Assembly (NCBI RefSeq): GCF_025290835.2
Contig: NZ_JAOCQD020000001.1
Location: forward strand, 1,116,001 to 1,180,000
From: Aquabacterium sp. OR-4
Lineage (GTDB): Bacteria; Pseudomonadota; Gammaproteobacteria; Burkholderiales; Burkholderiaceae_C
Direction: 5' to 3'
DNA length: 64,000 nucleotides
The position numbers were made by a program, and so were the translations under genes. Shown here piece after piece: positions 1 to 64,000 of the stretch (the first letter of the stretch is position 1; each line of letters begins with the position of its first letter). The notes beneath the pieces were generated by a model. The model ran no database searches. It was not told where the DNA came from and was given only the letters and a program-made list of their open reading frames with translations.

Positions 1-852
1 CCGGGATAGTTGTTCGAAGTTTCTGACAATGTTCTTTTGGCTGGATGAACCAAACAGCACACTGTCCACACCTCTGGCCGTTTGCATAAACCTGACCGCT
101 GCGTCGGCAGACAGGGCGCCGGACGCAAAGACTGACATCGCGATGTTGCAGCTGCGGCCGTTGGCGAAGGTCTGCACCACCTGCTCGGGTGACGGGTGCA
201 TGCGGAAGCCGCCGGCGTTGAAGTTCGTGCAGACCCACGGCTGCGACAGGCCGATCTCGTCGCACAGCAGCGTCTGGGCCAGCCCGTGGTTCATGGTGAT
301 GTAGCCGGGCGTGGCACCGAAGCGCCGCCGCACCTCGCGGTCGAAGCCTTCGATCAGCCGGTGCGCGCGCAGGCCCATGAGCAGGTCGAAGATCACGTTT
401 TGCAGGAACACGCCCTTGACGGCAATGCCGCGACACATCAGCAGTTCGATCTCCAGCAGCAGTTCCATCACCGCCGAGAACCTGCCGATGGCCAGCTTGG
501 CCACGCTGGCGGCCAGCCGGGACTTCGAGCATTCGCCCAGGTGGCGCGTGAACACCGCCTTCATGCCGCCTTCGGTCATGGTGTTCGCGTACTTGTGGGC
601 ATAGGGCAGGCAGGGGATGTACTGCATGTCCGGAAACAGCCGCGATCGCGCGATCTCTGCCAGCACCGGCTGCAGTCGCTCATGGGTGGTGAACATGAAA
701 TCGCGAATGCCTGCCTCGTAGGCCCAGCCGATCACCTCGAGGATGGCGTCGGTGTGGGCAAACCGGTCCGAGAGTTCCGCGGCCTTGGATGGGCTGGCGT
801 GGTTGATGCCCAGGAACTGGTTGTCGCCCAGGATGATGCGGCCGAAGCTCAT
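1..852 (-). CDS. Aldo/keto-reductase-like protein of polysaccharide locus, C-terminus cut by window edge
   Basis: The first 284 residues are visible; the reading frame is still open at the window edge. The N-terminus reads MSFGRIILGDNQFLGINH, and the last visible stretch, GVDSVLFGSSSQKNIVRN, resembles the C-terminal cofactor-binding strand and helix of aldo/keto reductases. A (beta/alpha)8 barrel is therefore inferred, not proven. No classical catalytic Tyr/His pattern was assigned. The start overlaps the stop of the upstream Gfo/Idh/MocA gene as ATGA, so it is translationally coupled and is the last visible gene of the leftward cluster. A role in nucleotide-sugar or glycan tailoring is suggested only by position. 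Confidence 0.7.
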   Translation of the reverse strand, partial: MSFGRIILGDNQFLGINHASPSKAAELSDRFAHTDAILEVIGWAYEAGIRDFMFTTHERLQPVLAEIARSRLFPDMQYIPCLPYAHKYANTMTEGGMKAVFTRHLGECSKSRLAASVAKLAIGRFSAVMELLLEIELLMCRGIAVKGVFLQNVIFDLLMGLRAHRLIEGFDREVRRRFGATPGYITMNHGLAQTLLCDEIGLSQPWVCTNFNAGGFRMHPSPEQVVQTFANGRSCNIAMSVFASGALSADAAVRFMQTARGVDSVLFGSSSQKNIVRNFEQLSR

Positions 853-1931
853 GCCAGTCCTCCCATCTTGGCCGCCTCATGGATCAGCAGGTCGGCTGCC
901 AGTCCGTCTTCCAGCGTTGCAGCCAGATCCAGGTCCAGCGATGCCCTCAGCATCGACCTCCCCAGTGCACGTTCAAGGAACATCTCCAGTTGCAGGGTGA
1001 ACTCCTCGCCGCGAAGGTAGAAGTTCACCGGGAAAGGCAGGGTCGGGCGGGTCAGTTCGTCCAGGCGGCTGTTGGACACGTCCGCCCCTGGGCGTGCGCG
1101 CACGCTGATCTCGGCCACGTTGGCATGAACGGACCCAAGTTCGAACTCTGCGTCGAAGTCGGTGTACGACTTGCGGCGACTGCTATCGCACCAGTCCAGC
1201 TCGAGGCTGCCACAGGCCCCGCTGGTGTGGTGCCATTCGATCTTTGCGCGGTCATCGGCCAGGGTGGAGTGCACCTTGGCGATGCTGGCGCGCTCGATCT
1301 TGTCCACGTCGCCAAACACAGCCCGGCACAGGTCGATCAGGTGCGGACCGTATTCGTTGAGGCATCCGCCACCCCGACGGTAGTCTGTGCGCCAGCTGCC
1401 GTTGTCGGGCTTGGTCACCACGTTGCCCAACATGCGCGCGCGGTAGGACCGTGGCGCACCCAGAACGCCTGAGCGCGCGATGGCGCGCAGGCGCACAAAG
1501 GGCTGCAGGAAGCGCAGCACCAGCCCCATCTGCGCGGGCACACCGGCCTGCTTCTGCAGATTGACCAGTTCACGGCTGCGTACCGGGTCCAGCGTCAGCG
1601 GCTTTTCCACAAAGCACGGGATCTTGCGACCCAGCAACGCACGGGCGATTGGATAGTGCGAGCCGGTCGGCGAGGCGATCACCGCGCCGCGCCATTGGGT
1701 GGCGGTCTGGAACGCCTGGTCCAGGCTGGCAAATGTGCGAATGCCCATCTGGCCGAACACGAAGCGCGTCAGGCGCGATGGATCCACCACGGCCACCTGG
1801 CCGGCGTCGAGCAGTCGGTTCAGGATGGCCAGGTGCGACAGGCCCATCTTGCCGCCACCCACCACGAGTATCCCGTTCACGGTTGAGGAGCCTTTCAGTT
1901 GATGCATTTGCGGGTCGGTGTTGGCACTCAT
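849..1931 (-). CDS. Gfo/Idh/MocA family NAD(P)-dependent oxidoreductase
   Basis: 360 residues, the usual length for the family. A Rossmann nucleotide-binding motif (ILVVGGGKMGLSHLAIL) lies at about residues 21-37 and the family motif FVEKPLT at about 112-118, whose lysine is part of the catalytic site. The C-terminal half is the alpha/beta oxidoreductase domain. Such enzymes oxidise or reduce sugar hydroxyl/keto groups in nucleotide-sugar pathways; the substrate cannot be read from sequence. ATGA overlaps on both sides place it firmly in the polysaccharide operon. It could act on the CDP-dideoxysugar or on another sugar of the repeat unit. Confidence 0.88.
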   Translation of the reverse strand: MSANTDPQMHQLKGSSTVNGILVVGGGKMGLSHLAILNRLLDAGQVAVVDPSRLTRFVFGQMGIRTFASLDQAFQTATQWRGAVIASPTGSHYPIARALLGRKIPCFVEKPLTLDPVRSRELVNLQKQAGVPAQMGLVLRFLQPFVRLRAIARSGVLGAPRSYRARMLGNVVTKPDNGSWRTDYRRGGGCLNEYGPHLIDLCRAVFGDVDKIERASIAKVHSTLADDRAKIEWHHTSGACGSLELDWCDSSRRKSYTDFDAEFELGSVHANVAEISVRARPGADVSNSRLDELTRPTLPFPVNFYLRGEEFTLQLEMFLERALGRSMLRASLDLDLAATLEDGLAADLLIHEAAKMGGLA

Positions 1932-2401
1932 CTGTGATCCGGCAACAGGGTCGCGCGCTCCGACATCTTGAGATGGCTTCGGATCACCCGCGCCGGCACG
2001 CCCACCGCCAGCGAGCCGGGTGGCAGGTCCTTGGTGACCACGCTGCCTGCGCCGACGATGCAGTCGTCACCAATGGTCACGCCCGGCAGCACCACCGCCG
2101 ACACGCCGATGAAGCAGCGCGCGCCGATGCGCACGGGCTTGTGCAGGGGCAGTTCAGGATTGGACGGCTCGCGGTACACATGCTCATGGCACAGCAGCGT
2201 GGCGGAACTCGCCACCAGGCTGCCGTCACCGATGTAGATGGATGCCGGATACACCCGATCGAGATTGACGTTGCGTTCGATCGTCGCCAAGGGCGAAATG
2301 TTGCGGTAGCCCTTCAGCCGCAGCAGGTGGTAACGGACGCGCTGAACCCAGGGCCCGAGCGTCTCCAGCACGATGATGCGCAAGCCCTTGCCTGAGCTCA
2401 T
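1928..2401 (-). CDS. Hexapeptide-repeat (LbH) acyltransferase
   Basis: 157 residues with a left-handed beta-helix made of imperfect hexapeptide repeats through the second half (for example IGARCFIGVSAVVLPGVTIG). A CHEH segment at about residue 70 probably supplies the catalytic His. The family uses acetyl-CoA or another acyl-CoA to acylate sugar hydroxyl or amino groups. The start at 2401 was chosen because it overlaps the stop of the upstream glycosyltransferase as ATGA; an open stretch continues upstream but inside that gene. It probably O- or N-acetylates a sugar of the exported polysaccharide. Confidence 0.87.
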   Translation of the reverse strand: MSSGKGLRIIVLETLGPWVQRVRYHLLRLKGYRNISPLATIERNVNLDRVYPASIYIGDGSLVASSATLLCHEHVYREPSNPELPLHKPVRIGARCFIGVSAVVLPGVTIGDDCIVGAGSVVTKDLPPGSLAVGVPARVIRSHLKMSERATLLPDHR

Positions 2402-3528
2402 GAGGCGGTCTCCTCCACGATGATCTTCTCGTAGTCGGCGCGAACGGACGCCCAGCTGTACTCTGCCTGTGCAATGCGCTGCAGCGCCGCACCGCAGGCG
2501 TGCAGGGCGACATCGGTCACCGACATGGACAACTGCTCGAGCGCCTCGCTCGAGTCGAAGTACATGGCCTGCTCGCGGGTGGTGTAGTGGTGGAAATTGA
2601 CGTCGAAAGCTGCGGTCGGCAGCCCGTCCCACATCGACTCCACCAGAACCGGGTTGGTGCCGCCGGCGCTGTGACCATGCACGTACAGGCGCACGCGCGA
2701 GCGCAGCGCCTTGACGCTGGCTGCCTCGTAGATCGGCCCGATCAGGTGCAGATTGGCGTGGGCGCCGAAGCGTGCCTTCACCTCGCGCCCATAGTCGTTG
2801 GCGTCCCAGTTCGAGACGAAGACCAGGGGCAGCCCGCTGCGACCATAGGCCTGGAGAATCATCTCCATGTTGTTGTCGACCTGGGCTCGTGCCATCGCGA
2901 AGTCATAGCGCTGCGGCAGCCGATGCTGGTCGAACACGCCCGGATCCGCGACGACGTCTTGATACTGATCACCGCCATAGGCGATCAGCACCGACTCGCG
3001 CCCATGCTCCGCGCGTACATAGTCGACCAGTCCCTGGTTGTCAGCAATGAAGACATGGGCGTGGCGTGCGGCGGCGGCCTCGTTGTACTTCAGCAGTGCA
3101 CGGGCCAGCCGCCCCCATTTGGCCCGGGCCCATTCCAGGCCGGCCATGTTCACCAGATAGCGGTTGCGGGGGTACAGCCTGCACAGCAGCGGCAGCCAGA
3201 ACGTGGCCGATGTACCCAGCACCAGCACCACGCCGCCCGCCCGGCTGGCTGACCACAGCGCCACCGAATCATGGACGATGGATTGCCAGCCGTTGGCGCG
3301 CCAGTTCACCGGCAGCAGCCGGGCGCCCTTGTAGGCACCCGACTGCTGCGCGGCCACGTCTGCCTCGCAGTACACCGCGATGCCCTGGCGCGAGAGCGCA
3401 TCGGAGTCGAGCAGATGGTCGGCCAGGGTCTCGAAGCCGCCGTAGTTGCCGGGCACACCCACGATGCCCAGGATGTGCAGGGCCGGAGAGGGGGTTCCGT
3501 GCTTGGCGGCGATGGCGGTACGGTCCAT
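2398..3528 (-). CDS. Glycosyltransferase with DUF1972 (rhamnosyltransferase-type) N-terminal domain
   Basis: 376 residues. The N-terminal signature ILGIVGVPGNYGGFETLADH matches the DUF1972/rhamnosyltransferase N-terminal domain, and the C-terminal half is a GT-B nucleotide-sugar-binding fold including the glycine/histidine-rich stretch VRLYVHGHSAGGTNPVLVE. It is a cytoplasmic, membrane-associated enzyme adding one sugar, plausibly a deoxyhexose, to the lipid-linked repeat unit. It is coupled to the upstream GT4 gene (TGATG) and to the downstream acyltransferase gene (ATGA). Confidence 0.9.
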   Translation of the reverse strand: MDRTAIAAKHGTPSPALHILGIVGVPGNYGGFETLADHLLDSDALSRQGIAVYCEADVAAQQSGAYKGARLLPVNWRANGWQSIVHDSVALWSASRAGGVVLVLGTSATFWLPLLCRLYPRNRYLVNMAGLEWARAKWGRLARALLKYNEAAAARHAHVFIADNQGLVDYVRAEHGRESVLIAYGGDQYQDVVADPGVFDQHRLPQRYDFAMARAQVDNNMEMILQAYGRSGLPLVFVSNWDANDYGREVKARFGAHANLHLIGPIYEAASVKALRSRVRLYVHGHSAGGTNPVLVESMWDGLPTAAFDVNFHHYTTREQAMYFDSSEALEQLSMSVTDVALHACGAALQRIAQAEYSWASVRADYEKIIVEETAS

Positions 3529-4745
3529 CAGACCATCCCGTTGCGGAGCGCGGCTCGGTACACCGCCACGGTGTCCTCGCCACAGCGCTGCCAGGCGTGC
3601 CGCACGCTCACCTGGGCATACGCGGCCTCGGCCAATGTTTGCAACGGCCAGTCGCCCCGTGCAAGCTCCAGTAATCGGTCGGTCAGGTCACCGGCGTCAC
3701 CGGCGCGGAATGTCAGGCCCGTCGACCCATGTGTTACCACCTCCACCATGCCATCGATGTCGCTGGTCAGCACTGGCAGGCGGTGGGACATGGCCAGCAG
3801 CACGACACCGCTCTGGTAAATGTGGTCATAGGGCAGGACGGCGAGATCTGCGGCCGCGAAGAAGCGCGGCAGCTCCTCGTTCGGGATGTAGCGGGCATGG
3901 TGCTGCACCACGTCGGGGCCGAGCAGTTGCTGCATGAGCGCCGCGAGCGCCGGGCCATCGGCGTCGGCCATGGAGCCTGCCACCAGCAGCTTCAGGCGGC
4001 CCGCGCCGCGCGTGCGCGCCTGGGCCACGGCGTGGATGAGCAGGTCGAGTCGCTTGACCTTCTTGCACTGTCCGAAAAAGAGCAGCACCAGATCGTCCGC
4101 ATGCAGGCCCAGCGAGGCGCGAGCCGCCTGCTTGGCCGGCAGCGCCGCGAGCAGACCGACATAGTTGCCATGTGGCACGACATGGATGCGCGACGCGTCG
4201 ACGCCGAGCTTGTGCTCCAGCGTGGCGCGTGCCGTTCGGCTGTGCGCGATCACGGCGGCACAGTGCCGGTACAGCCGCCGGAGGATCGAGACGTTCTCGC
4301 CAGCCCGGAACGAGCCGACGTCGTGGGCCGTGACCACCACCGACAGGCCAAGCAGACGCGCGAGCAGGACGTTGGCGTATTCCAGCGGCCCGACATGGAA
4401 GAAGTGGAAGTGAACCAGTTGGACGCCACGTCGCTTGCAGGTGGCAAAGGCCTGGAGTGACGCGGCGGCGAAACGCAGGGCGCGCCGCCATTTCGGATCG
4501 GGCCCGAACACGCCGCGGTAGACCTCCTGTGTCTCATGGCCAGGGCCGCTCGCAGGGTAGGTCGACGAGGTGAACAGCAGGGTCTTCGTCCCGGCCGCGG
4601 CCAGTGCAGCGCAAAGGGCGTGGTCATAGAAGTCCATGCCACCGTGGGAGCCGACGGGCTCCATGACCGCAACCGACAGTGGCGCGACGCCAGCCGTGCT
4701 GGGCGCGGCAGGGGGGGGTGTGGAAACGATTGGCGCGTCAGCCAT
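3528..4745 (-). CDS. Family 4 glycosyltransferase
   Basis: 405 residues with a GT-B fold. The N-terminal acceptor domain contains the glycine-rich turn EPVGSHGGMDFYDH near residue 30. The C-terminal donor domain has LLFFGQCKKVKRLDLLIHA near 200 and a late acidic/glycine segment (LPYDHIYQSGVVLLAMSHR) matching the EX7E-like region of GT4 enzymes, although the canonical glutamates are not clear. It transfers a sugar from a nucleotide donor to the growing repeat unit. Codons 10-12 contain an uninterrupted run of eight C on the coding strand, so slippage there would frameshift the gene at its start. The 3' end overlaps the next gene. Confidence 0.92.
   Translation of the reverse strand: MADAPIVSTPPPAAPSTAGVAPLSVAVMEPVGSHGGMDFYDHALCAALAAAGTKTLLFTSSTYPASGPGHETQEVYRGVFGPDPKWRRALRFAAASLQAFATCKRRGVQLVHFHFFHVGPLEYANVLLARLLGLSVVVTAHDVGSFRAGENVSILRRLYRHCAAVIAHSRTARATLEHKLGVDASRIHVVPHGNYVGLLAALPAKQAARASLGLHADDLVLLFFGQCKKVKRLDLLIHAVAQARTRGAGRLKLLVAGSMADADGPALAALMQQLLGPDVVQHHARYIPNEELPRFFAAADLAVLPYDHIYQSGVVLLAMSHRLPVLTSDIDGMVEVVTHGSTGLTFRAGDAGDLTDRLLELARGDWPLQTLAEAAYAQVSVRHAWQRCGEDTVAVYRAALRNGMV
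4711..4718 (-). repeat. C8 homopolymer in the 5' coding end of the GT4 gene
   Basis: Eight consecutive G on the + strand (C on the coding strand) fall in codons 10-12 of the glycosyltransferase gene, within a Pro-Pro-Pro triplet. Homopolymers at this position cause phase variation in some surface-glycan genes of other bacteria. In a genome this rich in GC the tract may be chance. Confidence 0.6.
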
Positions 4746-6063
4746 GCCTGGTGCGGAGCAGCGCCCGTCCGAAGTGCAGCATTGAGATGTAGAACAGCGT
4801 CTGTTCGACGAAGAACACCAGCGACCCTGTGGTCACGGAGGTCAACAGCAGCGTTGCCAGGCATCCGCCCAAGCCCAACAGGAAAGGCCGGGCGCTGAAG
4901 CCGGCCGACTGTGCGCCCAGGGCGCGCAGGCCGCGCCAGGCCAGGACATACTGGTAGCTGAAGGCCAGCAGTCCAAATACGCCATAGACGAAGATCACGC
5001 CCAGGAAGCCCAGGTCACTGGGGTGCAGGTAGTCGAACAAGCCCTTGTAGCCATCGTTCCAGCGATTGCTGATGGTGCCGGTGCCGAACCACAGATGTTG
5101 TTCAACCCAGGGCGTCACGGTGGCCACCTGGAGAATGCGGGCATTGGCAGACCAGTCGTCGACGCTGTCGGCCCCTGACAGCGCTGCAAAGGCGTCGGTG
5201 TATTTGGCCGACAGCAGGTCCAGCCGGTCTGGCGCCAGCAGCAGCGTCAGGCCGAACCCCGCTGCGAACAAGCCCACGCCCGTCGCCACATTGCGCAGCA
5301 TGGCCTGACCGCGCCGGCGCGACAGCGCGGCCAGCAGCAGGAAGCTCAGCAGCATGGCCACGTTGAGCACGCGCCCGGTATTGCCACCGAAGATATAGAG
5401 CAGGAAGGGCACGCATCGGGCATACCACTTGGCCCGGCCGAGCAGCAGCGCCTTGGCAAAGTAGTAGAAGGCACCAAAGATGACGAAGGTCATCGGCAGG
5501 TTGAACTGGTTGTAGACCCCGCCGCCGTCCGTGACCAGGTTGCCCAGGTCGCTGTAGTTGTTAGGGTCAAGCAGCAGCAGCACCGGGCTGCAGATGCCGA
5601 GGTTCAGCCAGGCCAGCCAGACGAAAGCCTGCTCCAGTTCAACCATGCGGATTGCGCCGCGATGCAGCAGGGCGGTAAGTACCAGGCCGAAGGGCGCCAG
5701 CAGCAAGGCACGCTGTGTCGCCAGGCCCAGCCAGGCCGGCTGGCCGAACACCAACACCGCCATCGTGGCACCCCAAAGCGGCGCGGCAAGGATGATGAGC
5801 CAGGTGTACCGCGGCAGTACCCCCAGAGGCACCGAGCTGACCGAGCGGCGCAGGTAAACAGCCGAGGCGAAGGTTGCCAGGGCCATCAGGTCCAAGGTCC
5901 ACTCGAACCCGGGAACGTAGCGGCCGAACGAGAAGAACATCGGCAGGATCAGCATCAGCGCAGCCACACGACCCTTGCGTATGCGATCAGGGCTGGCCGC
6001 GCGCTGGCGGCCGACGGCGGGCCGCGCAGGCGAGATCCCGGGATGCATGGACGCTGTGCTCAT
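4738..6063 (-). CDS. Wzy-like O-antigen/polysaccharide polymerase (polytopic membrane protein)
   Basis: 441 residues and about ten to twelve hydrophobic segments, starting with VAALMLILPMFFSF near residue 35. A large, more polar segment at roughly residues 270-350 would be the periplasmic loop typical of Wzy/WaaL proteins. Sequence conservation in this family is poor, so the call rests on topology and position between glycosyltransferase genes. It would polymerise undecaprenyl-linked repeat units at the periplasmic face. The start at 6063 gives an ATGA overlap with the upstream GT2 gene; an open stretch to 6213 lies inside that gene and is rejected. Confidence 0.72.
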   Translation of the reverse strand: MSTASMHPGISPARPAVGRQRAASPDRIRKGRVAALMLILPMFFSFGRYVPGFEWTLDLMALATFASAVYLRRSVSSVPLGVLPRYTWLIILAAPLWGATMAVLVFGQPAWLGLATQRALLLAPFGLVLTALLHRGAIRMVELEQAFVWLAWLNLGICSPVLLLLDPNNYSDLGNLVTDGGGVYNQFNLPMTFVIFGAFYYFAKALLLGRAKWYARCVPFLLYIFGGNTGRVLNVAMLLSFLLLAALSRRRGQAMLRNVATGVGLFAAGFGLTLLLAPDRLDLLSAKYTDAFAALSGADSVDDWSANARILQVATVTPWVEQHLWFGTGTISNRWNDGYKGLFDYLHPSDLGFLGVIFVYGVFGLLAFSYQYVLAWRGLRALGAQSAGFSARPFLLGLGGCLATLLLTSVTTGSLVFFVEQTLFYISMLHFGRALLRTRHG

Positions 6064-7127
6064 GCCGGCTCCTGGCTGGCCACCCGGCGCTCGGTGAACC
6101 ACTTCGGATCGGGTTGGCGACGACCGAGCAGCACCGTCAGGATCACCCAGGCGTTGGGCCTGGACCCGGGGGCGCGGAGGAACTTCAGCGCTCGCGCCAG
6201 CAGCGTGAGCCACACCAGTGGCCAGTAGCGTCGCGTGTGGCGGGCGGCAAAGAGCAGCTTGCTGCGGGTCTGGAAGAAATTGGCCAATCGGCTGCCGCTG
6301 CTGTTGCCCTTCTCGGAGCCGATGCTCGCGCCCACCTTGTGATAGACCAGCGACCGGGTGGCCACACCCAGGCGATACGGCGCTGGCAGGCGCACCGACA
6401 GGTCAATCTCCTCGTTGTAGAGGAAGTACTCTTCGCACAGCGGGCCCATCAGCCGCAGTGCGGCAGCGCGGATGAACATCGAGGCGCCGGACACATAGTT
6501 GATCCGGGCCTCGGCGTAGGCGTCGGTGATGCCTGGGTCGTAGACCGTGCCCATGCCCAGCGACCAGCCGCGTCCGGACCTCAGGGAGTACCAGGCACCG
6601 CCGTACGACTGCACGTGGCGATCGGCATCGGCATACAGCACCGTTGCACCGCAGATGCCGACCTGGGCTTCGGCCTGCACCTTGTCGAGCAGCCTGGACA
6701 AGGCATCCGCGGCAACCCAGGTGTCGTTGTTCAACAGCCAGTAGTGATCGGACACCCAGTGCGCATCCGCTGCAGCGATGCCGATGTTGTTGCCGGCGGC
6801 GAAACCGTAGTTGTCCAGGCCCTGCACCACCAGAACCTGCTCGACACTGCCTGGCGCGCCAGCGAACGCTGACAGCTGCCGAACGCGGCTGCTTTCCGGC
6901 GCAGGGATGTTGGCATGGCGGGGCCGCCACCCATGGTTCTGCAGGTGCTGCGTCAGGCGACTGACTGAACCATCGGAAGATGCGTTGTCCACGACCACCA
7001 CACGCACCACGGCGCCCTCGGCACGCAGTGCCTGCAAGGACTGCAGGCAGGCGATGGAGTCGTCTCCACCATTCCAGTTCACGATCACCACGGTGACCCC
7101 GGTGCTGGTGGGCGCAGCGCTGCTCAT
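6060..7127 (-). CDS. Family 2 glycosyltransferase (rhamnosyltransferase-like)
   Basis: 355 residues from ATG 7127; a GTG at 7148 is an alternative start that would overlap the upstream gene. The GT-A fold begins with VTVVIVNWNGGDDSIACLQS. The metal-binding DxD position is represented by LLNNDTWV near residue 115, as in many rhamnosyl- and galactofuranosyl-type GT2 enzymes. A C-terminal basic/hydrophobic region probably sits on the membrane. It adds one sugar of the repeat unit; donor unknown. The 3' end overlaps the Wzy-like gene. Confidence 0.9.
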   Translation of the reverse strand: MSSAAPTSTGVTVVIVNWNGGDDSIACLQSLQALRAEGAVVRVVVVDNASSDGSVSRLTQHLQNHGWRPRHANIPAPESSRVRQLSAFAGAPGSVEQVLVVQGLDNYGFAAGNNIGIAAADAHWVSDHYWLLNNDTWVAADALSRLLDKVQAEAQVGICGATVLYADADRHVQSYGGAWYSLRSGRGWSLGMGTVYDPGITDAYAEARINYVSGASMFIRAAALRLMGPLCEEYFLYNEEIDLSVRLPAPYRLGVATRSLVYHKVGASIGSEKGNSSGSRLANFFQTRSKLLFAARHTRRYWPLVWLTLLARALKFLRAPGSRPNAWVILTVLLGRRQPDPKWFTERRVASQEPA

Positions 7128-7131
7128 GGAC

Positions 7132-8163
7132 TCAGGCGATGAGATCACGGAGCGCGGTCTTCCAGGACGCGGAGAACCGGTGGTACCGGCCGGAGGCCAG
7201 CTCGACGGCGATGATCCGGGCGCGAATGAACAGTCCAGAGGCGTCTGCCCGACGGCGATTGCGAAGGTGCATGGCCTTGTCGATCAGCAGTTGCCGCGCC
7301 TCGTGGGTCTCGGCCTGGTCGCCGGCCAGCGCCGCCACCCGTCGGGCGATGGCTTCCAGTGCATCGGGGAGCAGCGGGTCGTAGCACCTGTCGCCGCGCA
7401 TCGATCGCACAAAGGACTGCCATGCACTCGGTTGCGCCTCGCCGGCGCCGACGACCTGGGCCTGATGCTGGCGGTACTTCACCAGCAACTGCTCGAGCGC
7501 GATGCCCGGGCGACCGGCTGCACTCAGCACGAGTGCGCTCCACGTGTCGTGAGTGCACGAGGGTGAAGCCGAGTCGATCGGCAGTACCCAGGGCAGGCAG
7601 TCGGCCCGTATGGCCATCGACATGCCGTAGGTGAAGTTACCGCCGTTGAGCAAGGCCAGGGTCTGATTGCCGTTCTGGAACTCGTGTCGCCTGGCGGCAT
7701 TGAAGCCGATTCTCTGCCACAGCGAGTCGGCCGCGGGCGGACCGGCGCCGTCAAAGACTTCCGCATCCGAGAATGCATACCCAGCCGACGGCTGGTCGCG
7801 AAACGCCTGAGTCAGGGTTGCAATGCGGTCGCGATGCCAGATGTCGTCCTGGTCGGACAGCACCACGATATCCCCCGTGCAGGCGCGCAACGCCCGTTCG
7901 AAGTTGTGGGTCACGCCGAGGTTCGACCGGTCGCCAATGACGCGCACTGTGAAGGGCGCCGTCGCTGCGAATCGCCCAAGGATCGCCTGCGTGGTGTCGC
8001 TGGAACCGTCGTCGGCAATCACCATCTCGTTGGGCAACTGCGACTGCTGAAGGATGCTGTCGAGCTGGGCCTGCAGGTGGCGCTCACCGTTGTAGGTGCA
8101 CATGGCCACCGACACCGAAACCTGCACGGTCCCGGCGGCTGGCGCGGACGCGGTCACGCTCAT
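7132..8163 (-). CDS. Family 2 glycosyltransferase
   Basis: 343 residues. It begins, after a short Ala-rich leader, with VSVAMCTYNGERHLQAQLDS and continues with a clear nucleotide-binding segment (VIADDGSSD) and the metal-binding acidic motif LSDQDDIW near residue 100. This set is typical of rhamnosyltransferase-like GT2 proteins in O-antigen clusters. The start at 8163 lies 5 bp after the stop of the upstream gene; an in-frame extension to 8262 lies within that gene. Three GT2, one GT4 and one DUF1972 transferase imply a repeat unit of about five or six sugars. Confidence 0.91.
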   Translation of the reverse strand: MSVTASAPAAGTVQVSVSVAMCTYNGERHLQAQLDSILQQSQLPNEMVIADDGSSDTTQAILGRFAATAPFTVRVIGDRSNLGVTHNFERALRACTGDIVVLSDQDDIWHRDRIATLTQAFRDQPSAGYAFSDAEVFDGAGPPAADSLWQRIGFNAARRHEFQNGNQTLALLNGGNFTYGMSMAIRADCLPWVLPIDSASPSCTHDTWSALVLSAAGRPGIALEQLLVKYRQHQAQVVGAGEAQPSAWQSFVRSMRGDRCYDPLLPDALEAIARRVAALAGDQAETHEARQLLIDKAMHLRNRRRADASGLFIRARIIAVELASGRYHRFSASWKTALRDLIA

Positions 8164-8168
8164 GCGGC

Positions 8169-9122
8169 TCAGAGGGTGTGCCGCACGCCACGCAGGCGCG
8201 CGCCCAGCATCCTGCCGACGGCGCGCAGCGTGTCGAACCCGAACAGGGGCAGCAGTCGGCATGCCAGGTCACCGCGGCCCAGCCGGATAGCATGGTTCAG
8301 CAGGCCATACAGACCACTCGGGTCGAGGGGGCCAGTGAACTGCGATGTCAGGAAGCACTTGCGAATGCCGGGTTCGGTAATGGTGCGCGACATTTCGTAC
8401 CACCAGCCCAACTGCGCGCGCAGCGTGTACGACTGCGTGCCGACGCTGGGTGTCACCAGCCGCTGCTGGGACACATAACACGGCTGTGCCAGTCGGATGG
8501 CCTTCAGGGCCAGCGCCACATGCGGGTAGTTGAAGTGGCAGGCGTCATAGCAAGCCGCCACATGCTCGCGCGCGAAGGCGGTCGCGTAGATCGTGCTGGG
8601 CAGGAAGCTGGTGTCGCGGAAGAAGTTGACCCGTGTTGCCATCAGCGCTTCAGGGTCAGCCAGCATGCCTGCACCATCGCGACCGGGGTCTGCATAGCCT
8701 CCCACCAGCAGCAGCCGGGCCTGGCCGGCACGCATTGCCGCCTCAACATCGCCAACCTGCTCGAAGATCAGGTCATCGTCGTCGCACAGGATCCAGGTGT
8801 AGGGCGTCTGCGACAACAGGAAGGGCTGCACCGCATTGGCGGCCGCACCGATGTTCGTCACGTTGCGGGCATGGGTGAGGCCGGGCAGCCGCGCCATCGC
8901 GTCGCGCACCACCTCGGCGGTGCCGTCGGTGGAGCAGTTGTCGAGTACCGTGATACGGCAGCGCGACCAGGGTGAGGAACCCAGACTTTGAAGTGTCTGC
9001 CGAAGCGGGCCTGCCCGGTTGTAGGTGATGACGAAGATCGACAGCACATCGGCGATGCTGGAAGCTGCCTGGGTCGCGTCAGCGGCATGCGCTGCGATGT
9101 GGTTGGATGATCGGGCACTCAT
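8169..9122 (-). CDS. Family 2 glycosyltransferase
   Basis: 317 residues with a GT-A fold. SIFVITYNRAGPLRQTLQSL lies near the start, VLDNCSTDGT is the base-binding segment, and WILCDDDDLIF near residue 115 is the DxD metal site. The start at 9122 has only a weak ribosome-binding site; in-frame sequence continues to 9299 through low-quality coding sequence and is not preferred. This gene begins a new tightly packed block after a 214-bp gap that follows the flippase, so its expression may differ from the upstream half of the cluster. Confidence 0.88.
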   Translation of the reverse strand: MSARSSNHIAAHAADATQAASSIADVLSIFVITYNRAGPLRQTLQSLGSSPWSRCRITVLDNCSTDGTAEVVRDAMARLPGLTHARNVTNIGAAANAVQPFLLSQTPYTWILCDDDDLIFEQVGDVEAAMRAGQARLLLVGGYADPGRDGAGMLADPEALMATRVNFFRDTSFLPSTIYATAFAREHVAACYDACHFNYPHVALALKAIRLAQPCYVSQQRLVTPSVGTQSYTLRAQLGWWYEMSRTITEPGIRKCFLTSQFTGPLDPSGLYGLLNHAIRLGRGDLACRLLPLFGFDTLRAVGRMLGARLRGVRHTL

Positions 9123-9252
9123 GGTTGGATGGATGTTGGCCTGTCCCGTGAGGCGCCGGCAAGCAGAGCCGCGCCGCGGGGACTGTCGCGTTCGGTCATC
9201 GGTTCCGGGATCGGATGAAACGTACCGCAGGTGCCCGAGCCTGGCTGGACGT

Positions 9253-9274
9253 GCCCGCATCGCCTGATGCGGGC
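9253..9274 (-). other. Perfect 9-bp hairpin in the gap between flippase and glycosyltransferase genes
   Basis: Arms GCCCGCATC and GATGCGGGC are separated by 4 nt. It lies in the 214-bp non-coding gap 9123-9336, the longest break inside the otherwise packed operon. There is no T-run, so it is not a canonical intrinsic terminator. A TACAAT (leftward) at 9314-9319 between this hairpin and the flippase stop could be a -10 element, but no good -35 accompanies it. Confidence 0.5.
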
Positions 9275-9336
9275 TGCCGCTGATCCCATGGGAGCCCAAG
9301 AGCGCAGCCCATCATTGTACGAGGCCCACTGGCCGC

Positions 9337-10707
9337 TCATGGGCTGGCTGTGGCCGCGGCGCGATACGCCCGCCGCCTGTTGACGAAGATGACCGAACCC
9401 CAGGCCAGACCGCAGGACAGCGAGCAGACCAGGTAGCCCGCCATGATGCCGGTGGCCCCGTACGACCCTGCCAGCAGCAAGGTGCTGGCGGCGATGCTGG
9501 CGCCACTGGCGAGGCTGACGACCAGGAAGGGCTCTTCTTTGTGCGCGCGCAGGTAGGCGGCCTGCGCAATCATGATGTAGTTCGAGACGGTAGCCAGCAC
9601 CAGCAGCGCGAAGGGCCCACTGGCGAGCAGCCGGCCGCCCAGCGTCATTCCATGGGTCTGCAGCACATGGACCAGCCCGACGACGGCAACACCGCCGGCG
9701 CACAACAGACCCAGCGTTGCCAGGGTGGTGCGCCGCCAGAGCTTGTCCAGTTGTGCATAGTCGCGCTGGGCGATCAATTGCCCGAAGCGTGGCACCTTGG
9801 TGTTGAGCCATGCCAGGGGCAGCCCCATCAGTGCGTTGGCGATGGCCAGGCTCAGGCCCATCCTGCCGGCCTCTACCGGCCCCTGCGCCGAGAACAGCAC
9901 TGGAACGAAGAGCTGGAAGATGAAGTAGCCGCTGATCCAGCTGAGCGCGATCCGCCATTGAAAGGGCCAGATCTCGTGGCGCCACGAGATGCCACGGATC
10001 GCCGACGTTGCGTGGTGGCGCATCTGACGGAAGAAGGGACCGTGCACCACCAGCAGCATGGCCACGGCCGACAGCGCCATGGCGCTGTTCCACGCGGGAA
10101 GCGCCAGCAGGCCGCCGCCGCCCAGCAGGGTGAACCATGCCACGATGCTGCCCAGCACGCCCTGGATCAGGCGGAGTCTGGCCACCTGGGCGACACACTG
10201 GCATCCCTCCAGCAGCGACATCACGGGCTGGGTGACGAGGTTCAGCGCTGCGGCGGCGATCAGCCAGAACCAGGCGGCCTCCCATTGCACGGTTGCGGAC
10301 TTCGCCGAACTCGTGATGAACCACCAGCCCGTGGGGCCCAGCACGGCGACGATCACCAGCGTGAGCAGCCCGTACCAGCGCAGCACCAGCTTGAACAGCG
10401 AGCTCAGGCGCGCAAGTTCGCCGGGGTCGCCGCCCAGTCGTCCGTCCGCCAGCCAGTGCAGGCGGGCCATGGCGTGGCTGGCGAACTGCGTCACCACTAC
10501 GCCCAGGCCCAGCTCGAACAGGATCTGGGCGCCCACGATGGCGGAGAAGGTGTAGTAGTAGCCCTGCTCTTCGGCAGACAGGAAACGGACGACCAGCGCA
10601 AGCGTGACGAAGCTGGCGAGCAGGCTCCAGACACGGGCAGCGAGCGCGTAGACCACGGCCCGGTCAAGACCGGCTGCGACCGACAACAATCGGCTCATGC
10701 GCTCCAT
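9337..10707 (-). CDS. Wzx-type oligosaccharide flippase (MATE/MOP superfamily)
   Basis: 456 residues with about twelve to fourteen hydrophobic helices. The first (VVYALAARVWSLLASFVTLALVVRF region, residues about 16-40) and the following YYYTFSAIVGAQILFELGLG segment are typical of polysaccharide-exporter MOP flippases. The protein would move undecaprenyl-diphosphate-linked repeat units across the inner membrane for the Wzy-like polymerase encoded downstream. The start could be ATG 10707 or ATG 10698; neither has a strong Shine-Dalgarno site. The in-frame stretch upstream to 10884 overlaps the transketolase gene and is rejected. Confidence 0.88.
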   Translation of the reverse strand: MERMSRLLSVAAGLDRAVVYALAARVWSLLASFVTLALVVRFLSAEEQGYYYTFSAIVGAQILFELGLGVVVTQFASHAMARLHWLADGRLGGDPGELARLSSLFKLVLRWYGLLTLVIVAVLGPTGWWFITSSAKSATVQWEAAWFWLIAAAALNLVTQPVMSLLEGCQCVAQVARLRLIQGVLGSIVAWFTLLGGGGLLALPAWNSAMALSAVAMLLVVHGPFFRQMRHHATSAIRGISWRHEIWPFQWRIALSWISGYFIFQLFVPVLFSAQGPVEAGRMGLSLAIANALMGLPLAWLNTKVPRFGQLIAQRDYAQLDKLWRRTTLATLGLLCAGGVAVVGLVHVLQTHGMTLGGRLLASGPFALLVLATVSNYIMIAQAAYLRAHKEEPFLVVSLASGASIAASTLLLAGSYGATGIMAGYLVCSLSCGLAWGSVIFVNRRRAYRAAATASP

Positions 10708-10780
10708 CGTTCGGGAAAGAGAACTCCACGGCCCGCGACCGTTGGATTTGCTGCGGCCGGCCGCCGAAGCGGCCGGATGA

Positions 10781-11695
10781 CTAGCGCCAGAAGCTCGACA
10801 AGGTCCGGCCCAGTCCGCCGAGTTCGTTGAGCATCGCCTGGCTGCCGACGGTTCCGCAAACCACGGGGTCCAGCGCATCCGCACGCAGCCGCGGCAGCAG
10901 GTCTGGCCGAACGCACAGCGCCTCCTGGAGCCAGGAGCCGAAGCCGCCGTCCCGCAGATGATCTTCCATGCTCAGCACATGGGCGAAGCGCTCGACCTGC
11001 TCGGCCTGTCCTGACTTGCAACCCATTCCCCACAGCGGCAGCGAGTGGACGGCCAGCGCCGGATCAGCGGCCTGGCGCCAGTGCTGCATGGCCAGCGCCA
11101 GCGTGGCGCCGGTGCATAACACGGTGCGGCTGGCCTGCGGCTGCGCCTGCGGCGGCGATACCGCGAGCCAGCGGCCCGGACTCACCGTGGGCACACTGTC
11201 GTGAAAGGAGGGCTCACCCGCCTTGCCCAGGCGCAGGTACGAGGGTTGCGGGTGCTCGACCAGATAGCGCATGCAGGCGCGCACCTCCATCGGGTCACCC
11301 GGGGCCGCCATGAGCAGGTTCGGGAAGCTGCGGAACAGCGCGTAGTCCTGCACGGCGTGATGCGAATAGCCCAGCGCACCGTAGGCGAGACCGCCGCCGA
11401 CGGCCACCACGGTCACTGGTAGCTGGTGATAGGCCACGTCGTTGCGGATCTGCTCGGCGCAGCGGAAGCTGGGGAAATTCGCGATCGAATAGGTGAAGAC
11501 GTGATAGCCCTCGGAGGCCATGCCGGCCGCCAGACCGGTCATGTTCTGCTCGGCCACGCCGGCGTTGATGAAGCGGTCGGGGAACCGGTCGGCGAAGGGC
11601 TCGACCACCGAATAGCCCAGGTCGCCCACCACCAGCGCGATCTGCGGATGCACGGCGGCCAGTGCCACCAGTTCGTCGATGAAGGCGTTTCTCAT
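10781..11695 (-). CDS. Transketolase C-terminal-type subunit (pyrimidine and C-terminal domains)
   Basis: 304 residues corresponding to the second half of transketolase. The segment FINAGVAEQNMTGLAAGMA at about 48-66 contains the glutamate that activates the thiamine diphosphate aminopyrimidine, and GYSHHAVQDYALFRSFPNLL at about 118-137 is the substrate-phosphate/active-site histidine loop region. It pairs with the N-terminal-type subunit encoded just upstream (ATGA overlap) to form a split alpha2beta2 enzyme. Location inside a CDP-dideoxysugar cluster, not beside pentose-phosphate genes, suggests a dedicated role in sugar nucleotide synthesis, possibly transfer of a two-carbon unit to a keto-sugar. 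Confidence 0.9.
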   Translation of the reverse strand: MRNAFIDELVALAAVHPQIALVVGDLGYSVVEPFADRFPDRFINAGVAEQNMTGLAAGMASEGYHVFTYSIANFPSFRCAEQIRNDVAYHQLPVTVVAVGGGLAYGALGYSHHAVQDYALFRSFPNLLMAAPGDPMEVRACMRYLVEHPQPSYLRLGKAGEPSFHDSVPTVSPGRWLAVSPPQAQPQASRTVLCTGATLALAMQHWRQAADPALAVHSLPLWGMGCKSGQAEQVERFAHVLSMEDHLRDGGFGSWLQEALCVRPDLLPRLRADALDPVVCGTVGSQAMLNELGGLGRTLSSFWR

Positions 11696-12507
11696 GCGGC
11701 AGGGCCTCCCGCAGCCACTTCGCTCAGTGCCTGGGCCAGTTGGGTGTCGTTCGGGCTGCGGTAGTGCCACTCCACCGAGCCTTCCATGAAACTCACGCCC
11801 TTGCCCTTGGTGGTGTGGGCCAGCAGCATCGATGGCTTGCCTGGCTGCCTGGGCACGGCGGCGAGCGCGCGTCGCAGGGCGTCATGGTCATGACCGTCCA
11901 CTTCGTCCACATGCCAGCCGAAACTGCGGAACTTGTCGGCCAGTGGTTCCAGGGCCAGCGTCTTGGCCACGCTGGTCAGGCTCTGAAGCTTGTTGTAGTC
12001 GACGATGGCCACCAGGTTGTCCAGGCCGTGATGGCTGGCGAACAGGCATGCCTCCCAGTTGCTTCCCTCCCCCCACTCGCCGTCGCTCAGCAGCACGAAG
12101 CAGCGCCAGTCTTGCCCGCGGCGCTTGGCGGCAAGGGCCTTGCCGACCCCGAAGGGCAGGCCATGGCCCAGCGAGCCGGTTGAAAACTCCACGCCAGGCA
12201 CCTTGTGGCTGATGTGGTTCATCAGCATCGAGTGGTCCTGGCCGTACTGATCGAGCGCGTCTTCGGTGATGAAGCCGCGGGCGGCCAGCGCCGCGTAGAC
12301 CGCCACGCAGGCGTGGCCCTTGCTGAGGATGAAGCGATCACGCGCAGGCCAGGCAGGCTCGGACGGGCGCACGCGCAGCACATCGCCGTAGAGCACGGCA
12401 ACGATGTCGCTGATGGACAGCGCACTGCCGATGTGGGACGCCTTGGCGCGATGAACCATCTTCAGCGCGCGTGCGCGGATGCCGCGGGCCAGGGCGACGG
12501 AGCTCAT
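11692..12507 (-). CDS. Transketolase N-terminal-type subunit (thiamine diphosphate domain)
   Basis: 271 residues, the length of a stand-alone transketolase PP domain. HIGSALSISDIVAVLYGDVL near residue 25 and the thiamine-diphosphate/Mg motif SDGEWGEGSNWEA near 145, ending with DYNK about 25 residues later, are visible. The first Gly of the usual GDGE is Ser here. A full-length transketolase would be about 660 residues; here the function is split over two overlapping genes, which is common for paralogues recruited to special pathways. The cofactor sits at the interface of the two subunits. Neighbours are an FkbM methyltransferase and the CDP-sugar genes. Confidence 0.9.
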   Translation of the reverse strand: MSSVALARGIRARALKMVHRAKASHIGSALSISDIVAVLYGDVLRVRPSEPAWPARDRFILSKGHACVAVYAALAARGFITEDALDQYGQDHSMLMNHISHKVPGVEFSTGSLGHGLPFGVGKALAAKRRGQDWRCFVLLSDGEWGEGSNWEACLFASHHGLDNLVAIVDYNKLQSLTSVAKTLALEPLADKFRSFGWHVDEVDGHDHDALRRALAAVPRQPGKPSMLLAHTTKGKGVSFMEGSVEWHYRSPNDTQLAQALSEVAAGGPAA

Positions 12508-13439
12508 GGGGTCTCCTGCTGAAGCTGGTCAATGAGTTCCCGGTGCGCCTCGCCATGCAGGAACGCATAGTTGGTCTCGACCGTCTCGTCGGTCACCTCG
12601 TGCATCCGGCGGGTGCCGGTGTCACCGATGCCGAAGCACACGTAGCCCAGGTCGACGAAGAACTGCAGCATGTCGTTGGGGTGGTAGCCGAAGGGTTTGG
12701 ACCACTTGCGCAGCAGTTCGGCGACGACCACTGGCCGGCTGGCGGCCAGTGTTGCCCGGCCGCCGCGGAACACCAGTAGCTCGGCACCTTCTACATCGCA
12801 CTTGATGAAGTCCGGGCGTACACCGGTGTTGGCGACCCACTGGTCGAGCGTGAGCGCCAGTCCGGTCACCTCACGCGCATCTGCCGCGTTGGCCACGTTC
12901 TTCAGCGATGCGTTCGTGCCACTGCTCGGTGCGATGTAGAACTTGAACGCGCCGCTGTCTTCGGACAGGCCGTAGTTGTAGGTCGAGACGCGTGCGCCCA
13001 GGCCGTTCTCGGCCACGTTGCGCTGCAGGTAGCGGTAGGTCGTCGGCAGGGGTTCGAACGCGTGGATGCGCGTTTCGGGCAAGCGACTGGCCATGCGCAC
13101 GGAGTACCAGCCGATGTTGGCACCGACGTCCAGGATCTGCCGGGCCTGGGCGCACAGCAGGTCCATCACCCGGGTCTCGGCCGGTTCGTAGCGACCGAAG
13201 TTCAGCACCTCGAGGGGTGCAACGCGCGCTTCGCCAGGCGGGGCATGAAGCCGGATGCCTTCTTCGCCCATCACGAAGGACACGCCTTCGTCGTTGATAC
13301 GGATTTCGCGCACGTCCGTCTGTTTCAGCGCGTCTGTGTAGGCGAACAGCGTGGTGTGGTGTTCGAACGCTGCGCGGATGAATTCCGGCTTGCCGATCTC
13401 CCCGGCGGTGAAGCGCTGCTTGAGGGCCTGAAAGCTCAT
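12504..13439 (-). CDS. FkbM family SAM-dependent methyltransferase
   Basis: 311 residues. The SAM-binding motif ILDVGANIGWYSVRMA lies near residue 98, with the acidic ribose-binding segment RIHAFEPLPTTYRYLQ after it. PDFIKCDVEGAELLVFRGG near 205 is the FkbM-specific motif (typically DVEGxE). Members methylate sugar hydroxyls of polysaccharides and glycosylated natural products, so O-methylation of a sugar in this repeat unit is likely. ATGA overlaps on both sides. The start at 13439 was chosen over an upstream in-frame extension lying in the neighbouring gene. Confidence 0.93.
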   Translation of the reverse strand: MSFQALKQRFTAGEIGKPEFIRAAFEHHTTLFAYTDALKQTDVREIRINDEGVSFVMGEEGIRLHAPPGEARVAPLEVLNFGRYEPAETRVMDLLCAQARQILDVGANIGWYSVRMASRLPETRIHAFEPLPTTYRYLQRNVAENGLGARVSTYNYGLSEDSGAFKFYIAPSSGTNASLKNVANAADAREVTGLALTLDQWVANTGVRPDFIKCDVEGAELLVFRGGRATLAASRPVVVAELLRKWSKPFGYHPNDMLQFFVDLGYVCFGIGDTGTRRMHEVTDETVETNYAFLHGEAHRELIDQLQQETP

Positions 13440-14506
13440 GGCTGAAGGGTCTCGATCATGCGTTGAAAGCCGGCTGCCGGTGACACTTCGGCTCGCCACC
13501 CCAGCGATGTCAGCCGGCTCACGTCCGGCACGAGGCGGTTGTAGGCGCTGGGGATGTAGGGCCGGTCACCGGCAAGGTAGCGGCGCTCGACCTGGAGCTT
13601 CTTCTGCGGGAACAGACCCACCAGCAACTCGGCCAGATCGGCGACCGACAGTTCACCGGCCGGGTTGGCCACGTTGTAGGGCGTTGCCGGCGTGCCCTTG
13701 AGCAGCACGGTGAAGAAGCCCGCCACGGCATCGCTGGCGTAACAGAAGGCGCGCCGGGCAGTGCCGTCGCTGTTCATGGCGATGTTCTCGTTGCGCGCGA
13801 CGTTGTAGGCGAAGTCGGCGAACACCCGGCCGTCGTCGGCCTGCAGTCCCGGCCCGTAGGTGTGGAAGGGGCGGACGATGAACGTGGGCAGCTGGTGCTG
13901 CTGGTGCCAGGCGACGCACATGGTTTCGCCCATGCGTTTGCTCTCCGCGTAGCAGGCGCGGACCGTGGCAGGATCCACCGTACCGTAGCCCGATTCGGGC
14001 AGTGCCGTCTCGCTTGATACGGCGCCGTAGACCTCGCTGCTGCTGACGAACAGCAAGCCGCGCGGTTCGCTTGACTGCCTGAGTGTCGACAGCAAGGCCG
14101 CCGTGCCCACGGTGTTGGGCAGCAGGGTGCCCACCGGGTCGCTGCCATAGAACCTCGGGCTGGCCTGGCTGGCGGCGTGCAGTACGAACTGGACGTCGCC
14201 AAGGTCTGGCACCGCGATGCTGTTGAGATCCCATGTCAGCAGGCGCAGTTCAGGGTGCGCGTCGAGCAGCGTGCCCAGCGATCGGCGTGCGCGCTCCGCG
14301 TCCCGCACCAGCGCAGTGACACGAACCGGCTGCTCAGTCTTGCCGCGGATATGCAGCGCCAGCAGCGCCCGGACCAGGTACCCCCCCAGGAACCCGCCGG
14401 CACCGGTGACGACCACATGGGAACCTGACAGGGTCTGCCATGGCAGGTCACGGGCGAGGACGGCGTCGATGTCGCCGCTGATGATCCGGGCAGAAGGAGA
14501 TGGCAT
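13436..14506 (-). CDS. Extended SDR: NAD(P)-dependent sugar epimerase/dehydratase/reductase
   Basis: 356 residues. The nucleotide-binding motif GAGGFLGGYL at about 36-45, the catalytic SSSEVYG at about 155 and YAESKR (YxxxK) at about 180 are intact. Overall it resembles nucleotide-sugar epimerases and UDP-glucuronate-decarboxylase-like proteins. It sits directly after rfbH in the leftward order, so a plausible job is reduction of the 4-keto group of CDP-4-keto-3,6-dideoxyglucose (as paratose or abequose synthases do) or of a branched-chain keto intermediate (as YerF does); this is inference. A run of seven C on the + strand lies at 14381-14387 within the gene. Confidence 0.88.
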   Translation of the reverse strand: MPSPSARIISGDIDAVLARDLPWQTLSGSHVVVTGAGGFLGGYLVRALLALHIRGKTEQPVRVTALVRDAERARRSLGTLLDAHPELRLLTWDLNSIAVPDLGDVQFVLHAASQASPRFYGSDPVGTLLPNTVGTAALLSTLRQSSEPRGLLFVSSSEVYGAVSSETALPESGYGTVDPATVRACYAESKRMGETMCVAWHQQHQLPTFIVRPFHTYGPGLQADDGRVFADFAYNVARNENIAMNSDGTARRAFCYASDAVAGFFTVLLKGTPATPYNVANPAGELSVADLAELLVGLFPQKKLQVERRYLAGDRPYIPSAYNRLVPDVSRLTSLGWRAEVSPAAGFQRMIETLQP

Positions 14507-14514
14507 GTTGTCGC

Positions 14515-15837
14515 TCAGAAACTCACGCCGAGAAACTCTTCGAGCCGGTCGGCGATGTAGTCCAGGTGTACTGGCGTGAGCGCGGGGAAGGTGCCCAGCC
14601 AGAACGTCTGGTTCATGACAATGTCGGTATTCGTCAGCTCGCCGCTGACCCGGAAGTTACGGCCGATCATGTAGGGCTGCCGCGTGAGGTTGCCCGCAAA
14701 GAGCAGCCGCGTGCCGATGCGGTGCTGGTCGAGGTAGTTCAGCAGGTCGACACGGCGGACACCCGACTCCGGCTTCAGCACCACGGGGAAGCCGAACCAT
14801 GACGGGTTGGACTTCGGCGTGGCTTCCGGCAGGTGGAGGAACTCGGCGCACGTCTGCAGCCGTGTCTTCAGGTAGTCGAAGTTGGCACGGCGCGTGGCGA
14901 TGAACTCGTCCACCCGCTCAAGCTGGGCCAGGCCGCAGGCGGCCTGCATGTCGGTGATCTTCAGGTTGTAGCCGAGGTGACTGTAGGTGTACTTGTGGTC
15001 GTAGCCCTCGGGTAGCTGGCCCAGCTTCCAGCAGAAGCGCTTGTTGCAGGTGTTGTCCTTGCCCGGTGGGCAGTAGCAGTCGCGGCCCCAGTCGCGGAAC
15101 GATTCAGCGATGAGCTTGAGTTCGGGGTTGTTGGTGAACACCGCACCACCTTCACCCATGGTGATGTGGTGTGCCGGATAGAAGCTGAGTGTTCCGATGT
15201 CGCCGAACGTGCCCACCAGCCGGCCGTCGTAGGTGGCTCCCAGCGCGTCGCAGCAGTCTTCCACCAGCCACAGGCCATGCCGGCGGCAGATGTCCGTCAC
15301 CACGTCCAGGTTGAACGGGTTGCCCAGGCTGTGCGCCAGCATGATGGCCTTGGTTTTGGGGCCGATGGCCGCCTCGATCTTGCTGGCATCGATGTTGTGG
15401 GTGGCCAGATCAACGTCGACGAAGACCGGAACGGCGCCAAACTGAAGGATGGGATTCACCGTGGTCGGGAATCCGGCGGCCACGCCGATGACCTCGTCAC
15501 CCGGACGGATGGCGCGCTCGCCCAGACGTGGCGACGTCAGGGTAGAGAACGCCACGAGGTTGGCCGACGACCCCGAGTTCACGGTGATGAGATGGCGGAC
15601 GCCGAGAAACCGGGCCAGCTGTTCCTCGAAGGCGGCGTTGAAGCGGCCAGTGGTCAGCCAGCCGTCCAGCGAGGCATCCACCATCAGCTGCAGTTCGCGC
15701 GTGCCAATCACCTTGCCCGACACCGGGACGGGCGATTCGCCGGGCACGAAGGGCTTCGGAGCGTGGGCGACCTCGGCGTACTGCCTTACCAGTTCGGCGA
15801 TCTGCAGGCGCAGTGTGTCGGGAGTCGGGGCGTTCAT
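14515..15837 (-). CDS. rfbH: CDP-4-keto-6-deoxy-D-glucose 3-dehydrase (E1), PMP/[2Fe-2S] enzyme
   Basis: 440 residues. It has the aminotransferase fold of the DegT/DnrJ family, but the PLP lysine position reads [14 protein letters not shown], with His as in E1/RfbH enzymes, which use PMP and eliminate the C3 hydroxyl. Cysteines for the [2Fe-2S] cluster are present: VEDCCDALG near residue 190 and [11 protein letters not shown] near 250 (C-x-C-x7-C). It works with the RfbI-type reductase to give CDP-4-keto-3,6-dideoxyglucose. The start at 15837 makes an ATGA overlap with rfbG. Residues and context agree, so the assignment is firm. Confidence 0.96.
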
Positions 15838-16916
15838 GAGGGATTCGTGTTGGTGTAGAGCTCGATCTGGCGCAGGCACGTCGACCGGGGATTGTCGCCG
15901 GCAAGCCATTGGCGGTGCCACGCCACGATGTGCTGCAGCGCCGTGGCCAGTGGCCAGCGAGGCGCCCAGCCCAGACGTGCACCGGCCTTGGAGATGTCAA
16001 GCTTTAGGTAGTGCGCTTCATGCGGGTGCGCGCCGGCGTCGATCGTCCAACGGCGCTGGCCGTCCCAGAGTGCAGCGAGCTGCTCGACGATCCACTGCAC
16101 CGGGCGAGCATCGTCGTCGCGCGGCCCGAAGTTCCAGGCCTCGGCATGTTGTGGCCCGCCGTTAACCAGGCCTTGTGCCAGCATCAGGTAGCCCGACAGC
16201 GGCTCCAGCACATGCTGCCAGGGGCGCGTGGCTGACGGATTGCGCAGCACCACAGGATCGTCACGTTCGAAGGCCCGCAGTATGTCGGGCACCAGCCTGT
16301 CTGACGCCCAGTCGCCGCCGCCAATGACATTGCCGGCCCGCGCCGAGGCGAGCGCAATGCCGGCGTCGGACATGAACGACCGCCGGTACGCCGATGTCAC
16401 CAGTTCCGAACATCCCTTGCTGTTGCTGTAGGGATCGTGCCCACCCATCGGCTCGTCTTCGCGGTAGCCCCACACCCACTCGCGGTTCTCGTAGCACTTG
16501 TCGGTGGTCACGTTGACGATGGCGCGAACGCTGCCGACGCGCCGGGCTGCCTCCAGCACATGCACCGTGCCCATGACGTTGGTGGCATAGGTGGTGACCG
16601 GATCGCGGTACGAGAGCCGCACCAGTGGCTGAGCCGCCAGATGCATCACCACTTCCGGGCGGAAATGCTGCATGCACGCACAGACAACATCGAAGTCACG
16701 AATGTCGCCGATCGTGCTGGACATGCCCTGCGACACCGAGGCTGCTTTAAAGAGACTGGGATCGCTTGGGGGCGCCAGCGCCAGGCCCTGGACTTCGCTG
16801 CCCATAGACTGCAGCCAGAGACTGAGCCAGCTGCCCTTGAAGCCGGTGTGCCCGGTGAGCAGCACCCTGCGTCCGCGCCAGAAGGACGGATCCACTTGCG
16901 ATCGTGTCGTCGCCAT
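15834..16916 (-). CDS. rfbG: CDP-glucose 4,6-dehydratase
   Basis: 360 residues, an extended SDR with [15 protein letters not shown] (nucleotide-binding, residues about 21-35), [16 protein letters not shown] (the T-D-K active-site segment that marks CDP-glucose dehydratases) and [11 protein letters not shown] (YxxxK) near 160. It converts CDP-glucose to CDP-4-keto-6-deoxyglucose, the substrate of RfbH. The start at 16916 lies 2 bp after the rfbF stop; an ATG at 16937 would overlap rfbF. Gene order rfbF-rfbG-rfbH is the standard one. Confidence 0.95.
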
Positions 16917-16918
16917 GC

Positions 16919-17692
16919 TCAGTCCCAGCTTTTCCATGGGGCCTTGCCTGAAGCCCACAGTTCCTCGAGCAGCATCTTGTCGCGCAGGGTGTCCATCGGT
17001 TGCCAGAACCCATGGTGCTCGTAGGCCATGAGTTCGCCTTGGTCAGACAGCGTGATCAGTGGCTCCTGCTCCCACACTGTCTGGTCGTCATGCAGCAGCC
17101 CCAGCACTTTGGGCGAGAGCACGAAAAAGCCACCATTGATCATGGCGCCGTCGCCCTTGGGTTTCTCCTTGAAGCTGCGCACCTGCCCGCCGCTCAGGTC
17201 CAGTGCACCGAAGCGCCCGGGTGGCAGGGTTGCCGTCAGGGTTGCGGCCCTGCCATGGCTGCGGTGGAAGGCGATGGTCGCGGAGATGTCCACATCGCTC
17301 ACACCGTCGCCATAGGTGAAGCAGAAGGCCTCATCCTGGGCGACATAGTCGGCCACGCGCCGCAGACGGCCGCCGGTCATCGATGTGTCTCCCGTGTCGA
17401 CCAGCGTCACCGTCCAGGGCTCGGCGCGGCGCTGGTGGACTTCCATGCGATTGCTGCGCATGTCGAAGGTGATGTCGGACATGTGCAGGAAGTAGTTCGC
17501 GAAGTACTCCTTGATGACATAGCCCTTGTAGCCGCAGCAGATGATGAAGTCGTTCACCCCATGCTGGGAGTACATCTTCAGGATGTGCCAGAGGATGGGC
17601 CGGCCGCCGATTTCGACCATCGGCTTGGGCCGGACCGAAGTTTCCTCGCTGAGGCGGGTGCCGAGGCCACCGGCCAAGATGACGGCTTTCAT
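16919..17692 (-). CDS. rfbF: Glucose-1-phosphate cytidylyltransferase
   Basis: 257 residues, the expected length. It starts with [19 protein letters not shown], the nucleotidyltransferase signature, followed by [17 protein letters not shown], specific to the RfbF type; [12 protein letters not shown] near 130 carries the metal-binding aspartate. It makes CDP-glucose from CTP and glucose-1-phosphate, the first committed step of the CDP-dideoxysugar route. A purine-rich Shine-Dalgarno (AAAGGAAA) precedes ATG 17692. The next gene is 2 bp away. Confidence 0.96.
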
Positions 17693-17711
17693 GGGTGGAT
17701 TTCCTTTCCGG

Positions 17712-18707
17712 TCAAGCGGGCGCTGAGCAGACGAAGGCGTCGGCATGGAATGATGTCGGCGCCAATCCGGCGTCCAGCAATCGCTGCCTGGCATCGCGGA
17801 TCATCACCTCGGATCCGCAGGCGTACACCTGCAGGCGCGACAGGTCGGGGCCGCGCGACAGGAGCACATCCTGGACATGCCCTCGGGCGCCGGACCAGCC
17901 TGCCGCGGCCCGGGACAAGACAGGCACCGGGGTGAACGACGCTCCGAGGGTCGACAGATCCCAGTACAGATCCTCGGCCACCCGCGCACCCCAATACACG
18001 GTGACACTGCGCGGCCGGCCGGTCTGGCGTTCGCCCGAGAGGCTTTCGAGCATGGCCTTGACGGGGGCCAGTCCGGTGCCCGTTGCCAGGAAACAGAGAT
18101 CCTGGTCGTCAATGTCGCGCAGCACGAAGCTCCCGCTCGGTCCGTGCAAGCGCAGGAGATCGTTGGTCCTGGCCTGCCCGAACCAGTAGGCACTCATGGC
18201 ACCGCCGGGGACGCTGCGAATATGCAGTTCGATCAATCGGTCAGGCGCTGGCGCATTGGCGATCGAGTAGCTTCTGCGCACGCCGCCGGGGCCGACGACA
18301 TCGACATACTGACCCGGCAGGTAGACGAAATCGCAGCTCGGGGGAAGTCGCAGACGCACACGCGCCACATCTTCGGCAAGCTTCTCGATGGACTGGATGC
18401 GGCTTGGCCAAGTACCGGCCTTGGGCAGTTGCAATGCCCCCAGGTCACTCGCCTCCAGTTGGAGATCCGATCCGGCCGTACGCGCGCAGGTGAGTATCCA
18501 GCCCAGCGCCGAGTCGTCGGCCGACAGTGCGGTTTCGGCCTGCAAGGGCCGGGTATTGCCAGACAGCACCCGGCTGCGACAGCTGTTGCAGCGGCCAGTG
18601 CGGCAACTGTGCTCAAGGGAGACGCCAGCCTTGGTCGCCGCATCTAGGATCGATTCGCCATCAGCGATGTCGAACTTCTTGCCGGAGGTCAGGGTGATGG
18701 TGTGCAC
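17712..18707 (-). CDS. rfbI: CDP-6-deoxy-delta-3,4-glucoseen reductase (E3), 2Fe-2S flavoprotein
   Basis: 331 residues from GTG 18707, chosen because homology begins at [14 protein letters not shown]; a TTG at 18794 is less likely. The N-terminal plant-type ferredoxin domain has [10 protein letters not shown] at about 34-43 plus a fourth Cys in ILTCART. The ferredoxin-NADP reductase module follows with RSYSIANAP (flavin binding) near 165 and [14 protein letters not shown] (NAD(P)H binding) near 220. It passes electrons from NAD(P)H to RfbH. The first gene of the CDP-sugar set, with a 158-bp gap upstream. Confidence 0.92.
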
Positions 18708-18792
18708 GAGACGGAAGCAAGCGGAGTGCTGGCGATCAAAACCTTGGGTCGGCAGTCTGGGCTGCCTTTGCGCCGGGAACCTGGGAGCAACC

Positions 18793-18810
18793 AACGCCTG
18801 CTCAGGCGTT
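18793..18810. other. 18-bp palindrome upstream of rfbI
   Basis: Arms AACGCCTG and CAGGCGTT are separated by two bases. It lies in the 158-bp gap between the Wzz-like gene and rfbI, about 85 bp upstream of the rfbI start. It could be an operator or a hairpin in the leader. No convincing sigma-70 hexamers were seen beside it. Confidence 0.4.
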
Positions 18811-18865
18811 TACATTGGATTCGACGCGCCTCGCGGCGCACCGCGGTACTAAGCAGCACCTACCT

Positions 18866-20008
18866 TTAAGTCGGAACGGCGCGGCCCGGCGTAGATGTTT
18901 CCACAACGAACTGCCGACGCAGGAACAGCACCCAGGCCAGCAGCAAAATCAACGTTGCGGCACCTGCACTTGCTGCGGTGTATGTGCGTTTGGGCTTGCT
19001 CTTGCGCTCAGGCGGCGTGGCCGGATCGACCACCTGGATCAAGGCACCCTCACGGCTCTCGTCCGTGCGTGCCACCTCGAACTGGCGTGCGTAGAGTTCG
19101 AACAGCGCTTCCTGGTATTTGAACTCGCGGTAGTGGCCGATGTAGTCAGAACCATTGGCCGACTCTGTCGCTTGCGCTGCACGGCTCAACTGCTCACGGA
19201 TGGCCGCCAAGGCGGCCGCCTGCTGCTGAACTTCCGGCGTGTTGTCGGACAACGTGCTACGGAGTGTCTTCAGTCGAACCTCGGCGCTTGTTGCTTCCGC
19301 CTTGAGCTTGGCGTACGACTCTGCCGCGGACTTCGGTTCGGTCTTCAATGCGTCGGGATTGAAACCGGTGGCCTGAAGGGTCTTCTGCGCCTGCGTCAGT
19401 CGTTCGCGGCTCTCACGCAACTTGCCTTCAAAGAAGGCCCGGCGCTGTTGCGCTTCGGTGACGGCAATGGTCGCCGTCATGCGCCGCAGTTCATCCACAT
19501 ACCGGTTGGCGATGTCCGCCGCGCGCTGTGGGCTGCTGTCGTCGACTTCCACCGTGATCAGGCCGTCCTTCTTGCCCGAGGACATGCGCACACCCTGAAG
19601 CAGGGTCTTGCGCGCATCGACCTGGTACTTGGCGTCGTATGCCTTTCTCAGTTCAAACTGATCGATGATGCGGTCGGATACCGTCACGCTTTGCATGAGC
19701 GCGATGTACTGCTCGGCCGATGATTTGATGCCGGCTGCACCCGCGGCGATGCCGCCCAAGGCACCAAGCGACGACAGCGCGGCGGATGCCATGGTTTGCG
19801 ACTGCTGAGGCGGCAGAAACGTCGTTGTTGCGGTGTAGGTCGGGGGTATGAGGAGCGTCGCACCAAGTGTCAGTCCGCCAACCACGATGGGCGCAACCGC
19901 CAACAGGAGCCATTGGGGGCGCAACTGGCGGCCGACGTCCAGCAGCACTTGACCCAGGGTGCGGTCAGGCGATTCCATGTCCTCGGAATCTGAAGTAGGG
20001 TCTGGCAT
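18866..20008 (-). CDS. Wzz-like polysaccharide co-polymerase (chain-length determinant)
   Basis: 380 residues. A first transmembrane helix at about 30-55 (LLAVAPIVVGGLTLGATLLI) and a second near the C-terminus (AASAGAATLILLLAWVLFL) flank a long periplasmic coiled-coil-rich domain, the hallmark of PCP/Wzz proteins. The Pro-rich segment PERKSKPKR precedes the second helix as in the family. There is no C-terminal tyrosine-kinase domain, so it is a PCP-1 or KpsE-like form. It would set polymer length together with the Wzy-like protein and couples to the export protein encoded just upstream. ATG 19978 is an alternative start. Confidence 0.9.
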   Translation of the reverse strand: MPDPTSDSEDMESPDRTLGQVLLDVGRQLRPQWLLLAVAPIVVGGLTLGATLLIPPTYTATTTFLPPQQSQTMASAALSSLGALGGIAAGAAGIKSSAEQYIALMQSVTVSDRIIDQFELRKAYDAKYQVDARKTLLQGVRMSSGKKDGLITVEVDDSSPQRAADIANRYVDELRRMTATIAVTEAQQRRAFFEGKLRESRERLTQAQKTLQATGFNPDALKTEPKSAAESYAKLKAEATSAEVRLKTLRSTLSDNTPEVQQQAAALAAIREQLSRAAQATESANGSDYIGHYREFKYQEALFELYARQFEVARTDESREGALIQVVDPATPPERKSKPKRTYTAASAGAATLILLLAWVLFLRRQFVVETSTPGRAVPT

Positions 20009-20102
20009 GGCAGATCGAGTCACCGTGAAAGCACGCAAGCGGATCGAAAAGGTCTAGACGGCAGCATTCTCAGGGGCGCGTGGCGCGCCAGCCCGCAAAC
20101 CA

Positions 20103-21959
20103 TCATTGGATGGCGCTCTTGATACCCGCCAAGCCGATACCGAACTGGTACAGGATCTGCGTCCAGTCCTTGGCCGATTGGACAAAGGTCGTCTTGTCCA
20201 TCTCTTCCGGTACGAAGATGGTATCCCCGGGTTCGGCAGGGAGACTGCCGATCGATTGGCCGCCAAACCAGGAACTGGCAGCGCTGCTTTGGCGGCTGCT
20301 GACGACTTGGCCGTTGGCACGAACGACGAAGATGCTCTTCTCGTCGGCGCCTTTGGTCGGACCGCCAGCCAAACGCAGATACTCGTCCAGCGTCCGCGCA
20401 TCGCGGTACAGATAGCTGCCCGCATTGAACACGCTGCCGAAGACGCCGATAGTGGTGGGAATCGGCGGGACGGTCAGGCGATCACCATCTTCCAGCGACA
20501 GCATTGGCAGTTGTTTGGCATCTCGCGGCAACTGCAGCACGATGCGCCCCGACGGCTGGAGCGCGCGAAGGCGCTCAAGCAACCTGTTGGAAGAGGTGAA
20601 CTGAGCCTGCGAAAGCGTGGCCTGATCGCCGGCCGACAGGCGCTGCGACGCCGACGAGCGTGCCAAGTCCGTTTCCAGGTCGCGCAGTGCGCGCTCGTAG
20701 TTCTGCTGTTGGGTTGTGCGCGCACTCTCGCGCGTGAACTGGGCGCCATAAAGGAACGCCGACGGTGACAGTCCGCCCGCCATGCTGATGGCGTCCTCGA
20801 TGGTGCTGTTCGGCGGCAGCAAATATTCGCCAGGTCGGGCCACCTCACCTTCGACCCGCACCCGCTTGTTCTGTCGCTGCGTAGAGAGAATGGGCTCGGA
20901 AGCGTTGAATGCTCGCACGATGTCGCCCTGGGCCAGTAGCGATAGCGCATCGGCGGGCAGGCGCAACTCCACCACGCGCTGATCGAGCCGGTCCTTCATT
21001 CGCTCGACGGTCACGCGAGAGGATTCGGCTACCGCCGACAGCCCTCCGGCCATGGCCAATGCGTCTGCCACGGTTTCGCCTTGACGCAGTTCGGCCACGA
21101 CCGGCCTGTTCACGCTGCCAACGACGCCCACTTGAATTCCCACGGGCATGACATGGACGACGTCACTTGGCTGCACCAAGGCGTCCCCGGAGCGATCGCC
21201 TCGAAGCAGCAGCGAATAGAGGTCGAGCTTTGTGACCAGCTGCCCGCCCCGACGAAGTTCTACCGCACGAAAACTTCCTGCTGCCGACGGCCCGCCAGCG
21301 CGCGTGAGCACGTTGACCACGGTCGACAAGGCGCTGACCGTGTAGGTGCCCGGATTGGCCACGAAGCCAGTGACAAGCACCCGGATGCCGCGCAGCTGCC
21401 CGAGCGACACGCTCAACTGGAAGCCCTTGAAGACGCGAGCTACACGCTGCTCAACCGCCGACTGCAGATCAGCGTTGCGCAAGCCGGCAACCTGCACGGC
21501 GCCAACCCGCGGGATCGAGATTTTTCCCTGCCTGTCGACCGTGAGCCGCAGATCGGCATCCACGGTTCCCCACATGGTCACCAATACTTCGTCACCTGTC
21601 GCAATCACATAGTCCGCCGGCACCAGAGCACTAGGGTCAGCAGCCGAGCCCTCAAGCTTGAGTTCGGCGCCAAGGCGGCGAACCTCGGTGTCACCGGAGC
21701 GTGCGCGAACATAACGTTCGAACTCACCGGCGACGTAGGGTTGAGGCTTCTGCGGCGCCAACTCGGTGGCTTGCGGTTGCGCTAACGCTGGGTTGCTGCC
21801 ACGCAGGCGTACTGGCCCGGTGCTCTCGGAGGCTGAACGCGAGTCAACAATGTTGTCCACATCCATCGTTTGCGCCGCCGCCCCGGCGCCAACAAGCGCG
21901 GCCATGCCGACCGCGATCGATGAGCAGACGAACTTGCACAGAACAGCGGAAGGATGCAT
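20103..21959 (-). CDS. Outer-membrane polysaccharide export protein with multiple SLBB domains (Wza-like)
   Basis: 618 residues. A signal peptide (MHPSAVLCKFVCSSIAVGMA, Ala-rich cleavage region to about residue 30) is followed by the Poly_export domain (VIATGDEVLVTMWGTVDADL near 115) and several SLBB repeats, such as VLVTGFVANPGTYTV near 190, VGVVGSVNRPVVAEL near 280 and VRVEGEVARPGEYLLPP near 375. It is longer than E. coli Wza (about 380) because of extra SLBB units. No lipobox cysteine is obvious at the cleavage site. First gene of the leftward polysaccharide operon. Confidence 0.92.
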   Translation of the reverse strand: MHPSAVLCKFVCSSIAVGMAALVGAGAAAQTMDVDNIVDSRSASESTGPVRLRGSNPALAQPQATELAPQKPQPYVAGEFERYVRARSGDTEVRRLGAELKLEGSAADPSALVPADYVIATGDEVLVTMWGTVDADLRLTVDRQGKISIPRVGAVQVAGLRNADLQSAVEQRVARVFKGFQLSVSLGQLRGIRVLVTGFVANPGTYTVSALSTVVNVLTRAGGPSAAGSFRAVELRRGGQLVTKLDLYSLLLRGDRSGDALVQPSDVVHVMPVGIQVGVVGSVNRPVVAELRQGETVADALAMAGGLSAVAESSRVTVERMKDRLDQRVVELRLPADALSLLAQGDIVRAFNASEPILSTQRQNKRVRVEGEVARPGEYLLPPNSTIEDAISMAGGLSPSAFLYGAQFTRESARTTQQQNYERALRDLETDLARSSASQRLSAGDQATLSQAQFTSSNRLLERLRALQPSGRIVLQLPRDAKQLPMLSLEDGDRLTVPPIPTTIGVFGSVFNAGSYLYRDARTLDEYLRLAGGPTKGADEKSIFVVRANGQVVSSRQSSAASSWFGGQSIGSLPAEPGDTIFVPEEMDKTTFVQSAKDWTQILYQFGIGLAGIKSAIQ

Positions 21960-22010
21960 GGGCGATGTTGGTGCTGAGAGGCGGTGTTTGAGTTGCCTCT
22001 CCTGGGTTGA

Positions 22011-22032
22011 TTGCCAGCCACTTGGCTGGCAA
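22011..22032. promoter_or_regulatory. 22-bp perfect palindrome in the export-operon leader
   Basis: Arms TTGCCAGCC and GGCTGGCAA with a 4-nt spacer lie about 52 bp upstream of the export-protein start. A leftward TAGAAT (complement of 22046-22051) just upstream is a candidate -10, so the palindrome would overlap the first transcribed bases. It fits either a repressor operator or a 5' leader hairpin. No T-run follows on either strand, which argues against an intrinsic terminator. Confidence 0.55.
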
Positions 22033-22117
22033 AAGGGAAACGCGAATTCTACCCGGCAGGCAGGTTGCACCGAGGCGGCACCCCGAGTGGTGCGCGTAGC
22101 AAGAAACTATACTGACG

Positions 22118-23206
22118 ATGGTGAACGCTCTACTGCTCGCTCTCGCCTGTTCGCTCCTCGCCACCATGGTTGTAGTAAGGGTAGGTCGTCGGCAGGGCAA
22201 TCGGCTGCTGGATCACGACATGACAGGGCCGCAAAAGTTCCATGCGGCGCCTGTGCCTAGAGTGGGCGGCATAGGCATCTTCCTCGGCGTTCTGTTGGTG
22301 TCGGTGGGGCTGTGGCTTACAACCGATCAGCCGCTGGCATTGGCGCTCACTCTGTGTGCTTTGCCGGCCTTCGGCTCGGGTCTGACTGAAGATCTCACCA
22401 AGACGCAAAGTCCCCGCCGCAGGCTGTTCTTCACTGCCATGTCTGCGGTCCTGGCTGCCGGCTTTGTGGATGCACTTATCTTGCGCACTGGCTTGCCAGG
22501 GCTCGACTGGGTGGTTTCGTCCGTCGTTGGCGCATCGCTCGTGACGGTGTTCGTGGTTGCTGGTGTGTCCAACTCGATCAACATCATTGACGGCATGAAC
22601 GGTCTGGCGTCAATGTGTGTGGTGCTGATTCTCGTCAGCATCGCTTACGTCGCGTTCCAAGTGGGCGACTACACGATCATGACGCTCGCGCTGGCTGGCA
22701 TCGGCGCGGTGCTGGGTTTCTTCGTTTGGAACTTCCCGCTCGGCCTTATCTTCCTTGGCGATGGTGGCGCCTATTTCCTGGGCTTCTTTGTCGCCGAACT
22801 CGCGATCCTGTTGCTGCATCGCAACCCTGACGTTTCGCCGATGTTTCCGCTGCTGGTGTGCATCTACCCGGTGTTCGAAACGGTGTTCTCGATCTATCGC
22901 CGAAAAGTGTTGCGGGGTCAACCGGTCGGCATGCCAGACGGCATCCATCTGCATTCGCTGGTCTATCGGCGGCTGATGCGATGGGCCGTTGGCCGCGAAC
23001 TCAAGCGATCTAAGGTACGGCGCAACTCCATGACCTCCCCGTATCTGTGGTTCCTTTGCATGTTCGCGGTGGTGCCCGCCATGCTGTGGTGGGATCGCAC
23101 GGCCGTCCTAGCCTCGTTCATTGGCTTGTTTGTCGCGTTGTACTCGTACTTGTATTGGCGCATTGTCCGTTTCCGGTCTCCGCGCTGGCTGATCACGCGG
23201 CACTGA
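22118..23206 (+). CDS. MraY/WecA-family undecaprenyl-phosphate sugar-1-phosphate transferase
   Basis: 362 residues with about eleven transmembrane helices. Family motifs include GPQKFHAAPVPRVGG (residues about 37-51), the membrane-proximal SNSINIIDGMNGLASM near 150 with the metal-binding Asp residues, FLGDGGAYFLGF near 215, and a late cytoplasmic HLHSLVYRRL histidine segment. It would attach the first sugar phosphate to undecaprenyl phosphate and so initiate the repeat unit. It is divergent from the polysaccharide operon. There is no clear Shine-Dalgarno; a TATACT at 22108-22113 ends only 4 bp before the ATG, so if it is the -10 the mRNA would be nearly leaderless. Confidence 0.9.
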   Translation: MVNALLLALACSLLATMVVVRVGRRQGNRLLDHDMTGPQKFHAAPVPRVGGIGIFLGVLLVSVGLWLTTDQPLALALTLCALPAFGSGLTEDLTKTQSPRRRLFFTAMSAVLAAGFVDALILRTGLPGLDWVVSSVVGASLVTVFVVAGVSNSINIIDGMNGLASMCVVLILVSIAYVAFQVGDYTIMTLALAGIGAVLGFFVWNFPLGLIFLGDGGAYFLGFFVAELAILLLHRNPDVSPMFPLLVCIYPVFETVFSIYRRKVLRGQPVGMPDGIHLHSLVYRRLMRWAVGRELKRSKVRRNSMTSPYLWFLCMFAVVPAMLWWDRTAVLASFIGLFVALYSYLYWRIVRFRSPRWLITRH

Positions 23207-23263
23207 CGCGCCGCTCCCCAGGCTGCGAATGGCGCTGGTAGGCGCTGGCTCGCCCTGCTGTGG

Positions 23264-23824
23264 TCAGAAGAGCTCAGAGTTCGCCAACTCCGGCGCCGCC
23301 GCATCCTTGTCCGCCAACAGCGGCTGCAAGCCCGCCGGCCACTCGATCCCGATCGCCGGATCGTCAAAGCGGATCGCCCGCTCGCAATCCTTGGCGTAGA
23401 AATCGGTCGTCTTGTACAGAAAGCGCGTGTCATCCACCAGCGACACGAAGCCGTGCGCGAAGCCTTCGGGGATCCACAGCTGGCGCTTGTTGTCGGCGGT
23501 GAGTTCCACGCCCACCCATTGGCCGAAGGTGGGTGAGCCCTTGCGGATGTCCACCGCCACGTCGAAGGCCGCACCGGCCACCACGCGCACCAGCTTGCCT
23601 TGCGGGTGCGGCGGCAGTTGGTAGTGCAGGCCGCGCAGCACGCCGGCCTTGGAGTGGCTTTCGTTGTCCTGCACGAACGGGCGGGGCTTGGGCAGGCCCA
23701 GGGCGGCCAGGCCGTCGTGGAATTTGCGCTCGCTGTAGCTCTCGAAGAACCAGCCGCGGTCGTCACCGAAGACGGCGGGTTCGACGATCACCACGTCGGG
23801 AATGCGGGTCGGGATCAGTTTCAT
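23264..23824 (-). CDS. rfbC: dTDP-4-dehydrorhamnose 3,5-epimerase
   Basis: 186 residues, full length. The cupin active-site segment VLRGLHYQLPPHPQGK at about 58-73 has the catalytic His, and FLYKTTDFYAKDCERAIRFDDP near 135 carries the Tyr and the typical C-terminal substrate loop. It makes dTDP-4-keto-L-rhamnose for rhamnose synthesis. It lies 52 bp after rfbD on the same strand; rfbA and rfbB, which usually precede these two, are absent here. Confidence 0.96.
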   Translation of the reverse strand: MKLIPTRIPDVVIVEPAVFGDDRGWFFESYSERKFHDGLAALGLPKPRPFVQDNESHSKAGVLRGLHYQLPPHPQGKLVRVVAGAAFDVAVDIRKGSPTFGQWVGVELTADNKRQLWIPEGFAHGFVSLVDDTRFLYKTTDFYAKDCERAIRFDDPAIGIEWPAGLQPLLADKDAAAPELANSELF

Positions 23825-23876
23825 CGGATGGCTCGGATGCAGGGGGTGGATTCGGATCTGCCTGGCGGCTCGGCGA

Positions 23877-24767
23877 TCAGGGCAGTTGCAGCGCTTCGCG
23901 CAGCATGCGCTCGACGCCGGCGCGCCAGTCGGGTGGCGTGAGGCCGAAGGCTTCGCGCAGTTTTCGGGTGCTCAGACGCGAGTTCAGCGGCCGCGTGGCG
24001 GGCGTCGGGTAGGCGCTGGTCGGGATGGCGTTCACGGCCTCGGGCGTGCACTTGAGGGTCACGCCGCGCTCGCGCGCCCAGGCGATCACATGGCGGGCAT
24101 AGCCGCACCAGCTGACCTCGCCCGCGGCCACGGCGTGATAGGTGCCGGCCAGCTCGGGGCTGGCGATCGCGCCGCGCAGCATGTGCGCGGCCAGGTCGGC
24201 CAGCAGATCGGCGCCGGTGGGGGCGCCGATCTGGTCATCGATGACGTTCAGGCTGTCGCGTTCGCCGGCCAGTCGCAGCATGGTGCGGGCGAAATTGCCG
24301 CCGCGCGCCGCGTGTACCCAGCTCGTGCGCAGGATCAGGTGGCGGCAGCCGCTGGCGCGGATGGCTTGCTCGCCGGCCAGCTTGGTGTGGCCGTACACGC
24401 TGAGCGGTGCCGTGGCCGCGGTTTCGTCGCGGGCCTGGCTGCCGCTGCCGTCAAACACGTAGTCGGTGCTGTAGTGCAGCAGCCAGCCGCCCAGTTCGGC
24501 CATCACGGCGGCCGCCGCACCGGGTGCTTCGGCGTTGATGGTCTGGGCCAGCGCGGCTTCGCTCTCGGCCTTGTCGACGGCCGTGTAGGCCGCCGCATTG
24601 ACCACGACGTCAGGCCGCAGGGCGCGCAAGCGGTTGGCCAGGGCGCCGGGCTGGGCCAGGTCGCCGCCCTCGGCGCGCGGCAGGGCGATCACATCGCCCA
24701 ACGGCGCCAGTGCGCGGCGCAGCTCCCAGCCCACCTGGCCATCGGGTCCGAGCAAGACGAATTTCAT
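23877..24767 (-). CDS. rfbD: dTDP-4-dehydrorhamnose reductase
   Basis: 296 residues. The N-terminal nucleotide-binding segment LLGPDGQVGWELRRAL, LHYSTDYVFDGSG near 97 and VYGHTKLAGEQAI (YxxxK) near 129 are all intact, as is the RPLNSRLST C-terminal family segment. It reduces dTDP-4-keto-L-rhamnose to dTDP-L-rhamnose using NAD(P)H. The gene is divergent from the RhlE helicase gene with 149 bp between the two starts, so its promoter must lie in that gap. Confidence 0.96.
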   Translation of the reverse strand: MKFVLLGPDGQVGWELRRALAPLGDVIALPRAEGGDLAQPGALANRLRALRPDVVVNAAAYTAVDKAESEAALAQTINAEAPGAAAAVMAELGGWLLHYSTDYVFDGSGSQARDETAATAPLSVYGHTKLAGEQAIRASGCRHLILRTSWVHAARGGNFARTMLRLAGERDSLNVIDDQIGAPTGADLLADLAAHMLRGAIASPELAGTYHAVAAGEVSWCGYARHVIAWARERGVTLKCTPEAVNAIPTSAYPTPATRPLNSRLSTRKLREAFGLTPPDWRAGVERMLREALQLP

Positions 24768-24916
24768 GGGCAGGCGGGTCGGCTAAGGGTTTGTCGGGAG
24801 TGTGCGCCATGGGCAGGCGCCGGCGCGCATTCTATGAACCGTTGCGTGACGGCCCGGCGCGGCCCGCCCGATGCCCCAAACCACGAAGTTCGTGCGTCAG
24901 GGATAATCAGCGCTTG

Positions 24917-26458
<1,542 letters not shown>

Positions 26459-26540
26459 AGGCCGCAGGGGCGCGCCGGCAGGGCGGGTCAGTCGGCAGCC
26501 TGGGGCTGGCAGGCCTGTGCGCCGGCTTGGGCCACTGGGC

Positions 26541-27338
26541 TCAAGCGCCCAGCCAGGCAAACACCGCCGGCAGGCGGTCGCCCAGCGCATCGCCCGGGCC
26601 GGTCTTGCGCCACTGCGCCACGCTCATCGTGCGGCAGCGCGCGGCGGGCAGGGTCAGGCCGCTGGCCACGGCCAGACGCGTGGTGGGCTGCAGGTGCTCG
26701 ATCAAGGCGGCCAGCAGCGCATCGTTGCGGTAGGGCGTCTCGATGGCCAGCTGCGTCTGCTGCTGCCGGCGTGACAGGGTTTCGAGTTCGCGGATGCGCG
26801 CCGCGCGCGCCGGGCTGTCCACCGGCAGATAGCCCACAAAGGCAAATTGCTGCCCGTTGAGCCCGCTGGCCGCCAGGGCCAGCAGCAGCGCACTGGGGCC
26901 CACCAGGGGTTCGACCACGATGCCTTGCTCGTGCGCGGCCAGCACCAGGGCGGCACCGGGGTCGGCCACGGCCGGCATGCCGGCTTCCGAGATCAGGCCG
27001 ATGTCATGCCCGTTGCGGGCCGGGGCCAGCAGCGGCGCCATGTCGGGCGCGGCAGCCGGCCGGCCGGCGCCCTTGGGCGGGCGCGGCAGCTCGGTGATGT
27101 CGATCTGCTGCAGCGGCCGCGCCAGCGGCACGATGGCGTCCACGCGCTTGAGGAAGGCGCGCGCCGTCTTGGCGTTTTCGGCCACCCAGTGCGGCAGGCT
27201 GGCGGCGCGCTCGATCACCGCCGATGGCAGCAGGGCGTGCAGGCCGACCTCGCTGCCGGTGCCCAGGTCCAGCGCATTGGGCATCAGCACCAGGCGGCCC
27301 CTCGGCGTGCCAGGCGGGGGCGGGTTCAGCGTGCCCAT
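26541..27338 (-). CDS. SAM-dependent methyltransferase of the tetrapyrrole-methylase fold (RsmI-related)
   Basis: 265 residues. The central region ARNGHDIGLISEAGMPAVAD corresponds to the GxxVxLxSDAGxPxxSDPG segment of RsmI (16S rRNA ribose methylase), and VEPLVGPSALLLALAASGL to its SAM-binding helix. The N-terminus (LVLMPNALDLGTGS) departs from the canonical ATPIGNLxDIT of RsmI, so this is the betaproteobacterial paralogue, not RsmI itself, and its substrate is unknown. The start (27338) overlaps the end of maf by 13 bp, indicating co-expression. Confidence 0.85.
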   Translation of the reverse strand: MGTLNPPPPGTPRGRLVLMPNALDLGTGSEVGLHALLPSAVIERAASLPHWVAENAKTARAFLKRVDAIVPLARPLQQIDITELPRPPKGAGRPAAAPDMAPLLAPARNGHDIGLISEAGMPAVADPGAALVLAAHEQGIVVEPLVGPSALLLALAASGLNGQQFAFVGYLPVDSPARAARIRELETLSRRQQQTQLAIETPYRNDALLAALIEHLQPTTRLAVASGLTLPAARCRTMSVAQWRKTGPGDALGDRLPAVFAWLGA

Positions 27339-27964
27339 GCCAGGGGCTCCAGGCCGGCGGCGCGCAGCAGCGCGCAGGTGTGGATCAGAGGCAGGCCGAT
27401 CAAGGCCGTGGGGTCGTCGGACTCGATGGCGCCCAGCAGCGCAATGCCCAGCGTCTCGCACTTGGCGCTGCCGGCGCAGTCATACGGCTGCTCCAGCCGC
27501 AGGTAGTGATCCAGCAGCGCATCGCTGTGCTGGCCAAACCGCACCTGCACGGTGGCCATGGCCTGGCCGGTGTGGCCGGTGGCCGGGCGCACCACCGCCA
27601 CGGCGGTGTGGAACAGCACGGCGCGGCCGCGCATCGCGTGCAGTTGCGCCAGGGCACGCGCATGCGTGCCGGGCTTGCCCAGCGGCTCGCCGTCCAGGTC
27701 GGCCACCTGGTCCGAGCCGATCACGATGGCATCGGGGTGCCGCGCGGCCACCGCGCGTGCCTTGGCCAGCGCCAGCCGGGTGGCCATGTCGGCCGGGCTC
27801 TCGGCGGGCAGGCGGCCCTCGTCCACTGCCGGATCGGCGCATTCGAAGGGCAGGCGCAGGCGGCCCAGCAGCTCGCGCCGGTAGCGTGAGGTGGAGCCGA
27901 GCACCAGGCGCGGCGCGGCGCTGGCTGCCGGTGCCGCGGTGGGCGCATTGGAGGGCATGGACAT
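27326..27964 (-). CDS. maf: Maf-family nucleotide pyrophosphatase
   Basis: 212 residues from ATG 27964 (ATG 27958 is also possible). After an Ala-rich leader comes LVLGSTSRYRRELLGRL, the Maf signature binding the nucleotide phosphates, then VDEGRLPAESP and the catalytic acid segment AIVIGSDQVADLDG near 85. YDCAGSAKCETLGIALL near 165 is the second signature. It hydrolyses non-canonical nucleoside triphosphates; this YceF-like subgroup prefers 7-methyl-GTP. Its 5' end faces yceD, 37 bp away and divergent. Confidence 0.93.
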   Translation of the reverse strand: MSMPSNAPTAAPAASAAPRLVLGSTSRYRRELLGRLRLPFECADPAVDEGRLPAESPADMATRLALAKARAVAARHPDAIVIGSDQVADLDGEPLGKPGTHARALAQLHAMRGRAVLFHTAVAVVRPATGHTGQAMATVQVRFGQHSDALLDHYLRLEQPYDCAGSAKCETLGIALLGAIESDDPTALIGLPLIHTCALLRAAGLEPLAWAR

Positions 27965-28001
27965 GCCGGCAATTCTCACATCGCGCCGTACACTGGCCGC
28001 G

Positions 28002-28559
28002 ATGAAACGCCAGCACGATCCCCTGCGCCTGGATGTGGCCGCCTTTGCAGCCGATGGTGGTGCGCTGGCCGGGCAGTGGCCCGGCGATTCGCTCGTGCGT
28101 CTGGCTGAAAGCCAGTCGCCGCCCCAGGATGTGCCCTTGGGGGAGGTGCGCTGGCAAGTGCAGGGCGAGCGCCGTGCCGTGGCCGGTGGTGAGGCCGAGC
28201 TCTGGCTGGCCTTGTCGGCCGACACCCGGGTGTGGCTGAGCTGCCAGCGCTGCCTGCAGCCCTTCGAGGTGCCGCTGGCGCTGGCGCGCCGCATCCGCTT
28301 CGTGCGGGGCGAGGCGCAGGCCGAGGCACTGGACGCCGAGATCGACGACGACGTGCTGGCGCTCAGCCGCTCGATCGATCTGCGCGAGCTGGTTGAAGAC
28401 GAATTGCTGCTGGCCCTGCCGCTGGTGCCGCGCCACAGCCAGTGCCCGATGCCCTTGCCGATGGCGGCTGACGCTGCGTCGGCCGACGATGCCCCGGCCG
28501 AGCGCGCCAATCCGTTTGCGGTGCTGCAGTCGCTCAAGACCGACCGCGGCGCCAGCTGA
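28002..28559 (+). CDS. yceD: YceD/DUF177 family protein
   Basis: 185 residues. The DUF177 core includes WLSCQRCLQPFEVPL near residue 80, with the two conserved cysteines, and SIDLRELVEDELLLALPLVP near 127 followed by the short Cys/His element PRHSQCPMP. Co-occurrence with rpmF immediately downstream is nearly universal. The family is linked to 23S rRNA/50S accumulation and, in plants, to plastid 23S processing. It lies 260 bp upstream of rpmF. Confidence 0.93.
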   Translation: MKRQHDPLRLDVAAFAADGGALAGQWPGDSLVRLAESQSPPQDVPLGEVRWQVQGERRAVAGGEAELWLALSADTRVWLSCQRCLQPFEVPLALARRIRFVRGEAQAEALDAEIDDDVLALSRSIDLRELVEDELLLALPLVPRHSQCPMPLPMAADAASADDAPAERANPFAVLQSLKTDRGAS

Positions 28560-28563
28560 TGGC

Positions 28564-28589
28564 TTGATTTCTTCAGGCCGTGGTATAGT
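28564..28589 (+). promoter_or_regulatory. Possible sigma-70 promoter for rpmF
   Basis: TATAGT at 28584-28589 resembles a -10 hexamer. TTGATT at 28564-28569 resembles a -35 but is only 14 bp away, shorter than usual, so the -35 assignment is doubtful. If real, the rpmF mRNA would have a leader of about 220 nt. Confidence 0.35.
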
Positions 28590-28764
28590 CGCGGGCTTTC
28601 CCTTGCGGAACTGGGCCATTTGGCCTGGGGTGTCCGCGAGTGGTTGATCGCCAAGCCCGCCAATCGCTTCACGCGCCGCCAAGCCGTCAGGGTTTCAAGC
28701 GCCGAAAAGCACCAACCGCCCAACGTGCGTCTGCATTCCACGGATTGCGCGCTGCATTCATCGC

Positions 28765-28802
28765 ATGAGGGTTGCGTCGTTTTGGCGCCAACCGTCCCTC
28801 AT
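28765..28802 (+). other. Leader hairpin just upstream of the rpmF ribosome-binding site
   Basis: ATGAGGG (28765-28771) pairs perfectly with CCCTCAT (28796-28802), with a further TTG/CAA pairing inside after a bulge. It ends 6 nt before the AGGAG Shine-Dalgarno at 28809-28813. No T-run follows, so it is not a terminator; it could tune translation or mRNA stability of the ribosomal protein gene. Confidence 0.4.
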
Positions 28803-28819
28803 CCGATCAGGAGAACCTC

Positions 28820-29002
28820 ATGGCCGTTCAACAGAACAAGAAGTCGCCTTCCAAGCGCGGCATGCACCGCTCGCACAACGCGCTGGTGACCCCGGGTACC
28901 GGCATCGAGCCGACCACCGGCGAGGTGCATCTGCGCCACCACATCAGCCCGACCGGTTTCTACCGCGGCCGCAAGGTGCTCAAGACCAAGACCGAGGCCT
29001 GA
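28820..29002 (+). CDS. rpmF: 50S ribosomal protein L32
   Basis: 60 residues. [20 protein letters not shown] at the start and the GFYRGRKVL segment at the end are typical of bacterial L32. The betaproteobacterial form lacks the zinc-binding cysteines, and none are present here. A strong AGGAG Shine-Dalgarno lies 6 nt before the ATG. yceD - rpmF - plsX is the expected order. Confidence 0.98.
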
Positions 29003-29323
29003 TCCAGGCCTGCTCGGCGGATCGAGGCGCTCTGCTGCCCATGCCGCTGATCGCTGCGCGAGGCCAGGCCCGCGCGGCCCGACTTGCCGCCCCCGCTTGC
29101 TGCGGGTTCCGATGCCCGGCTTCGCCCTGTGCGCTGCCGGGCGTCGTCGTTGCTGTGGCCGGCCTGTCACGGGCCTGGCGCGCAAAGCGGCTACCCTTGG
29201 CGCCGCCCGGTGCCTGTGGCGCCAGTGCGGTGTCTGGGCTGGTGCCAGCGCCGCACGCCGGGTGCCGGCACCGTGTGTGCCCTGCCTTTCGATTGACCGC
29301 CCTTGACGTCGCCCGTTTCCCCG
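29003..29323 (+). other. Intergenic region between rpmF and plsX, no gene seen
   Basis: This 321-bp stretch is very GC-rich. Short open frames run through it on both strands, but none has a ribosome-binding site or recognisable product. I see no clear promoter hexamers and no intrinsic terminator. A TTG at 29303 is in frame with plsX and could be its start. Confidence 0.5.
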
Positions 29324-30415
29324 ATGCTGCAGCCCCTTGCCCGTGTGCGTCTCGCCATCGATTGCATGGGCGGCGACCATGGCCCGTCGGTCACGCTGCC
29401 GGCCTGCCGCGCGTTTCTCGACAGCCACCCGCAGGCCGAGCTGGTGCTGGTGGGCACGGCCGAGGCCCTGGCGCCCGCCGCCGGCTGGCCGCGCTGCACC
29501 CGGGTGGTGGCCACCGAGGTGGTGGCCATGGATGATGCGGTCGAGGTGGCGTTGCGCCGCAAGCGCGACTCGTCGATGCGCGTGGCCATCGGCCAGCTCA
29601 AGGCTGGCGATGACGGGGCCAGCACAGCCGATGCCTGCGTGTCGGCCGGCAATACCGGGGCCTTGATGGCCGTGGCGCGCTACGTGCTCAAGACCTTCGA
29701 CGGCATCGACCGGCCGGCCATTGCCGCCATGCTGCCCAACCAGAAGGGTGGCTTCACCAAGGTGCTCGACCTCGGCGCCAATGTCGATTGCAGTGCCGAG
29801 CACCTGCTGCAATTCGCGGTGATGGGCAGTGCGCTGGTGAGTGCGCTCGACGATGGCAACGAGCAGCCCACCGTGGGCCTGCTCAACATCGGTGAAGAGG
29901 TCATCAAGGGCAGCGAGGTGATCAAGCGCGCCGGTGAGTTGCTGCGCGCCGCCGATGCCGCCGGGCAGATCAACTTCCACGGCAACATCGAAGGCAACGA
30001 CATCTTCAAGGGCACCACCGACCTGGTGGTGTGCGACGGCTTCGTCGGCAATGTGCTGCTCAAGACCAGCGAAGGCCTGGCCGGCATGCTGTCGCTGATG
30101 ATCAAGCAGGAGTTCACCCGCTCGCCGATCACCAAGCTGGCGGCGCTGGTGGCCTTGCCGGTGCTCAACCGGTTCAAGGCCCGCATCGACCACCGCCGCT
30201 ACAGCGGTGGCGCGCTGCTGGGCCTGCGTGGCCTGGTGTTCAAGGCGCATGGGTCGTCGGATGCCTACGCCTTCGAGCGCGCCATGGCGCGGGCGTATGA
30301 TGCGGCGCGCAACCGACTGCTCGACCGCGTGCACCAACGCATCCGCAACACGCTGGCCACGGCCGCGGCGGATGTGCCGGTGGCCCGCACCGAGCCGCCC
30401 GCCAAAGCCGCATGA
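29324..30415 (+). CDS. plsX: Phosphate acyltransferase PlsX
   Basis: 363 residues from ATG 29324; TTG 29303 would add seven. [16 protein letters not shown] at the start is the PlsX signature, and [17 protein letters not shown] near 107 and [16 protein letters not shown] near 190 are conserved. It converts acyl-ACP and phosphate to acyl-phosphate, the first step of glycerophospholipid synthesis through PlsY. It is at the head of the fab operon and overlaps fabH by ATGA. Confidence 0.97.
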
Positions 30416-31413
30416 CGACACCGCATTCCGCCAGCCCCGCCCGTTATTCACGCATCGCTGGCACCGGCAGCCACCTGCCGCCGCGCCGCCTCACCAACGC
30501 CATGCTGGCCGCCCAGCTGGCCGAGCGTGGCGTCGAGACCTCCGATGACTGGATCGTTGAACGCACCGGCATCCGTGCCCGCCATTTTGTCGACGAGGGC
30601 GTCAACGCCAGCGACCTGGCCGTGCAGGCCGCACGCCATGCACTCGAGGCCGCTGGCTGCGCCGCGGCCGACATCGACCTGATCATCGTTGCCACGTCCA
30701 CGCCGGACATGGTGTTCCCGTCCACCGCCTGCATCGTGCAGCACAAGCTCGGCATCGCCGGCTGTCCGGCCTTTGATCTGCAAGCCGTGTGCTCGGGCTT
30801 CGTCTATGCGCTGACGGTGGCCGATTCGATGATCCGCACCGGCGCCGCCACGCGGGCCTTGGTGATCGGCGCCGAGGTGTTTTCGCGCATCCTCGATTTC
30901 AACGACCGCGGCACCTGCGTGCTGTTCGGCGATGGCGCCGGCGCGGTGGTGCTCGAGGCCAGCGGCACGCCGGGCATCCTGGCCAGTGATCTGCATGCCG
31001 ATGGCAAGCACGTGGGCATCCTGTGCGTGCCGGGCACGGTGTCGGGCGGGCAGGTGCTGGGTGATCCGCTGCTCAAGATGGACGGCCAGGCCGTGTTCAA
31101 GCTGGCCGTGGGTGTGCTCGAGCAGGCGGCACGCGCCACGCTCGAGAAGGCTGGCCGCAGCGAGTCCGACATCGACTGGCTGATCCCGCACCAGGCCAAC
31201 ATCCGCATCATGCAGGGCACGGCCAAGCGGCTGAAGCTGCCGCTCGAGAAGCTGATCGTCACCGTCGATCAGCATGGCAACACCTCGGCCGCGTCGATCC
31301 CGCTGGCCCTGGACACCGCGGTGCGCGCCGGCAAGGTGCGGCGCGGCGACACGCTGATGCTCGAGGGCGTGGGCGGCGGCTTTACCTGGGGCGCCGTGCT
31401 GCTCGATTTCTGA
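30412..31413 (+). CDS. fabH: Beta-ketoacyl-ACP synthase III
   Basis: 333 residues. The active-site Cys lies in [13 protein letters not shown] near residue 125, the catalytic His in [12 protein letters not shown] near 264 and the Asn in [15 protein letters not shown] near 294. It condenses acetyl-CoA with malonyl-ACP to begin fatty-acid synthesis. The coupled plsX-fabH overlap and fabD 64 bp downstream give the usual operon. Confidence 0.97.
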
Positions 31414-31477
31414 CCGGCGGCGCGTCGCTGGCGCAGCCGCCCATTCCTGTCACCCATCGTCCGGAGACTCCCATCCG

Positions 31478-32422
31478 ATGACCCCGTTCGCCTTCGTTTT
31501 TCCCGGCCAGGGTTCGCAATCCGTCGGCATGCTCGATGCCTGGGGCGATCACCCGGCCGTGCGCGCCACGCTCGAAGAAGCCTCGACGGCCCTGGGCGAA
31601 GACATCGCCGCGCTGATCGCGCAAGGCCCGCAGGAGCAGCTGGCCCTCACCACCAACACCCAGCCGGTGATGCTGACCGCCGGCATCGCCTGCTACCGCG
31701 CCTGGCTGGCCGAAGGCGGCGCGCTGCCCGCAGCCGTGGCCGGTCATTCGCTGGGCGAGTACACCGCGCTGGTGGCCGCCGGTGCGCTGAGCCTGGCCGA
31801 TGCGCTGCCGCTGGTGCGCTTTCGCGCCCAGGCCATGCAGGATGCCGTGCCGGTGGGGCAGGGCGCCATGGCCGCCATCCTGGGGCTGGATGCCGACAAG
31901 GTGCGCGAGGGCTGCGCGCTCGCCGCGGCTGAGAGCGGCCAGCCGGTGGAGGCGGTGAACTTCAACGATCCCAAGCAGACGGTCATCGCCGGCAGCAAGG
32001 ACGGCGTGGCCAAGGGCTGCGAGCTGCTGAAGGGCCTGGGCGCCAAGCGGGCGCTGCCGCTGCCGGTGTCGGCACCCTTCCACTCCAGCCTGATGAAGCC
32101 GGCGGCCGAGCGCCTGAAGGAGCGGCTGGCCGGGGTGGCGATCGCCGCGCCGCAGATCCCGGTGGTGAACAACATCGACGTGGCCGTGGTGGCCGATGCC
32201 CAGGCCATCCGCGATGCGCTGTACCGTCAGGCCTTCGGCCCGGTGCGCTGGGTGGAAGTGGTGCAGGCGCTGCGCGCGCGCGGCCTCACCCACATTCTTG
32301 AATGCGGCCCGGGCAAGGTGCTGGCCGGCATGGTCAAGCGCATCGACGGCGAGGCCGTGGCCACCACGGTATTCGACCCCGCCTCGCTGGCCGAGGCCAA
32401 GACCCTGCTGGCTGGAGCCTGA
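31478..32422 (+). CDS. fabD: Malonyl-CoA:ACP transacylase
   Basis: 314 residues. FVFPGQGSQSVGML opens the protein, the nucleophilic Ser sits in VAGHSLGEYTALVAAG near 91, the catalytic His in VSAPFHSSLMKPA near 205, and Gln in TNTQPVMLTAG. It loads malonyl groups onto the ACP encoded 0.9 kb downstream. Three base pairs separate it from fabG. Confidence 0.97.
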   Translation: MTPFAFVFPGQGSQSVGMLDAWGDHPAVRATLEEASTALGEDIAALIAQGPQEQLALTTNTQPVMLTAGIACYRAWLAEGGALPAAVAGHSLGEYTALVAAGALSLADALPLVRFRAQAMQDAVPVGQGAMAAILGLDADKVREGCALAAAESGQPVEAVNFNDPKQTVIAGSKDGVAKGCELLKGLGAKRALPLPVSAPFHSSLMKPAAERLKERLAGVAIAAPQIPVVNNIDVAVVADAQAIRDALYRQAFGPVRWVEVVQALRARGLTHILECGPGKVLAGMVKRIDGEAVATTVFDPASLAEAKTLLAGA

Positions 32423-32425
32423 GCC

Positions 32426-33163
32426 ATGAGCGACGACAAGAAGATTGCCCTGGTCACCGGCGCCACGCGCGGCATCGGCCGTGCCATCGCGGCCGCGCTG
32501 GCCGCGCAAGGCCACACGGTGATCGGCACCGCCACCAGCGAGTCGGGCGCCGCCAGCATCCAGCAGGCGCTCGAGCCGCTGGGCGGCCGTGGCGTGGTGC
32601 TCAACGTCACCGATGCAGCCGCCACCGATGCGGCCTTCGACGCCATCGTCAAGGAGTTCGGCGCGCTGCACGTGCTGGTCAACAACGCCGGCATCACCCG
32701 CGACAACCTGGCCATGCGCCTGAAGGACGACGACTGGGATGCGGTGCTCGACACCAACCTGAAGGCGGTGTTCCGCCTGTCGCGCGCGGCCATCCGGCCG
32801 ATGATGAAGCAGCGCTTTGGCCGCATCATCAACATCACCTCGGTGGTGGGGGCGTCGGGCAACGCCGGCCAGGTGAACTACGCCGCCGCCAAGGCCGGCC
32901 TGGCCGGCATGAGCCGCGCCCTGGCGCGTGAGCTCGGCAGCCGCAACATCACGGTCAACTGTGTCGCCCCCGGCTTCATCGCCACCGACATGACCGATGT
33001 GCTGCCCGAAGCGCAGAAGGCCGCGCTGCTGGGCCAGATCCCGCTGGGCCGCCTGGGCACGCCCGAGGAGATTGCGCACACGGTGGCCTTCCTGGCCAGC
33101 CCGCTGGCCGGCTACATCACCGGCGCCGAGCTGCATGTCAACGGCGGCATGTACATGGTCTGA
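32426..33163 (+). CDS. fabG: 3-oxoacyl-ACP reductase
   Basis: 245 residues. The classical SDR signature is complete: [12 protein letters not shown] near residue 12 binds NADPH, NNAGIT near 89, and the active-site Ser, Tyr and Lys occur in [21 protein letters not shown] split over about 136-157. It carries out the first reduction in the fatty-acid elongation cycle. Ends 137 bp before acpP. Confidence 0.97.
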
Positions 33164-33256
33164 GACCCAGACAACGAGCTATTTTCCTCGCCGGTCATCC
33201 AGACCCGACCGGCGCGGCGCGGGGCAGGCCATCTAGAGAGCTCGCTCCAGCGCCGG

Positions 33257-33299
33257 TAGAATCCTGGGCTGGTTTGTGCATTTTTACTCCTGGAGGAGT
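33257..33299 (+). promoter_or_regulatory. acpP leader: candidate -10 and Shine-Dalgarno in a small hairpin
   Basis: TAGAAT at 33257-33262 is a candidate -10 for an acpP-specific promoter, though its -35 region is weak. At 33286-33299, ACTCC and GGAGT pair around a TGGA loop, and the Shine-Dalgarno GGAGGAG lies inside this 5-bp hairpin directly before the ATG, so translation initiation may depend on melting it. Confidence 0.4.
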
Positions 33300-33300
33300 C

Positions 33301-33540
33301 ATGAGCGATATCGAAGCACGCGTCAAGAAGATCATTGCCGAGCAACTTGGCGTGCCGGAGTCGGACGTCACCAACGAGAAGGCCTTCGTGGCCGATCTGG
33401 GCGCTGACTCGCTGGACACGGTCGAACTGGTGATGGCCCTCGAAGACGAGTTCGGCATCGAGATTCCCGATGAGGAAGCCGAGAAGATCACCACGGTGCA
33501 ACTGGCGATCGACTACGCCGTCAAGCACCAGAAGGCCTGA
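33301..33540 (+). CDS. acpP: Acyl carrier protein
   Basis: 79 residues, acidic. The 4'-phosphopantetheine attachment Ser is in [17 protein letters not shown] at about residue 37. The modifying holo-ACP synthase gene (acpS) is also in this window, 13.5 kb downstream. A perfect GGAGGAG Shine-Dalgarno precedes the ATG. It carries acyl chains for fatty acid, phospholipid and lipid A synthesis. Confidence 0.98.
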
Positions 33541-33552
33541 TACCCAGTACAC

Positions 33553-34797
33553 ATGAGCCGTCGTCGCGTCGTCATCACCGGTCTGGGGTTGATCACCCCG
33601 GTGGGCAACTCCGTGTCCGAAGCCTGGGCCAATCTGGTCGCGGGCCGCTCGGGCATCGACAACGTCACCCGTTTCGATGCCTCGGCGCTGTCCTGCCGTT
33701 TTGCGGGTGAGGTCAAGGGCTTCAAGGTCGAGGAGTGGATCCCCGGCAAGGAGTCCCGTCACATGGACACCTTCATCCACTACGGCATGGCGGCGGCGAT
33801 CCAGGCGGTGCAAGACTCCGGTCTGCCTGTCAACGACGCGCTCTCCGAAGAGGCGGCCGAGCGCATCGGCTGCATCGTCGGCTCGGGCATCGGTGGCCTG
33901 CCCAACATCGAAGACTCGCACAAGGACTACATGGAACGCGGCCCGCGCCGCATCTCCCCGTTCTTTGTGCCGGCCTCGATCATCAACATGATCTCGGGCC
34001 ACATCTCGATCCGCTTCGGCTTTACCGGGCCGAACCTGGCCATCGTGACGGCCTGCACCACCGGCCTGCACTGCATCGGCGAAGCGGGTCGTCTGATCGA
34101 ATACGGCGATGCCGACGTGATGATTGCCGGCGGCGCCGAAAGCACGGTGTCGCCGCTGGGTCTGGGCGGTTTTGCGGCAGCGCGTGCGCTGTCGGGCCGC
34201 AACGACGACCCCAAGACCGCCTCGCGACCCTGGGACAAGGATCGCGACGGCTTCGTGCTCGGCGAGGGCGCCGGCGTGATGGTGCTCGAGGAGTACGAGC
34301 ACGCCAAGAAGCGCGGCGCCAAGATCTACGCCGAGCTGTCCGGTTTTGGCATGGGCGCCGACGCGTACCACATGACCGCACCGAACGTCGATGGTCCCAA
34401 GCGCAGCATGAAGGCGGCGCTGCGCAATGCCGGCATCAATGCCGACGAGGTGCAGTACCTCAATGCACACGGCACCTCCACGCCGCTGGGCGACCTGAAC
34501 GAGACCAATGCCATCAAGCTGGCCTTTGGTGACCATGCCAAGCGCCTGGTGGTCAATTCCACCAAGAGCATGACCGGTCACCTGCTGGGCGGCGCTGGTG
34601 GCATCGAAAGCGTGTTCACCACGCTGGCGCTGCACCACCAGGTGTCGCCGCCCACGATCAACATCTTCAACCAGGATCCCGAGTGCGACCTGGACTACTG
34701 CGCCAATACCGCGCGCGAGATGAAGATCGACGTGGCCGTGAAGAACAACTTCGGTTTCGGCGGCACCAACGGCACGCTGGTACTGCGCCGCGTGTGA
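33553..34797 (+). CDS. fabF: Beta-ketoacyl-ACP synthase II
   Basis: 414 residues. The catalytic Cys is in TACTTGLHCIGEA near 165, and the two His residues are in LNAHGTSTPLGD near 305 and STKSMTGHLLGGAGG near 340, the normal Cys-His-His triad. It performs chain elongation and the temperature-sensitive C16 to C18 step. It lies 12 bp after acpP, completing the plsX-fabH-fabD-fabG-acpP-fabF set. Confidence 0.97.
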   Translation: MSRRRVVITGLGLITPVGNSVSEAWANLVAGRSGIDNVTRFDASALSCRFAGEVKGFKVEEWIPGKESRHMDTFIHYGMAAAIQAVQDSGLPVNDALSEEAAERIGCIVGSGIGGLPNIEDSHKDYMERGPRRISPFFVPASIINMISGHISIRFGFTGPNLAIVTACTTGLHCIGEAGRLIEYGDADVMIAGGAESTVSPLGLGGFAAARALSGRNDDPKTASRPWDKDRDGFVLGEGAGVMVLEEYEHAKKRGAKIYAELSGFGMGADAYHMTAPNVDGPKRSMKAALRNAGINADEVQYLNAHGTSTPLGDLNETNAIKLAFGDHAKRLVVNSTKSMTGHLLGGAGGIESVFTTLALHHQVSPPTINIFNQDPECDLDYCANTAREMKIDVAVKNNFGFGGTNGTLVLRRV

Positions 34798-34815
34798 CGC
34801 CCACCGGCGCTTGCG

Positions 34816-35358
34816 ATGCGCGCCGCCCCTGCCGTCGAAGCCCCGCTGGCCGATGGACGCACCGAGCGTGCGGCCATCGTGCTGCTGCACCTGATCGCAG
34901 CCGGGGCATTGATCGCCTGGGCCGCCACCTGGCGCAGCGCATGGCAGGCGCAGCTGTCCGGGCCCGATGCCGGCCGCTGGTGGCCGGCCCTGGCCGCGGC
35001 GGCCTGGCTGCTGGGCGCTGCGTGGCTGGGTCGCTGGCAAGCCTGCCGCTGCCTGCCCGGCACGGCGCAAGGGCTGGGCTGGACGGGCCAATACTGGACC
35101 TGCCTGATGAGCGGTGTGCCCGCCCAGGCCTCAACGCCGCTGCCGGTGCACCGTCTGGCAAGCGTGGCCGTGCAACTCGACCTGGGCCCGTGGCTGCTGC
35201 TGCGCCTGCGGCCCCTGGCCGCGCACCCGCCGGTCTGCTGGGCCGTGGCCCGGCGGGCGGCCGCCGGCAGCCATTGGCATGGCCTGCGCGTGGCGCTGCA
35301 GCACCACGCCGTGCTGCAGCCGGTGCCCGAGGGCCGGGTCGGGCCCGGCCTGCTGTGA
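34816..35358 (+). CDS. Hypothetical membrane protein between fabF and rpoE
   Basis: 180 residues. Two hydrophobic helices at about 19-40 (AAIVLLHLIAAGALIAWAAT) and 55-75 are followed by a polar, Arg/His-rich C-terminal region with alternating hydrophobics. The layout (two N-terminal helices, soluble tail) resembles YgfX/CptA-like proteins, but I could not confirm a family. It follows fabF by 18 bp and precedes rpoE by 22 bp, so it is probably co-transcribed. Confidence 0.7.
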   Translation: MRAAPAVEAPLADGRTERAAIVLLHLIAAGALIAWAATWRSAWQAQLSGPDAGRWWPALAAAAWLLGAAWLGRWQACRCLPGTAQGLGWTGQYWTCLMSGVPAQASTPLPVHRLASVAVQLDLGPWLLLRLRPLAAHPPVCWAVARRAAAGSHWHGLRVALQHHAVLQPVPEGRVGPGLL

Positions 35359-35380
35359 TGCCTGCGGCGGACGCGCGGTC

Positions 35381-35992
35381 ATGAACCCCAACGACGTCGA
35401 TGGCCCGCTGGTCGAGCGCGCGCGCGTGGGCGACACGGCGGCCTTCGAGATGCTGGTGGTCAAGTACCAGCGCCGCATCGAGCGCCTGATCGCGCGCATG
35501 GTGCGCGACACCGACCTGGTGCAGGACATCGCGCAGGAAACCTTCATCCGCGCCTACCGCGCGATGCCGCAGTTTCGTGGCGAGAGCGCGTTCTACACCT
35601 GGCTCTACCGCATCGCGGTCAACACCGCCAAGAAGGCCCTGGTGGAGCTGCGGCGTGATCCCGTGCTCACCGAATCGGCCATGGCCGGTGCGCATGACGA
35701 CGACGATGAAACTTCCCGCGGTGCACCCGAACTAAGCAATGGCGAAACCCCCGAGGCCCTGCTGGCCAGCAAAGAAATCGCCCAGACAGTGAACGCCGCG
35801 ATCGAAGCCTTGTCAGAGGATCTGCGCCAGGCCATCACGCTGCGCGAGATCGAAGGATTGAGCTACGAAGAGATTGCCGCCCTGATGAACTGCCCGATCG
35901 GTACCGTGCGTTCGCGCATCTTCCGCGCGCGCGAATCGATCGCGCAGCGCCTGCGGCCCCTGCTGGGCACGCGCGATGGCGAACGGTGGTGA
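35381..35992 (+). CDS. rpoE: RNA polymerase sigma-E factor (ECF)
   Basis: 203 residues. Region 2 includes LVQDIAQETFIRAYRAMPQF (about 46-65) and AFYTWLYRIAVNTAKK; region 4 includes LREIEGLSYEEIAALM and the helix-turn-helix CPIGTVRSRIFRARE near 175. A short acidic linker rich in Asp/Glu sits between them. It directs the envelope-stress response and is held inactive by the RseA-like protein encoded next. ATG 35381 fits the homology start. Confidence 0.96.
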   Translation: MNPNDVDGPLVERARVGDTAAFEMLVVKYQRRIERLIARMVRDTDLVQDIAQETFIRAYRAMPQFRGESAFYTWLYRIAVNTAKKALVELRRDPVLTESAMAGAHDDDDETSRGAPELSNGETPEALLASKEIAQTVNAAIEALSEDLRQAITLREIEGLSYEEIAALMNCPIGTVRSRIFRARESIAQRLRPLLGTRDGERW

Positions 35993-36093
35993 GCGGTGGT
36001 GGGCAGTGCGGAAGGCGGTCAATGCGGCGCAGCGCACGGCATCGAGCGGTCACGGGGCAGGCCCGGGCAGCGAACTGGAGTTGAACGAGGACC

Positions 36094-36738
36094 ATGGTGA
36101 GCAATTCGGATTCGTCGAACGCGCAGCGTGAAACCCTGTCCTCGCTGATGGACGGCGAGCTGCCGCCCGAGGGCGTGCGCGCGCCCTGCAGCCGCTGGCG
36201 CGCCGATGCGCAGGCGCGCGATGCCTGGCACACCTACCACCTGATCGGCGACGTGCTGCGCTCCGAGGATCTGGCCAGCACGCCGCAGCGCGACGAGGCC
36301 TTTCTGCAGCGCCTGCGCGAGCGTCTGGCCACCGAGCCGGTGCCGATGGCGCCCTTGCCGGCCGCGCGTGAGCCGGCCGTGGCGGTGGCTGCCGTGCCGG
36401 CCGCCGCCGCACTGGCGGCGACGGTGCCGCAGCGCCGAGCCGCCTCGCGCCGCTTTGCGCCGATGGCCGTGGCCGCAGGCGTGGTGGTGGTGGCCGGTGT
36501 GGTGGGTGTGATGCGGGCGGTCAGTCCGCTGGGGCCTCTGGAGCCGGGCCTCATGGCCACGGCCACCAGCGTGGGCCCGGGCCTGGCGGCGTCGGTGCCG
36601 GGTGGCAGCGTGCCGATGACGATGGTGCGCGATGCGCGGCTGGACCGCTACATCGCCACCCATCGCAAGCTGGCCAACGGCTTCGTTGCGCCCGACCACG
36701 ACGGCGCTCCGGTGGCCGTGGTCTACGAGTCGCGGTGA
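36094..36738 (+). CDS. rseA: Sigma-E anti-sigma factor (RseA/MucA-like)
   Basis: 214 residues. An N-terminal anti-sigma domain (ETLSSLMDGELPPEGVR at about 11-27, DAWHTYHLIGDVLRSEDL near 45) binds the sigma factor. A single transmembrane helix near 125-145 (MAVAAGVVVVAGVVGVM) is followed by a periplasmic C-terminus. Regulated proteolysis of such proteins releases sigma-E. The gene lies 101 bp after rpoE and overlaps rseB by GTGA. Confidence 0.93.
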   Translation: MVSNSDSSNAQRETLSSLMDGELPPEGVRAPCSRWRADAQARDAWHTYHLIGDVLRSEDLASTPQRDEAFLQRLRERLATEPVPMAPLPAAREPAVAVAAVPAAAALAATVPQRRAASRRFAPMAVAAGVVVVAGVVGVMRAVSPLGPLEPGLMATATSVGPGLAASVPGGSVPMTMVRDARLDRYIATHRKLANGFVAPDHDGAPVAVVYESR

Positions 36739-37796
36739 CAGTGCGCCGCTTGGGTGCCCATGGCGGCGTAGCTCGCCAGGGCCTGGCTGCAGGCCTGGGC
36801 CTGGCCGTGCTGTGCTGGCCGCTGCTGCCGGTGGCGCAAACCGCGGTGTCGCGCGTGGCGCCGCAGTCGGTGCCCACGGCAACCGCCATCGACGAGGCGC
36901 TGCAATGGCTCAGCCGCGCCCAGCAGGCCGTGGCGCAGCGCAGCTACCAGGGCACGCTCACCTTCACCGCCGGCGGGGTGGTGTCCAGCTCGCGCGTGCT
37001 GCATGTGTGCGATGCCCGCCAGCGCGTCGAGCGCATCGAGGTGCTCGACGGCAAGCCGCGCCTGCAGTTCCGCCACAACGAGCAGATGCTCACCCTGTGG
37101 CCGGCCACCCGGCTGGCGGTGGCCGAGCAGGACGATCCGGTGAGCGAGTTTCCGGCCCTGCCACGCATGGCCGGGCAGCGGGTGCTCGAGCAGTACGAGC
37201 TGCGCGCGATGGGCGCAGACCGCGTGGCCGGCCACGACGCCCAGGTGCTGATGTTCAAGCCCCGCGACGAATGGCGTTTTGCGCAGCGGTTGTGGGCCGA
37301 GCGCGAAACCGGCCTGCTGCTGCGTGCCGATCTGCTGGGCCGCAATGGCGAGGTGCTTGAGTCCACCGCCTTCAGCGATCTGCGCATCGGCGGGCGCCTG
37401 TCGGCCGAGCCGGTGCTGGCCGCGATGCGCAAGCTCGAGGGCTACCGTGTGGTGCAGGCCCCGGCGGTCAAGACCGAGCCCGAGGTCGAGGGCTGGCGCA
37501 TCGCCCGCGCGGTGCCGGGTTTCCAGCTGGTCTCGTGCACGCGGCGCTCGCTCGATCTGGCCGAGCGCGAAACGGTGGAGCCGGTGATGCAGGCGGTGTT
37601 CTCCGATGGCCTGGCGCAGGTGTCGGTGTTCATCGAGCGCTTCGATGCGCAGCGTCACCGCCAGCCCATGCGCAGCCTGATGGGCGCCACGCAAACGCTC
37701 ACCAGCCGCCGCGGCGACTGGTGGTTCACCGTGGTCGGCGAGGTGCCGCTGGCCACGGCGCAGCAGTTCGAGATGTTGTTCGAGCGCCGACGTTGA
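36735..37796 (+). CDS. rseB: Sigma-E regulatory protein (RseB/MucB-like)
   Basis: 353 residues, starting with GTG 36735, which overlaps the rseA stop. An N-terminal signal sequence (GLAAGLGLAVLCWPLLPVAQ) leads to the MucB/RseB N-terminal domain (AQRSYQGTLTFTAGGVVSS near 70) with a LolA-like lipid-sensing fold, and the C-terminal domain ends in RRGDWWFTVVGEVPLATA. It is periplasmic and shields the anti-sigma factor from proteolysis until envelope damage is sensed. Confidence 0.94.
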   Translation: MTVRRLGAHGGVARQGLAAGLGLAVLCWPLLPVAQTAVSRVAPQSVPTATAIDEALQWLSRAQQAVAQRSYQGTLTFTAGGVVSSSRVLHVCDARQRVERIEVLDGKPRLQFRHNEQMLTLWPATRLAVAEQDDPVSEFPALPRMAGQRVLEQYELRAMGADRVAGHDAQVLMFKPRDEWRFAQRLWAERETGLLLRADLLGRNGEVLESTAFSDLRIGGRLSAEPVLAAMRKLEGYRVVQAPAVKTEPEVEGWRIARAVPGFQLVSCTRRSLDLAERETVEPVMQAVFSDGLAQVSVFIERFDAQRHRQPMRSLMGATQTLTSRRGDWWFTVVGEVPLATAQQFEMLFERRR

Positions 37797-37833
37797 TCGT
37801 CGGCCCGTTGGTGGTGTGAGACGAGGTGACCTG

Positions 37834-39312
37834 ATGTCGATGATGGAGTTCTCGCTGTCCCGCGCAAGCCGTGCCGCTGTGGCGCTGGCGGCTGCGCTGA
37901 TGCTGGCCGTGCCGGCTGTGGCCCAGGTGCGAGCAGCGCCGGTGGCGGCCGGCGCAACGCTGCCCGATTTCACCGAGCTGGTCGAGAAGGTGGGCCCGTC
38001 GGTGGTGGGCATCCGTACGCTCGAGCGTGCCAATGGCCGCAGTGGCCAGAGCGGCATGGACCCGAGCATGGAGGAGTTCTTCCGCCGCTTCGGCATTCCG
38101 ATGCCCGGCAATCCCAACAACCCGGGTGGCCGCGGCACCACGCCGCGTGGCGGCAACGCCGAAGAAGAGCCGCAGCAGCGCGGTGTGGGCTCGGGCTTCG
38201 TGCTCAGCGCCGATGGCTTCATCATGACCAACGCGCATGTGGTCGATGGCGCCGACGAGTTGATCGTCACGCTCACCGACAAGCGCGAGTTCAAGGCCAA
38301 GGTCATCGGCCTGGACAAGCGCACCGATGTGGCCGTGGTCAAGATCGACGCCACCGGTCTGCCGGCGGTGAAGCTGGGCGATGTCGGCAAGCTCAAGGTC
38401 GGTGAATGGGTGCTGGCCATCGGCTCGCCCTTCGGCCTGGAGAACACGGTCACGGCCGGCATCGTCAGCGCCAAGGCGCGCGACACCGGCGACTACCTGC
38501 CCTTCATCCAGACCGACGTGGCCATCAACCCCGGCAACTCGGGCGGTCCGCTGATCAACATGCGTGGCGAGGTGGTGGGCATCAACAGCCAGATCTACAG
38601 CCGCTCGGGCGGCTTCATGGGCATCTCGTTCGCGATCCCGATCGACGAGGCCGGCCGCGTGGCCGACCAGCTGCGGGCGCAGGGGCGGGTGATCCGCGGC
38701 CGCATCGGCGTGAGCATTGCGCCGGTGACCAAGGACGTGGCCGAGTCGATCGGCCTGGGCAAGCCAGCCGGCGCGCTGGTGCGCAGCGTCGAAGGCGGTG
38801 GACCGGCCGAGAAGGCCGGGCTCGAGGCGGGCGACATCATCACCAAGGTCGATGGCAAGGCGGTCGAGAAGTCGGGCGACCTGCCGCGCATCGTCGGTGC
38901 CACCCGGCCGGGCAGCAAGGCGGTGCTGCAGGTGTTCCGCCGCGGCGGCTACCGCGACATCACGGTCACGGTGGCCGAGTTCGAGCCCGATGCGCCCACG
39001 CGGGTCGCGACCCAGGAGGCGCCGGCGGCGCCGGCCCGCTCGGCGCTGGGCCTTACCGTCACCGAGCTCACCGAGGCCCAGCGCCGCGAGCTCAAGCTCA
39101 AGCAGGGCGTGCGGGTCGAGGCGGTGGACGGTGCGGCCGCACGCGCCGGCCTGCGCGAGGGCGATGTGGTGCTGGCGCTCGACAACGTCGAGATCAGCGA
39201 CGTCAAGCAGTTCCTCGCGGTGGCCACCAAGGCCGAGAAGGCGCGCGCCATCAGCGTGATGGTGCGGCGCGGCGAGTGGGTCAACTACCTGGTCATCCGG
39301 CCGACCCGCTGA
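37834..39312 (+). CDS. degQ: Periplasmic serine protease/chaperone DegQ/MucD type (Do family)
   Basis: 492 residues with a signal peptide (to about AVAQVRA, residue 30). The catalytic triad is visible: His in IMTNAHVVDGADE near 135, Asp in RTDVAVVKID near 165 and Ser in NPGNSGGPLI near 240. Two PDZ domains follow (IRGRIGVSIAPVTKDVA near 290 and a second from about 395). Last gene of the sigma-E operon; it degrades or refolds damaged envelope proteins. A GTG-rich stretch upstream at 37816 offers another in-frame start, not preferred. Confidence 0.96.
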   Translation: MSMMEFSLSRASRAAVALAAALMLAVPAVAQVRAAPVAAGATLPDFTELVEKVGPSVVGIRTLERANGRSGQSGMDPSMEEFFRRFGIPMPGNPNNPGGRGTTPRGGNAEEEPQQRGVGSGFVLSADGFIMTNAHVVDGADELIVTLTDKREFKAKVIGLDKRTDVAVVKIDATGLPAVKLGDVGKLKVGEWVLAIGSPFGLENTVTAGIVSAKARDTGDYLPFIQTDVAINPGNSGGPLINMRGEVVGINSQIYSRSGGFMGISFAIPIDEAGRVADQLRAQGRVIRGRIGVSIAPVTKDVAESIGLGKPAGALVRSVEGGGPAEKAGLEAGDIITKVDGKAVEKSGDLPRIVGATRPGSKAVLQVFRRGGYRDITVTVAEFEPDAPTRVATQEAPAAPARSALGLTVTELTEAQRRELKLKQGVRVEAVDGAAARAGLREGDVVLALDNVEISDVKQFLAVATKAEKARAISVMVRRGEWVNYLVIRPTR

Positions 39313-39594
39313 TCCGGCCGGGGGCTCAAAAAACCTGGGCATCCGACTGCGCTGGCGGGTCTTTCCGCATCACGGCAGGGCGGCTGGATGAACCCCCAGG
39401 CCGCGCACCGGCCCGCGGCCAGCCGTTTCTGCCGGTGTGACAGGTGCTGAAGTTGGTTGTCGCTAACTTACTTGGGCCGCCGCCGTGGATTGTGCTGGCC
39501 GGCAGTTAGAATTCAGGGGTTCGCCACGGGTTTGCATGCGCTTCGCGCGCGCAGTGAACGGTGGTTGAAGCACTCGGCGTTGTGCCGCCGAGAC

Positions 39595-39614
39595 TGTGGA
39601 TAAGCTGTGGATGA
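39595..39614 (+). promoter_or_regulatory. Two tandem DnaA-box-like sites
   Basis: TGTGGATAA at 39595-39603 is the exact complement of the consensus DnaA box TTATCCACA. TGTGGATGA at 39606-39614, in the same orientation 11 bp on, differs at one position. They lie 51 bp upstream of the -35 of the small-RNA unit. DnaA binding there could regulate that promoter or titrate DnaA; two boxes are too few for an origin. Confidence 0.6.
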
Positions 39615-39664
39615 GTTTTCTTTGTTGGCCACCCGCAACGGCCGGAAATCCAGCATTGGCGCGG

Positions 39665-39692
39665 TTTCCAGCGCGGTCGATTTGGCTACAAT
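39665..39692 (+). promoter_or_regulatory. Sigma-70-like promoter of the small-RNA unit
   Basis: TTTCCA (39665-39670) and TACAAT (39687-39692) are separated by 16 bp. The -10 matches consensus at five of six positions, the -35 at four. The predicted start is about 39699, exactly where the first hairpin of the downstream unit begins. Confidence 0.6.
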
Positions 39693-39698
39693 GAAGGC

Positions 39699-39761
39699 CC
39701 AACAAGCAGTTGCCAAACATTTGTTGGAAGGCGCGTCTCCTCTTGGACGTGCCTTTTTTTT
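39699..39761 (+). ncRNA. Candidate small RNA (or lepA leader) with anti-Shine-Dalgarno loop
   Basis: From the predicted start, CCAACAA (39699-39705) pairs with TTGTTGG (39721-39727). A second hairpin follows at once, with arms 39728-39737 and 39746-39755, a loop TCCTCTTG and a run of eight T. Transcript size would be about 63 nt. The loop and its flank contain CTCCTCTT, complementary to Shine-Dalgarno sequences, as in several known families of sRNAs with C/U-rich loops. It could act in trans on mRNAs, or be an attenuator for lepA, which starts 101 bp downstream. No family name can be assigned from sequence alone. Confidence 0.6.
39728..39761 (+). terminator. Intrinsic terminator
   Basis: Ten-base-pair stem AAGGCGCGTC / GACGTGCCTT (one G-U pair), an 8-nt loop and T8 (39754-39761). 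This is the only clear rho-independent terminator seen in the window. Confidence 0.8.
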
Positions 39762-39862
39762 ATGTCCCGGCGGGCCTGCGCGAGGCTTTGCCGACACCCC
39801 CGGTCCGAATGCGATGCCGCGCGGCTTGTCGCGCATCCGGTGACGGGGCGCTGACTGTTCCC

Positions 39863-41671
<1,809 letters not shown>

Positions 41672-41702
41672 TTCCCGGCCCGATACGGCGCCCGATGCAT
41701 CC

Positions 41703-42674
41703 ATGATGAGCACCCTCACTGCCGTGTTGTACGGCGCACTGGCCGTCTACCTTGGTGGTTGGTACCTCGGTCACTGGATCGGCAATTTCTCGCTGCTGCT
41801 CTTCGTCCTGACCGTGTTCACGCTCGGCTACTGGCTGGCCGAGCACTGGCGCTTTGCGCCGGCGCGCCAGCGGGCGGCCGACACGCTGGCTTCGGGCGAT
41901 GCCCAGCGCCGCGCCGAGCTGCAGAAGATGGGCATCGCCAAGGTCGACGGCGATGTCAGCGAGGCCCGCGAGAAGCTGCTGATGCAGCCCTGGTGGATCG
42001 ACTGGACCGCCGGGCTGTTTCCGGTGATCCTGATCGTGTTCGTGCTGCGCTCGTTTCTCTTCGAGCCGTTCAAGATTCCGTCGGGCTCGATGATCCCCAC
42101 GCTGCTGGTCGGCGACCTGATCCTGGTGAACAAGTTTCACTATGGCGTGCGCCTGCCGGTGATCAACAAGAAGATCATCGCCAACAACGACCCGCAGCGC
42201 GGCGACGTGATGGTGTTCCGCTACCCGGTGGACAAGCGCATCGACTACATCAAGCGCGTGGTGGGCGTGCCGGGCGACGAGGTCACCTACAGCGCCCAGC
42301 GCCTCACCGTGAACGGCAAGCCGGTGCCGCTGACCGCCAAGGGCGACTTCTACGACGAGGACAGCATGCGCTATGCGCCCGAGTTCTCCGAGCAGCTGGG
42401 CGCCGTCACGCACAACATCCTGGTCGACCCGAAGCGCAGCTCGATCTACCAGCCGATGGAGTCGTTCGAAAAGTTCCGTGACAACTGTCGCTACACCGCC
42501 GAAGGTGTCACCTGCAAGGTGCCGGCCGGCCACTACTTCATGATGGGCGACAACCGCGACAATTCGCAGGATTCGCGCTACTGGGGTTTTGTGCCCGACG
42601 AGAACATCGTCGGCCGCGCCTTCGTGGTGTGGATGAACTTCGGCAACCTGCGCCGCATCGGCAGCTTCAACTGA
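41703..42674 (+). CDS. lepB: Signal peptidase I
   Basis: 323 residues. N-terminal transmembrane segments at about 1-20, 25-45 and 105-122 anchor it. The catalytic Ser is in IPSGSMIPTLLVGDLI near 130 and the Lys in DKRIDYIKRVVGVPGD near 185; FMMGDNRDNSQDSR near 283 is the third signature. It cleaves signal peptides of exported proteins, including those inferred here for DegQ and the polysaccharide export protein. It starts 31 bp after lepA. Confidence 0.97.
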   Translation: MMSTLTAVLYGALAVYLGGWYLGHWIGNFSLLLFVLTVFTLGYWLAEHWRFAPARQRAADTLASGDAQRRAELQKMGIAKVDGDVSEAREKLLMQPWWIDWTAGLFPVILIVFVLRSFLFEPFKIPSGSMIPTLLVGDLILVNKFHYGVRLPVINKKIIANNDPQRGDVMVFRYPVDKRIDYIKRVVGVPGDEVTYSAQRLTVNGKPVPLTAKGDFYDEDSMRYAPEFSEQLGAVTHNILVDPKRSSIYQPMESFEKFRDNCRYTAEGVTCKVPAGHYFMMGDNRDNSQDSRYWGFVPDENIVGRAFVVWMNFGNLRRIGSFN

Positions 42675-42711
42675 AGCCCTTCGCGGCGCCCACCGTCACC
42701 TGGCCAGGCCC

Positions 42712-43080
42712 ATGATGCAACGCGTCCGCACTGCCACCCCCACCCGAGGCCTCACGCTGATCGGCCTGCTCAGCTGGGCCATCGTGGTGGGCTTCGCCGG
42801 TTATGTGCTGGTGCATGCGCTGCCCACGGTGACCGAGTTCTATGCCATCCAGCGCGCGGTCGACCGCGTGGCGGTCGGCCAGTCCACCACGGTGGCCGGC
42901 ATCCGCGCCGCCTTCGACAAGCAGAAGAACGTCGACCAGACCATTTCATCGATCTCGGGCAGCGACCTCGACATCACCAAGCAGAACGACAAGGTGGTGA
43001 TCAGCTTCGCCTACGAGAAGGAGATCGAGCTGGTCGGTCCCGTGTTCCTGCTGCTCAAGTACCGCGGCCAGTCGAAGTGA
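42712..43080 (+). CDS. DUF4845 membrane protein
   Basis: 122 residues. One N-terminal transmembrane helix (LIGLLSWAIVVGFAGYVLVH at about 16-35) and a small periplasmic domain (AIQRAVDRVAVGQSTTVAGI, then DKVVISFAYEKEIELVGPVF). The family is found between lepB and rnc in many beta- and gammaproteobacteria; its function is unknown. Confidence 0.9.
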   Translation: MMQRVRTATPTRGLTLIGLLSWAIVVGFAGYVLVHALPTVTEFYAIQRAVDRVAVGQSTTVAGIRAAFDKQKNVDQTISSISGSDLDITKQNDKVVISFAYEKEIELVGPVFLLLKYRGQSK

Positions 43081-43246
43081 GGCGCGGCGCCCGGGCGCCA
43101 CGCTGAGAAGTCCTCGACTGCCGCCTTGCCCCGCCGCGCCGGCAGCGCACCAGCGCCATGCCGTCGCGGTGATGTACCCGACACTGTTTCCGGCTTCCTG
43201 AGCCCACCGGTCGCCAGCCTGGCGCCGGCCTGCTACCCTTTCTGCC

Positions 43247-43951
43247 ATGGAACCCCGCCTCGACTCGCTGCAGCAACGCCTGGGCCATCGCTTTGCCGAT
43301 GGCCGTCTGCTGTCGCGCGCGCTCACCCATCGCAGCCACGGTGCCGACCACAACGAGCGGCTCGAGTTTCTGGGCGATGCGGTGCTGAACCTGGCCGTGT
43401 CCACCCTGCTGTACGAGCGCTTCTCGGGCTCGGACGAGGGTGACCTGACCCGCGTGCGCGCACACCTGGTGCGCGAGGACAGCCTGCACCGCGTGGCGCT
43501 GATGCTCGGCCTGCCCGAGGTGCTGCGCCTGTCGGACGGCGAGGCGCGGGGCGGTGGCGCGCAGCGGCCCTCGATCCTGGCCGATGCGGTGGAGGCGCTG
43601 ATCGGTGCCACCTACCTCGACGGCGGCTTCGAGCCCGCGCAGGCCCTGGTGCGGCTGCTGTTTGGCGAGCTGATCGCCGGCACCGAGGCCGACAACTGGA
43701 GCAAGGACGCCAAGACCGAGCTGCAGGAGTGGCTGCAGGCGCGGCGCCTGCCGGTGCCGGCCTACCGCATCGTGGCCACGCGCGGCCAGGCGCATGCGCA
43801 GACCTTCGAGGTCGAGTGCGCCGTGCCCGCGCTGGGCCTGGCCGAGCCGGGCGAGGGCCGCTCGCGCCGCACCGCCGAGCAAGAAGCCGCGCGCCGCATG
43901 CTGGCGCGCCTGCGCGCCAGCGACAAGCCCGGCGGCCCGCTGCGGGTTTGA
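43247..43951 (+). CDS. rnc: Ribonuclease III
   Basis: 234 residues. The RNase III signature [17 protein letters not shown] is near residue 37, with the acidic second cluster [15 protein letters not shown] near 112. The double-stranded RNA-binding domain occupies about 155-227 ([20 protein letters not shown] ... [12 protein letters not shown]). It processes rRNA precursors and structured mRNAs. It lies 166 bp after the DUF4845 gene and just before era. Confidence 0.97.
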
Positions 43952-44013
43952 GCCGCGCCGCCCGGCCTCGCCCACCACCGCCGAGCCAGACGCTGGCGCC
44001 CGCCCTCCACGAC

Positions 44014-45006
44014 ATGCCCCCCATGACCCTGCCCGACCACTCTTCCGCGGCCGATGCCGACACGCCCGACGGCACCAACCCGGCCGATGCCCAGGGCCAG
44101 CGCTGCGGCCTGATCGCGATCGTCGGCCGCCCCAACGTGGGCAAGAGCACGCTGCTCAACGCCCTGGTGGGGCAGAAGATCAGCATCACCTCGCGCAAGG
44201 CGCAAACTACGCGCCACCGCATCACCGGCATCCGCACGCTCGAGCAGACGCAGTTCGTGTTCGTCGACACGCCCGGTTTCCAGACCAAGGAGACGCGTGG
44301 CCGTGCGGTGCTCAACCGCAGCCTCAACCGCACGGTGCAGGGCGTGCTGGCCGATGTGGACGTGGTGCTGTTCCTGGTCGAGGCCGGCCGCTTCAGCCTC
44401 GATGACGCCAAGGTGCTGGCCCTGCTGCAGGGCGGTGGCGTGAAGGACAAGCCGGCCATCCTGGTGGCCAACAAGCTCGACGCGGTGCAGCGCCGCACCG
44501 ACATCCTGCCCTGGCTCAAGACCATGCAGGAGCGCCACACCTTTGCCGAGTTCGTGCCCATGTCGGCCACCAAGGCGGCCGATGTCGAGCGCCTGTTCCG
44601 CATCGTCTCGCCCTACCTGCCCGAGCAGCCCTGGCTGTACGAGGAAGATGCGCTCACCGACCGCAGCGACCGCTTCATGGCCGCCGAGCTGATCCGCGAG
44701 AAGCTGTTCCGCCTGACCGGCGACGAGCTGCCCTACAGCTCCACCGTGGTGATCGACAAGTACGAGGAAGAAGAAGGCCCGGTGCGGCCGCTGCACCGCA
44801 TTGCCGCCACCATCGTGGTCGAGCGCGACGCGCACAAGGGCATGGTCATCGGCGATGGCGGCGAGCGCCTCAAGCGCATCGGCAGCGAGGCCCGGCAAGA
44901 GCTCGAGCAGCTCACCGGTGCCAAGGTGTTTCTGGAGCTGTGGGTCAAGGTGCGCTCGGGCTGGGCCGACAGCGAGGAGCATCTGCGCTCCTACGGCTAC
45001 GAGTGA
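44014..45006 (+). CDS. era: GTPase Era
   Basis: 330 residues from ATG 44014 (ATG 44023 also possible). An acidic N-terminal extension of about 30 residues precedes the GTPase domain: G1 [16 protein letters not shown] near 37, G2 region [11 protein letters not shown]3 [10 protein letters not shown] near 85, G4 LVANKLDAV near 150. The C-terminal KH domain contains [20 protein letters not shown] near 282. It is essential for 16S rRNA maturation and 30S assembly. 62 bp after rnc. Confidence 0.96.
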
Positions 45007-45140
45007 AACCGCATGGATCTGCCTGCTGCGCCCACCGATCTCAGGCCTGCGCTGCTCGCCGTACGGGTGTACGGCTGCGCTGCTCGGCCTGACCTCGGCG
45101 CGCTCGCGACGGCATCTCCACGCGGTCTCCGTGCTCCGTT

Positions 45141-46040
45141 GTGAGTCGGTTCTCGGCCCAGCATGCTTTTGTCCTGCACCAGTGGGACTGGAGCGAGACC
45201 AGCCTGATCCTCGACCTGTTCACCCGTGAGCAGGGCCGCGTGGCGGTGGTGGCCAAGGGCGCCAAGCGGCCCTATTCGCAGCTGCGGCCGGTGTTGATGC
45301 CCTTTCAGCGGGTGCAGGTCACGCTGGGCCGCAGCAAGGCCGACAAGGCGGGTGAGGGCGGTGGCGGGGCGGGGGTCAGTGCCGGCGCCGGTGGCGAGGG
45401 CGGCGAGATCGTCACGCTGCGGGCGGCCGAATACGCCGGCGCCGGCCGCGTGCTGCCGCCGGGCCAGCTGATTGCCGGCTTCTACCTGAACGAGCTGCTG
45501 CAAAAGCTGCTGGCCCGCGACGATGCCCACGAGCCGGTGTTCGACGCCTATGCCGACACGCTGCAGGCCCTGGCCGCCGCGGCCCACGACGAGGCCGCCG
45601 CGCAGGCCGCGCTGCGCGCCTTCGAGCTGCTGCTGCTGCGCGAGATCGGCGTGCTGCCCGGCCTGGAGCTCGACACCGCCACGCAGGATCTGCTGAAGCC
45701 CGGCCGCCGCTACCGCCTGCTGCCCGAAACCGGCCTGGTGCGCGCCGGCAACGACGAGCCGGCCGCGATGGACGGCGCGATCTGGCTGGCGCTGGAGGCC
45801 GCGCTGGGCGCGCAGGCGCTGGGGGCGCTGCGCCTGGCCTGCGGCACGGCACTGGCGGCGCTGCGGCCGCAGCTGCGGGCCCAGCTTCACTATCATCTGG
45901 GCTCGCCGCAGCTGCGCACCCGGCAGATGATGCTGGAGGTGCGCCGCCTGCTTGACGGTCCGGGCGCCGCGCCGGTGGTGTCGCCGCTGACGCTGGCCGA
46001 GCCCGCCCCGCCTTCCCTCACCCCCCGGTCATCGCCATGA
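45141..46040 (+). CDS. recO: DNA repair protein RecO
   Basis: 299 residues from GTG 45141. The OB-fold N-terminal domain has [20 protein letters not shown] at about 10-29 and [19 protein letters not shown]; the helical domain includes [20 protein letters not shown] near 125. A glycine-rich insertion at about residues 73-93 lies in a loop of the OB domain, and a Pro/Ala-rich C-terminal tail is variable. It loads RecA with RecF/RecR. It overlaps pdxJ by 4 bp; the 134 bp before it hold no gene. Confidence 0.93.
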
Positions 46041-46822
46041 ATCCCCTGGTCGCCCCCGAGCCCGGTCGCCACGACGGCCGCACCGCGCTGTCGGTCAACG
46101 TCAACAAGATCGCGTTGCTGCGCAACACGCGGCATCTGGGCATCCCCGACGTGGTGGCGCTGTCGCGCATTGCGCTCGAGGCCGGCGCCCAGGGCATCAC
46201 GGTGCATCCGCGGCCCGACGAGCGCCACATCCGCGCCCACGATGTGCACGAGCTGGCCACGCTGATGCGCCAGTGGCCGCAGGCCGAGTACAACCTCGAG
46301 GGCAATCCGTTCCACAACCTGATGGACTTCATCCGCGTGGTGAAGCCGCAGCAGGCCACCTTCGTGCCCGACAGCGTCGACCAGTTCACCAGCGACCACG
46401 GCTGGCGCTTTCCGCAGGATCTGGCGCGTCTGCAGCCGCTGGTGGCCGAGTGCCAGGCGCTGGGCGTGCGGGTGAGCCTGTTCATGGACCCCGATGCCGC
46501 GCTGATGGCCGGTGCCGCTGCCACCGGCGCCGAGCGGGTGGAGCTCTATACCGAAACCTACGCGGCCGCGCATGGCACGCCGCGCCAGGCCGAGGTGCTG
46601 GCGCAGTTTGCCGCCGCCGCCGCCGCGGCCCAGGCCGCCGGCCTGGCCGTGAACGCCGGCCACGACCTGAACCGCGCCAACCTCACCGACTTTCTGCGCG
46701 CCGTGCCCGGCGTGGCCGAGGTGTCGATCGGCCATGCGCTGATGGCCGATGCGCTGGCGCTCGGCCTGGCCGAGACGGTGCGCGACTACCAGCGCTGCAT
46801 CCAGCGCAGCCTGACGCTGTGA
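46037..46822 (+). CDS. pdxJ: Pyridoxine 5'-phosphate synthase
   Basis: 261 residues. [16 protein letters not shown] near the start, [17 protein letters not shown] near 55, [14 protein letters not shown] near 85 and the late [19 protein letters not shown] are the conserved TIM-barrel segments. It condenses 3-amino-2-oxopropyl phosphate with deoxyxylulose-5-phosphate to make pyridoxine 5'-phosphate. ATGA/GTGA overlaps with recO and acpS make a recO-pdxJ-acpS unit. Confidence 0.97.
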
Positions 46823-47250
46823 TCCACGGCATCGGCACCGACATCTGCGACATCCGCCGCCTGCGCGCCACCTTCGAGCGTCGCGGCGAGCGCTTTGCCG
46901 AACGGGTGCTTGGCGAGCGCGAGCTGGCGGTCTGGCGCGCGCGCCGTGCCCGGGCCGAGGTGCGCGGCGTGGCCTACCTGGCCACCCGCTTCTCGGCCAA
47001 GGAGGCCTTCTCCAAGGCCATCGGCCTGGGCATGCGCATGCCCATGAGCTGGCGCGCCTGCGAGATCCTCAACCACCCCAGCGGCCAGCCCTACATCCGG
47101 CTGGATGGCGCGCTGGCCCAGTGGTTCCAGGCGCGCGGCCTGCGCGCCCATGTCACCGTCACCGACGAGACCGACTACGCCGCCAGCTTTGTGGTGGTTG
47201 AGCGTGACGGGCCCGCTGTTTCTGAACCGTTCCCGAACCCCGGCGCCTGA
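46819..47250 (+). CDS. acpS: Holo-[acyl-carrier-protein] synthase
   Basis: 143 residues from GTG 46819, which overlaps the pdxJ stop as [24 protein letters not shown] at the start carries the Mg-binding Asp, and [19 protein letters not shown] near 57 the Glu/Lys active-site helix. It attaches 4'-phosphopantetheine to ACP. A C-terminal tail of about 20 residues beyond the core is specific to this protein. Confidence 0.96.
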
Positions 47251-47271
47251 GCGCGCCGCCAAGACACCTCC

Positions 47272-48333
47272 ATGACCGAATCGACCCTGGGCCATGCCCC
47301 CGTGGTGCTGGACATTGCCGGCACCGAACTCAACGCCGACGACCGCCGCCGCCTGCAGCACCCGTTGACCGGCGGCCTGATCCTGTTTGCGCGCAACTGG
47401 GCCAGCCGCGCCCAGCTCACCGCGCTGACGGCCGAGATCAAGGCCATCCGTCCCGATGTGCTGGTGTGTGTTGACCATGAAGGCGGCCGCGTGCAGCGCT
47501 TTCGCAGCGACGGCTTCACCCACCTGCCGGCCATGCGCGTGCTGGGCGAGCTGTGGATGCAGGACGCGCTGCGCGCCACCGATGCCGCCACGGCCGCGGG
47601 TTATGTGCTGGGCGCCGAGCTGCGCGCCTGCGGCGTGGACCTGAGCTTCACGCCGGTGCTGGATCTCGACCATGGCCCCAGCGGCGTGATCGGCGACCGC
47701 GCCTTCCACCGCGATGCGCGCGTGGTCACCATGCTGGCCAAGAGCCTGATGCATGGCCTGCTGCAATCGGGCATGGCCAACTGCGGCAAGCACTTCCCCG
47801 GCCACGGCTTCGTGGCGGCCGACAGCCACACCGAGGTGCCGGTGGACAAGCGCGCGCTGCGCGCCATCCTGGCCGACGACGCCATGCCCTACGACTGGCT
47901 GTCCACCAGCCTGACCAGCGTGATGCCGGCGCATGTGATCTACCCCAAGGTCGACAAGCTGCCGGCCGGCTTCTCGCCGCGCTGGCTGCAGGACATCCTG
48001 CGCGGCCGCCTGGGCTTCCAGGGCGCGATCTTCAGCGACGACCTCAGCATGGAAGGCGCCAAGGTGGCCGGCAGTGCGGTGGATGGCGCCATCGCCGCGC
48101 TGGCCGCCGGCTGCGACCTGGTGCTGCTGTGCAACCAGAGCCTGGTGGACGGTGGCAAGCCGGTGGATGCGCTGCTCGACGGCCTGATGAGCGCACGCCG
48201 CAAGAAGCGCTGGCAGGCGCAGGGCGCCAGCGAGGCGCGCCGCCTCGACCTGCTGCCGCTGAGCCCGCCGCTGCCCTGGGACGAGCTGATGCACCAGCCG
48301 CAGTACCAGCACGCGCTGGCGCGCCTGCCCTGA
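47272..48333 (+). CDS. nagZ: Beta-N-acetylhexosaminidase NagZ
   Basis: 353 residues, GH3 family. DVLVCVDHEGGRVQRFRSDG near 60 binds substrate, NCGKHFPGHGFVAADSHTEV near 165 contains the catalytic His loop, and AIFSDDLSMEGAKVAG near 250 holds the nucleophilic Asp. It removes GlcNAc from anhydromuropeptides in cell-wall recycling. It lies 21 bp after acpS and closes this rightward block; the converging YeiH gene ends 69 bp later. Confidence 0.96.
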   Translation: MTESTLGHAPVVLDIAGTELNADDRRRLQHPLTGGLILFARNWASRAQLTALTAEIKAIRPDVLVCVDHEGGRVQRFRSDGFTHLPAMRVLGELWMQDALRATDAATAAGYVLGAELRACGVDLSFTPVLDLDHGPSGVIGDRAFHRDARVVTMLAKSLMHGLLQSGMANCGKHFPGHGFVAADSHTEVPVDKRALRAILADDAMPYDWLSTSLTSVMPAHVIYPKVDKLPAGFSPRWLQDILRGRLGFQGAIFSDDLSMEGAKVAGSAVDGAIAALAAGCDLVLLCNQSLVDGGKPVDALLDGLMSARRKKRWQAQGASEARRLDLLPLSPPLPWDELMHQPQYQHALARLP

Positions 48334-48402
48334 AGCACCGCGGCGCCTGGCGCGCCCGGGGCTCACTTCGCGCCCACCGCGCCCATCGCGCCCGCTGCCC
48401 CG

Positions 48403-49437
48403 CTACCGCGGCAGCACGTTCATCACGGCCAGCAGCAGCAGCGCCGCCAGCCACACGGTTTCGGCCAGCAGCAGCGCAAAGGGCCGCCACCCGGTCTGCA
48501 GCAGGTCCTGGAACGAGGTCTTGATGCCCAGTGCGGCCATGGCCAGCACCAGGCAGTCGCGCGCCAGCTCGCCCAGCGCCGGCAGGCTGGCCGCCGGGAT
48601 GAGCTGCAGCGACTGCAGCAGCACCAGCGCCATGAACAGCCACAGAAACCACGGCACCAGCGCCCAGGGCCGCGGGCGCGCGGCGGGCCGATCGGTCGCC
48701 GCCGCGGTGTGCCCGCAGGCGGCGGATGCGGCCAGCACCACCAGCGCCAGCAGCGACACGCGAAACAGCTTCACCACCGTGGCGGTGTCGCCGGTGGCCG
48801 GGCCCAGCAGATAGCCAGCGGCCACCACCTGCGCCACGTCGTGGATCGAGCCACCGAGAAACACGCCGGCCTGGGCCGGTGTCAGCTGCAGCGCATGCGC
48901 CAGCAGCGGGTAGATCAGCATCGCCAGGGTGGAGAAGGCCGTCACGGTGACCACCACCAGCACGGTGAAGCGCTCCTGCTCGCGGCTGCGCGGCAGCACC
49001 GCCGCGATGGCCAGCGCGGCCGAAGCGCCGCAGATGGCCGTGGCCCCGCCCGACAGCAGGCCCTGGGCCGTGCCCAGGCCCAGGCGGTGTGCCAGGGCAA
49101 TGCCCAGCAGCACGGTGCTGACGACGCAGGCCACCAGCCACAGCGCCGTGGCCCAGCCCAGCCCGGCAATCTGCGCCAGCGTGATGCGCGCGCCCAGCAG
49201 GGCCACGCCCAGGCGCAGCACGAGGCCGGTGCACAGCTCCACGCCCGGACGGATGCGGGCATCGGCCAGCAGGAAGTGAAAGGCCACGCCCAACAGCAGC
49301 GCATACAGCAGCTGCGGGCCGCCATGCTGGCGCGAGATCAGGCTGGCGGCCATCGCGATCACCGCGCACAGCAGCACGCCGGGCCAGTGCCGGGCCAGCG
49401 TGGCGTGGCCGCGCCGCCAGGCGCCGTGCCCGTTCAT
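48403..49437 (-). CDS. YeiH/UPF0324 family membrane protein (putative sulfate exporter)
   Basis: 344 residues with about ten hydrophobic helices. Family motifs include GLVLRLGVALLGARITLAQI near 70, GTAQGLLSGGATAICGASAA near 120 and GVFLGGSIHDVAQVVAAGYL near 190. The family is annotated as putative sulfate exporter; direct biochemical proof is thin. The gene starts 16 bp after the DUF971 gene, so it may be the last gene of the import-redox cluster. Confidence 0.88.
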   Translation of the reverse strand: MNGHGAWRRGHATLARHWPGVLLCAVIAMAASLISRQHGGPQLLYALLLGVAFHFLLADARIRPGVELCTGLVLRLGVALLGARITLAQIAGLGWATALWLVACVVSTVLLGIALAHRLGLGTAQGLLSGGATAICGASAALAIAAVLPRSREQERFTVLVVVTVTAFSTLAMLIYPLLAHALQLTPAQAGVFLGGSIHDVAQVVAAGYLLGPATGDTATVVKLFRVSLLALVVLAASAACGHTAAATDRPAARPRPWALVPWFLWLFMALVLLQSLQLIPAASLPALGELARDCLVLAMAALGIKTSFQDLLQTGWRPFALLLAETVWLAALLLLAVMNVLPR

Positions 49438-49453
49438 GGCGGCTGCGCCGGCC

Positions 49454-49750
49454 TCACAGGCCGCCCAGTTGCCGCAGGTAGGCCCAGGGGTAGATGCCGC
49501 GGCCGTGGCCGTCGCTGAACTGCAGGTTCAGGCCCATCGTGCCCACGGTGTCGATCTGCACCAGGCGCAGCTGCGCATTGGCGGCCGTCGGGCCCAGGCC
49601 CTGGCGCCGCTGCTGTTCGCAGCCGGCGCAGCGGCAGCGCTCGCGCAGCAGCGGGTGGCCCAGGCGGCTGACCTGGCCGTCGGACCAGCGGATCTCGAGC
49701 ACGCCACCGAGCCGGTGGTCGGTGAGGGCTTCGGGCGCGGCAGGCGTCAT
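49454..49750 (-). CDS. DUF971 (gamma-butyrobetaine hydroxylase-like N-terminal) protein
   Basis: 98 residues from ATG 49750; a TTG at 49777 would add nine. It has GVLEIRWSDGQVSRLGHPLL, then the Cys-containing RERCRCAGCEQQRR, and ends with GHGRGIYPWAYLRQL, the DUF971 signature. In other proteins this domain binds zinc or assists Fe-S proteins (ApbC/Mrp neighbours). It is 32 bp downstream of the ABC ATPase gene and 16 bp upstream of the YeiH gene. Confidence 0.9.
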   Translation of the reverse strand: MTPAAPEALTDHRLGGVLEIRWSDGQVSRLGHPLLRERCRCAGCEQQRRQGLGPTAANAQLRLVQIDTVGTMGLNLQFSDGHGRGIYPWAYLRQLGGL

Positions 49751-49782
49751 GGGATGGGCATCATCCGGGCAGTACAAAGGCC

Positions 49783-50703
49783 CTAGCAGATCTGCTGCAC
49801 ACCGGCCGGGCCCACCTCGGTGGCAAAGCCCTGCAGGCCACCGTCGTCGAGCTCATGGCCCATGGCCACCAGGCTCTCCTCGCGGATCAGGTTGCGCAGC
49901 TTGTGCAGGATCTGGGTGAACTCGACCGACGACATCATCTCGGCCGTGCGCGGGCGCGGCAGCGCGATCGGCAGCTCGGCCTTGATGCGGCCGGGCCGGG
50001 CGGTCATCACGTAGACCCGGTCGCTGAGGAAGATGGCTTCCTCGATGTCGTGGGTGATGAACAGCACCGACAGGCGGAACTTCTGCCACATGTTGGTGAG
50101 GATCTGCTGCATCACCACGCGCGTCTGCGCGTCCAGCGCACCGAAGGGCTCGTCCATCAGCAGCACCTGCGGGCTGGTGGCCAGCGCACGCACGATGCCC
50201 ACACGCTGCTTCATGCCGCCGCTGAGCTGGTCGGGGTAGTGGTTCTCGAACGCCAGCAGGCCGGCCAGGCCCAGCAGGGTGCGCGCCGTCTGGGCGCGCT
50301 TGCTGGCGGTCACGCCCTGCATCTTCAGGCCGAACTCGACGTTCTTGCGCACGCTCATCCACGGAAACAGCGAGTACTGCTGGAACACCACGCCGCGCTC
50401 GGGCCCCGGCGCCGTGATGGCCACGCCGTCCAGCAGCACCTGGCCTGCGCTGGGGGTGGTGAAACCGGCCACCACGTTGAGCAGCGTGCTCTTGCCGCAG
50501 CCCGAAGGGCCGATGATCGAGACGAACTCGCCTGGCGCCACCTGCAGATCCACCGCCTGCACCGCATCCACCCGGCCGGCACCCTGGCCGAAGCTCATCG
50601 ACAGCTGCCGCAGCACGATGTGGCCATGCGCGGTGCCAGCGCCGGTGGCCAGCGCATCGGTGCCTGCGGAGGCGGGGCCGTCAGGGGCGCGGGCGCCGCT
50701 CAT
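49783..50703 (-). CDS. ABC transporter ATPase, nitrate/sulfonate/taurine type
   Basis: 306 residues. Walker A IIGPSGCGKSTLLNVVAGF near 65, Q-loop VVFQQYSLFPWMSVRKN near 105, signature DQLSGGMKQRVGIVRAL near 160, Walker B QVLLMDEPFGALDAQT near 180 and switch His in LFITHDIEEAIFLSDRV are complete. It powers import by the permease encoded just upstream (ATGA overlap). Subfamily features match SsuB/TauB/NrtD; the substrate is not determined by sequence. Confidence 0.93.
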   Translation of the reverse strand: MSGARAPDGPASAGTDALATGAGTAHGHIVLRQLSMSFGQGAGRVDAVQAVDLQVAPGEFVSIIGPSGCGKSTLLNVVAGFTTPSAGQVLLDGVAITAPGPERGVVFQQYSLFPWMSVRKNVEFGLKMQGVTASKRAQTARTLLGLAGLLAFENHYPDQLSGGMKQRVGIVRALATSPQVLLMDEPFGALDAQTRVVMQQILTNMWQKFRLSVLFITHDIEEAIFLSDRVYVMTARPGRIKAELPIALPRPRTAEMMSSVEFTQILHKLRNLIREESLVAMGHELDDGGLQGFATEVGPAGVQQIC

Positions 50704-51677
50704 GCCTGGCTCCCGGGCTTGCTGTACACCAGCCAGGGCAGGGCCCAGCGGCTGGCGGCGCGGATCAGCCAGCTGCAGCCCAGGCCCAGCACGCCGATGG
50801 TGATCATGCCCAGCACGATGTCGGCGTACGAGATCAGCGAGTAGGCCTCCCAGGTGAAGTAGCCCACACCGAACTGGCCCGAGATCATCTCGGCGGCGAT
50901 CAGCGACACCCAGGCCACGCCCATGCCCACCGCCAGGCCGGTGAAGACCTGCGGCGCCGCGCCCGGCAGCACCACATGCCACATCAGCTGCGGCTCGCGG
51001 GCGCCCAGGCACTGGCCGGCGCGCAGCAGCACCGCGTCCACCGCCTGCACGCCGGCCACGGTGTTGAGCAGGATCGGGAAAAACGCGCCGATGAAGGTGA
51101 TGAAGACGATGCTCACCTCGTTGTCGGGCCACAGCATGATGGAGATGGGCACCCAGGCAATGGCCGGGATCGGCCGCAGCGCCTCGATGGCCGGAAACAT
51201 CAGCTGGCGCAGCAGCTTGTAGCGGCCGATGGCCAGGCCCAGGCCCACGCCCAGCAGGCTGGCCACCGCAAAGCCGATGGCGATACGGCGCAGGCTCATG
51301 CCCACGTTGTGCATGAACTTGGTGCTGTCCATCGCCTTGCCCAGCTGCTGGGCCACCTCCAGCGGCGTGGGCAGGTTGGTGAAGCGGATGTAGAAATCCC
51401 AGCGGTAGGTGGTGGCCAGGTGCCAGATCAGCAGCAGCGTGCCCAGCGAGCAGGCACCCAGCAGCAGCGCCAGGGCCTGGCTGCGCAGCAGCTGCAGTGC
51501 GCGCCGCGGGCCGCTGCTGCGGCCGCCCCCGGTGGGGTCAGCGGCCCGTGGCGTGCCGGGACGGCCCGGCGGCACGGCGGCCAGCTGGGGCGTGCCCAAC
51601 GCGGCGGCGGCTGCCGTGGCAGGCCGTGCAGCAGCCGGGGCTTCGGCCGGAACGATGCGCAGGGGGATGGGCGACAT
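50700..51677 (-). CDS. ABC transporter permease, nitrate/sulfonate/taurine type
   Basis: 325 residues. An Ala/Pro-rich cytoplasmic N-terminus of about 65 residues is followed by six transmembrane helices and the EAA loop (LRAGQCLGAREPQLMWHVVL near 225), typical of SsuC/TauC-like permeases. ATG 51677 was chosen over an in-frame upstream extension. It forms the channel with the ATPase encoded downstream; the binding-protein gene lies 75 bp upstream. Confidence 0.92.
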   Translation of the reverse strand: MSPIPLRIVPAEAPAAARPATAAAAALGTPQLAAVPPGRPGTPRAADPTGGGRSSGPRRALQLLRSQALALLLGACSLGTLLLIWHLATTYRWDFYIRFTNLPTPLEVAQQLGKAMDSTKFMHNVGMSLRRIAIGFAVASLLGVGLGLAIGRYKLLRQLMFPAIEALRPIPAIAWVPISIMLWPDNEVSIVFITFIGAFFPILLNTVAGVQAVDAVLLRAGQCLGAREPQLMWHVVLPGAAPQVFTGLAVGMGVAWVSLIAAEMISGQFGVGYFTWEAYSLISYADIVLGMITIGVLGLGCSWLIRAASRWALPWLVYSKPGSQA

Positions 51678-51752
51678 GGCAGCAGCACTCCACAACGACG
51701 GACGGGACTTGAACTCTCGGCACGCGCGCAACCGGGCCGCGGCGGCGCTGCG

Positions 51753-53195
51753 CTAGAGCGCGGCGCCCTGGGCCAGGGCCAGCGCGTCGGCATAGCCGCC
51801 CAGCTTGCCGCCGGTGGCTGCGGCATGGGCCTCGGCGTCCTTCTTCAGCAGAAAGGGCAGCAGCAGGGGTTTCTTCGGGTCGCTGGCGTTCAAGGCGTAG
51901 AAGGCCTTGTCGGCAAACACCTTGATGCCCAGCGCCTTGTCGTACACATAGGCCACCTTGACCTTTTTGCCGCCGGTCTGGGCCTTGTGGATGGCGGCCA
52001 GCGTGCACAGCGGGCTGGCGTGTGCGGTGGGCGCGGCGGCGCCTTCGGCCCACACCTCGCCGGCCTCCTTGGGCCGCGTGATGGACAGCTTGCACACGGC
52101 GTCGGTGCCGCCGATGTCGTAGTTGGCCAGGGTCTGCTTCTGCGCCTCGTAGTCGAGCTTCAGCTCGGCGAAGGCCTGTTTCACATAGCTCTCGTTGACC
52201 CAGGCGGCTATGTCCAGCGGCTTGACGCGGTTGAGCCGGGTGAGCACCTCGTGGCCGGTCTTGATGGTGTCCAGCCAGCGCGGCTTGATGCTGGGGTCGA
52301 GCGTGTGGATGCCGCCCGGGCCCAGGTACAGGTAGGCCACCTCCTTCTCGATCTTGGTCCACTCCTCCACCTTGGCGGCGGCGGCGGCCGGGTTGGCGCG
52401 CACCCAGGCGTTGGCCTCCATCAGCGCCTTCACGTAGGCAACCACCACCTCGGGGTACTGGGTGGCGAAGTCCTTGCGCACCACCACGCCGTGGAAGGTG
52501 GGCACCTTGGTCTCGGCGCCGTCGAAGATCTTGCGTGCAAAGCCGCGGTAGGGCAGCAGGTCGGCAAAGGGCACGAAGTTGGCGTGGCCGTCGATCTTCT
52601 TTTCCTGCAGGTTGGTGGTGCCCACCTCGGGGCTCTGGCTCGAGAGGTTCCAGAAGTTCTCGGCCCAGCCCCGGCTCTGCATGGCCTGCAGCAGCATGCC
52701 GTGCGCCGCCGAGCCGAAGGGCACCGAGACGTTCTTGCCCTTCAGGTCGGCCAGCTCGTAGTAGGGCGAGTCCTTGTGCACCACCAGGCCGTTGCCCGAG
52801 CCGTAGGCGTTGTAGGCAATCACGGCCACCAGCTGGGTCTCGTTGCCGGGCTGGCTCTGGCCGGTGGCGCCATTCACCAGCAGCGGGTAGTCGCCCATCA
52901 TGCCGATGTGCAGCTTCTTGGCCATCATGCCGTTGGTGATGGGTGGGCCGCTGGTGAAGTTCTGCCAGTCGAGCTTGAAGCTGATGTTCTTGTACTTGCC
53001 GGTGCGGGGCAGGTGCTTCTCAAGCAGCTTGAGCTCCTTGAGCACCACGCCGCCGGTCACGGTGTTGGTGGTGGTGTTTTGCGTGCCGATGCCGATCAGC
53101 ACCTCGTCGGCGGCCCGGGCATGCGGCGCAGACAGGCCGGCCAGGCCGGCGCTCAGGGCCACGGCCAGCAGGCCGCGCAGGGGATAGGGCGTCAT
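51753..53195 (-). CDS. ABC substrate-binding protein (NMT1/SsuA-like) with C-terminal NosL-like domain
   Basis: 480 residues, about 120 to 140 longer than usual SsuA/TauA proteins. A signal peptide ends near residue 28 (PHARA). The binding domain includes TSGPPITNGMMAKKLHIGMM near 80 and SPYYELADLKGKNVSVPFGS near 140. After about residue 365 the sequence changes: two Cys (AVCKL, SPLCTLAA), then VKVAYVYDKALGIKVFADKA and a Gly-rich end (TGGKLGGYADALALA), which resembles the metal-binding NosL domain of nitrous-oxide reductase maturation. The fusion is unusual. It probably delivers its ligand to the permease encoded downstream; the ligand is unknown. Confidence 0.87.
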   Translation of the reverse strand: MTPYPLRGLLAVALSAGLAGLSAPHARAADEVLIGIGTQNTTTNTVTGGVVLKELKLLEKHLPRTGKYKNISFKLDWQNFTSGPPITNGMMAKKLHIGMMGDYPLLVNGATGQSQPGNETQLVAVIAYNAYGSGNGLVVHKDSPYYELADLKGKNVSVPFGSAAHGMLLQAMQSRGWAENFWNLSSQSPEVGTTNLQEKKIDGHANFVPFADLLPYRGFARKIFDGAETKVPTFHGVVVRKDFATQYPEVVVAYVKALMEANAWVRANPAAAAAKVEEWTKIEKEVAYLYLGPGGIHTLDPSIKPRWLDTIKTGHEVLTRLNRVKPLDIAAWVNESYVKQAFAELKLDYEAQKQTLANYDIGGTDAVCKLSITRPKEAGEVWAEGAAAPTAHASPLCTLAAIHKAQTGGKKVKVAYVYDKALGIKVFADKAFYALNASDPKKPLLLPFLLKKDAEAHAAATGGKLGGYADALALAQGAAL

Positions 53196-53287
53196 CGTCG
53201 GTACTCCAGGCGTCAAGGGTGTTGGCGTGAAGGGGCCGTCTCCTGGATTCAAAGCACGACCGGTGCCACCTGCCGGGTGGTCGGCGT

Positions 53288-53306
53288 CGCCGGCCATGGG
53301 CCGGCG
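53288..53306 (-). other. GC-rich palindrome upstream of the binding-protein gene
   Basis: Arms CGCCGGCC and GGCCGGCG are separated by 3 nt, within the 161-bp gap between the HEAT-repeat and binding-protein genes. It can form a very stable mRNA hairpin. There is no T-run. It may protect or separate the upstream redox-gene message from the transporter message. Confidence 0.45.
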
Positions 53307-53356
53307 CGGGTCGTGTACTGCGGTCAGCATGGCGTTCGGCGCGGCGGGGGCGGTGG

Positions 53357-54319
53357 TCACGCCGCGCCGGTGTGGCGGCTGTCCTGGGCCAGGCCGATGG
53401 CGGTGAGCGCCAGCCGGGCCAGCTTGCGCACGTCGGGGTCGGCATCGGCCAGCGCGGCCTCCAGCGGCGCGATGGCGCGGGTGTCGCCGATCTCGCCCAG
53501 TGCAATGGCCGACTCCTTGCGCAGGTTGCTCACCGGGTGCTGCAGCGCGGCCACCAGCGGCGGCAGGCCGGCCTCGGCCTTGAGCTGGCCGAGCGCACGC
53601 GCGGCCTTCAGGCGCACCTGCCACATCTCGTCGTCCATGGCCTTCACCAGGTCGGGCACGGCGGGCGCCAGGCGCAGCTTGCCGATGGTTTGCGCGGCCT
53701 CGTCGCGCACCGGCCAGTGCGAATCACCCAGCGCCCGGGTCAGCGCCGGCAGCACGCTCACGCTGCTGGCATAGCCCAGCGCGCCCACGGCGATGCGGCG
53801 CACCTCGGGCACGGGGTCGTTGGCCGCCACCTCGGCCAGCTCGCCAATGGCGGCGGCATCCTTCAGGTAGCCCAGCACGCCCACGGCCTCGGCCCGCACC
53901 GCGGCATCGGCGTCGCGCAGCGAGGCCATGGCCGGCGCAAAGGCCGCGGCGCAGCGCAGTGCCCGCAGTGCGCGAAAGCCCTGGGCCCGCGCCTCGGCCG
54001 GCTGCGCTGGCGCGATCAGCGGCAGCAGCGCCTGGGCCGAGCTGGCTTGCTTGAGCTCGCCGAGCACCTGGCCCGTGGCCTGGCGCACGCCGGCATCGGC
54101 GTCCAGCAGCATGGGCACCAGGGCGGCCAGCACCTCGGGCTCCTCGTAGCCTTCGAGGGCCTTCACCGCCTCGGTGCGCACCAGCGCATCGGTGTCGGCC
54201 AGGCAGGGCAGCAGCAGCGGCACGATGTCGTCCTCGTCGCTGTAGGGCAGGTCGATCACGGCCAGGCGGCGCACGGTGGCGTCGGGGTCTTGCAGGCGGG
54301 CGGCAATGGCGGTGCTCAT
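53357..54319 (-). CDS. HEAT-repeat (PBS-lyase type) protein
   Basis: 320 residues made almost wholly of about ten 31-residue HEAT-like repeats, for example DALVRTEAVKALEGYEEPEV (about 43), DPVPEVRRIAVGALGYASSV (about 168) and EMWQVRLKAARALGQLKAEA (about 235). No signal peptide or catalytic domain was seen, so it is probably a cytoplasmic scaffold. Its place between the ferredoxin gene (38 bp upstream) and the transporter suggests it helps assemble or dock the flavoprotein-ferredoxin pair, which is inference. Confidence 0.9.
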   Translation of the reverse strand: MSTAIAARLQDPDATVRRLAVIDLPYSDEDDIVPLLLPCLADTDALVRTEAVKALEGYEEPEVLAALVPMLLDADAGVRQATGQVLGELKQASSAQALLPLIAPAQPAEARAQGFRALRALRCAAAFAPAMASLRDADAAVRAEAVGVLGYLKDAAAIGELAEVAANDPVPEVRRIAVGALGYASSVSVLPALTRALGDSHWPVRDEAAQTIGKLRLAPAVPDLVKAMDDEMWQVRLKAARALGQLKAEAGLPPLVAALQHPVSNLRKESAIALGEIGDTRAIAPLEAALADADPDVRKLARLALTAIGLAQDSRHTGAA

Positions 54320-54357
54320 GGGGGCGTTCTCGGTGGGCGGGCGGGGGCCGTGGCGGC

Positions 54358-54591
54358 TCAGCGCAGCAGGTAGGGGATGTCGACCGTGATCGCGCCGGTC
54401 GGGCAGTCCTGCTCGCAGGGCAGGCAGTACCAGCACTCGTCGAAGGCCATGTAGGCCTTGCCCTTGACGACGTTGATGGCCAGCACGTCGAGCGGACAGA
54501 CATCGACGCACACCGTGCAGCCCTTGTGGGCGATGCACTTGTCGTCGTCCACGCGAACGGGCACTTGGGTGGCGGTGGTGGCCAGGGTCAT
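54358..54591 (-). CDS. Two-[4Fe-4S]-type ferredoxin
   Basis: 77 residues. Two cluster motifs are visible: KCIAHKGCTVCVDVCP (C-x5-C-x2-C-x3-CP) at about 19-34 and ECWYCLPCEQDCP (C-x2-C-x2-C-x3-CP) at about 52-64. The longer first spacing is unlike standard ferredoxins but occurs in subunits paired with APS-reductase-type flavoproteins. It lacks the long C-terminal tail of AprB. It lies 50 bp after the flavoprotein gene and would be its electron partner. Confidence 0.92.
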   Translation of the reverse strand: MTLATTATQVPVRVDDDKCIAHKGCTVCVDVCPLDVLAINVVKGKAYMAFDECWYCLPCEQDCPTGAITVDIPYLLR

Positions 54592-54641
54592 GGTGGCTGG
54601 GCCTCGGTTTGGTGGCTCGGGGATGTCGCGTATGGGTGCGG

Positions 54642-56384
54642 CTAGGCGGCCTGCGGCGCCGCCGTGCTGCCCGGGGCGATGCGCAGGCGCTGGTAGGCGC
54701 TGCGCTCGGCGTCGTCGACCGGCACGATGTAGGGCTCGATGGCACGCTTGTCGAGGCGCATCTCACCCTGGGCGCCGCGCGACAGCAGCACGTGGCAGAA
54801 CCAGTTGGCATCGTCGCGCTCGGGATGGTCGACACAGGCGTGGTACAGGCCCCAGCGGCTCTCGGTGCGGTACAGGCTGGCGCGGGCGGCCATCTCGGCG
54901 CAGTCGAGGATCGAGTGCGCCTCCATGGCCCGCATCAGCTCGTGCGGGTTGGCCGCGTGCAGGGCGCCCAGGTCTTCGCGGATCTCGCCAAAGCGCTGCA
55001 GGCCGATCTCGAACTTGCGCGTCACCTTGGGCGGCTGCAGGTAGTCGTTGACCAGGCGCCGGGTCTTGTACTCGATCTGGAACGGCGTGAGCCCGTCGCT
55101 GCGCTGCAGCGGCGCCAGGATGCGCGCGGCCTCGGCCGCCTCGGCGCCGGCGTCGTGCTGTGCCGGGCCGGCACCGGCGCAGTAGGCGGCGGCCTGCTCG
55201 CCGCAGATCTTGCCGTAGACGAAGGCGCCCAGCATGTAGTTGTGCGGCACGCTGGCGCAGTCGCCGGCCGCGTACAGGCCCGGCACCGAGGTCTCGCCGC
55301 GCGCGTTGATGTGGATGCCCGAGGCCGAGTGGCCCGAGCAGAAGCCGATCTCGGAGATGTGCATCTCGATCATCTTCTGCCGGTAGTTGGTGCCGCGGCC
55401 TTCGTGGAAGCGGCCGCGGCTGGGCCGCTCGTTGCTGTGCAGGATGGTCTCGATCTCCTGGATCGTCTCCTCGGCCAGGTGGTCGAGCTTGAGGAACACC
55501 GGGCCGTTGCCGCTTTGCAGCTCGTTGTGAAACTCCTGCATCATCTGGCCCGACCAGTAGTCGCACTCGATGAAGCGCTGGCCATGGGCATTGGCGGTGT
55601 AGCCGCCCAGCGGGCCGGTGACGTAGGCGCAGGCCGGGCCGTTGTAGTCCTTGATCAGCGGGTTGATCTGGAAGCACTCCAGATTGGCCAGCGCGGCCCC
55701 GGCATGGAAGGCCATGGCATGGCCGTCGCCGCAGTTGGTGGGGTTCTCGTAGGTGCCCATCAGGTAGCCGGATGACGGCAGGCCCAGGCGGCCGGCGGCG
55801 CCGGTGCTGATGACGGCGGCCTTGGTGCGGATCAGCACCAGCTCGGCCGTGCGGCAGTCGAAGCCCATCACCGCGGCCACCTGGCCATCGGCGCCGGTGA
55901 GCACGCGCGTGACCACCACGCGGTTGGTGATCTCGACCCGTGCGCGCTTCAACTGCCGGTACAGGATGCGCTTCATGTGGTGCCCCTCGGGCATCGGCAG
56001 CACATAGGCGCCCAGGTGGTGCACCTTGCGCACGCTGTAGTCGCCGGTCTCGTCCTTCTCGAACTTGACGCCCCAGCGGTCGAGCTCCTCGATCATTGCG
56101 AAGCTGTTGGCGGCGTAGGCCATCACCGCCTCCTGGTCGACGATGCCGTCGTTGGCGACGGTGATCTCCTTGACGTACTGCTCGGGCGTGGCGTGGCCGG
56201 GGATGACGGCGTTGTTGAGCCCGTCCATGCCCATGCTGATGGCGCCGCTGCGCTTGACGTTGGCCTTGTCGATCAGCAGCACGCGCAGCTTGGGGTTGGC
56301 CTCCTTGGCCTTGACGGCGGCCATCGGGCCGCCGGTGCCGCCGCCAATGACGACGAGGTCGAATTCCAGGTTCAGGGTGTTCAT
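54642..56384 (-). CDS. FAD-dependent oxidoreductase of the fumarate reductase/APS reductase alpha family
   Basis: 580 residues from ATG 56384; ATG 56399 is an alternative. The dinucleotide-binding motif DLVVIGGGTGGPMAAVKA lies near residue 9, and the late FAD segment VPGLYAAGDCASVPHNYMLG near 350. The C-terminal helical domain is like that of AprA/FrdA/SdhA. Pairing with a small two-cluster ferredoxin instead of a SdhB-type protein and no membrane anchor favours an AprA-like soluble enzyme, but the reaction is not known. There is no obvious signal peptide. Confidence 0.88.
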   Translation of the reverse strand: MNTLNLEFDLVVIGGGTGGPMAAVKAKEANPKLRVLLIDKANVKRSGAISMGMDGLNNAVIPGHATPEQYVKEITVANDGIVDQEAVMAYAANSFAMIEELDRWGVKFEKDETGDYSVRKVHHLGAYVLPMPEGHHMKRILYRQLKRARVEITNRVVVTRVLTGADGQVAAVMGFDCRTAELVLIRTKAAVISTGAAGRLGLPSSGYLMGTYENPTNCGDGHAMAFHAGAALANLECFQINPLIKDYNGPACAYVTGPLGGYTANAHGQRFIECDYWSGQMMQEFHNELQSGNGPVFLKLDHLAEETIQEIETILHSNERPSRGRFHEGRGTNYRQKMIEMHISEIGFCSGHSASGIHINARGETSVPGLYAAGDCASVPHNYMLGAFVYGKICGEQAAAYCAGAGPAQHDAGAEAAEAARILAPLQRSDGLTPFQIEYKTRRLVNDYLQPPKVTRKFEIGLQRFGEIREDLGALHAANPHELMRAMEAHSILDCAEMAARASLYRTESRWGLYHACVDHPERDDANWFCHVLLSRGAQGEMRLDKRAIEPYIVPVDDAERSAYQRLRIAPGSTAAPQAA

Positions 56385-56477
56385 CGCAGGCGCATCCATG
56401 GGCAGGGCATCGGGGTCAGCCAGGCAGTGTGTTCAGCCGCCGGGCTGCGCGGAACAAAGCATTTCGGCTGTGCATCT

Positions 56478-56500
56478 GCAGGGCGTGCATGAGGCCCTGC
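56478..56500 (-). other. Hairpin just after the GntR-family gene
   Basis: GCAGGGC and GCCCTGC form a 7-bp stem with a 9-nt loop, 5 bp beyond the stop of the regulator gene. No T-run follows. It could partly separate the regulator transcript from the downstream operon. Confidence 0.4.
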
Positions 56501-56505
56501 CAGCC

Positions 56506-57384
56506 TCAGCTGCGGTCGATTCGCAGCCGGTACTGGAAGGCATCGCCGCGGTAGTACAGGTGCTCGTAGTCGACCGGCCGCTCGTCGGCGAAGGTCAGGC
56601 GCTCGATGCGCAGCAGCGGCGCGCCCTCGGGCAGGGCCAGGTGGCGGGCCAGGCCTTCGTCGGCGCTGATGGCCTCGATCTGCACATCGGCGTGGGTGAG
56701 GTGCAGGCCGTGGTCGTTTTCGAGGATCACGAAGATGTCGCGCGCCGGCAGGTCTTCGGTCACCAGGCGGCGGCCGATGGCCAGCGGGAACCAGCTCACG
56801 TCCACCGAGATCGGCTCGCGGTTGAGGTAGCGCAGGCGCTGGATCTGCACCACCAGCGCACCGGGCTTGAGCTGCAGGCGCCGCGCCACCTGCTCATCGG
56901 CCGGCAGCTCGCGGGTGGCCAGCACCTGCGAGAAGGTTTCATAACCCGCGGGTGACATGGCCTCGCCAAAGCCCTGCAGCCGCGACAGGTTCTGGAAGGC
57001 CTTGGGCTTGGCCACGAAGCTGCCCTTGCCCGGCACCTTGAAGATCAGGCCTTCCTTCTGCAGGTCACCCAGGGCCTGGCGGATGGTGATGCGGCTGACG
57101 CCGAAGCCGGCCATCATCTGGCTCTCGGACGGCATCTGCGAGTGCGGCGCATAGCTGCCATCGAGCACGCGGCGGCGGATGATCTCGCGGATCTGCGCAT
57201 GCATCGGCACCGACGACATCGGTACCACGCTGCTGGCCGGCGCGGCCAGGTCTGGCGCCACCGGCACAGCGGGCGACGCCATGCGCCGGGTGCGGCTGGC
57301 CGTGCTGGCCGTGCTGGCCGTGCTGGTGGGGCCGGCGCTGCCCGTTGGGCTGGGCGGCTGCTGTCTGGCTCGGTGGCTGGGCAT
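56506..57384 (-). CDS. GntR-family transcriptional regulator, HutC type with UTRA domain
   Basis: 292 residues from ATG 57384. The winged helix-turn-helix is HAQIREIIRRRVLDGSYAPH followed by SRITIRQALGDLQKEG near 98-113, and the C-terminal UTRA ligand-sensing domain spans about 140-285. The first 50 residues are low-complexity (Ser-Thr-Ala repeats); ATG 57282, which gives a normal-length protein, may be the true start. It stands at the head of the leftward flavoprotein-ferredoxin-transporter cluster and is its likely regulator. Confidence 0.92.
   Translation of the reverse strand: MPSHRARQQPPSPTGSAGPTSTASTASTASRTRRMASPAVPVAPDLAAPASSVVPMSSVPMHAQIREIIRRRVLDGSYAPHSQMPSESQMMAGFGVSRITIRQALGDLQKEGLIFKVPGKGSFVAKPKAFQNLSRLQGFGEAMSPAGYETFSQVLATRELPADEQVARRLQLKPGALVVQIQRLRYLNREPISVDVSWFPLAIGRRLVTEDLPARDIFVILENDHGLHLTHADVQIEAISADEGLARHLALPEGAPLLRIERLTFADERPVDYEHLYYRGDAFQYRLRIDRS
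57301..57327 (-). repeat. Three 9-bp tandem repeats in the regulator's N-terminal codons
   Basis: The unit CGTGCTGGC occurs three times in a row (last base of the third differs). In the coding direction it gives Ala-Ser-Thr-type triplets in the low-complexity N-terminus of the GntR protein. Copy number may vary without shifting the frame. Confidence 0.6.
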
Positions 57385-57399
57385 GGTGGCCTTGGCTGA

Positions 57400-57415
57400 A
57401 CCTGTTATGACAGGT
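57400..57415. promoter_or_regulatory. Candidate GntR operator palindrome
   Basis: ACCTGT and ACAGGT flank a TATG spacer, a perfect 6-bp inverted repeat. It sits 16 bp upstream of ATG 57384. Size and position suit autoregulation by the HutC-type regulator, and so control of the downstream cluster. Confidence 0.5.
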
Positions 57416-57701
57416 CATGCTTAGCAAACGCCGTGCCGTTGTGCCTTGGGGCGACCTGGCGCCGGTGCGGTATCCGGCAATCCGGGCCGGCTTGCGCTGG
57501 GTGATCGCCCGGCAGGGAGCGCGCGCCGCGCCTGCTTGCAGCGTGGCGCCGGGCAGCGCAGCCATGGGCGTGCGCAGTGCAAACCGGTGCGTCAGGGCTT
57601 GGCGGATGCACCGGCATCGTGTGCCCGGCACCATGCCGGCTCCATGCGCGGCTGCGGCTGCCGCGTGCGGGTGCTGAGTACGGGTGCCGGTTGCCGAGTG
57701 T

Positions 57702-57729
57702 GGGTGCCGGGTGCGGGTGCGGGTGCGGG
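57702..57729 (+). repeat. G-run repeat with quadruplex potential
   Basis: Five GGG runs at 57702, 57709, 57715, 57721 and 57727 are separated by 3-4 nt loops (TGC, TGCC), built on a GGGTGC hexamer repeat. The pattern satisfies the usual G-quadruplex rule on the + strand. It lies in the gap between the YtrA-type permease gene end and the GntR gene. Confidence 0.6.
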
Positions 57730-57785
57730 TGCCGGCGGCCGGCGGGCCCGGCCTGACCCAGCGGCGTGGCCCTGGCCGTGCCGGG

Positions 57786-59237
57786 TCAGTGCCGCCTGTC
57801 CGGGCTTGTTGCGCGCTCGGCCAGCAGCGTGCTCAAGTCGGCGCGTGACCACAGGCGCGCGGCCGCCCAGGCCACGCCGGCTGACAGTGCCAGCACGCTC
57901 AGCGCATGCCCGGCGTCGCGATGCCACAGCGGGGCGCGCAGCCCGTTGTTCAGGGTGGGCCAGTCGAAGTACTGGCCCACGCCGGCCAGCATGATCGGCA
58001 GCGCAAACCCAGCCACCAGCGCAGCGCGCTCCCAGCGCCTGGCGCCGCGGCTGCGGTGGCCGGCCGCCGCCAGGGCCGCAGCCAGGGTGGTGGCCAGCAT
58101 CAGCTCGGGCAGTTGCGCCGCGGCCTGCAGCGGGATGATGCGCAGCAGGTCCAGCCGCAGCGGTGGTGTCAGCACGGGCAGAAACACCAGCGTGGTGAGC
58201 AGCGTCGACAGCACCCACAGCAAGACCATGCCGCACAGGCTGTGCTGCAGGATGTGCCAGCCCAGCTGGCGGCGGGCCAGCCCCTGCGGCGCCAGCAGCT
58301 GGCGCCAGTGCAAGTCGGGGCCGCGCAGCAACAGCGCCATCAGCAGCGTCAGCCAGGCCAGGCGCGGCACGAACCAGGGCGTCACGGCGCCGCCCCAGGT
58401 GATCGCGAGCTGGCCGGGGCCCAGGTCGCCCAGCGGCACCAGAACGGCCATCACCAGCAGCAAACCCAGCGGCGAGCGTTGGCCGTCCAGCGGCCGCCAG
58501 GCTTTCTGGATGTCGCGGCGCAGGCCTTGCCACAGCCTGAGCGGGGTGTTCTTCGGCGCCGCAGGCGCCGCCAGCGGCGCCAAAGGCTGGCCCAGGTGCC
58601 GGGCGCACACCCACCAGGCCAGGGGCAAGGTGAGCGCCAGGCCGGCCTCGGGCCATGGCCCGGCCGCGCGCGCCGACCCAGGCCACCAGCCGGCCAATCT
58701 GAGCGCCCACTCCAGCAGCAACAGCGGCGCGGCCAGGATCCAGACCGGCGGCAGCAGGCCGCGCCAGCCCGCCGTGGCCAGCAGCGCCAACCCGGTGATG
58801 TGCAGGGCCTGCAGCGCCAGCGAATAACCGCGCAGGTCGGTGTGCCACGGGCGGCGCCCCAGCTCTTGTGCAGCGGCGGTGAGCAGCATCGGCAGCCACA
58901 TCACCACCAGCACGATGACCATCAGGCGGTGCCAGGCACCGATGCTGGCCAGCTTGCCGCCGTGGGGTGCCTGGCGGCGCTGACAGACCTCGACCTGCTG
59001 CCGCGCACTGTGCAGCGCGGCGCCGGGCAGCAGGCACAGCATCGGGATGGCCAGCAGATAGCTGCCCCAGAGCCGGCCAGTCCACACCGGCTGACCGCGC
59101 CAGACATTCAGCGCCGCCCCGGTGGCCAGCACCATGGCCAGGCTGCCACACAAGGCCGCCAGCACCAGCATGGCCGGCGACACCAGGCCCATCCAGTTTG
59201 TTGCCGCAGCGGCTGGGGAGCGGCCCAGTGCGCTCAT
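57786..59237 (-). CDS. Polytopic membrane protein, ABC-2-type exporter permease partner
   Basis: 483 residues with about ten to twelve hydrophobic segments and no recognised catalytic motif. Many are Leu/Ala/Trp-rich, for example PAMLVLAALCGSLAMVLATG near residue 21. The start overlaps the stop of the ATPase gene (ATGA), and with that and the GntR gene it makes a three-gene operon of the YtrA-YtrB-permease type, so it is probably the exporter's membrane part. The substrate is unknown. Confidence 0.72.
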   Translation of the reverse strand: MSALGRSPAAAATNWMGLVSPAMLVLAALCGSLAMVLATGAALNVWRGQPVWTGRLWGSYLLAIPMLCLLPGAALHSARQQVEVCQRRQAPHGGKLASIGAWHRLMVIVLVVMWLPMLLTAAAQELGRRPWHTDLRGYSLALQALHITGLALLATAGWRGLLPPVWILAAPLLLLEWALRLAGWWPGSARAAGPWPEAGLALTLPLAWWVCARHLGQPLAPLAAPAAPKNTPLRLWQGLRRDIQKAWRPLDGQRSPLGLLLVMAVLVPLGDLGPGQLAITWGGAVTPWFVPRLAWLTLLMALLLRGPDLHWRQLLAPQGLARRQLGWHILQHSLCGMVLLWVLSTLLTTLVFLPVLTPPLRLDLLRIIPLQAAAQLPELMLATTLAAALAAAGHRSRGARRWERAALVAGFALPIMLAGVGQYFDWPTLNNGLRAPLWHRDAGHALSVLALSAGVAWAAARLWSRADLSTLLAERATSPDRRH

Positions 59238-60130
59238 GAATTCAAGTCCATGAAGAGCTCATCCAGGCTCAGCGCACGGCCCTCGGTGGCCAGGGCAGGC
59301 GCGTGACGGGTGTCGACCAGCACCGGCTGCCGGGCAGCGGCTGCGCCGGGCAGCCGCAGCAGCGAGCGGGCGGGCAGCTGGCCCAGCTCGGCGGCCGACA
59401 GCGGGATGCGCCGCACCTGCTCGGCCAGGTCGTCCCAGGCGCCCATCAGCTGCAGGCGGCCATCGCGCAGAAAGGCCACATGGCTGACCACCCGCTCCAG
59501 ATCCGACAGCAGATGGCTGCTGATGACGATGCTGCGGTCGGCGCGGTGCGGCGCTCGCTCGAACAAGGCCCGCATCACGTCGCGACGGGTCAGCGGGTCG
59601 AGGCTGGCCATGGGTTCGTCAAGGATCAGCAGGTCGGGGTCGTGGCCCAGGGCCAGCACCAGGCTGAGCTTTTGCTGCTCGCCGGGCGAGAGCTGTGCCG
59701 CCTTCACATCCAGCGGCAGGCTCAGCAGCCGGGCCAGTGCCAGCGCGCGCTGATCGTCCCAGCCGCGGTACAGGTGGCCGAGCGACTGGAAGTGCGCCAG
59801 CGCGTCCAGGTGCCCGAACAGATCGGGCGCCTGCGCCACATAGCCCAGCCGTTCGCGCTGGGCATCCTGCAGCTGCAACGCCGGCTGGCCCAGCAGCCGG
59901 CACTGGCCGCGCGCCGGTGCGCCCAGGCCCACCAGGCAGCGCAGCAGCGTGCTCTTGCCGGCGCCGTTGCAGCCCACCAGGCCCAGCACGGCGCCGGTGG
60001 GCAGGCGCAGCGTGAGCTCGCTCAGGGCCGGACGAAAGCCGCCGGCCACGGTGATGGCGTCGGCTTCCAGCGCCCAGTCGGTGTCGGGCGGCGCCAGCGC
60101 GCTGGCATCGGTGCAAAGGGCAGGCGTCAT
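59234..60130 (-). CDS. ABC transporter ATPase, ABC-2/YtrB type
   Basis: 298 residues. Walker A GLVGCNGAGKSTLLRCLVGL near 50, signature LSPGEQQKLSLVLAL near 145, Walker B LLILDEPMASLDPLTRRD near 167 and switch His in VISSHLLSDLE are present. The variant LSPGE signature is common in YtrB/CcmA-like exporter ATPases. ATGA overlaps with the regulator gene upstream and the membrane-protein gene downstream indicate co-translation. A C-terminal domain of about 80 residues follows the core. Confidence 0.92.
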   Translation of the reverse strand: MTPALCTDASALAPPDTDWALEADAITVAGGFRPALSELTLRLPTGAVLGLVGCNGAGKSTLLRCLVGLGAPARGQCRLLGQPALQLQDAQRERLGYVAQAPDLFGHLDALAHFQSLGHLYRGWDDQRALALARLLSLPLDVKAAQLSPGEQQKLSLVLALGHDPDLLILDEPMASLDPLTRRDVMRALFERAPHRADRSIVISSHLLSDLERVVSHVAFLRDGRLQLMGAWDDLAEQVRRIPLSAAELGQLPARSLLRLPGAAAARQPVLVDTRHAPALATEGRALSLDELFMDLNS

Positions 60131-60540
60131 GCGGTGGGGCTCCCAGGGCTGGGGTCAACGGCCGGATCTTGGTCGGCCAGACACTGCGCAAACAGGGCCA
60201 GTGCGGTGTCGGCGTCCAGGCCCAACTGCCGGGCCTGCTGGGCGGCCGACTGCAGCGCCGGGCGCAGCAGCTCGGCCGGTGATGCGGCGCCGGCGCCGGC
60301 CGCGGCCACCACCATGCCCAGGCCGCGGCGCCGCTCCAGCAAACCCTCGGCCTCCAGCAGGCTGTAGGCCTTGGACACGGTCATCGGGTTGATGGCGTGC
60401 TGCTGCGCCAGGGCACGCACGCTGGGCAGTTCGTCGCCCGGCCGGCATTGGCCGCCGGCCACCTGCCGCCGCAGCTGCTCGACGATCTGGCGGTAGATGG
60501 GCACCGGGCTGCCGGGAACGATGTCGAAGTGCATCTGCAT
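60127..60540 (-). CDS. GntR-family regulator, YtrA subfamily
   Basis: 137 residues, the short form lacking a ligand domain. The winged helix is IYRQIVEQLRRQVAGGQCRP, then ELPSVRALAQQHAINPMTVS (recognition helix) near 38-57 and a short C-terminal helical dimerisation part. Start at 60540 or 60534. YtrA-type repressors control the ABC transporter genes that follow them, and a perfect palindrome lies right before this gene. Confidence 0.92.
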   Translation of the reverse strand: MQMHFDIVPGSPVPIYRQIVEQLRRQVAGGQCRPGDELPSVRALAQQHAINPMTVSKAYSLLEAEGLLERRRGLGMVVAAAGAGAASPAELLRPALQSAAQQARQLGLDADTALALFAQCLADQDPAVDPSPGSPTA

Positions 60541-60542
60541 TG

Positions 60543-60564
60543 GTGTATTAATTCAATAATACAC
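60543..60564. promoter_or_regulatory. Candidate YtrA-type operator
   Basis: GTGTATTA and TAATACAC are perfect 8-bp arms with a 6-bp spacer, ending 2 bp before the regulator's start codon. It is an A+T island in very GC-rich surroundings, so it probably also contains the core promoter. Position and symmetry fit autorepression of the regulator-transporter operon. Confidence 0.65.
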
Positions 60565-60610
60565 ATGAACGCAAGCACGTCAAGCCATGCGATGGGCCAG
60601 GCCACAAGGC

Positions 60611-60638
60611 CAACCGCCCCTGCAGTGAGGGGCGGTTG
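60611..60638 (-). other. Long perfect hairpin between the M17 peptidase gene and the YtrA operon
   Basis: CAACCGCCCCT and AGGGGCGGTTG pair over 11 bp around a 6-nt loop. A run of nine G lies beside it (60647-60655), and a smaller hairpin (GCGGT/ACCGC) at 60655-60667. It lies 80 bp beyond the peptidase stop, so it could end or protect that transcript, but no T-run follows. I cannot call it an intrinsic terminator. Confidence 0.55.
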
Positions 60639-60718
60639 CAGGCGGTGGGGGGGGGCGGTGAAACCGCGGGGAACAGCGGCGCGCCAGGTGCGCCGGGCGT
60701 GGGCTCAGGCTCGGGCTT

Positions 60719-62113
60719 TCAGCCGCCGTAGCGGGCCTTCAGCCAGTCCAGCAGCGTGCGGATGGTCTGCGCCTCGCCGCCGGCCGGGCGGCCCGGGCGT
60801 GCGGCGTCGTTCCAGGCGTACAGGTCGATGTGCAGCCAGTCGATGCTGGCGGGCACGAAGTCGGCCAGGAACAGCGCGGCGTTGATGGCGCCGGCCTGCG
60901 GGCCGCGGCCGGTGTTGACGATGTCGGCCACATCGCTCTCGATGCCGGCGTGGTACGGCGCCCACAGCGGCAGATGCCACAGCGGATCGCCGATGGCCAG
61001 GCCGTGGTCGACGATGTCGCGCGCAGCGGCCATGTCGCGGCAGAACAGCGCCGGCAGCTGCCCGCCCAGCGCGATGCGCGCCGCACCGGTGAGCGTGGCC
61101 AGGTCGATGATCAGGTCGGGCCGGGCCTCGGCGGCATAGGCCAGCGCGTCGCACAGGATCACGCGGCCCTCGGCGTCGGTGTTGCCGATCTCGATGCCCA
61201 GTCCGGCGCGGGTGCTGATCACGTCACCGGGGCGGTAGGCGTTGCCGGCGATGGCGTTTTCCACCGCCGGGATCAACACGGTCAGCTGCACGGGCAGCCG
61301 GGCGCCCATGATCAGCTGGGCCAGGCCCAGGGCATTGGCGGCGCCGCCCATGTCCTTCTTCATGTGGCGCATGCCGTCGGCCGGCTTGATGTCCAGGCCG
61401 CCGGAATCAAAGCACACGCCCTTGCCCACCAGGGTCAGCCGCGGGTGCTTGGGCGAACCCCAGCTCAGCTCGATCAGGCGCGGCGCGCGCTCGGGCGCCG
61501 CGGCGCGGCCCACGGCATGGATGGCCGGAAAGCGCGAGGCGGGCTTGAGCAGCGCATCGCCCACGGTCTGCTTGAACCGCGCGCCATGGGCCAGGGCCAG
61601 GGCCTGGGCGGCCTGGGCCAGCTCGGCCGGGCCCAGGTGCTCGGCGGGGGTGTTGACCAGGTCGCGCGTGGCGATCATGGCCGCCGCCACGGCCAGGCCG
61701 TGGCGGGCCTCGGCGCCGGCCGGCAGTTGCAGCTCGGCCGGCGTGCGGCGCGGCGCCTTGTAGCGCGCAAAGCGGTAGCCGCCCAGCGCCCACGACTGCG
61801 CCGCGGCCGCGGGGGCGATGGCCAGGCCGGCGGTGTCGTCCAGCCGGTAGCGGCCCTCGGGCAGGGCCATCGGCAGGGCACTCAGGGCGTAGGCATCGCC
61901 GGCGCTGCGCACGCCAGCCCACACCGCACGCAGGTGGCCTTCGGCGCCGGGCAGCAGCACATGGCTGTCGGGCGCGCCGGCAAAGCCCACCGTGGCCAGC
62001 CACTGGCGCTCGGCCGGGCTCAGCGCGGCCGCGGCGGTGGCCGCCAGGCTGTCGCGGGTGACGCAGACGATGGGGACGGCCGAGGCGGCAGGTTTCTTCA
62101 GCGTGACGGTCAT
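60719..62113 (-). CDS. Leucyl aminopeptidase family protein (peptidase M17)
   Basis: 464 residues. Metal-binding and catalytic segments are present: LVGKGVCFDSGGLDIKPADG near 230 (Lys, Asp), MKKDMGGAANALGLA near 253 and GNTDAEGRVILCDALAYA near 310 (Asp, Glu, Arg). The N-terminal domain is shorter and more divergent than in PepA, nearer to PepB-like forms. It removes N-terminal residues from peptides in the cytoplasm. A single gene, with 242 bp separating it from the RNase E gene. Confidence 0.94.
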   Translation of the reverse strand: MTVTLKKPAASAVPIVCVTRDSLAATAAAALSPAERQWLATVGFAGAPDSHVLLPGAEGHLRAVWAGVRSAGDAYALSALPMALPEGRYRLDDTAGLAIAPAAAAQSWALGGYRFARYKAPRRTPAELQLPAGAEARHGLAVAAAMIATRDLVNTPAEHLGPAELAQAAQALALAHGARFKQTVGDALLKPASRFPAIHAVGRAAAPERAPRLIELSWGSPKHPRLTLVGKGVCFDSGGLDIKPADGMRHMKKDMGGAANALGLAQLIMGARLPVQLTVLIPAVENAIAGNAYRPGDVISTRAGLGIEIGNTDAEGRVILCDALAYAAEARPDLIIDLATLTGAARIALGGQLPALFCRDMAAARDIVDHGLAIGDPLWHLPLWAPYHAGIESDVADIVNTGRGPQAGAINAALFLADFVPASIDWLHIDLYAWNDAARPGRPAGGEAQTIRTLLDWLKARYGG

Positions 62114-62355
62114 GGTGGGCGGCTGGCGGGTGAGGGTGGCGGCGGCTGGGCCGAGGCTGGGCGATGGGTGGGCCGGCGGTGGGCCGACTTTGAACTAGGG
62201 CCGGGCACCGGGTGGCGTTGCGCCGGGTTGGCCGGGGGATCGAGCGGGCTGTGGCCTGCGCCATGCAACACGCCGCCGCGGCTGGGGGCCGGGGCGGCGT
62301 GTGGGGGTAGGGGGGCGAGGCGCGCCGGGTGGGCGCGCCACACCGGCCTGGCCGG

Positions 62356-64000
62356 TCAGGCCTGCGGGGCCGCCGCCGGCTGCTCGAAGGGCAGGGTCAC
62401 CTGGGACAGGTCCTTGCGCGTCTCCACCAGCACCAGCGGGCCTTCATCGAGCAGCACCACGGGCTTGGGCTCGCGCGGCACATGCACCGGCTTGGGCTCG
62501 GCGGCCATCGCTGCCTGGGCGGCGGCGATCTTGTCGGCATCCGACAGCACCCACTGCAGGCCGGCACCATCGGCCAGGCTTTGCAGCGAGCTGACCGGCA
62601 GCGTGAAGGCCGTCACCACCGGCATGGCCGCAGCCACCGCAGCGGCCGGGGCCGGGGCGGGTGCCCGTTGCGGCGCCACCGGGGCGGCGGCTGCCGGGGC
62701 GGGTGCCACCGGGGTGGGGGCGGCCGGCGCGGCGGCTTCGACCGTCACCGGCTCGGCAACGGCAGAGGCAACGGCAGAGGCAACGGCTGCTGCGGCGTCG
62801 GGGGCGGGAGCCTCGTCGGCGGCGGCAGGCGCGGGCGCAGCGCTCTCGTCAGCGGCCACGGCCTCGCCCTCACGGCGCTCGCGCGGGCCGCGCTGGCGGT
62901 CGCGGCCACGGCCACGGCGGCGGTTCTCGTCGCGGGCCTCGCCGTCGGCCGGCGCGCCGGCTTCGGCGCTGCCGTCGGCGGGCGTGTCGGCGCTGGCGTC
63001 GGCGGCGTCACCGGCCGGGGCCACGGCGGCGGCGTCGACCGCGTCGGTGGCGCTCAGGCCCTCGGCGCCGGCCTCGGCACCCGGCGCGCCCTCGTCACCG
63101 CGGGCACCACGGCCGCCACGGCGGCGGCGGCGGCGGCGCTGCTCTTCGCTGCCGCCCTCGGTGCCGTCCACGGGGTTCTGGCCATCCACCAGGGTCAGCG
63201 GCAGTTCGCCCTGCGCGGCGGTTTGGCCTTCGGCCACCAGGGCCTCGGGAGCACGGGCCTCGCGCTCGGGGCGGCGCGGGCCGCGCTCGCCACGTTCGGG
63301 GCGCTCGGCGCGTTCACCACGCTCGGGGCGTTCGGCACGCTCCGGGCGCTCGGCACGTTCGCCGCGCTCGGCGCCGCGCCCTTCGCGGTTCTCGCGGCCT
63401 TCGCGGTTGCCACCACGGCCACCACGCTCGCCGCGCTCACCGCGCTCACCGCGTCCGCCACGCTCACCACGGCGGCCATCGCGGTCGCCGCGGCCTTCAC
63501 GGCCCTCGCGGCCCTCGCGGCCTTCGCGCTTGGCTTCGCCGGCCGGTGCTGCAGCCGGTGCGGCCGCGGGGGCTGCTGCCGGTGCCGCCGGGGCGGTGGG
63601 CGCCGGCGCCGGGGCGCCGAACAGCTTCTTGATCCAGCCAAAGAAGCCGCGGCCCGCTTCGGGCGCGGGCGGCTGGGCCACCCACGTGGGCGCGGCCGGC
63701 GCGGCCGGTGCCGCCGGTGCGGCGGTGGCGGCCACTGCGGCGGCCGCCACGGCCACCGGCTCGGGCCTGGGCGCGGGCATCGGCGCCGGCTGGTCGGGCA
63801 GCACGCCCTTGATCACCGGTTCCTGCTTCGAGCCGGCCTTCTCGCGGCGGCTGATGGCCACCTCGTCCTCCGGCTCCTCGATCATGGTGTAGCTGGCCTG
63901 CAGGTTCTCCAGGCGCGGATCGTCGTGGCGCAGGCGCTCGAGCTTGTAGTTCGGCGTCTCGAGGTGCTTGTTGGGCACCAGCAGCACCGTGCAGCGCTGC
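62356..64000 (-). CDS. rne: Ribonuclease E, C-terminal part; N-terminus beyond the window
   Basis: About 548 residues are visible and the frame is still open at the right edge. QRCTVLLVPNKHLETPNYKL at the edge and IRR-free RHDDPRLENLQASY after it match the end of the catalytic half in betaproteobacterial RNase E. The rest is the non-catalytic tail: Ala/Pro-rich linker, a small hydrophobic helix (GFFGWIKKLFG, a likely membrane-targeting segment), a long Arg/Glu/Gly repeat region, and a conserved end (LSQVTLPFEQPAAAP). The tail scaffolds the degradosome and binds RNA. Confidence 0.93.
   Translation of the reverse strand, partial: QRCTVLLVPNKHLETPNYKLERLRHDDPRLENLQASYTMIEEPEDEVAISRREKAGSKQEPVIKGVLPDQPAPMPAPRPEPVAVAAAAVAATAAPAAPAAPAAPTWVAQPPAPEAGRGFFGWIKKLFGAPAPAPTAPAAPAAAPAAAPAAAPAGEAKREGREGREGREGRGDRDGRRGERGGRGERGERGERGGRGGNREGRENREGRGAERGERAERPERAERPERGERAERPERGERGPRRPEREARAPEALVAEGQTAAQGELPLTLVDGQNPVDGTEGGSEEQRRRRRRRGGRGARGDEGAPGAEAGAEGLSATDAVDAAAVAPAGDAADASADTPADGSAEAGAPADGEARDENRRRGRGRDRQRGPRERREGEAVAADESAAPAPAAADEAPAPDAAAAVASAVASAVAEPVTVEAAAPAAPTPVAPAPAAAAPVAPQRAPAPAPAAAVAAAMPVVTAFTLPVSSLQSLADGAGLQWVLSDADKIAAAQAAMAAEPKPVHVPREPKPVVLLDEGPLVLVETRKDLSQVTLPFEQPAAAPQA

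Follow-up and report, generated by a model that had tools for sequence, protein, structure and literature searches.

Eight adjoining genes in the window (the whole stretch of DNA analysed, 64 kb) are predicted to supply a surface polysaccharide with a C4-branched CDP-3,6-dideoxy sugar, made through ketol transfer by a split transketolase (TK), TktN/TktC, reduction by an SDR and methylation by an FkbM protein. The probability of this reading is put at about 0.73. The TK pair stands where relatives carry the enzyme YerE, and the branch put on YerE's sugar substrate in these bacteria is therefore probably another two-carbon unit. According to the available text of a 2025 review, YerE moves activated acetaldehyde from pyruvate onto CDP-3,6-dideoxy-4-keto-D-glucose (PMC12247030).

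The genes run along the minus strand from 18707 to 10781 as open frames without internal stops, with start codons picked by homology:

17712..18707, minus strand: RfbI-like [2Fe-2S]/FAD/NAD reductase, E3 partner of RfbH (Fer2, FAD_binding_6 and NAD_binding_1; GTG start)
16919..17692, minus strand: RfbF, glucose-1-phosphate cytidylyltransferase (TIGR02623, 478 bits, cut-off 300)
15834..16937, minus strand: RfbG, CDP-glucose 4,6-dehydratase (TIGR02622, 494 bits, cut-off 278)
14515..15837, minus strand: RfbH (E1), CDP-4-keto-6-deoxyglucose-3-dehydrase (NF011936, 744 bits, cut-off 423)
13436..14506, minus strand: SDR, proposed branch-ketone reductase in a YerF-like role (Epimerase domain; SDR type shared with YerE-type clusters)
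12504..13439, minus strand: putative FkbM methyltransferase (TIGR01444, 111 bits, cut-off 37.7)
11692..12507, minus strand: TktN, ThDP-binding subunit of the split transketolase (PF00456, 153 bits)
10781..11695, minus strand: TktC, pyrimidine-binding/C-terminal subunit of the split transketolase (PF02779, 103 bits)

The original prediction had described rfbI, rfbF, rfbG, rfbH, the SDR, FkbM and a two-gene transketolase as contiguous, mostly with ATGA overlaps. The present frames match its coordinates and confirm the arrangement, with 4-base ATGA overlaps at four junctions (RfbG/RfbH, SDR/FkbM, FkbM/TktN and TktN/TktC). RfbF and RfbG overlap by 19 bases, and gaps of 19 and 8 bases lie between RfbI and RfbF and between RfbH and the SDR, respectively. 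The claimed absence of a YerE homologue was likewise borne out: a search of the 64-kb window with the IlvB of the same genome found no YerE-type enzyme, a member of the IlvB-like decarboxylase family, at E 1e-3.

The front end of the cluster is that of a CDP-3,6-dideoxysugar pathway, with RfbF, RfbG and RfbH above their model cut-offs and an E3-type reductase, RfbI, assigned by its Fer2, FAD and NAD domains while scoring below the cut-off of every NCBIfam model. RfbH matches the solved CDP-6-deoxy-hexulose-3-dehydrase 3bcx with 716 bits, and the two are identical across a stretch of 15 residues. Enzymes of the RfbF, RfbG, RfbH and RfbI families convert glucose-1-phosphate into CDP-4-keto-3,6-dideoxyglucose, which they would supply here as the acceptor.

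The transketolase domains are divided between adjacent genes, PF00456 in TktN (152.7 bits, cut-off 22) and PF02779 in TktC (103.5 bits, cut-off 27), and a Pfam search found PF02780 in neither at E 1e-3. Scored singly, the two halves (260 and 93 bits) fall below the NCBIfam transketolase equivalog cut-off of 488, which applies to full-length proteins. Among solved structures, both subunits are nearest in sequence to the split TK of Carboxydothermus hydrogenoformans, TktN to 6yak (237 bits) and TktC to 6yaj (120 bits). The same genome encodes three full-length transketolases above the TIGR00232 cut-off, plus one that narrowly misses it, and TktN/TktC is accordingly not the housekeeping transketolase.

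Active-site columns, assigned by motif, were compared across 80 members of the clade that holds the window pair (clade A), in what we take to be E. coli transketolase numbering. Equivalents of E411, H473, H26, H66 and H261, that is, the ThDP-activating Glu and the active-site His set, are present in all 80, as are those of R358 and R520, which bind the substrate phosphate in ordinary transketolases. The H461 position is Gly in 80/80 members and the D469 position Leu or Met in 78/80, unlike 6yaj; the C. hydrogenoformans enzyme retains the substrate-site motifs THAG and GEDG, whereas the window pair has GGG and GALG. With both of these canonical substrate-site positions altered, the clade is classed as transketolase-type rather than ordinary transketolase. 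These changes were dropped as proof of CDP-sugar use, since split TKs of other pathways share both losses.

Clade A comprises 85 of 120 tree tips (support 0.998), 77 of which come from 80 loci chosen by TktN similarity alone; the other three of those loci (L021, L048 and L069) were left out because TktC was missing or partial. A neighbourhood survey of the pair with rfb genes, as proposed with the original prediction, placed RfbG within 12 kb in 64/66 clade A loci having 5-kb flanks, compared with 2/19 control split TKs outside the clade. RfbF and RfbG are both present in 62 of these 66 loci, and the median distance to RfbG is 2.5 kb over the 75 clade members possessing it. By their record titles, where named, these 75 loci belong to Pseudomonadota, Verrucomicrobia and other groups, and the association recurs across several phyla. 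Co-occurrence with unrelated pathways, which would have spoken against the prediction, was not seen in clade A save for two sister loci within it, L151 and L085, that lack RfbF/G; more distant split TKs do occur in other pathways. A family sample gave TktN scores of at least 300 bits in 8 genomes, with RfbG nearby in five and not in G425, G437 or G337, and the TktN proteins of G437 and G337 were placed outside clade A. RfbI is near only 11/66 clade A loci. To our knowledge, there is no biochemistry for any split TK of this clade.

RfbH, which is absent from 21/66 loci, is ruled out as a universal partner of clade A, and the acceptor must therefore vary. In 15 of those 21 loci a C-methyltransferase-type gene is found, and the sugar there would differ at C3. 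Together with the varied donors of ThDP relatives in the same slot, among which ErwE prefers chains above C4 in the account given in the available text of PMC12247030, this lends some weight to the idea that the window pair acts in this pathway but forms another bond, either at a ketone on another carbon or with a longer or different unit, yielding another branched sugar. Such an outcome is considered unlikely, as the C4 ketone is the natural acceptor left by RfbF/G/H, and the invariant R358 and R520 equivalents favour normal ketose-phosphate donors and hence a two-carbon unit.

Split TKs of a sister group (L104, L124, L126, L129, L152 and L163) are situated in sugar clusters of other kinds. 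A dehydratase-like SDR (209 bits) is present in L124 and a GmhA-like sedoheptulose-7-phosphate isomerase (110 bits) in L152, both below cut-off, and HAD- and kinase-like genes were recognised by eye in these clusters. Such neighbours would fit a pair whose product is a free sugar phosphate, e.g. sedoheptulose-7-phosphate, from which a different sugar of the polysaccharide is built, with the CDP-sugar left untouched. For the window this is quite improbable, given the full-length transketolases already encoded in the genome and the constancy of RfbF and RfbG beside the pair; it also leaves unexplained the exclusion of YerE and the SDR types common to YerE-type clusters, described below.

Ketol transfer to the CDP-4-keto sugar, in the position of YerE, agrees with the distribution of the two enzymes. 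Two genome samples yielded 131 RfbG loci, 59 of which contain RfbH. A TK was found in 12 of these 59 clusters, a YerE-type ThDP enzyme in 21, neither in 26 and both in none (hypergeometric P 0.0024, with loci treated as independent). The YerE-type counts rest on the IlvB query, half of the 12 TKs belong to clade A, the others belonging to clade B or, for L286, lying off the tree, and L223, one of the clusters scored as neither, is bordered by a fragment of IlvB type. Only 1/115 loci, L068, holds a TK pair together with an IlvB-type gene. The gene order makes the correspondence explicit: RfbF-RfbG-RfbH-YerE-SDR10 in L209, and RfbF-RfbG-RfbH-TktN-TktC-SDR10 in L014 (clade A) and L136 (clade B). 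The YerE-type protein of L209 matches 5ahk with 603 bits; only 6 of the 21 YerE-type genes, L209 included, are at least 69% identical to it, the others being 27-39% identical. The proposal that the TK pair replaces YerE is supported by this exclusion and by the tie of clade A to RfbF/RfbG.

The SDR types adjacent to TKs point the same way. They occur in 14/21 YerE-type clusters, being absent from the other 7, and in 2/26 clusters with neither enzyme (Fisher P 3e-5; 2/22 and P 1e-4 after removal of four cut-off loci); the count of 11/12 on the TK side follows by construction, as the queries were taken from TK loci. SDR10 proteins of the YerE-type loci L209, L210, L215 and L222 are 67-76% identical to the SDR10 of L014, and the type of the window SDR is present in YerE-type clusters L166 (51%) and L217 (44%). 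In the SDR tree the TK and YerE-type labels interleave, with at least 8 label changes. A ThDP enzyme accompanied by a reductase type common to YerE clusters thus places the cluster, by comparison, among pathways to C4-branched CDP-sugars. From clade association, mutual exclusion and shared SDRs, the TK pair appears to fill the slot of YerE, with the SDR as branch-ketone reductase; the role proposed earlier for this protein, that of the yersiniose-pathway reductase YerF, gains support accordingly from the shared, interleaved types.

The window SDR reaches no NCBIfam cut-off, and its likeness to UDP-glucuronate decarboxylase (118 bits) and dTDP-glucose dehydratase (71 bits, cut-off 365) was not taken as function. 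SDR reductases of the C4 ketone occur in abequose and paratose synthesis, and the protein could in principle act on that ketone itself, yielding an ordinary CDP-3,6-dideoxyhexose, with an unrelated TK pair that travels along by chance or regulation. This is very improbable in view of the rarity of these SDR types in RfbH clusters lacking both TK and YerE, the ATGA overlaps of TktN with the FkbM stop and of TktC with the TktN stop, and the recurrence of the association in several phyla.

Under the preferred reading, branching followed by reduction, TktN and TktC would act together as a single ThDP enzyme. Its donor would be a ketose phosphate or hydroxypyruvate, from which a two-carbon ketol (glycolaldehyde) unit would pass to the ketone at C4. 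The product would be a tertiary alcohol with a 4-C-glycoloyl branch, in the place where YerE chemistry would put a pyruvate-derived acetyl group. The SDR, as its sharing with YerE-type clusters suggests, would then reduce the ketone of the branch and so turn it into 1,2-dihydroxyethyl, and FkbM probably O-methylates a hydroxyl, perhaps one supplied only by the glycoloyl route. The acceptor, ketol donor, attack at C4, branch length and putative FkbM target are what we infer, and the original prediction is well supported, its chemistry being predicted.

The pathway resembles that of yersiniose (YerE/YerF) in its RfbF-G-H front end, the ThDP enzyme in the same slot and the SDR types, but the window enzyme is a two-gene transketolase and YerE a single-chain decarboxylase-family protein, and the expected branch is glycoloyl rather than acetyl. 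Apulose-4-phosphate transketolase AptAB is likewise split and, run in reverse, joins a C2 ketol to a ketone and so makes a branched sugar; it is catabolic, and is likened to the window pair by description only, not by sequence. Similar in proposed chemistry, again by description, are the split TKs of miharamycin and amipurimycin, for which the accessible text of the review gives transfer of hydroxyacetyl to a keto sugar as a proposal (PMC12247030); these serve antibiotic pathways of Streptomycetes, whereas the window pair lies in a CDP-deoxysugar polysaccharide locus. Alpha-keto acid dehydrogenase-2 pairs (aldgamycin, avilamycin and paulomycin) are also two-gene ThDP enzymes that place a C2 branch, sometimes reduced, methylated or transaminated, on a keto sugar (PMC12247030, same text). 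They use pyruvate, and assignment of TktN/TktC to such an E1 alpha/beta pair was rejected, as both subunits fit transketolase models far better than the E1 model, TktN scoring 152.7 bits with Transketolase_N versus 34.2 with E1_dh.

Keto-sugar-branching split TKs are thus already proposed; what is new is a widespread variant near a CDP-4-keto sugar pathway. The review, in its available text, counts 13 putative ketone-accepting split TKs, all from Streptomycetes and none characterised in vitro (PMC12247030), beyond which the 75 clade loci place a split TK near a defined pathway of this kind. No TK in an rfb cluster was found among the literature matches listed or in the available text of PMC12247030, PMC9912281 and PMC4753412, and within that literature the family is not recognised as ketone-accepting. 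If correct, the assignment would make this the first transketolase demonstrated to accept a ketone physiologically in the synthesis of a polysaccharide, and a source of sugars not seen in glycans before. Since four known types of enzyme suffice to produce the acceptor, the question is directly testable, and a mass shift would tell the TK product from that of YerE chemistry. A class of branched sugars is predicted, and the enzymes would offer catalysis towards chiral tertiary alcohols that carry a hydroxyacetyl substituent.

It seems reasonably likely that this widespread split-TK family accepts isolated nucleotide-sugar ketones and, as an evolutionary stand-in for YerE, builds branched octoses into the surface polysaccharides of many phyla, with 4-C-glycoloyl branches and the dihydroxyethyl, amino-hydroxyethyl and O-methylated forms derived from them. 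All 66 clade A loci have an SDR or DegT match within 6 kb of TktN (no minimum identity), and 63/66 have exactly one of the two types. Sister clusters were observed with a DegT aminotransferase and an acyl- or formyltransferase in place of the reductase, which might, speculatively, aminate and acylate the branch; the aminotransferase of L060 resembles C4 transaminases (LegC, PseC).

An O-methyltransferase beside the TK was considered as a sign of the extra hydroxyl, the counts being 20/79 for TK and 1/14 for YerE-type loci (P 0.18). Clusters with neither enzyme gave 0/22 (P 0.003 for TK versus YerE-type and neither pooled). As the queries came from TK loci, these contrasts serve as a hint only. 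Beside SDRs of the window type, an FkbM protein of at least 35% identity was found in 14/16 TK loci and 0/2 YerE-type loci.

Read along the minus strand, positions 18707 to 10781 of the window encode RfbI, RfbF, RfbG, RfbH, an SDR, an FkbM methyltransferase, TktN (11692-12507) and TktC (10781-11695), in this order. All eight genes are open frames, with ATGA overlaps at four junctions, which bears out the contiguity described in the original prediction. RfbF, RfbG and RfbH pass the NCBIfam cut-offs, and in its long frame RfbH aligns from residue 35 through to the last residue with the solved CDP-6-deoxyhexulose-3-dehydrase 3bcx. Pfam assigns one set of the two transketolase (TK) domains, split over TktN and TktC. 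Among solved structures, the closest to these subunits are the two chains of the split transketolase from Carboxydothermus. As predicted, no IlvB/YerE-type gene was found across the 64-kb window. The region looks like an exopolysaccharide locus because of the genes around the cluster:

9337-10707, downstream of the TK genes: probable flippase, named by eye without a Pfam match
4738-6213, downstream of the TK genes: probable polymerase, named by eye without a Pfam match
Downstream of the TK genes: three GT2-family genes
Downstream of the TK genes: GT1/GT4-family gene
Downstream of the TK genes: DUF1972 gene
Downstream of the TK genes: hexapeptide transferase
Downstream of the TK genes: Gfo/Idh/MocA oxidoreductase
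Upstream of the cluster: Wzz-like and polysaccharide-export proteins

The genome also encodes three full-length transketolases over cut-off outside this locus. A second split pair lies on contig 4 (L138:6257-10640), outside the polysaccharide locus; directly beside it is a gene for a transketolase-like protein of 703 aa, whose 667 bits fall just short of the TIGR00232 cut-off.

The review PMC12247030 describes CDP-3,6-dideoxy-4-keto-D-glucose as the acceptor of the activated acetaldehyde moved by YerE, longer donors for ErwE, and hydroxyacetyl transfer by transketolases as proposed for miharamycin and amipurimycin. Its 13 candidates for the latter reaction, all split-gene and all from Streptomycetes, are proposals only (0/13 tested). 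A review of glycan NMR lists erwiniose and a C4-branched sugar of Rhodopseudomonas among novel sugars; neither "hydroxyacetyl" nor "dihydroxyethyl" appears in the first 300,000 of its 362,387 characters (PMC9912281).

At least 8000 TktN relatives were scored. A TktN alignment scanned against the species genomes of GTDB yielded 404 relatives, of which the best 80 were used together with loci from genomes belonging to the same order and family as the window, and gene neighbourhoods were read by tblastn. A tree was built from 120 pairs, TktN and TktC concatenated; its clade A (85 tips, support 0.998) comprises 77 of these best 80 of 404, the window and seven others; L021, L048 and L069, with TktC missing or partial, were left off. 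Among the 66 clade A loci flanked by 5 kb or more on either side, RfbG lies within 12 kb in 64, RfbF and RfbG occur together in 62, RfbH lies within 6 kb in 45, and RfbI is present in 11. The 19 members with shorter flanks include 11 with RfbG. The tips that fall in neither clade A nor clade B number 29; 19 of them have flanks of at least 5 kb, and RfbG is present in two of these 19, 9 and 12 kb off (Fisher P 9e-14, a value that treats loci as independent, which kin loci are not). Clade B (six tips, support 1.0) has RfbH in 6/6 and RfbG in 5/6, some members having been fetched for a nearby RfbG. Of 200 genomes sampled from the family, eight contain TktN at 300 bits or more, five of them with RfbG within 10 kb; the other three correspond to L151 (G425) and to L152 and L153 (G437, G337), the latter two outside clade A.

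The two clade A exceptions, L085 and L151, pair together on the tree. Close to L151 are a DegT aminotransferase and, at 167 bits, under its cut-off, a PseB-like 4,6-dehydratase, surroundings that would fit another 4-keto sugar as acceptor. In L085 the split pair lacks RfbF/G and is preceded, upstream of position 10001, by five open frames of 530-557 aa that resemble one another.

RfbG was located at 47 places in 200 family genomes and at 85, the window included, in 300 order genomes; 131 distinct loci were read and scored, 59 of them with RfbH. These 59 divide into 12 with TK, 21 with an IlvB/YerE-type ThDP enzyme, 26 with neither and none with both (hypergeometric P 0.0024). Six of the TK loci carry clade A pairs (window, L119, L121, L159, L160, L162) and five clade B pairs (L120, L136, L156, L157, L158); the twelfth, L286, is absent from the tree. 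The YerE-type gene is within 5 kb of RfbH in 19/21 loci. A YerE-type gene is present in 0/72 RfbH-less loci, three of which have a TK-type match, namely L161 from clade A, L133 with its pair 9.3 kb away, and L260. An IlvB-type fragment lies at the edge of L223, a locus scored as neither. Measured against the L209 protein, six of the 21 YerE-type sequences (L209 itself counted) show 69-100% identity and the rest 27-39%. The L209 protein matches 5ahk, entitled acetolactate synthase, at 603 bits; we take 5ahk to be the Pseudomonas protegens YerE homologue. In L260 (9.0-12.6 kb), a 669-aa open frame with transketolase matches, probably a single-chain transketolase, adjoins RfbF in an RfbF-RfbG cluster without RfbH; it either stands there by chance or represents the same principle in fused form.

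The TK and YerE-type clusters share reductases. Three TK-neighbouring SDR types (the window type, SDR6 and SDR10, scored at 35% identity or more) occur in 14/21 YerE-type versus 2/26 neither clusters (Fisher P 3e-5), a comparison free of query-choice bias; dropping four neither-loci cut within 3 kb of RfbH gives 2/22 (P 1e-4). The figure of 11/12 for TK clusters is biased by query choice. When 71 such SDRs are placed on a tree, each of the three types contains a mixture of TK and YerE labels. There is some grouping by label as well, since the observed label changes (at least 8) fall below the minimum of 10 (mean 13) in 500 shuffles. SDR10 of the YerE-type loci L209, L210, L215 and L222 is 67-76% identical to that of the TK locus L014. 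The gene order is RfbF-RfbG-RfbH-YerE-SDR10 in L209 and RfbF-RfbG-RfbH-TktN-TktC-SDR10 in L014 (clade A) and L136 (clade B): one operon plan with the ThDP enzyme exchanged.

The most economical interpretation is that TK and YerE would act on one and the same CDP-4-keto sugar and give analogous products, the branch ketone then being reduced by the shared SDRs. The RfbG linkage of the clade, the 0/59 co-occurrence and the operon swap support the prediction that the pair replaces YerE, and the common SDR types favour the YerF-like role proposed for the SDR. We assign a probability of roughly 0.7 to the proposed action of the pair in CDP-sugar branching, in which a two-carbon unit from a ketol donor would be attached at C4, with reduction and methylation as further putative steps. 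A branch ketoreductase of the AKR family has been characterised for paulomycin, and the same source termed yersiniose ketoreduction uncharacterised at that time (PMC4753412); the SDR types named here therefore bear on that gap as well.

Active-site residues were surveyed in 80 clade members of the first tree, with correspondence checked against 6yaj; residue numbers and roles follow the E. coli enzyme. Equivalents of E411, H473, H26, H66 and H261 are invariant in 80/80, as are those of R358 and R520, and the two kept arginines suggest phosphorylated donors. S385 is Ser in 61 and Gly in 14, H461 is Gly in all 80, and D469 is Leu in 72 and Met in six. The loss of H461 and D469 opens this side of the site and may make room for a bulkier ketone; it is permissive rather than diagnostic because other split TKs have the same losses. 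The ThDP motif begins SDG instead of GDG in 69/80, Ser replacing its first Gly.

The modules around clade A pairs vary. Among the 66 loci, 15 have a C-methyltransferase-type match without RfbH and six have neither. Such a gene follows RfbG in the RfbH-less clusters of L061, L042, L073, L082 and others (zinc-binding and C-methyltransferase domains read on L061 alone), which suggests doubly branched CDP-sugars. An SDR or DegT-type match, with no minimum identity set, lies within 6 kb in 66/66 (SDR only 49, aminotransferase only 14, both 3); mere presence is weak evidence because both are common in such loci. In L060 (8211-9986), the gene immediately upstream of TktN joins a GNAT domain to a DegT aminotransferase; its gene cluster, c12, is found in 13 loci, the domains being read on L060 only. 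L082 and L064 have an aminotransferase and a separate formyltransferase in place of the fusion (domain read on L064; its relative adjoins the L082 aminotransferase).

Split TKs also occur in other settings. In a sister group (L104, L124, L126, L129, L152, L163), L124 has an SDR similar to NDP-sugar 4,6-dehydratases (209 bits) and L152 a GmhA-like isomerase (110 bits), both under cut-off, accompanied by genes that look HAD- and kinase-like by eye; these suggest another sugar pathway, perhaps heptose-derived. One or more of L131, L132 and L133 have a short-chain dehydrogenase, a GMC oxidoreductase and, by eye, LuxC/LuxE acyl-reductase-like genes, with RfbG in L133 only, about 9 kb off; these loci may encode a different ketol-transfer pathway. 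Finally, L120 contains two divergent split pairs in one polysaccharide locus, at about 4.7 kb and 16.6 kb and thus about 11 kb apart, and RfbG adjoins only one of them.
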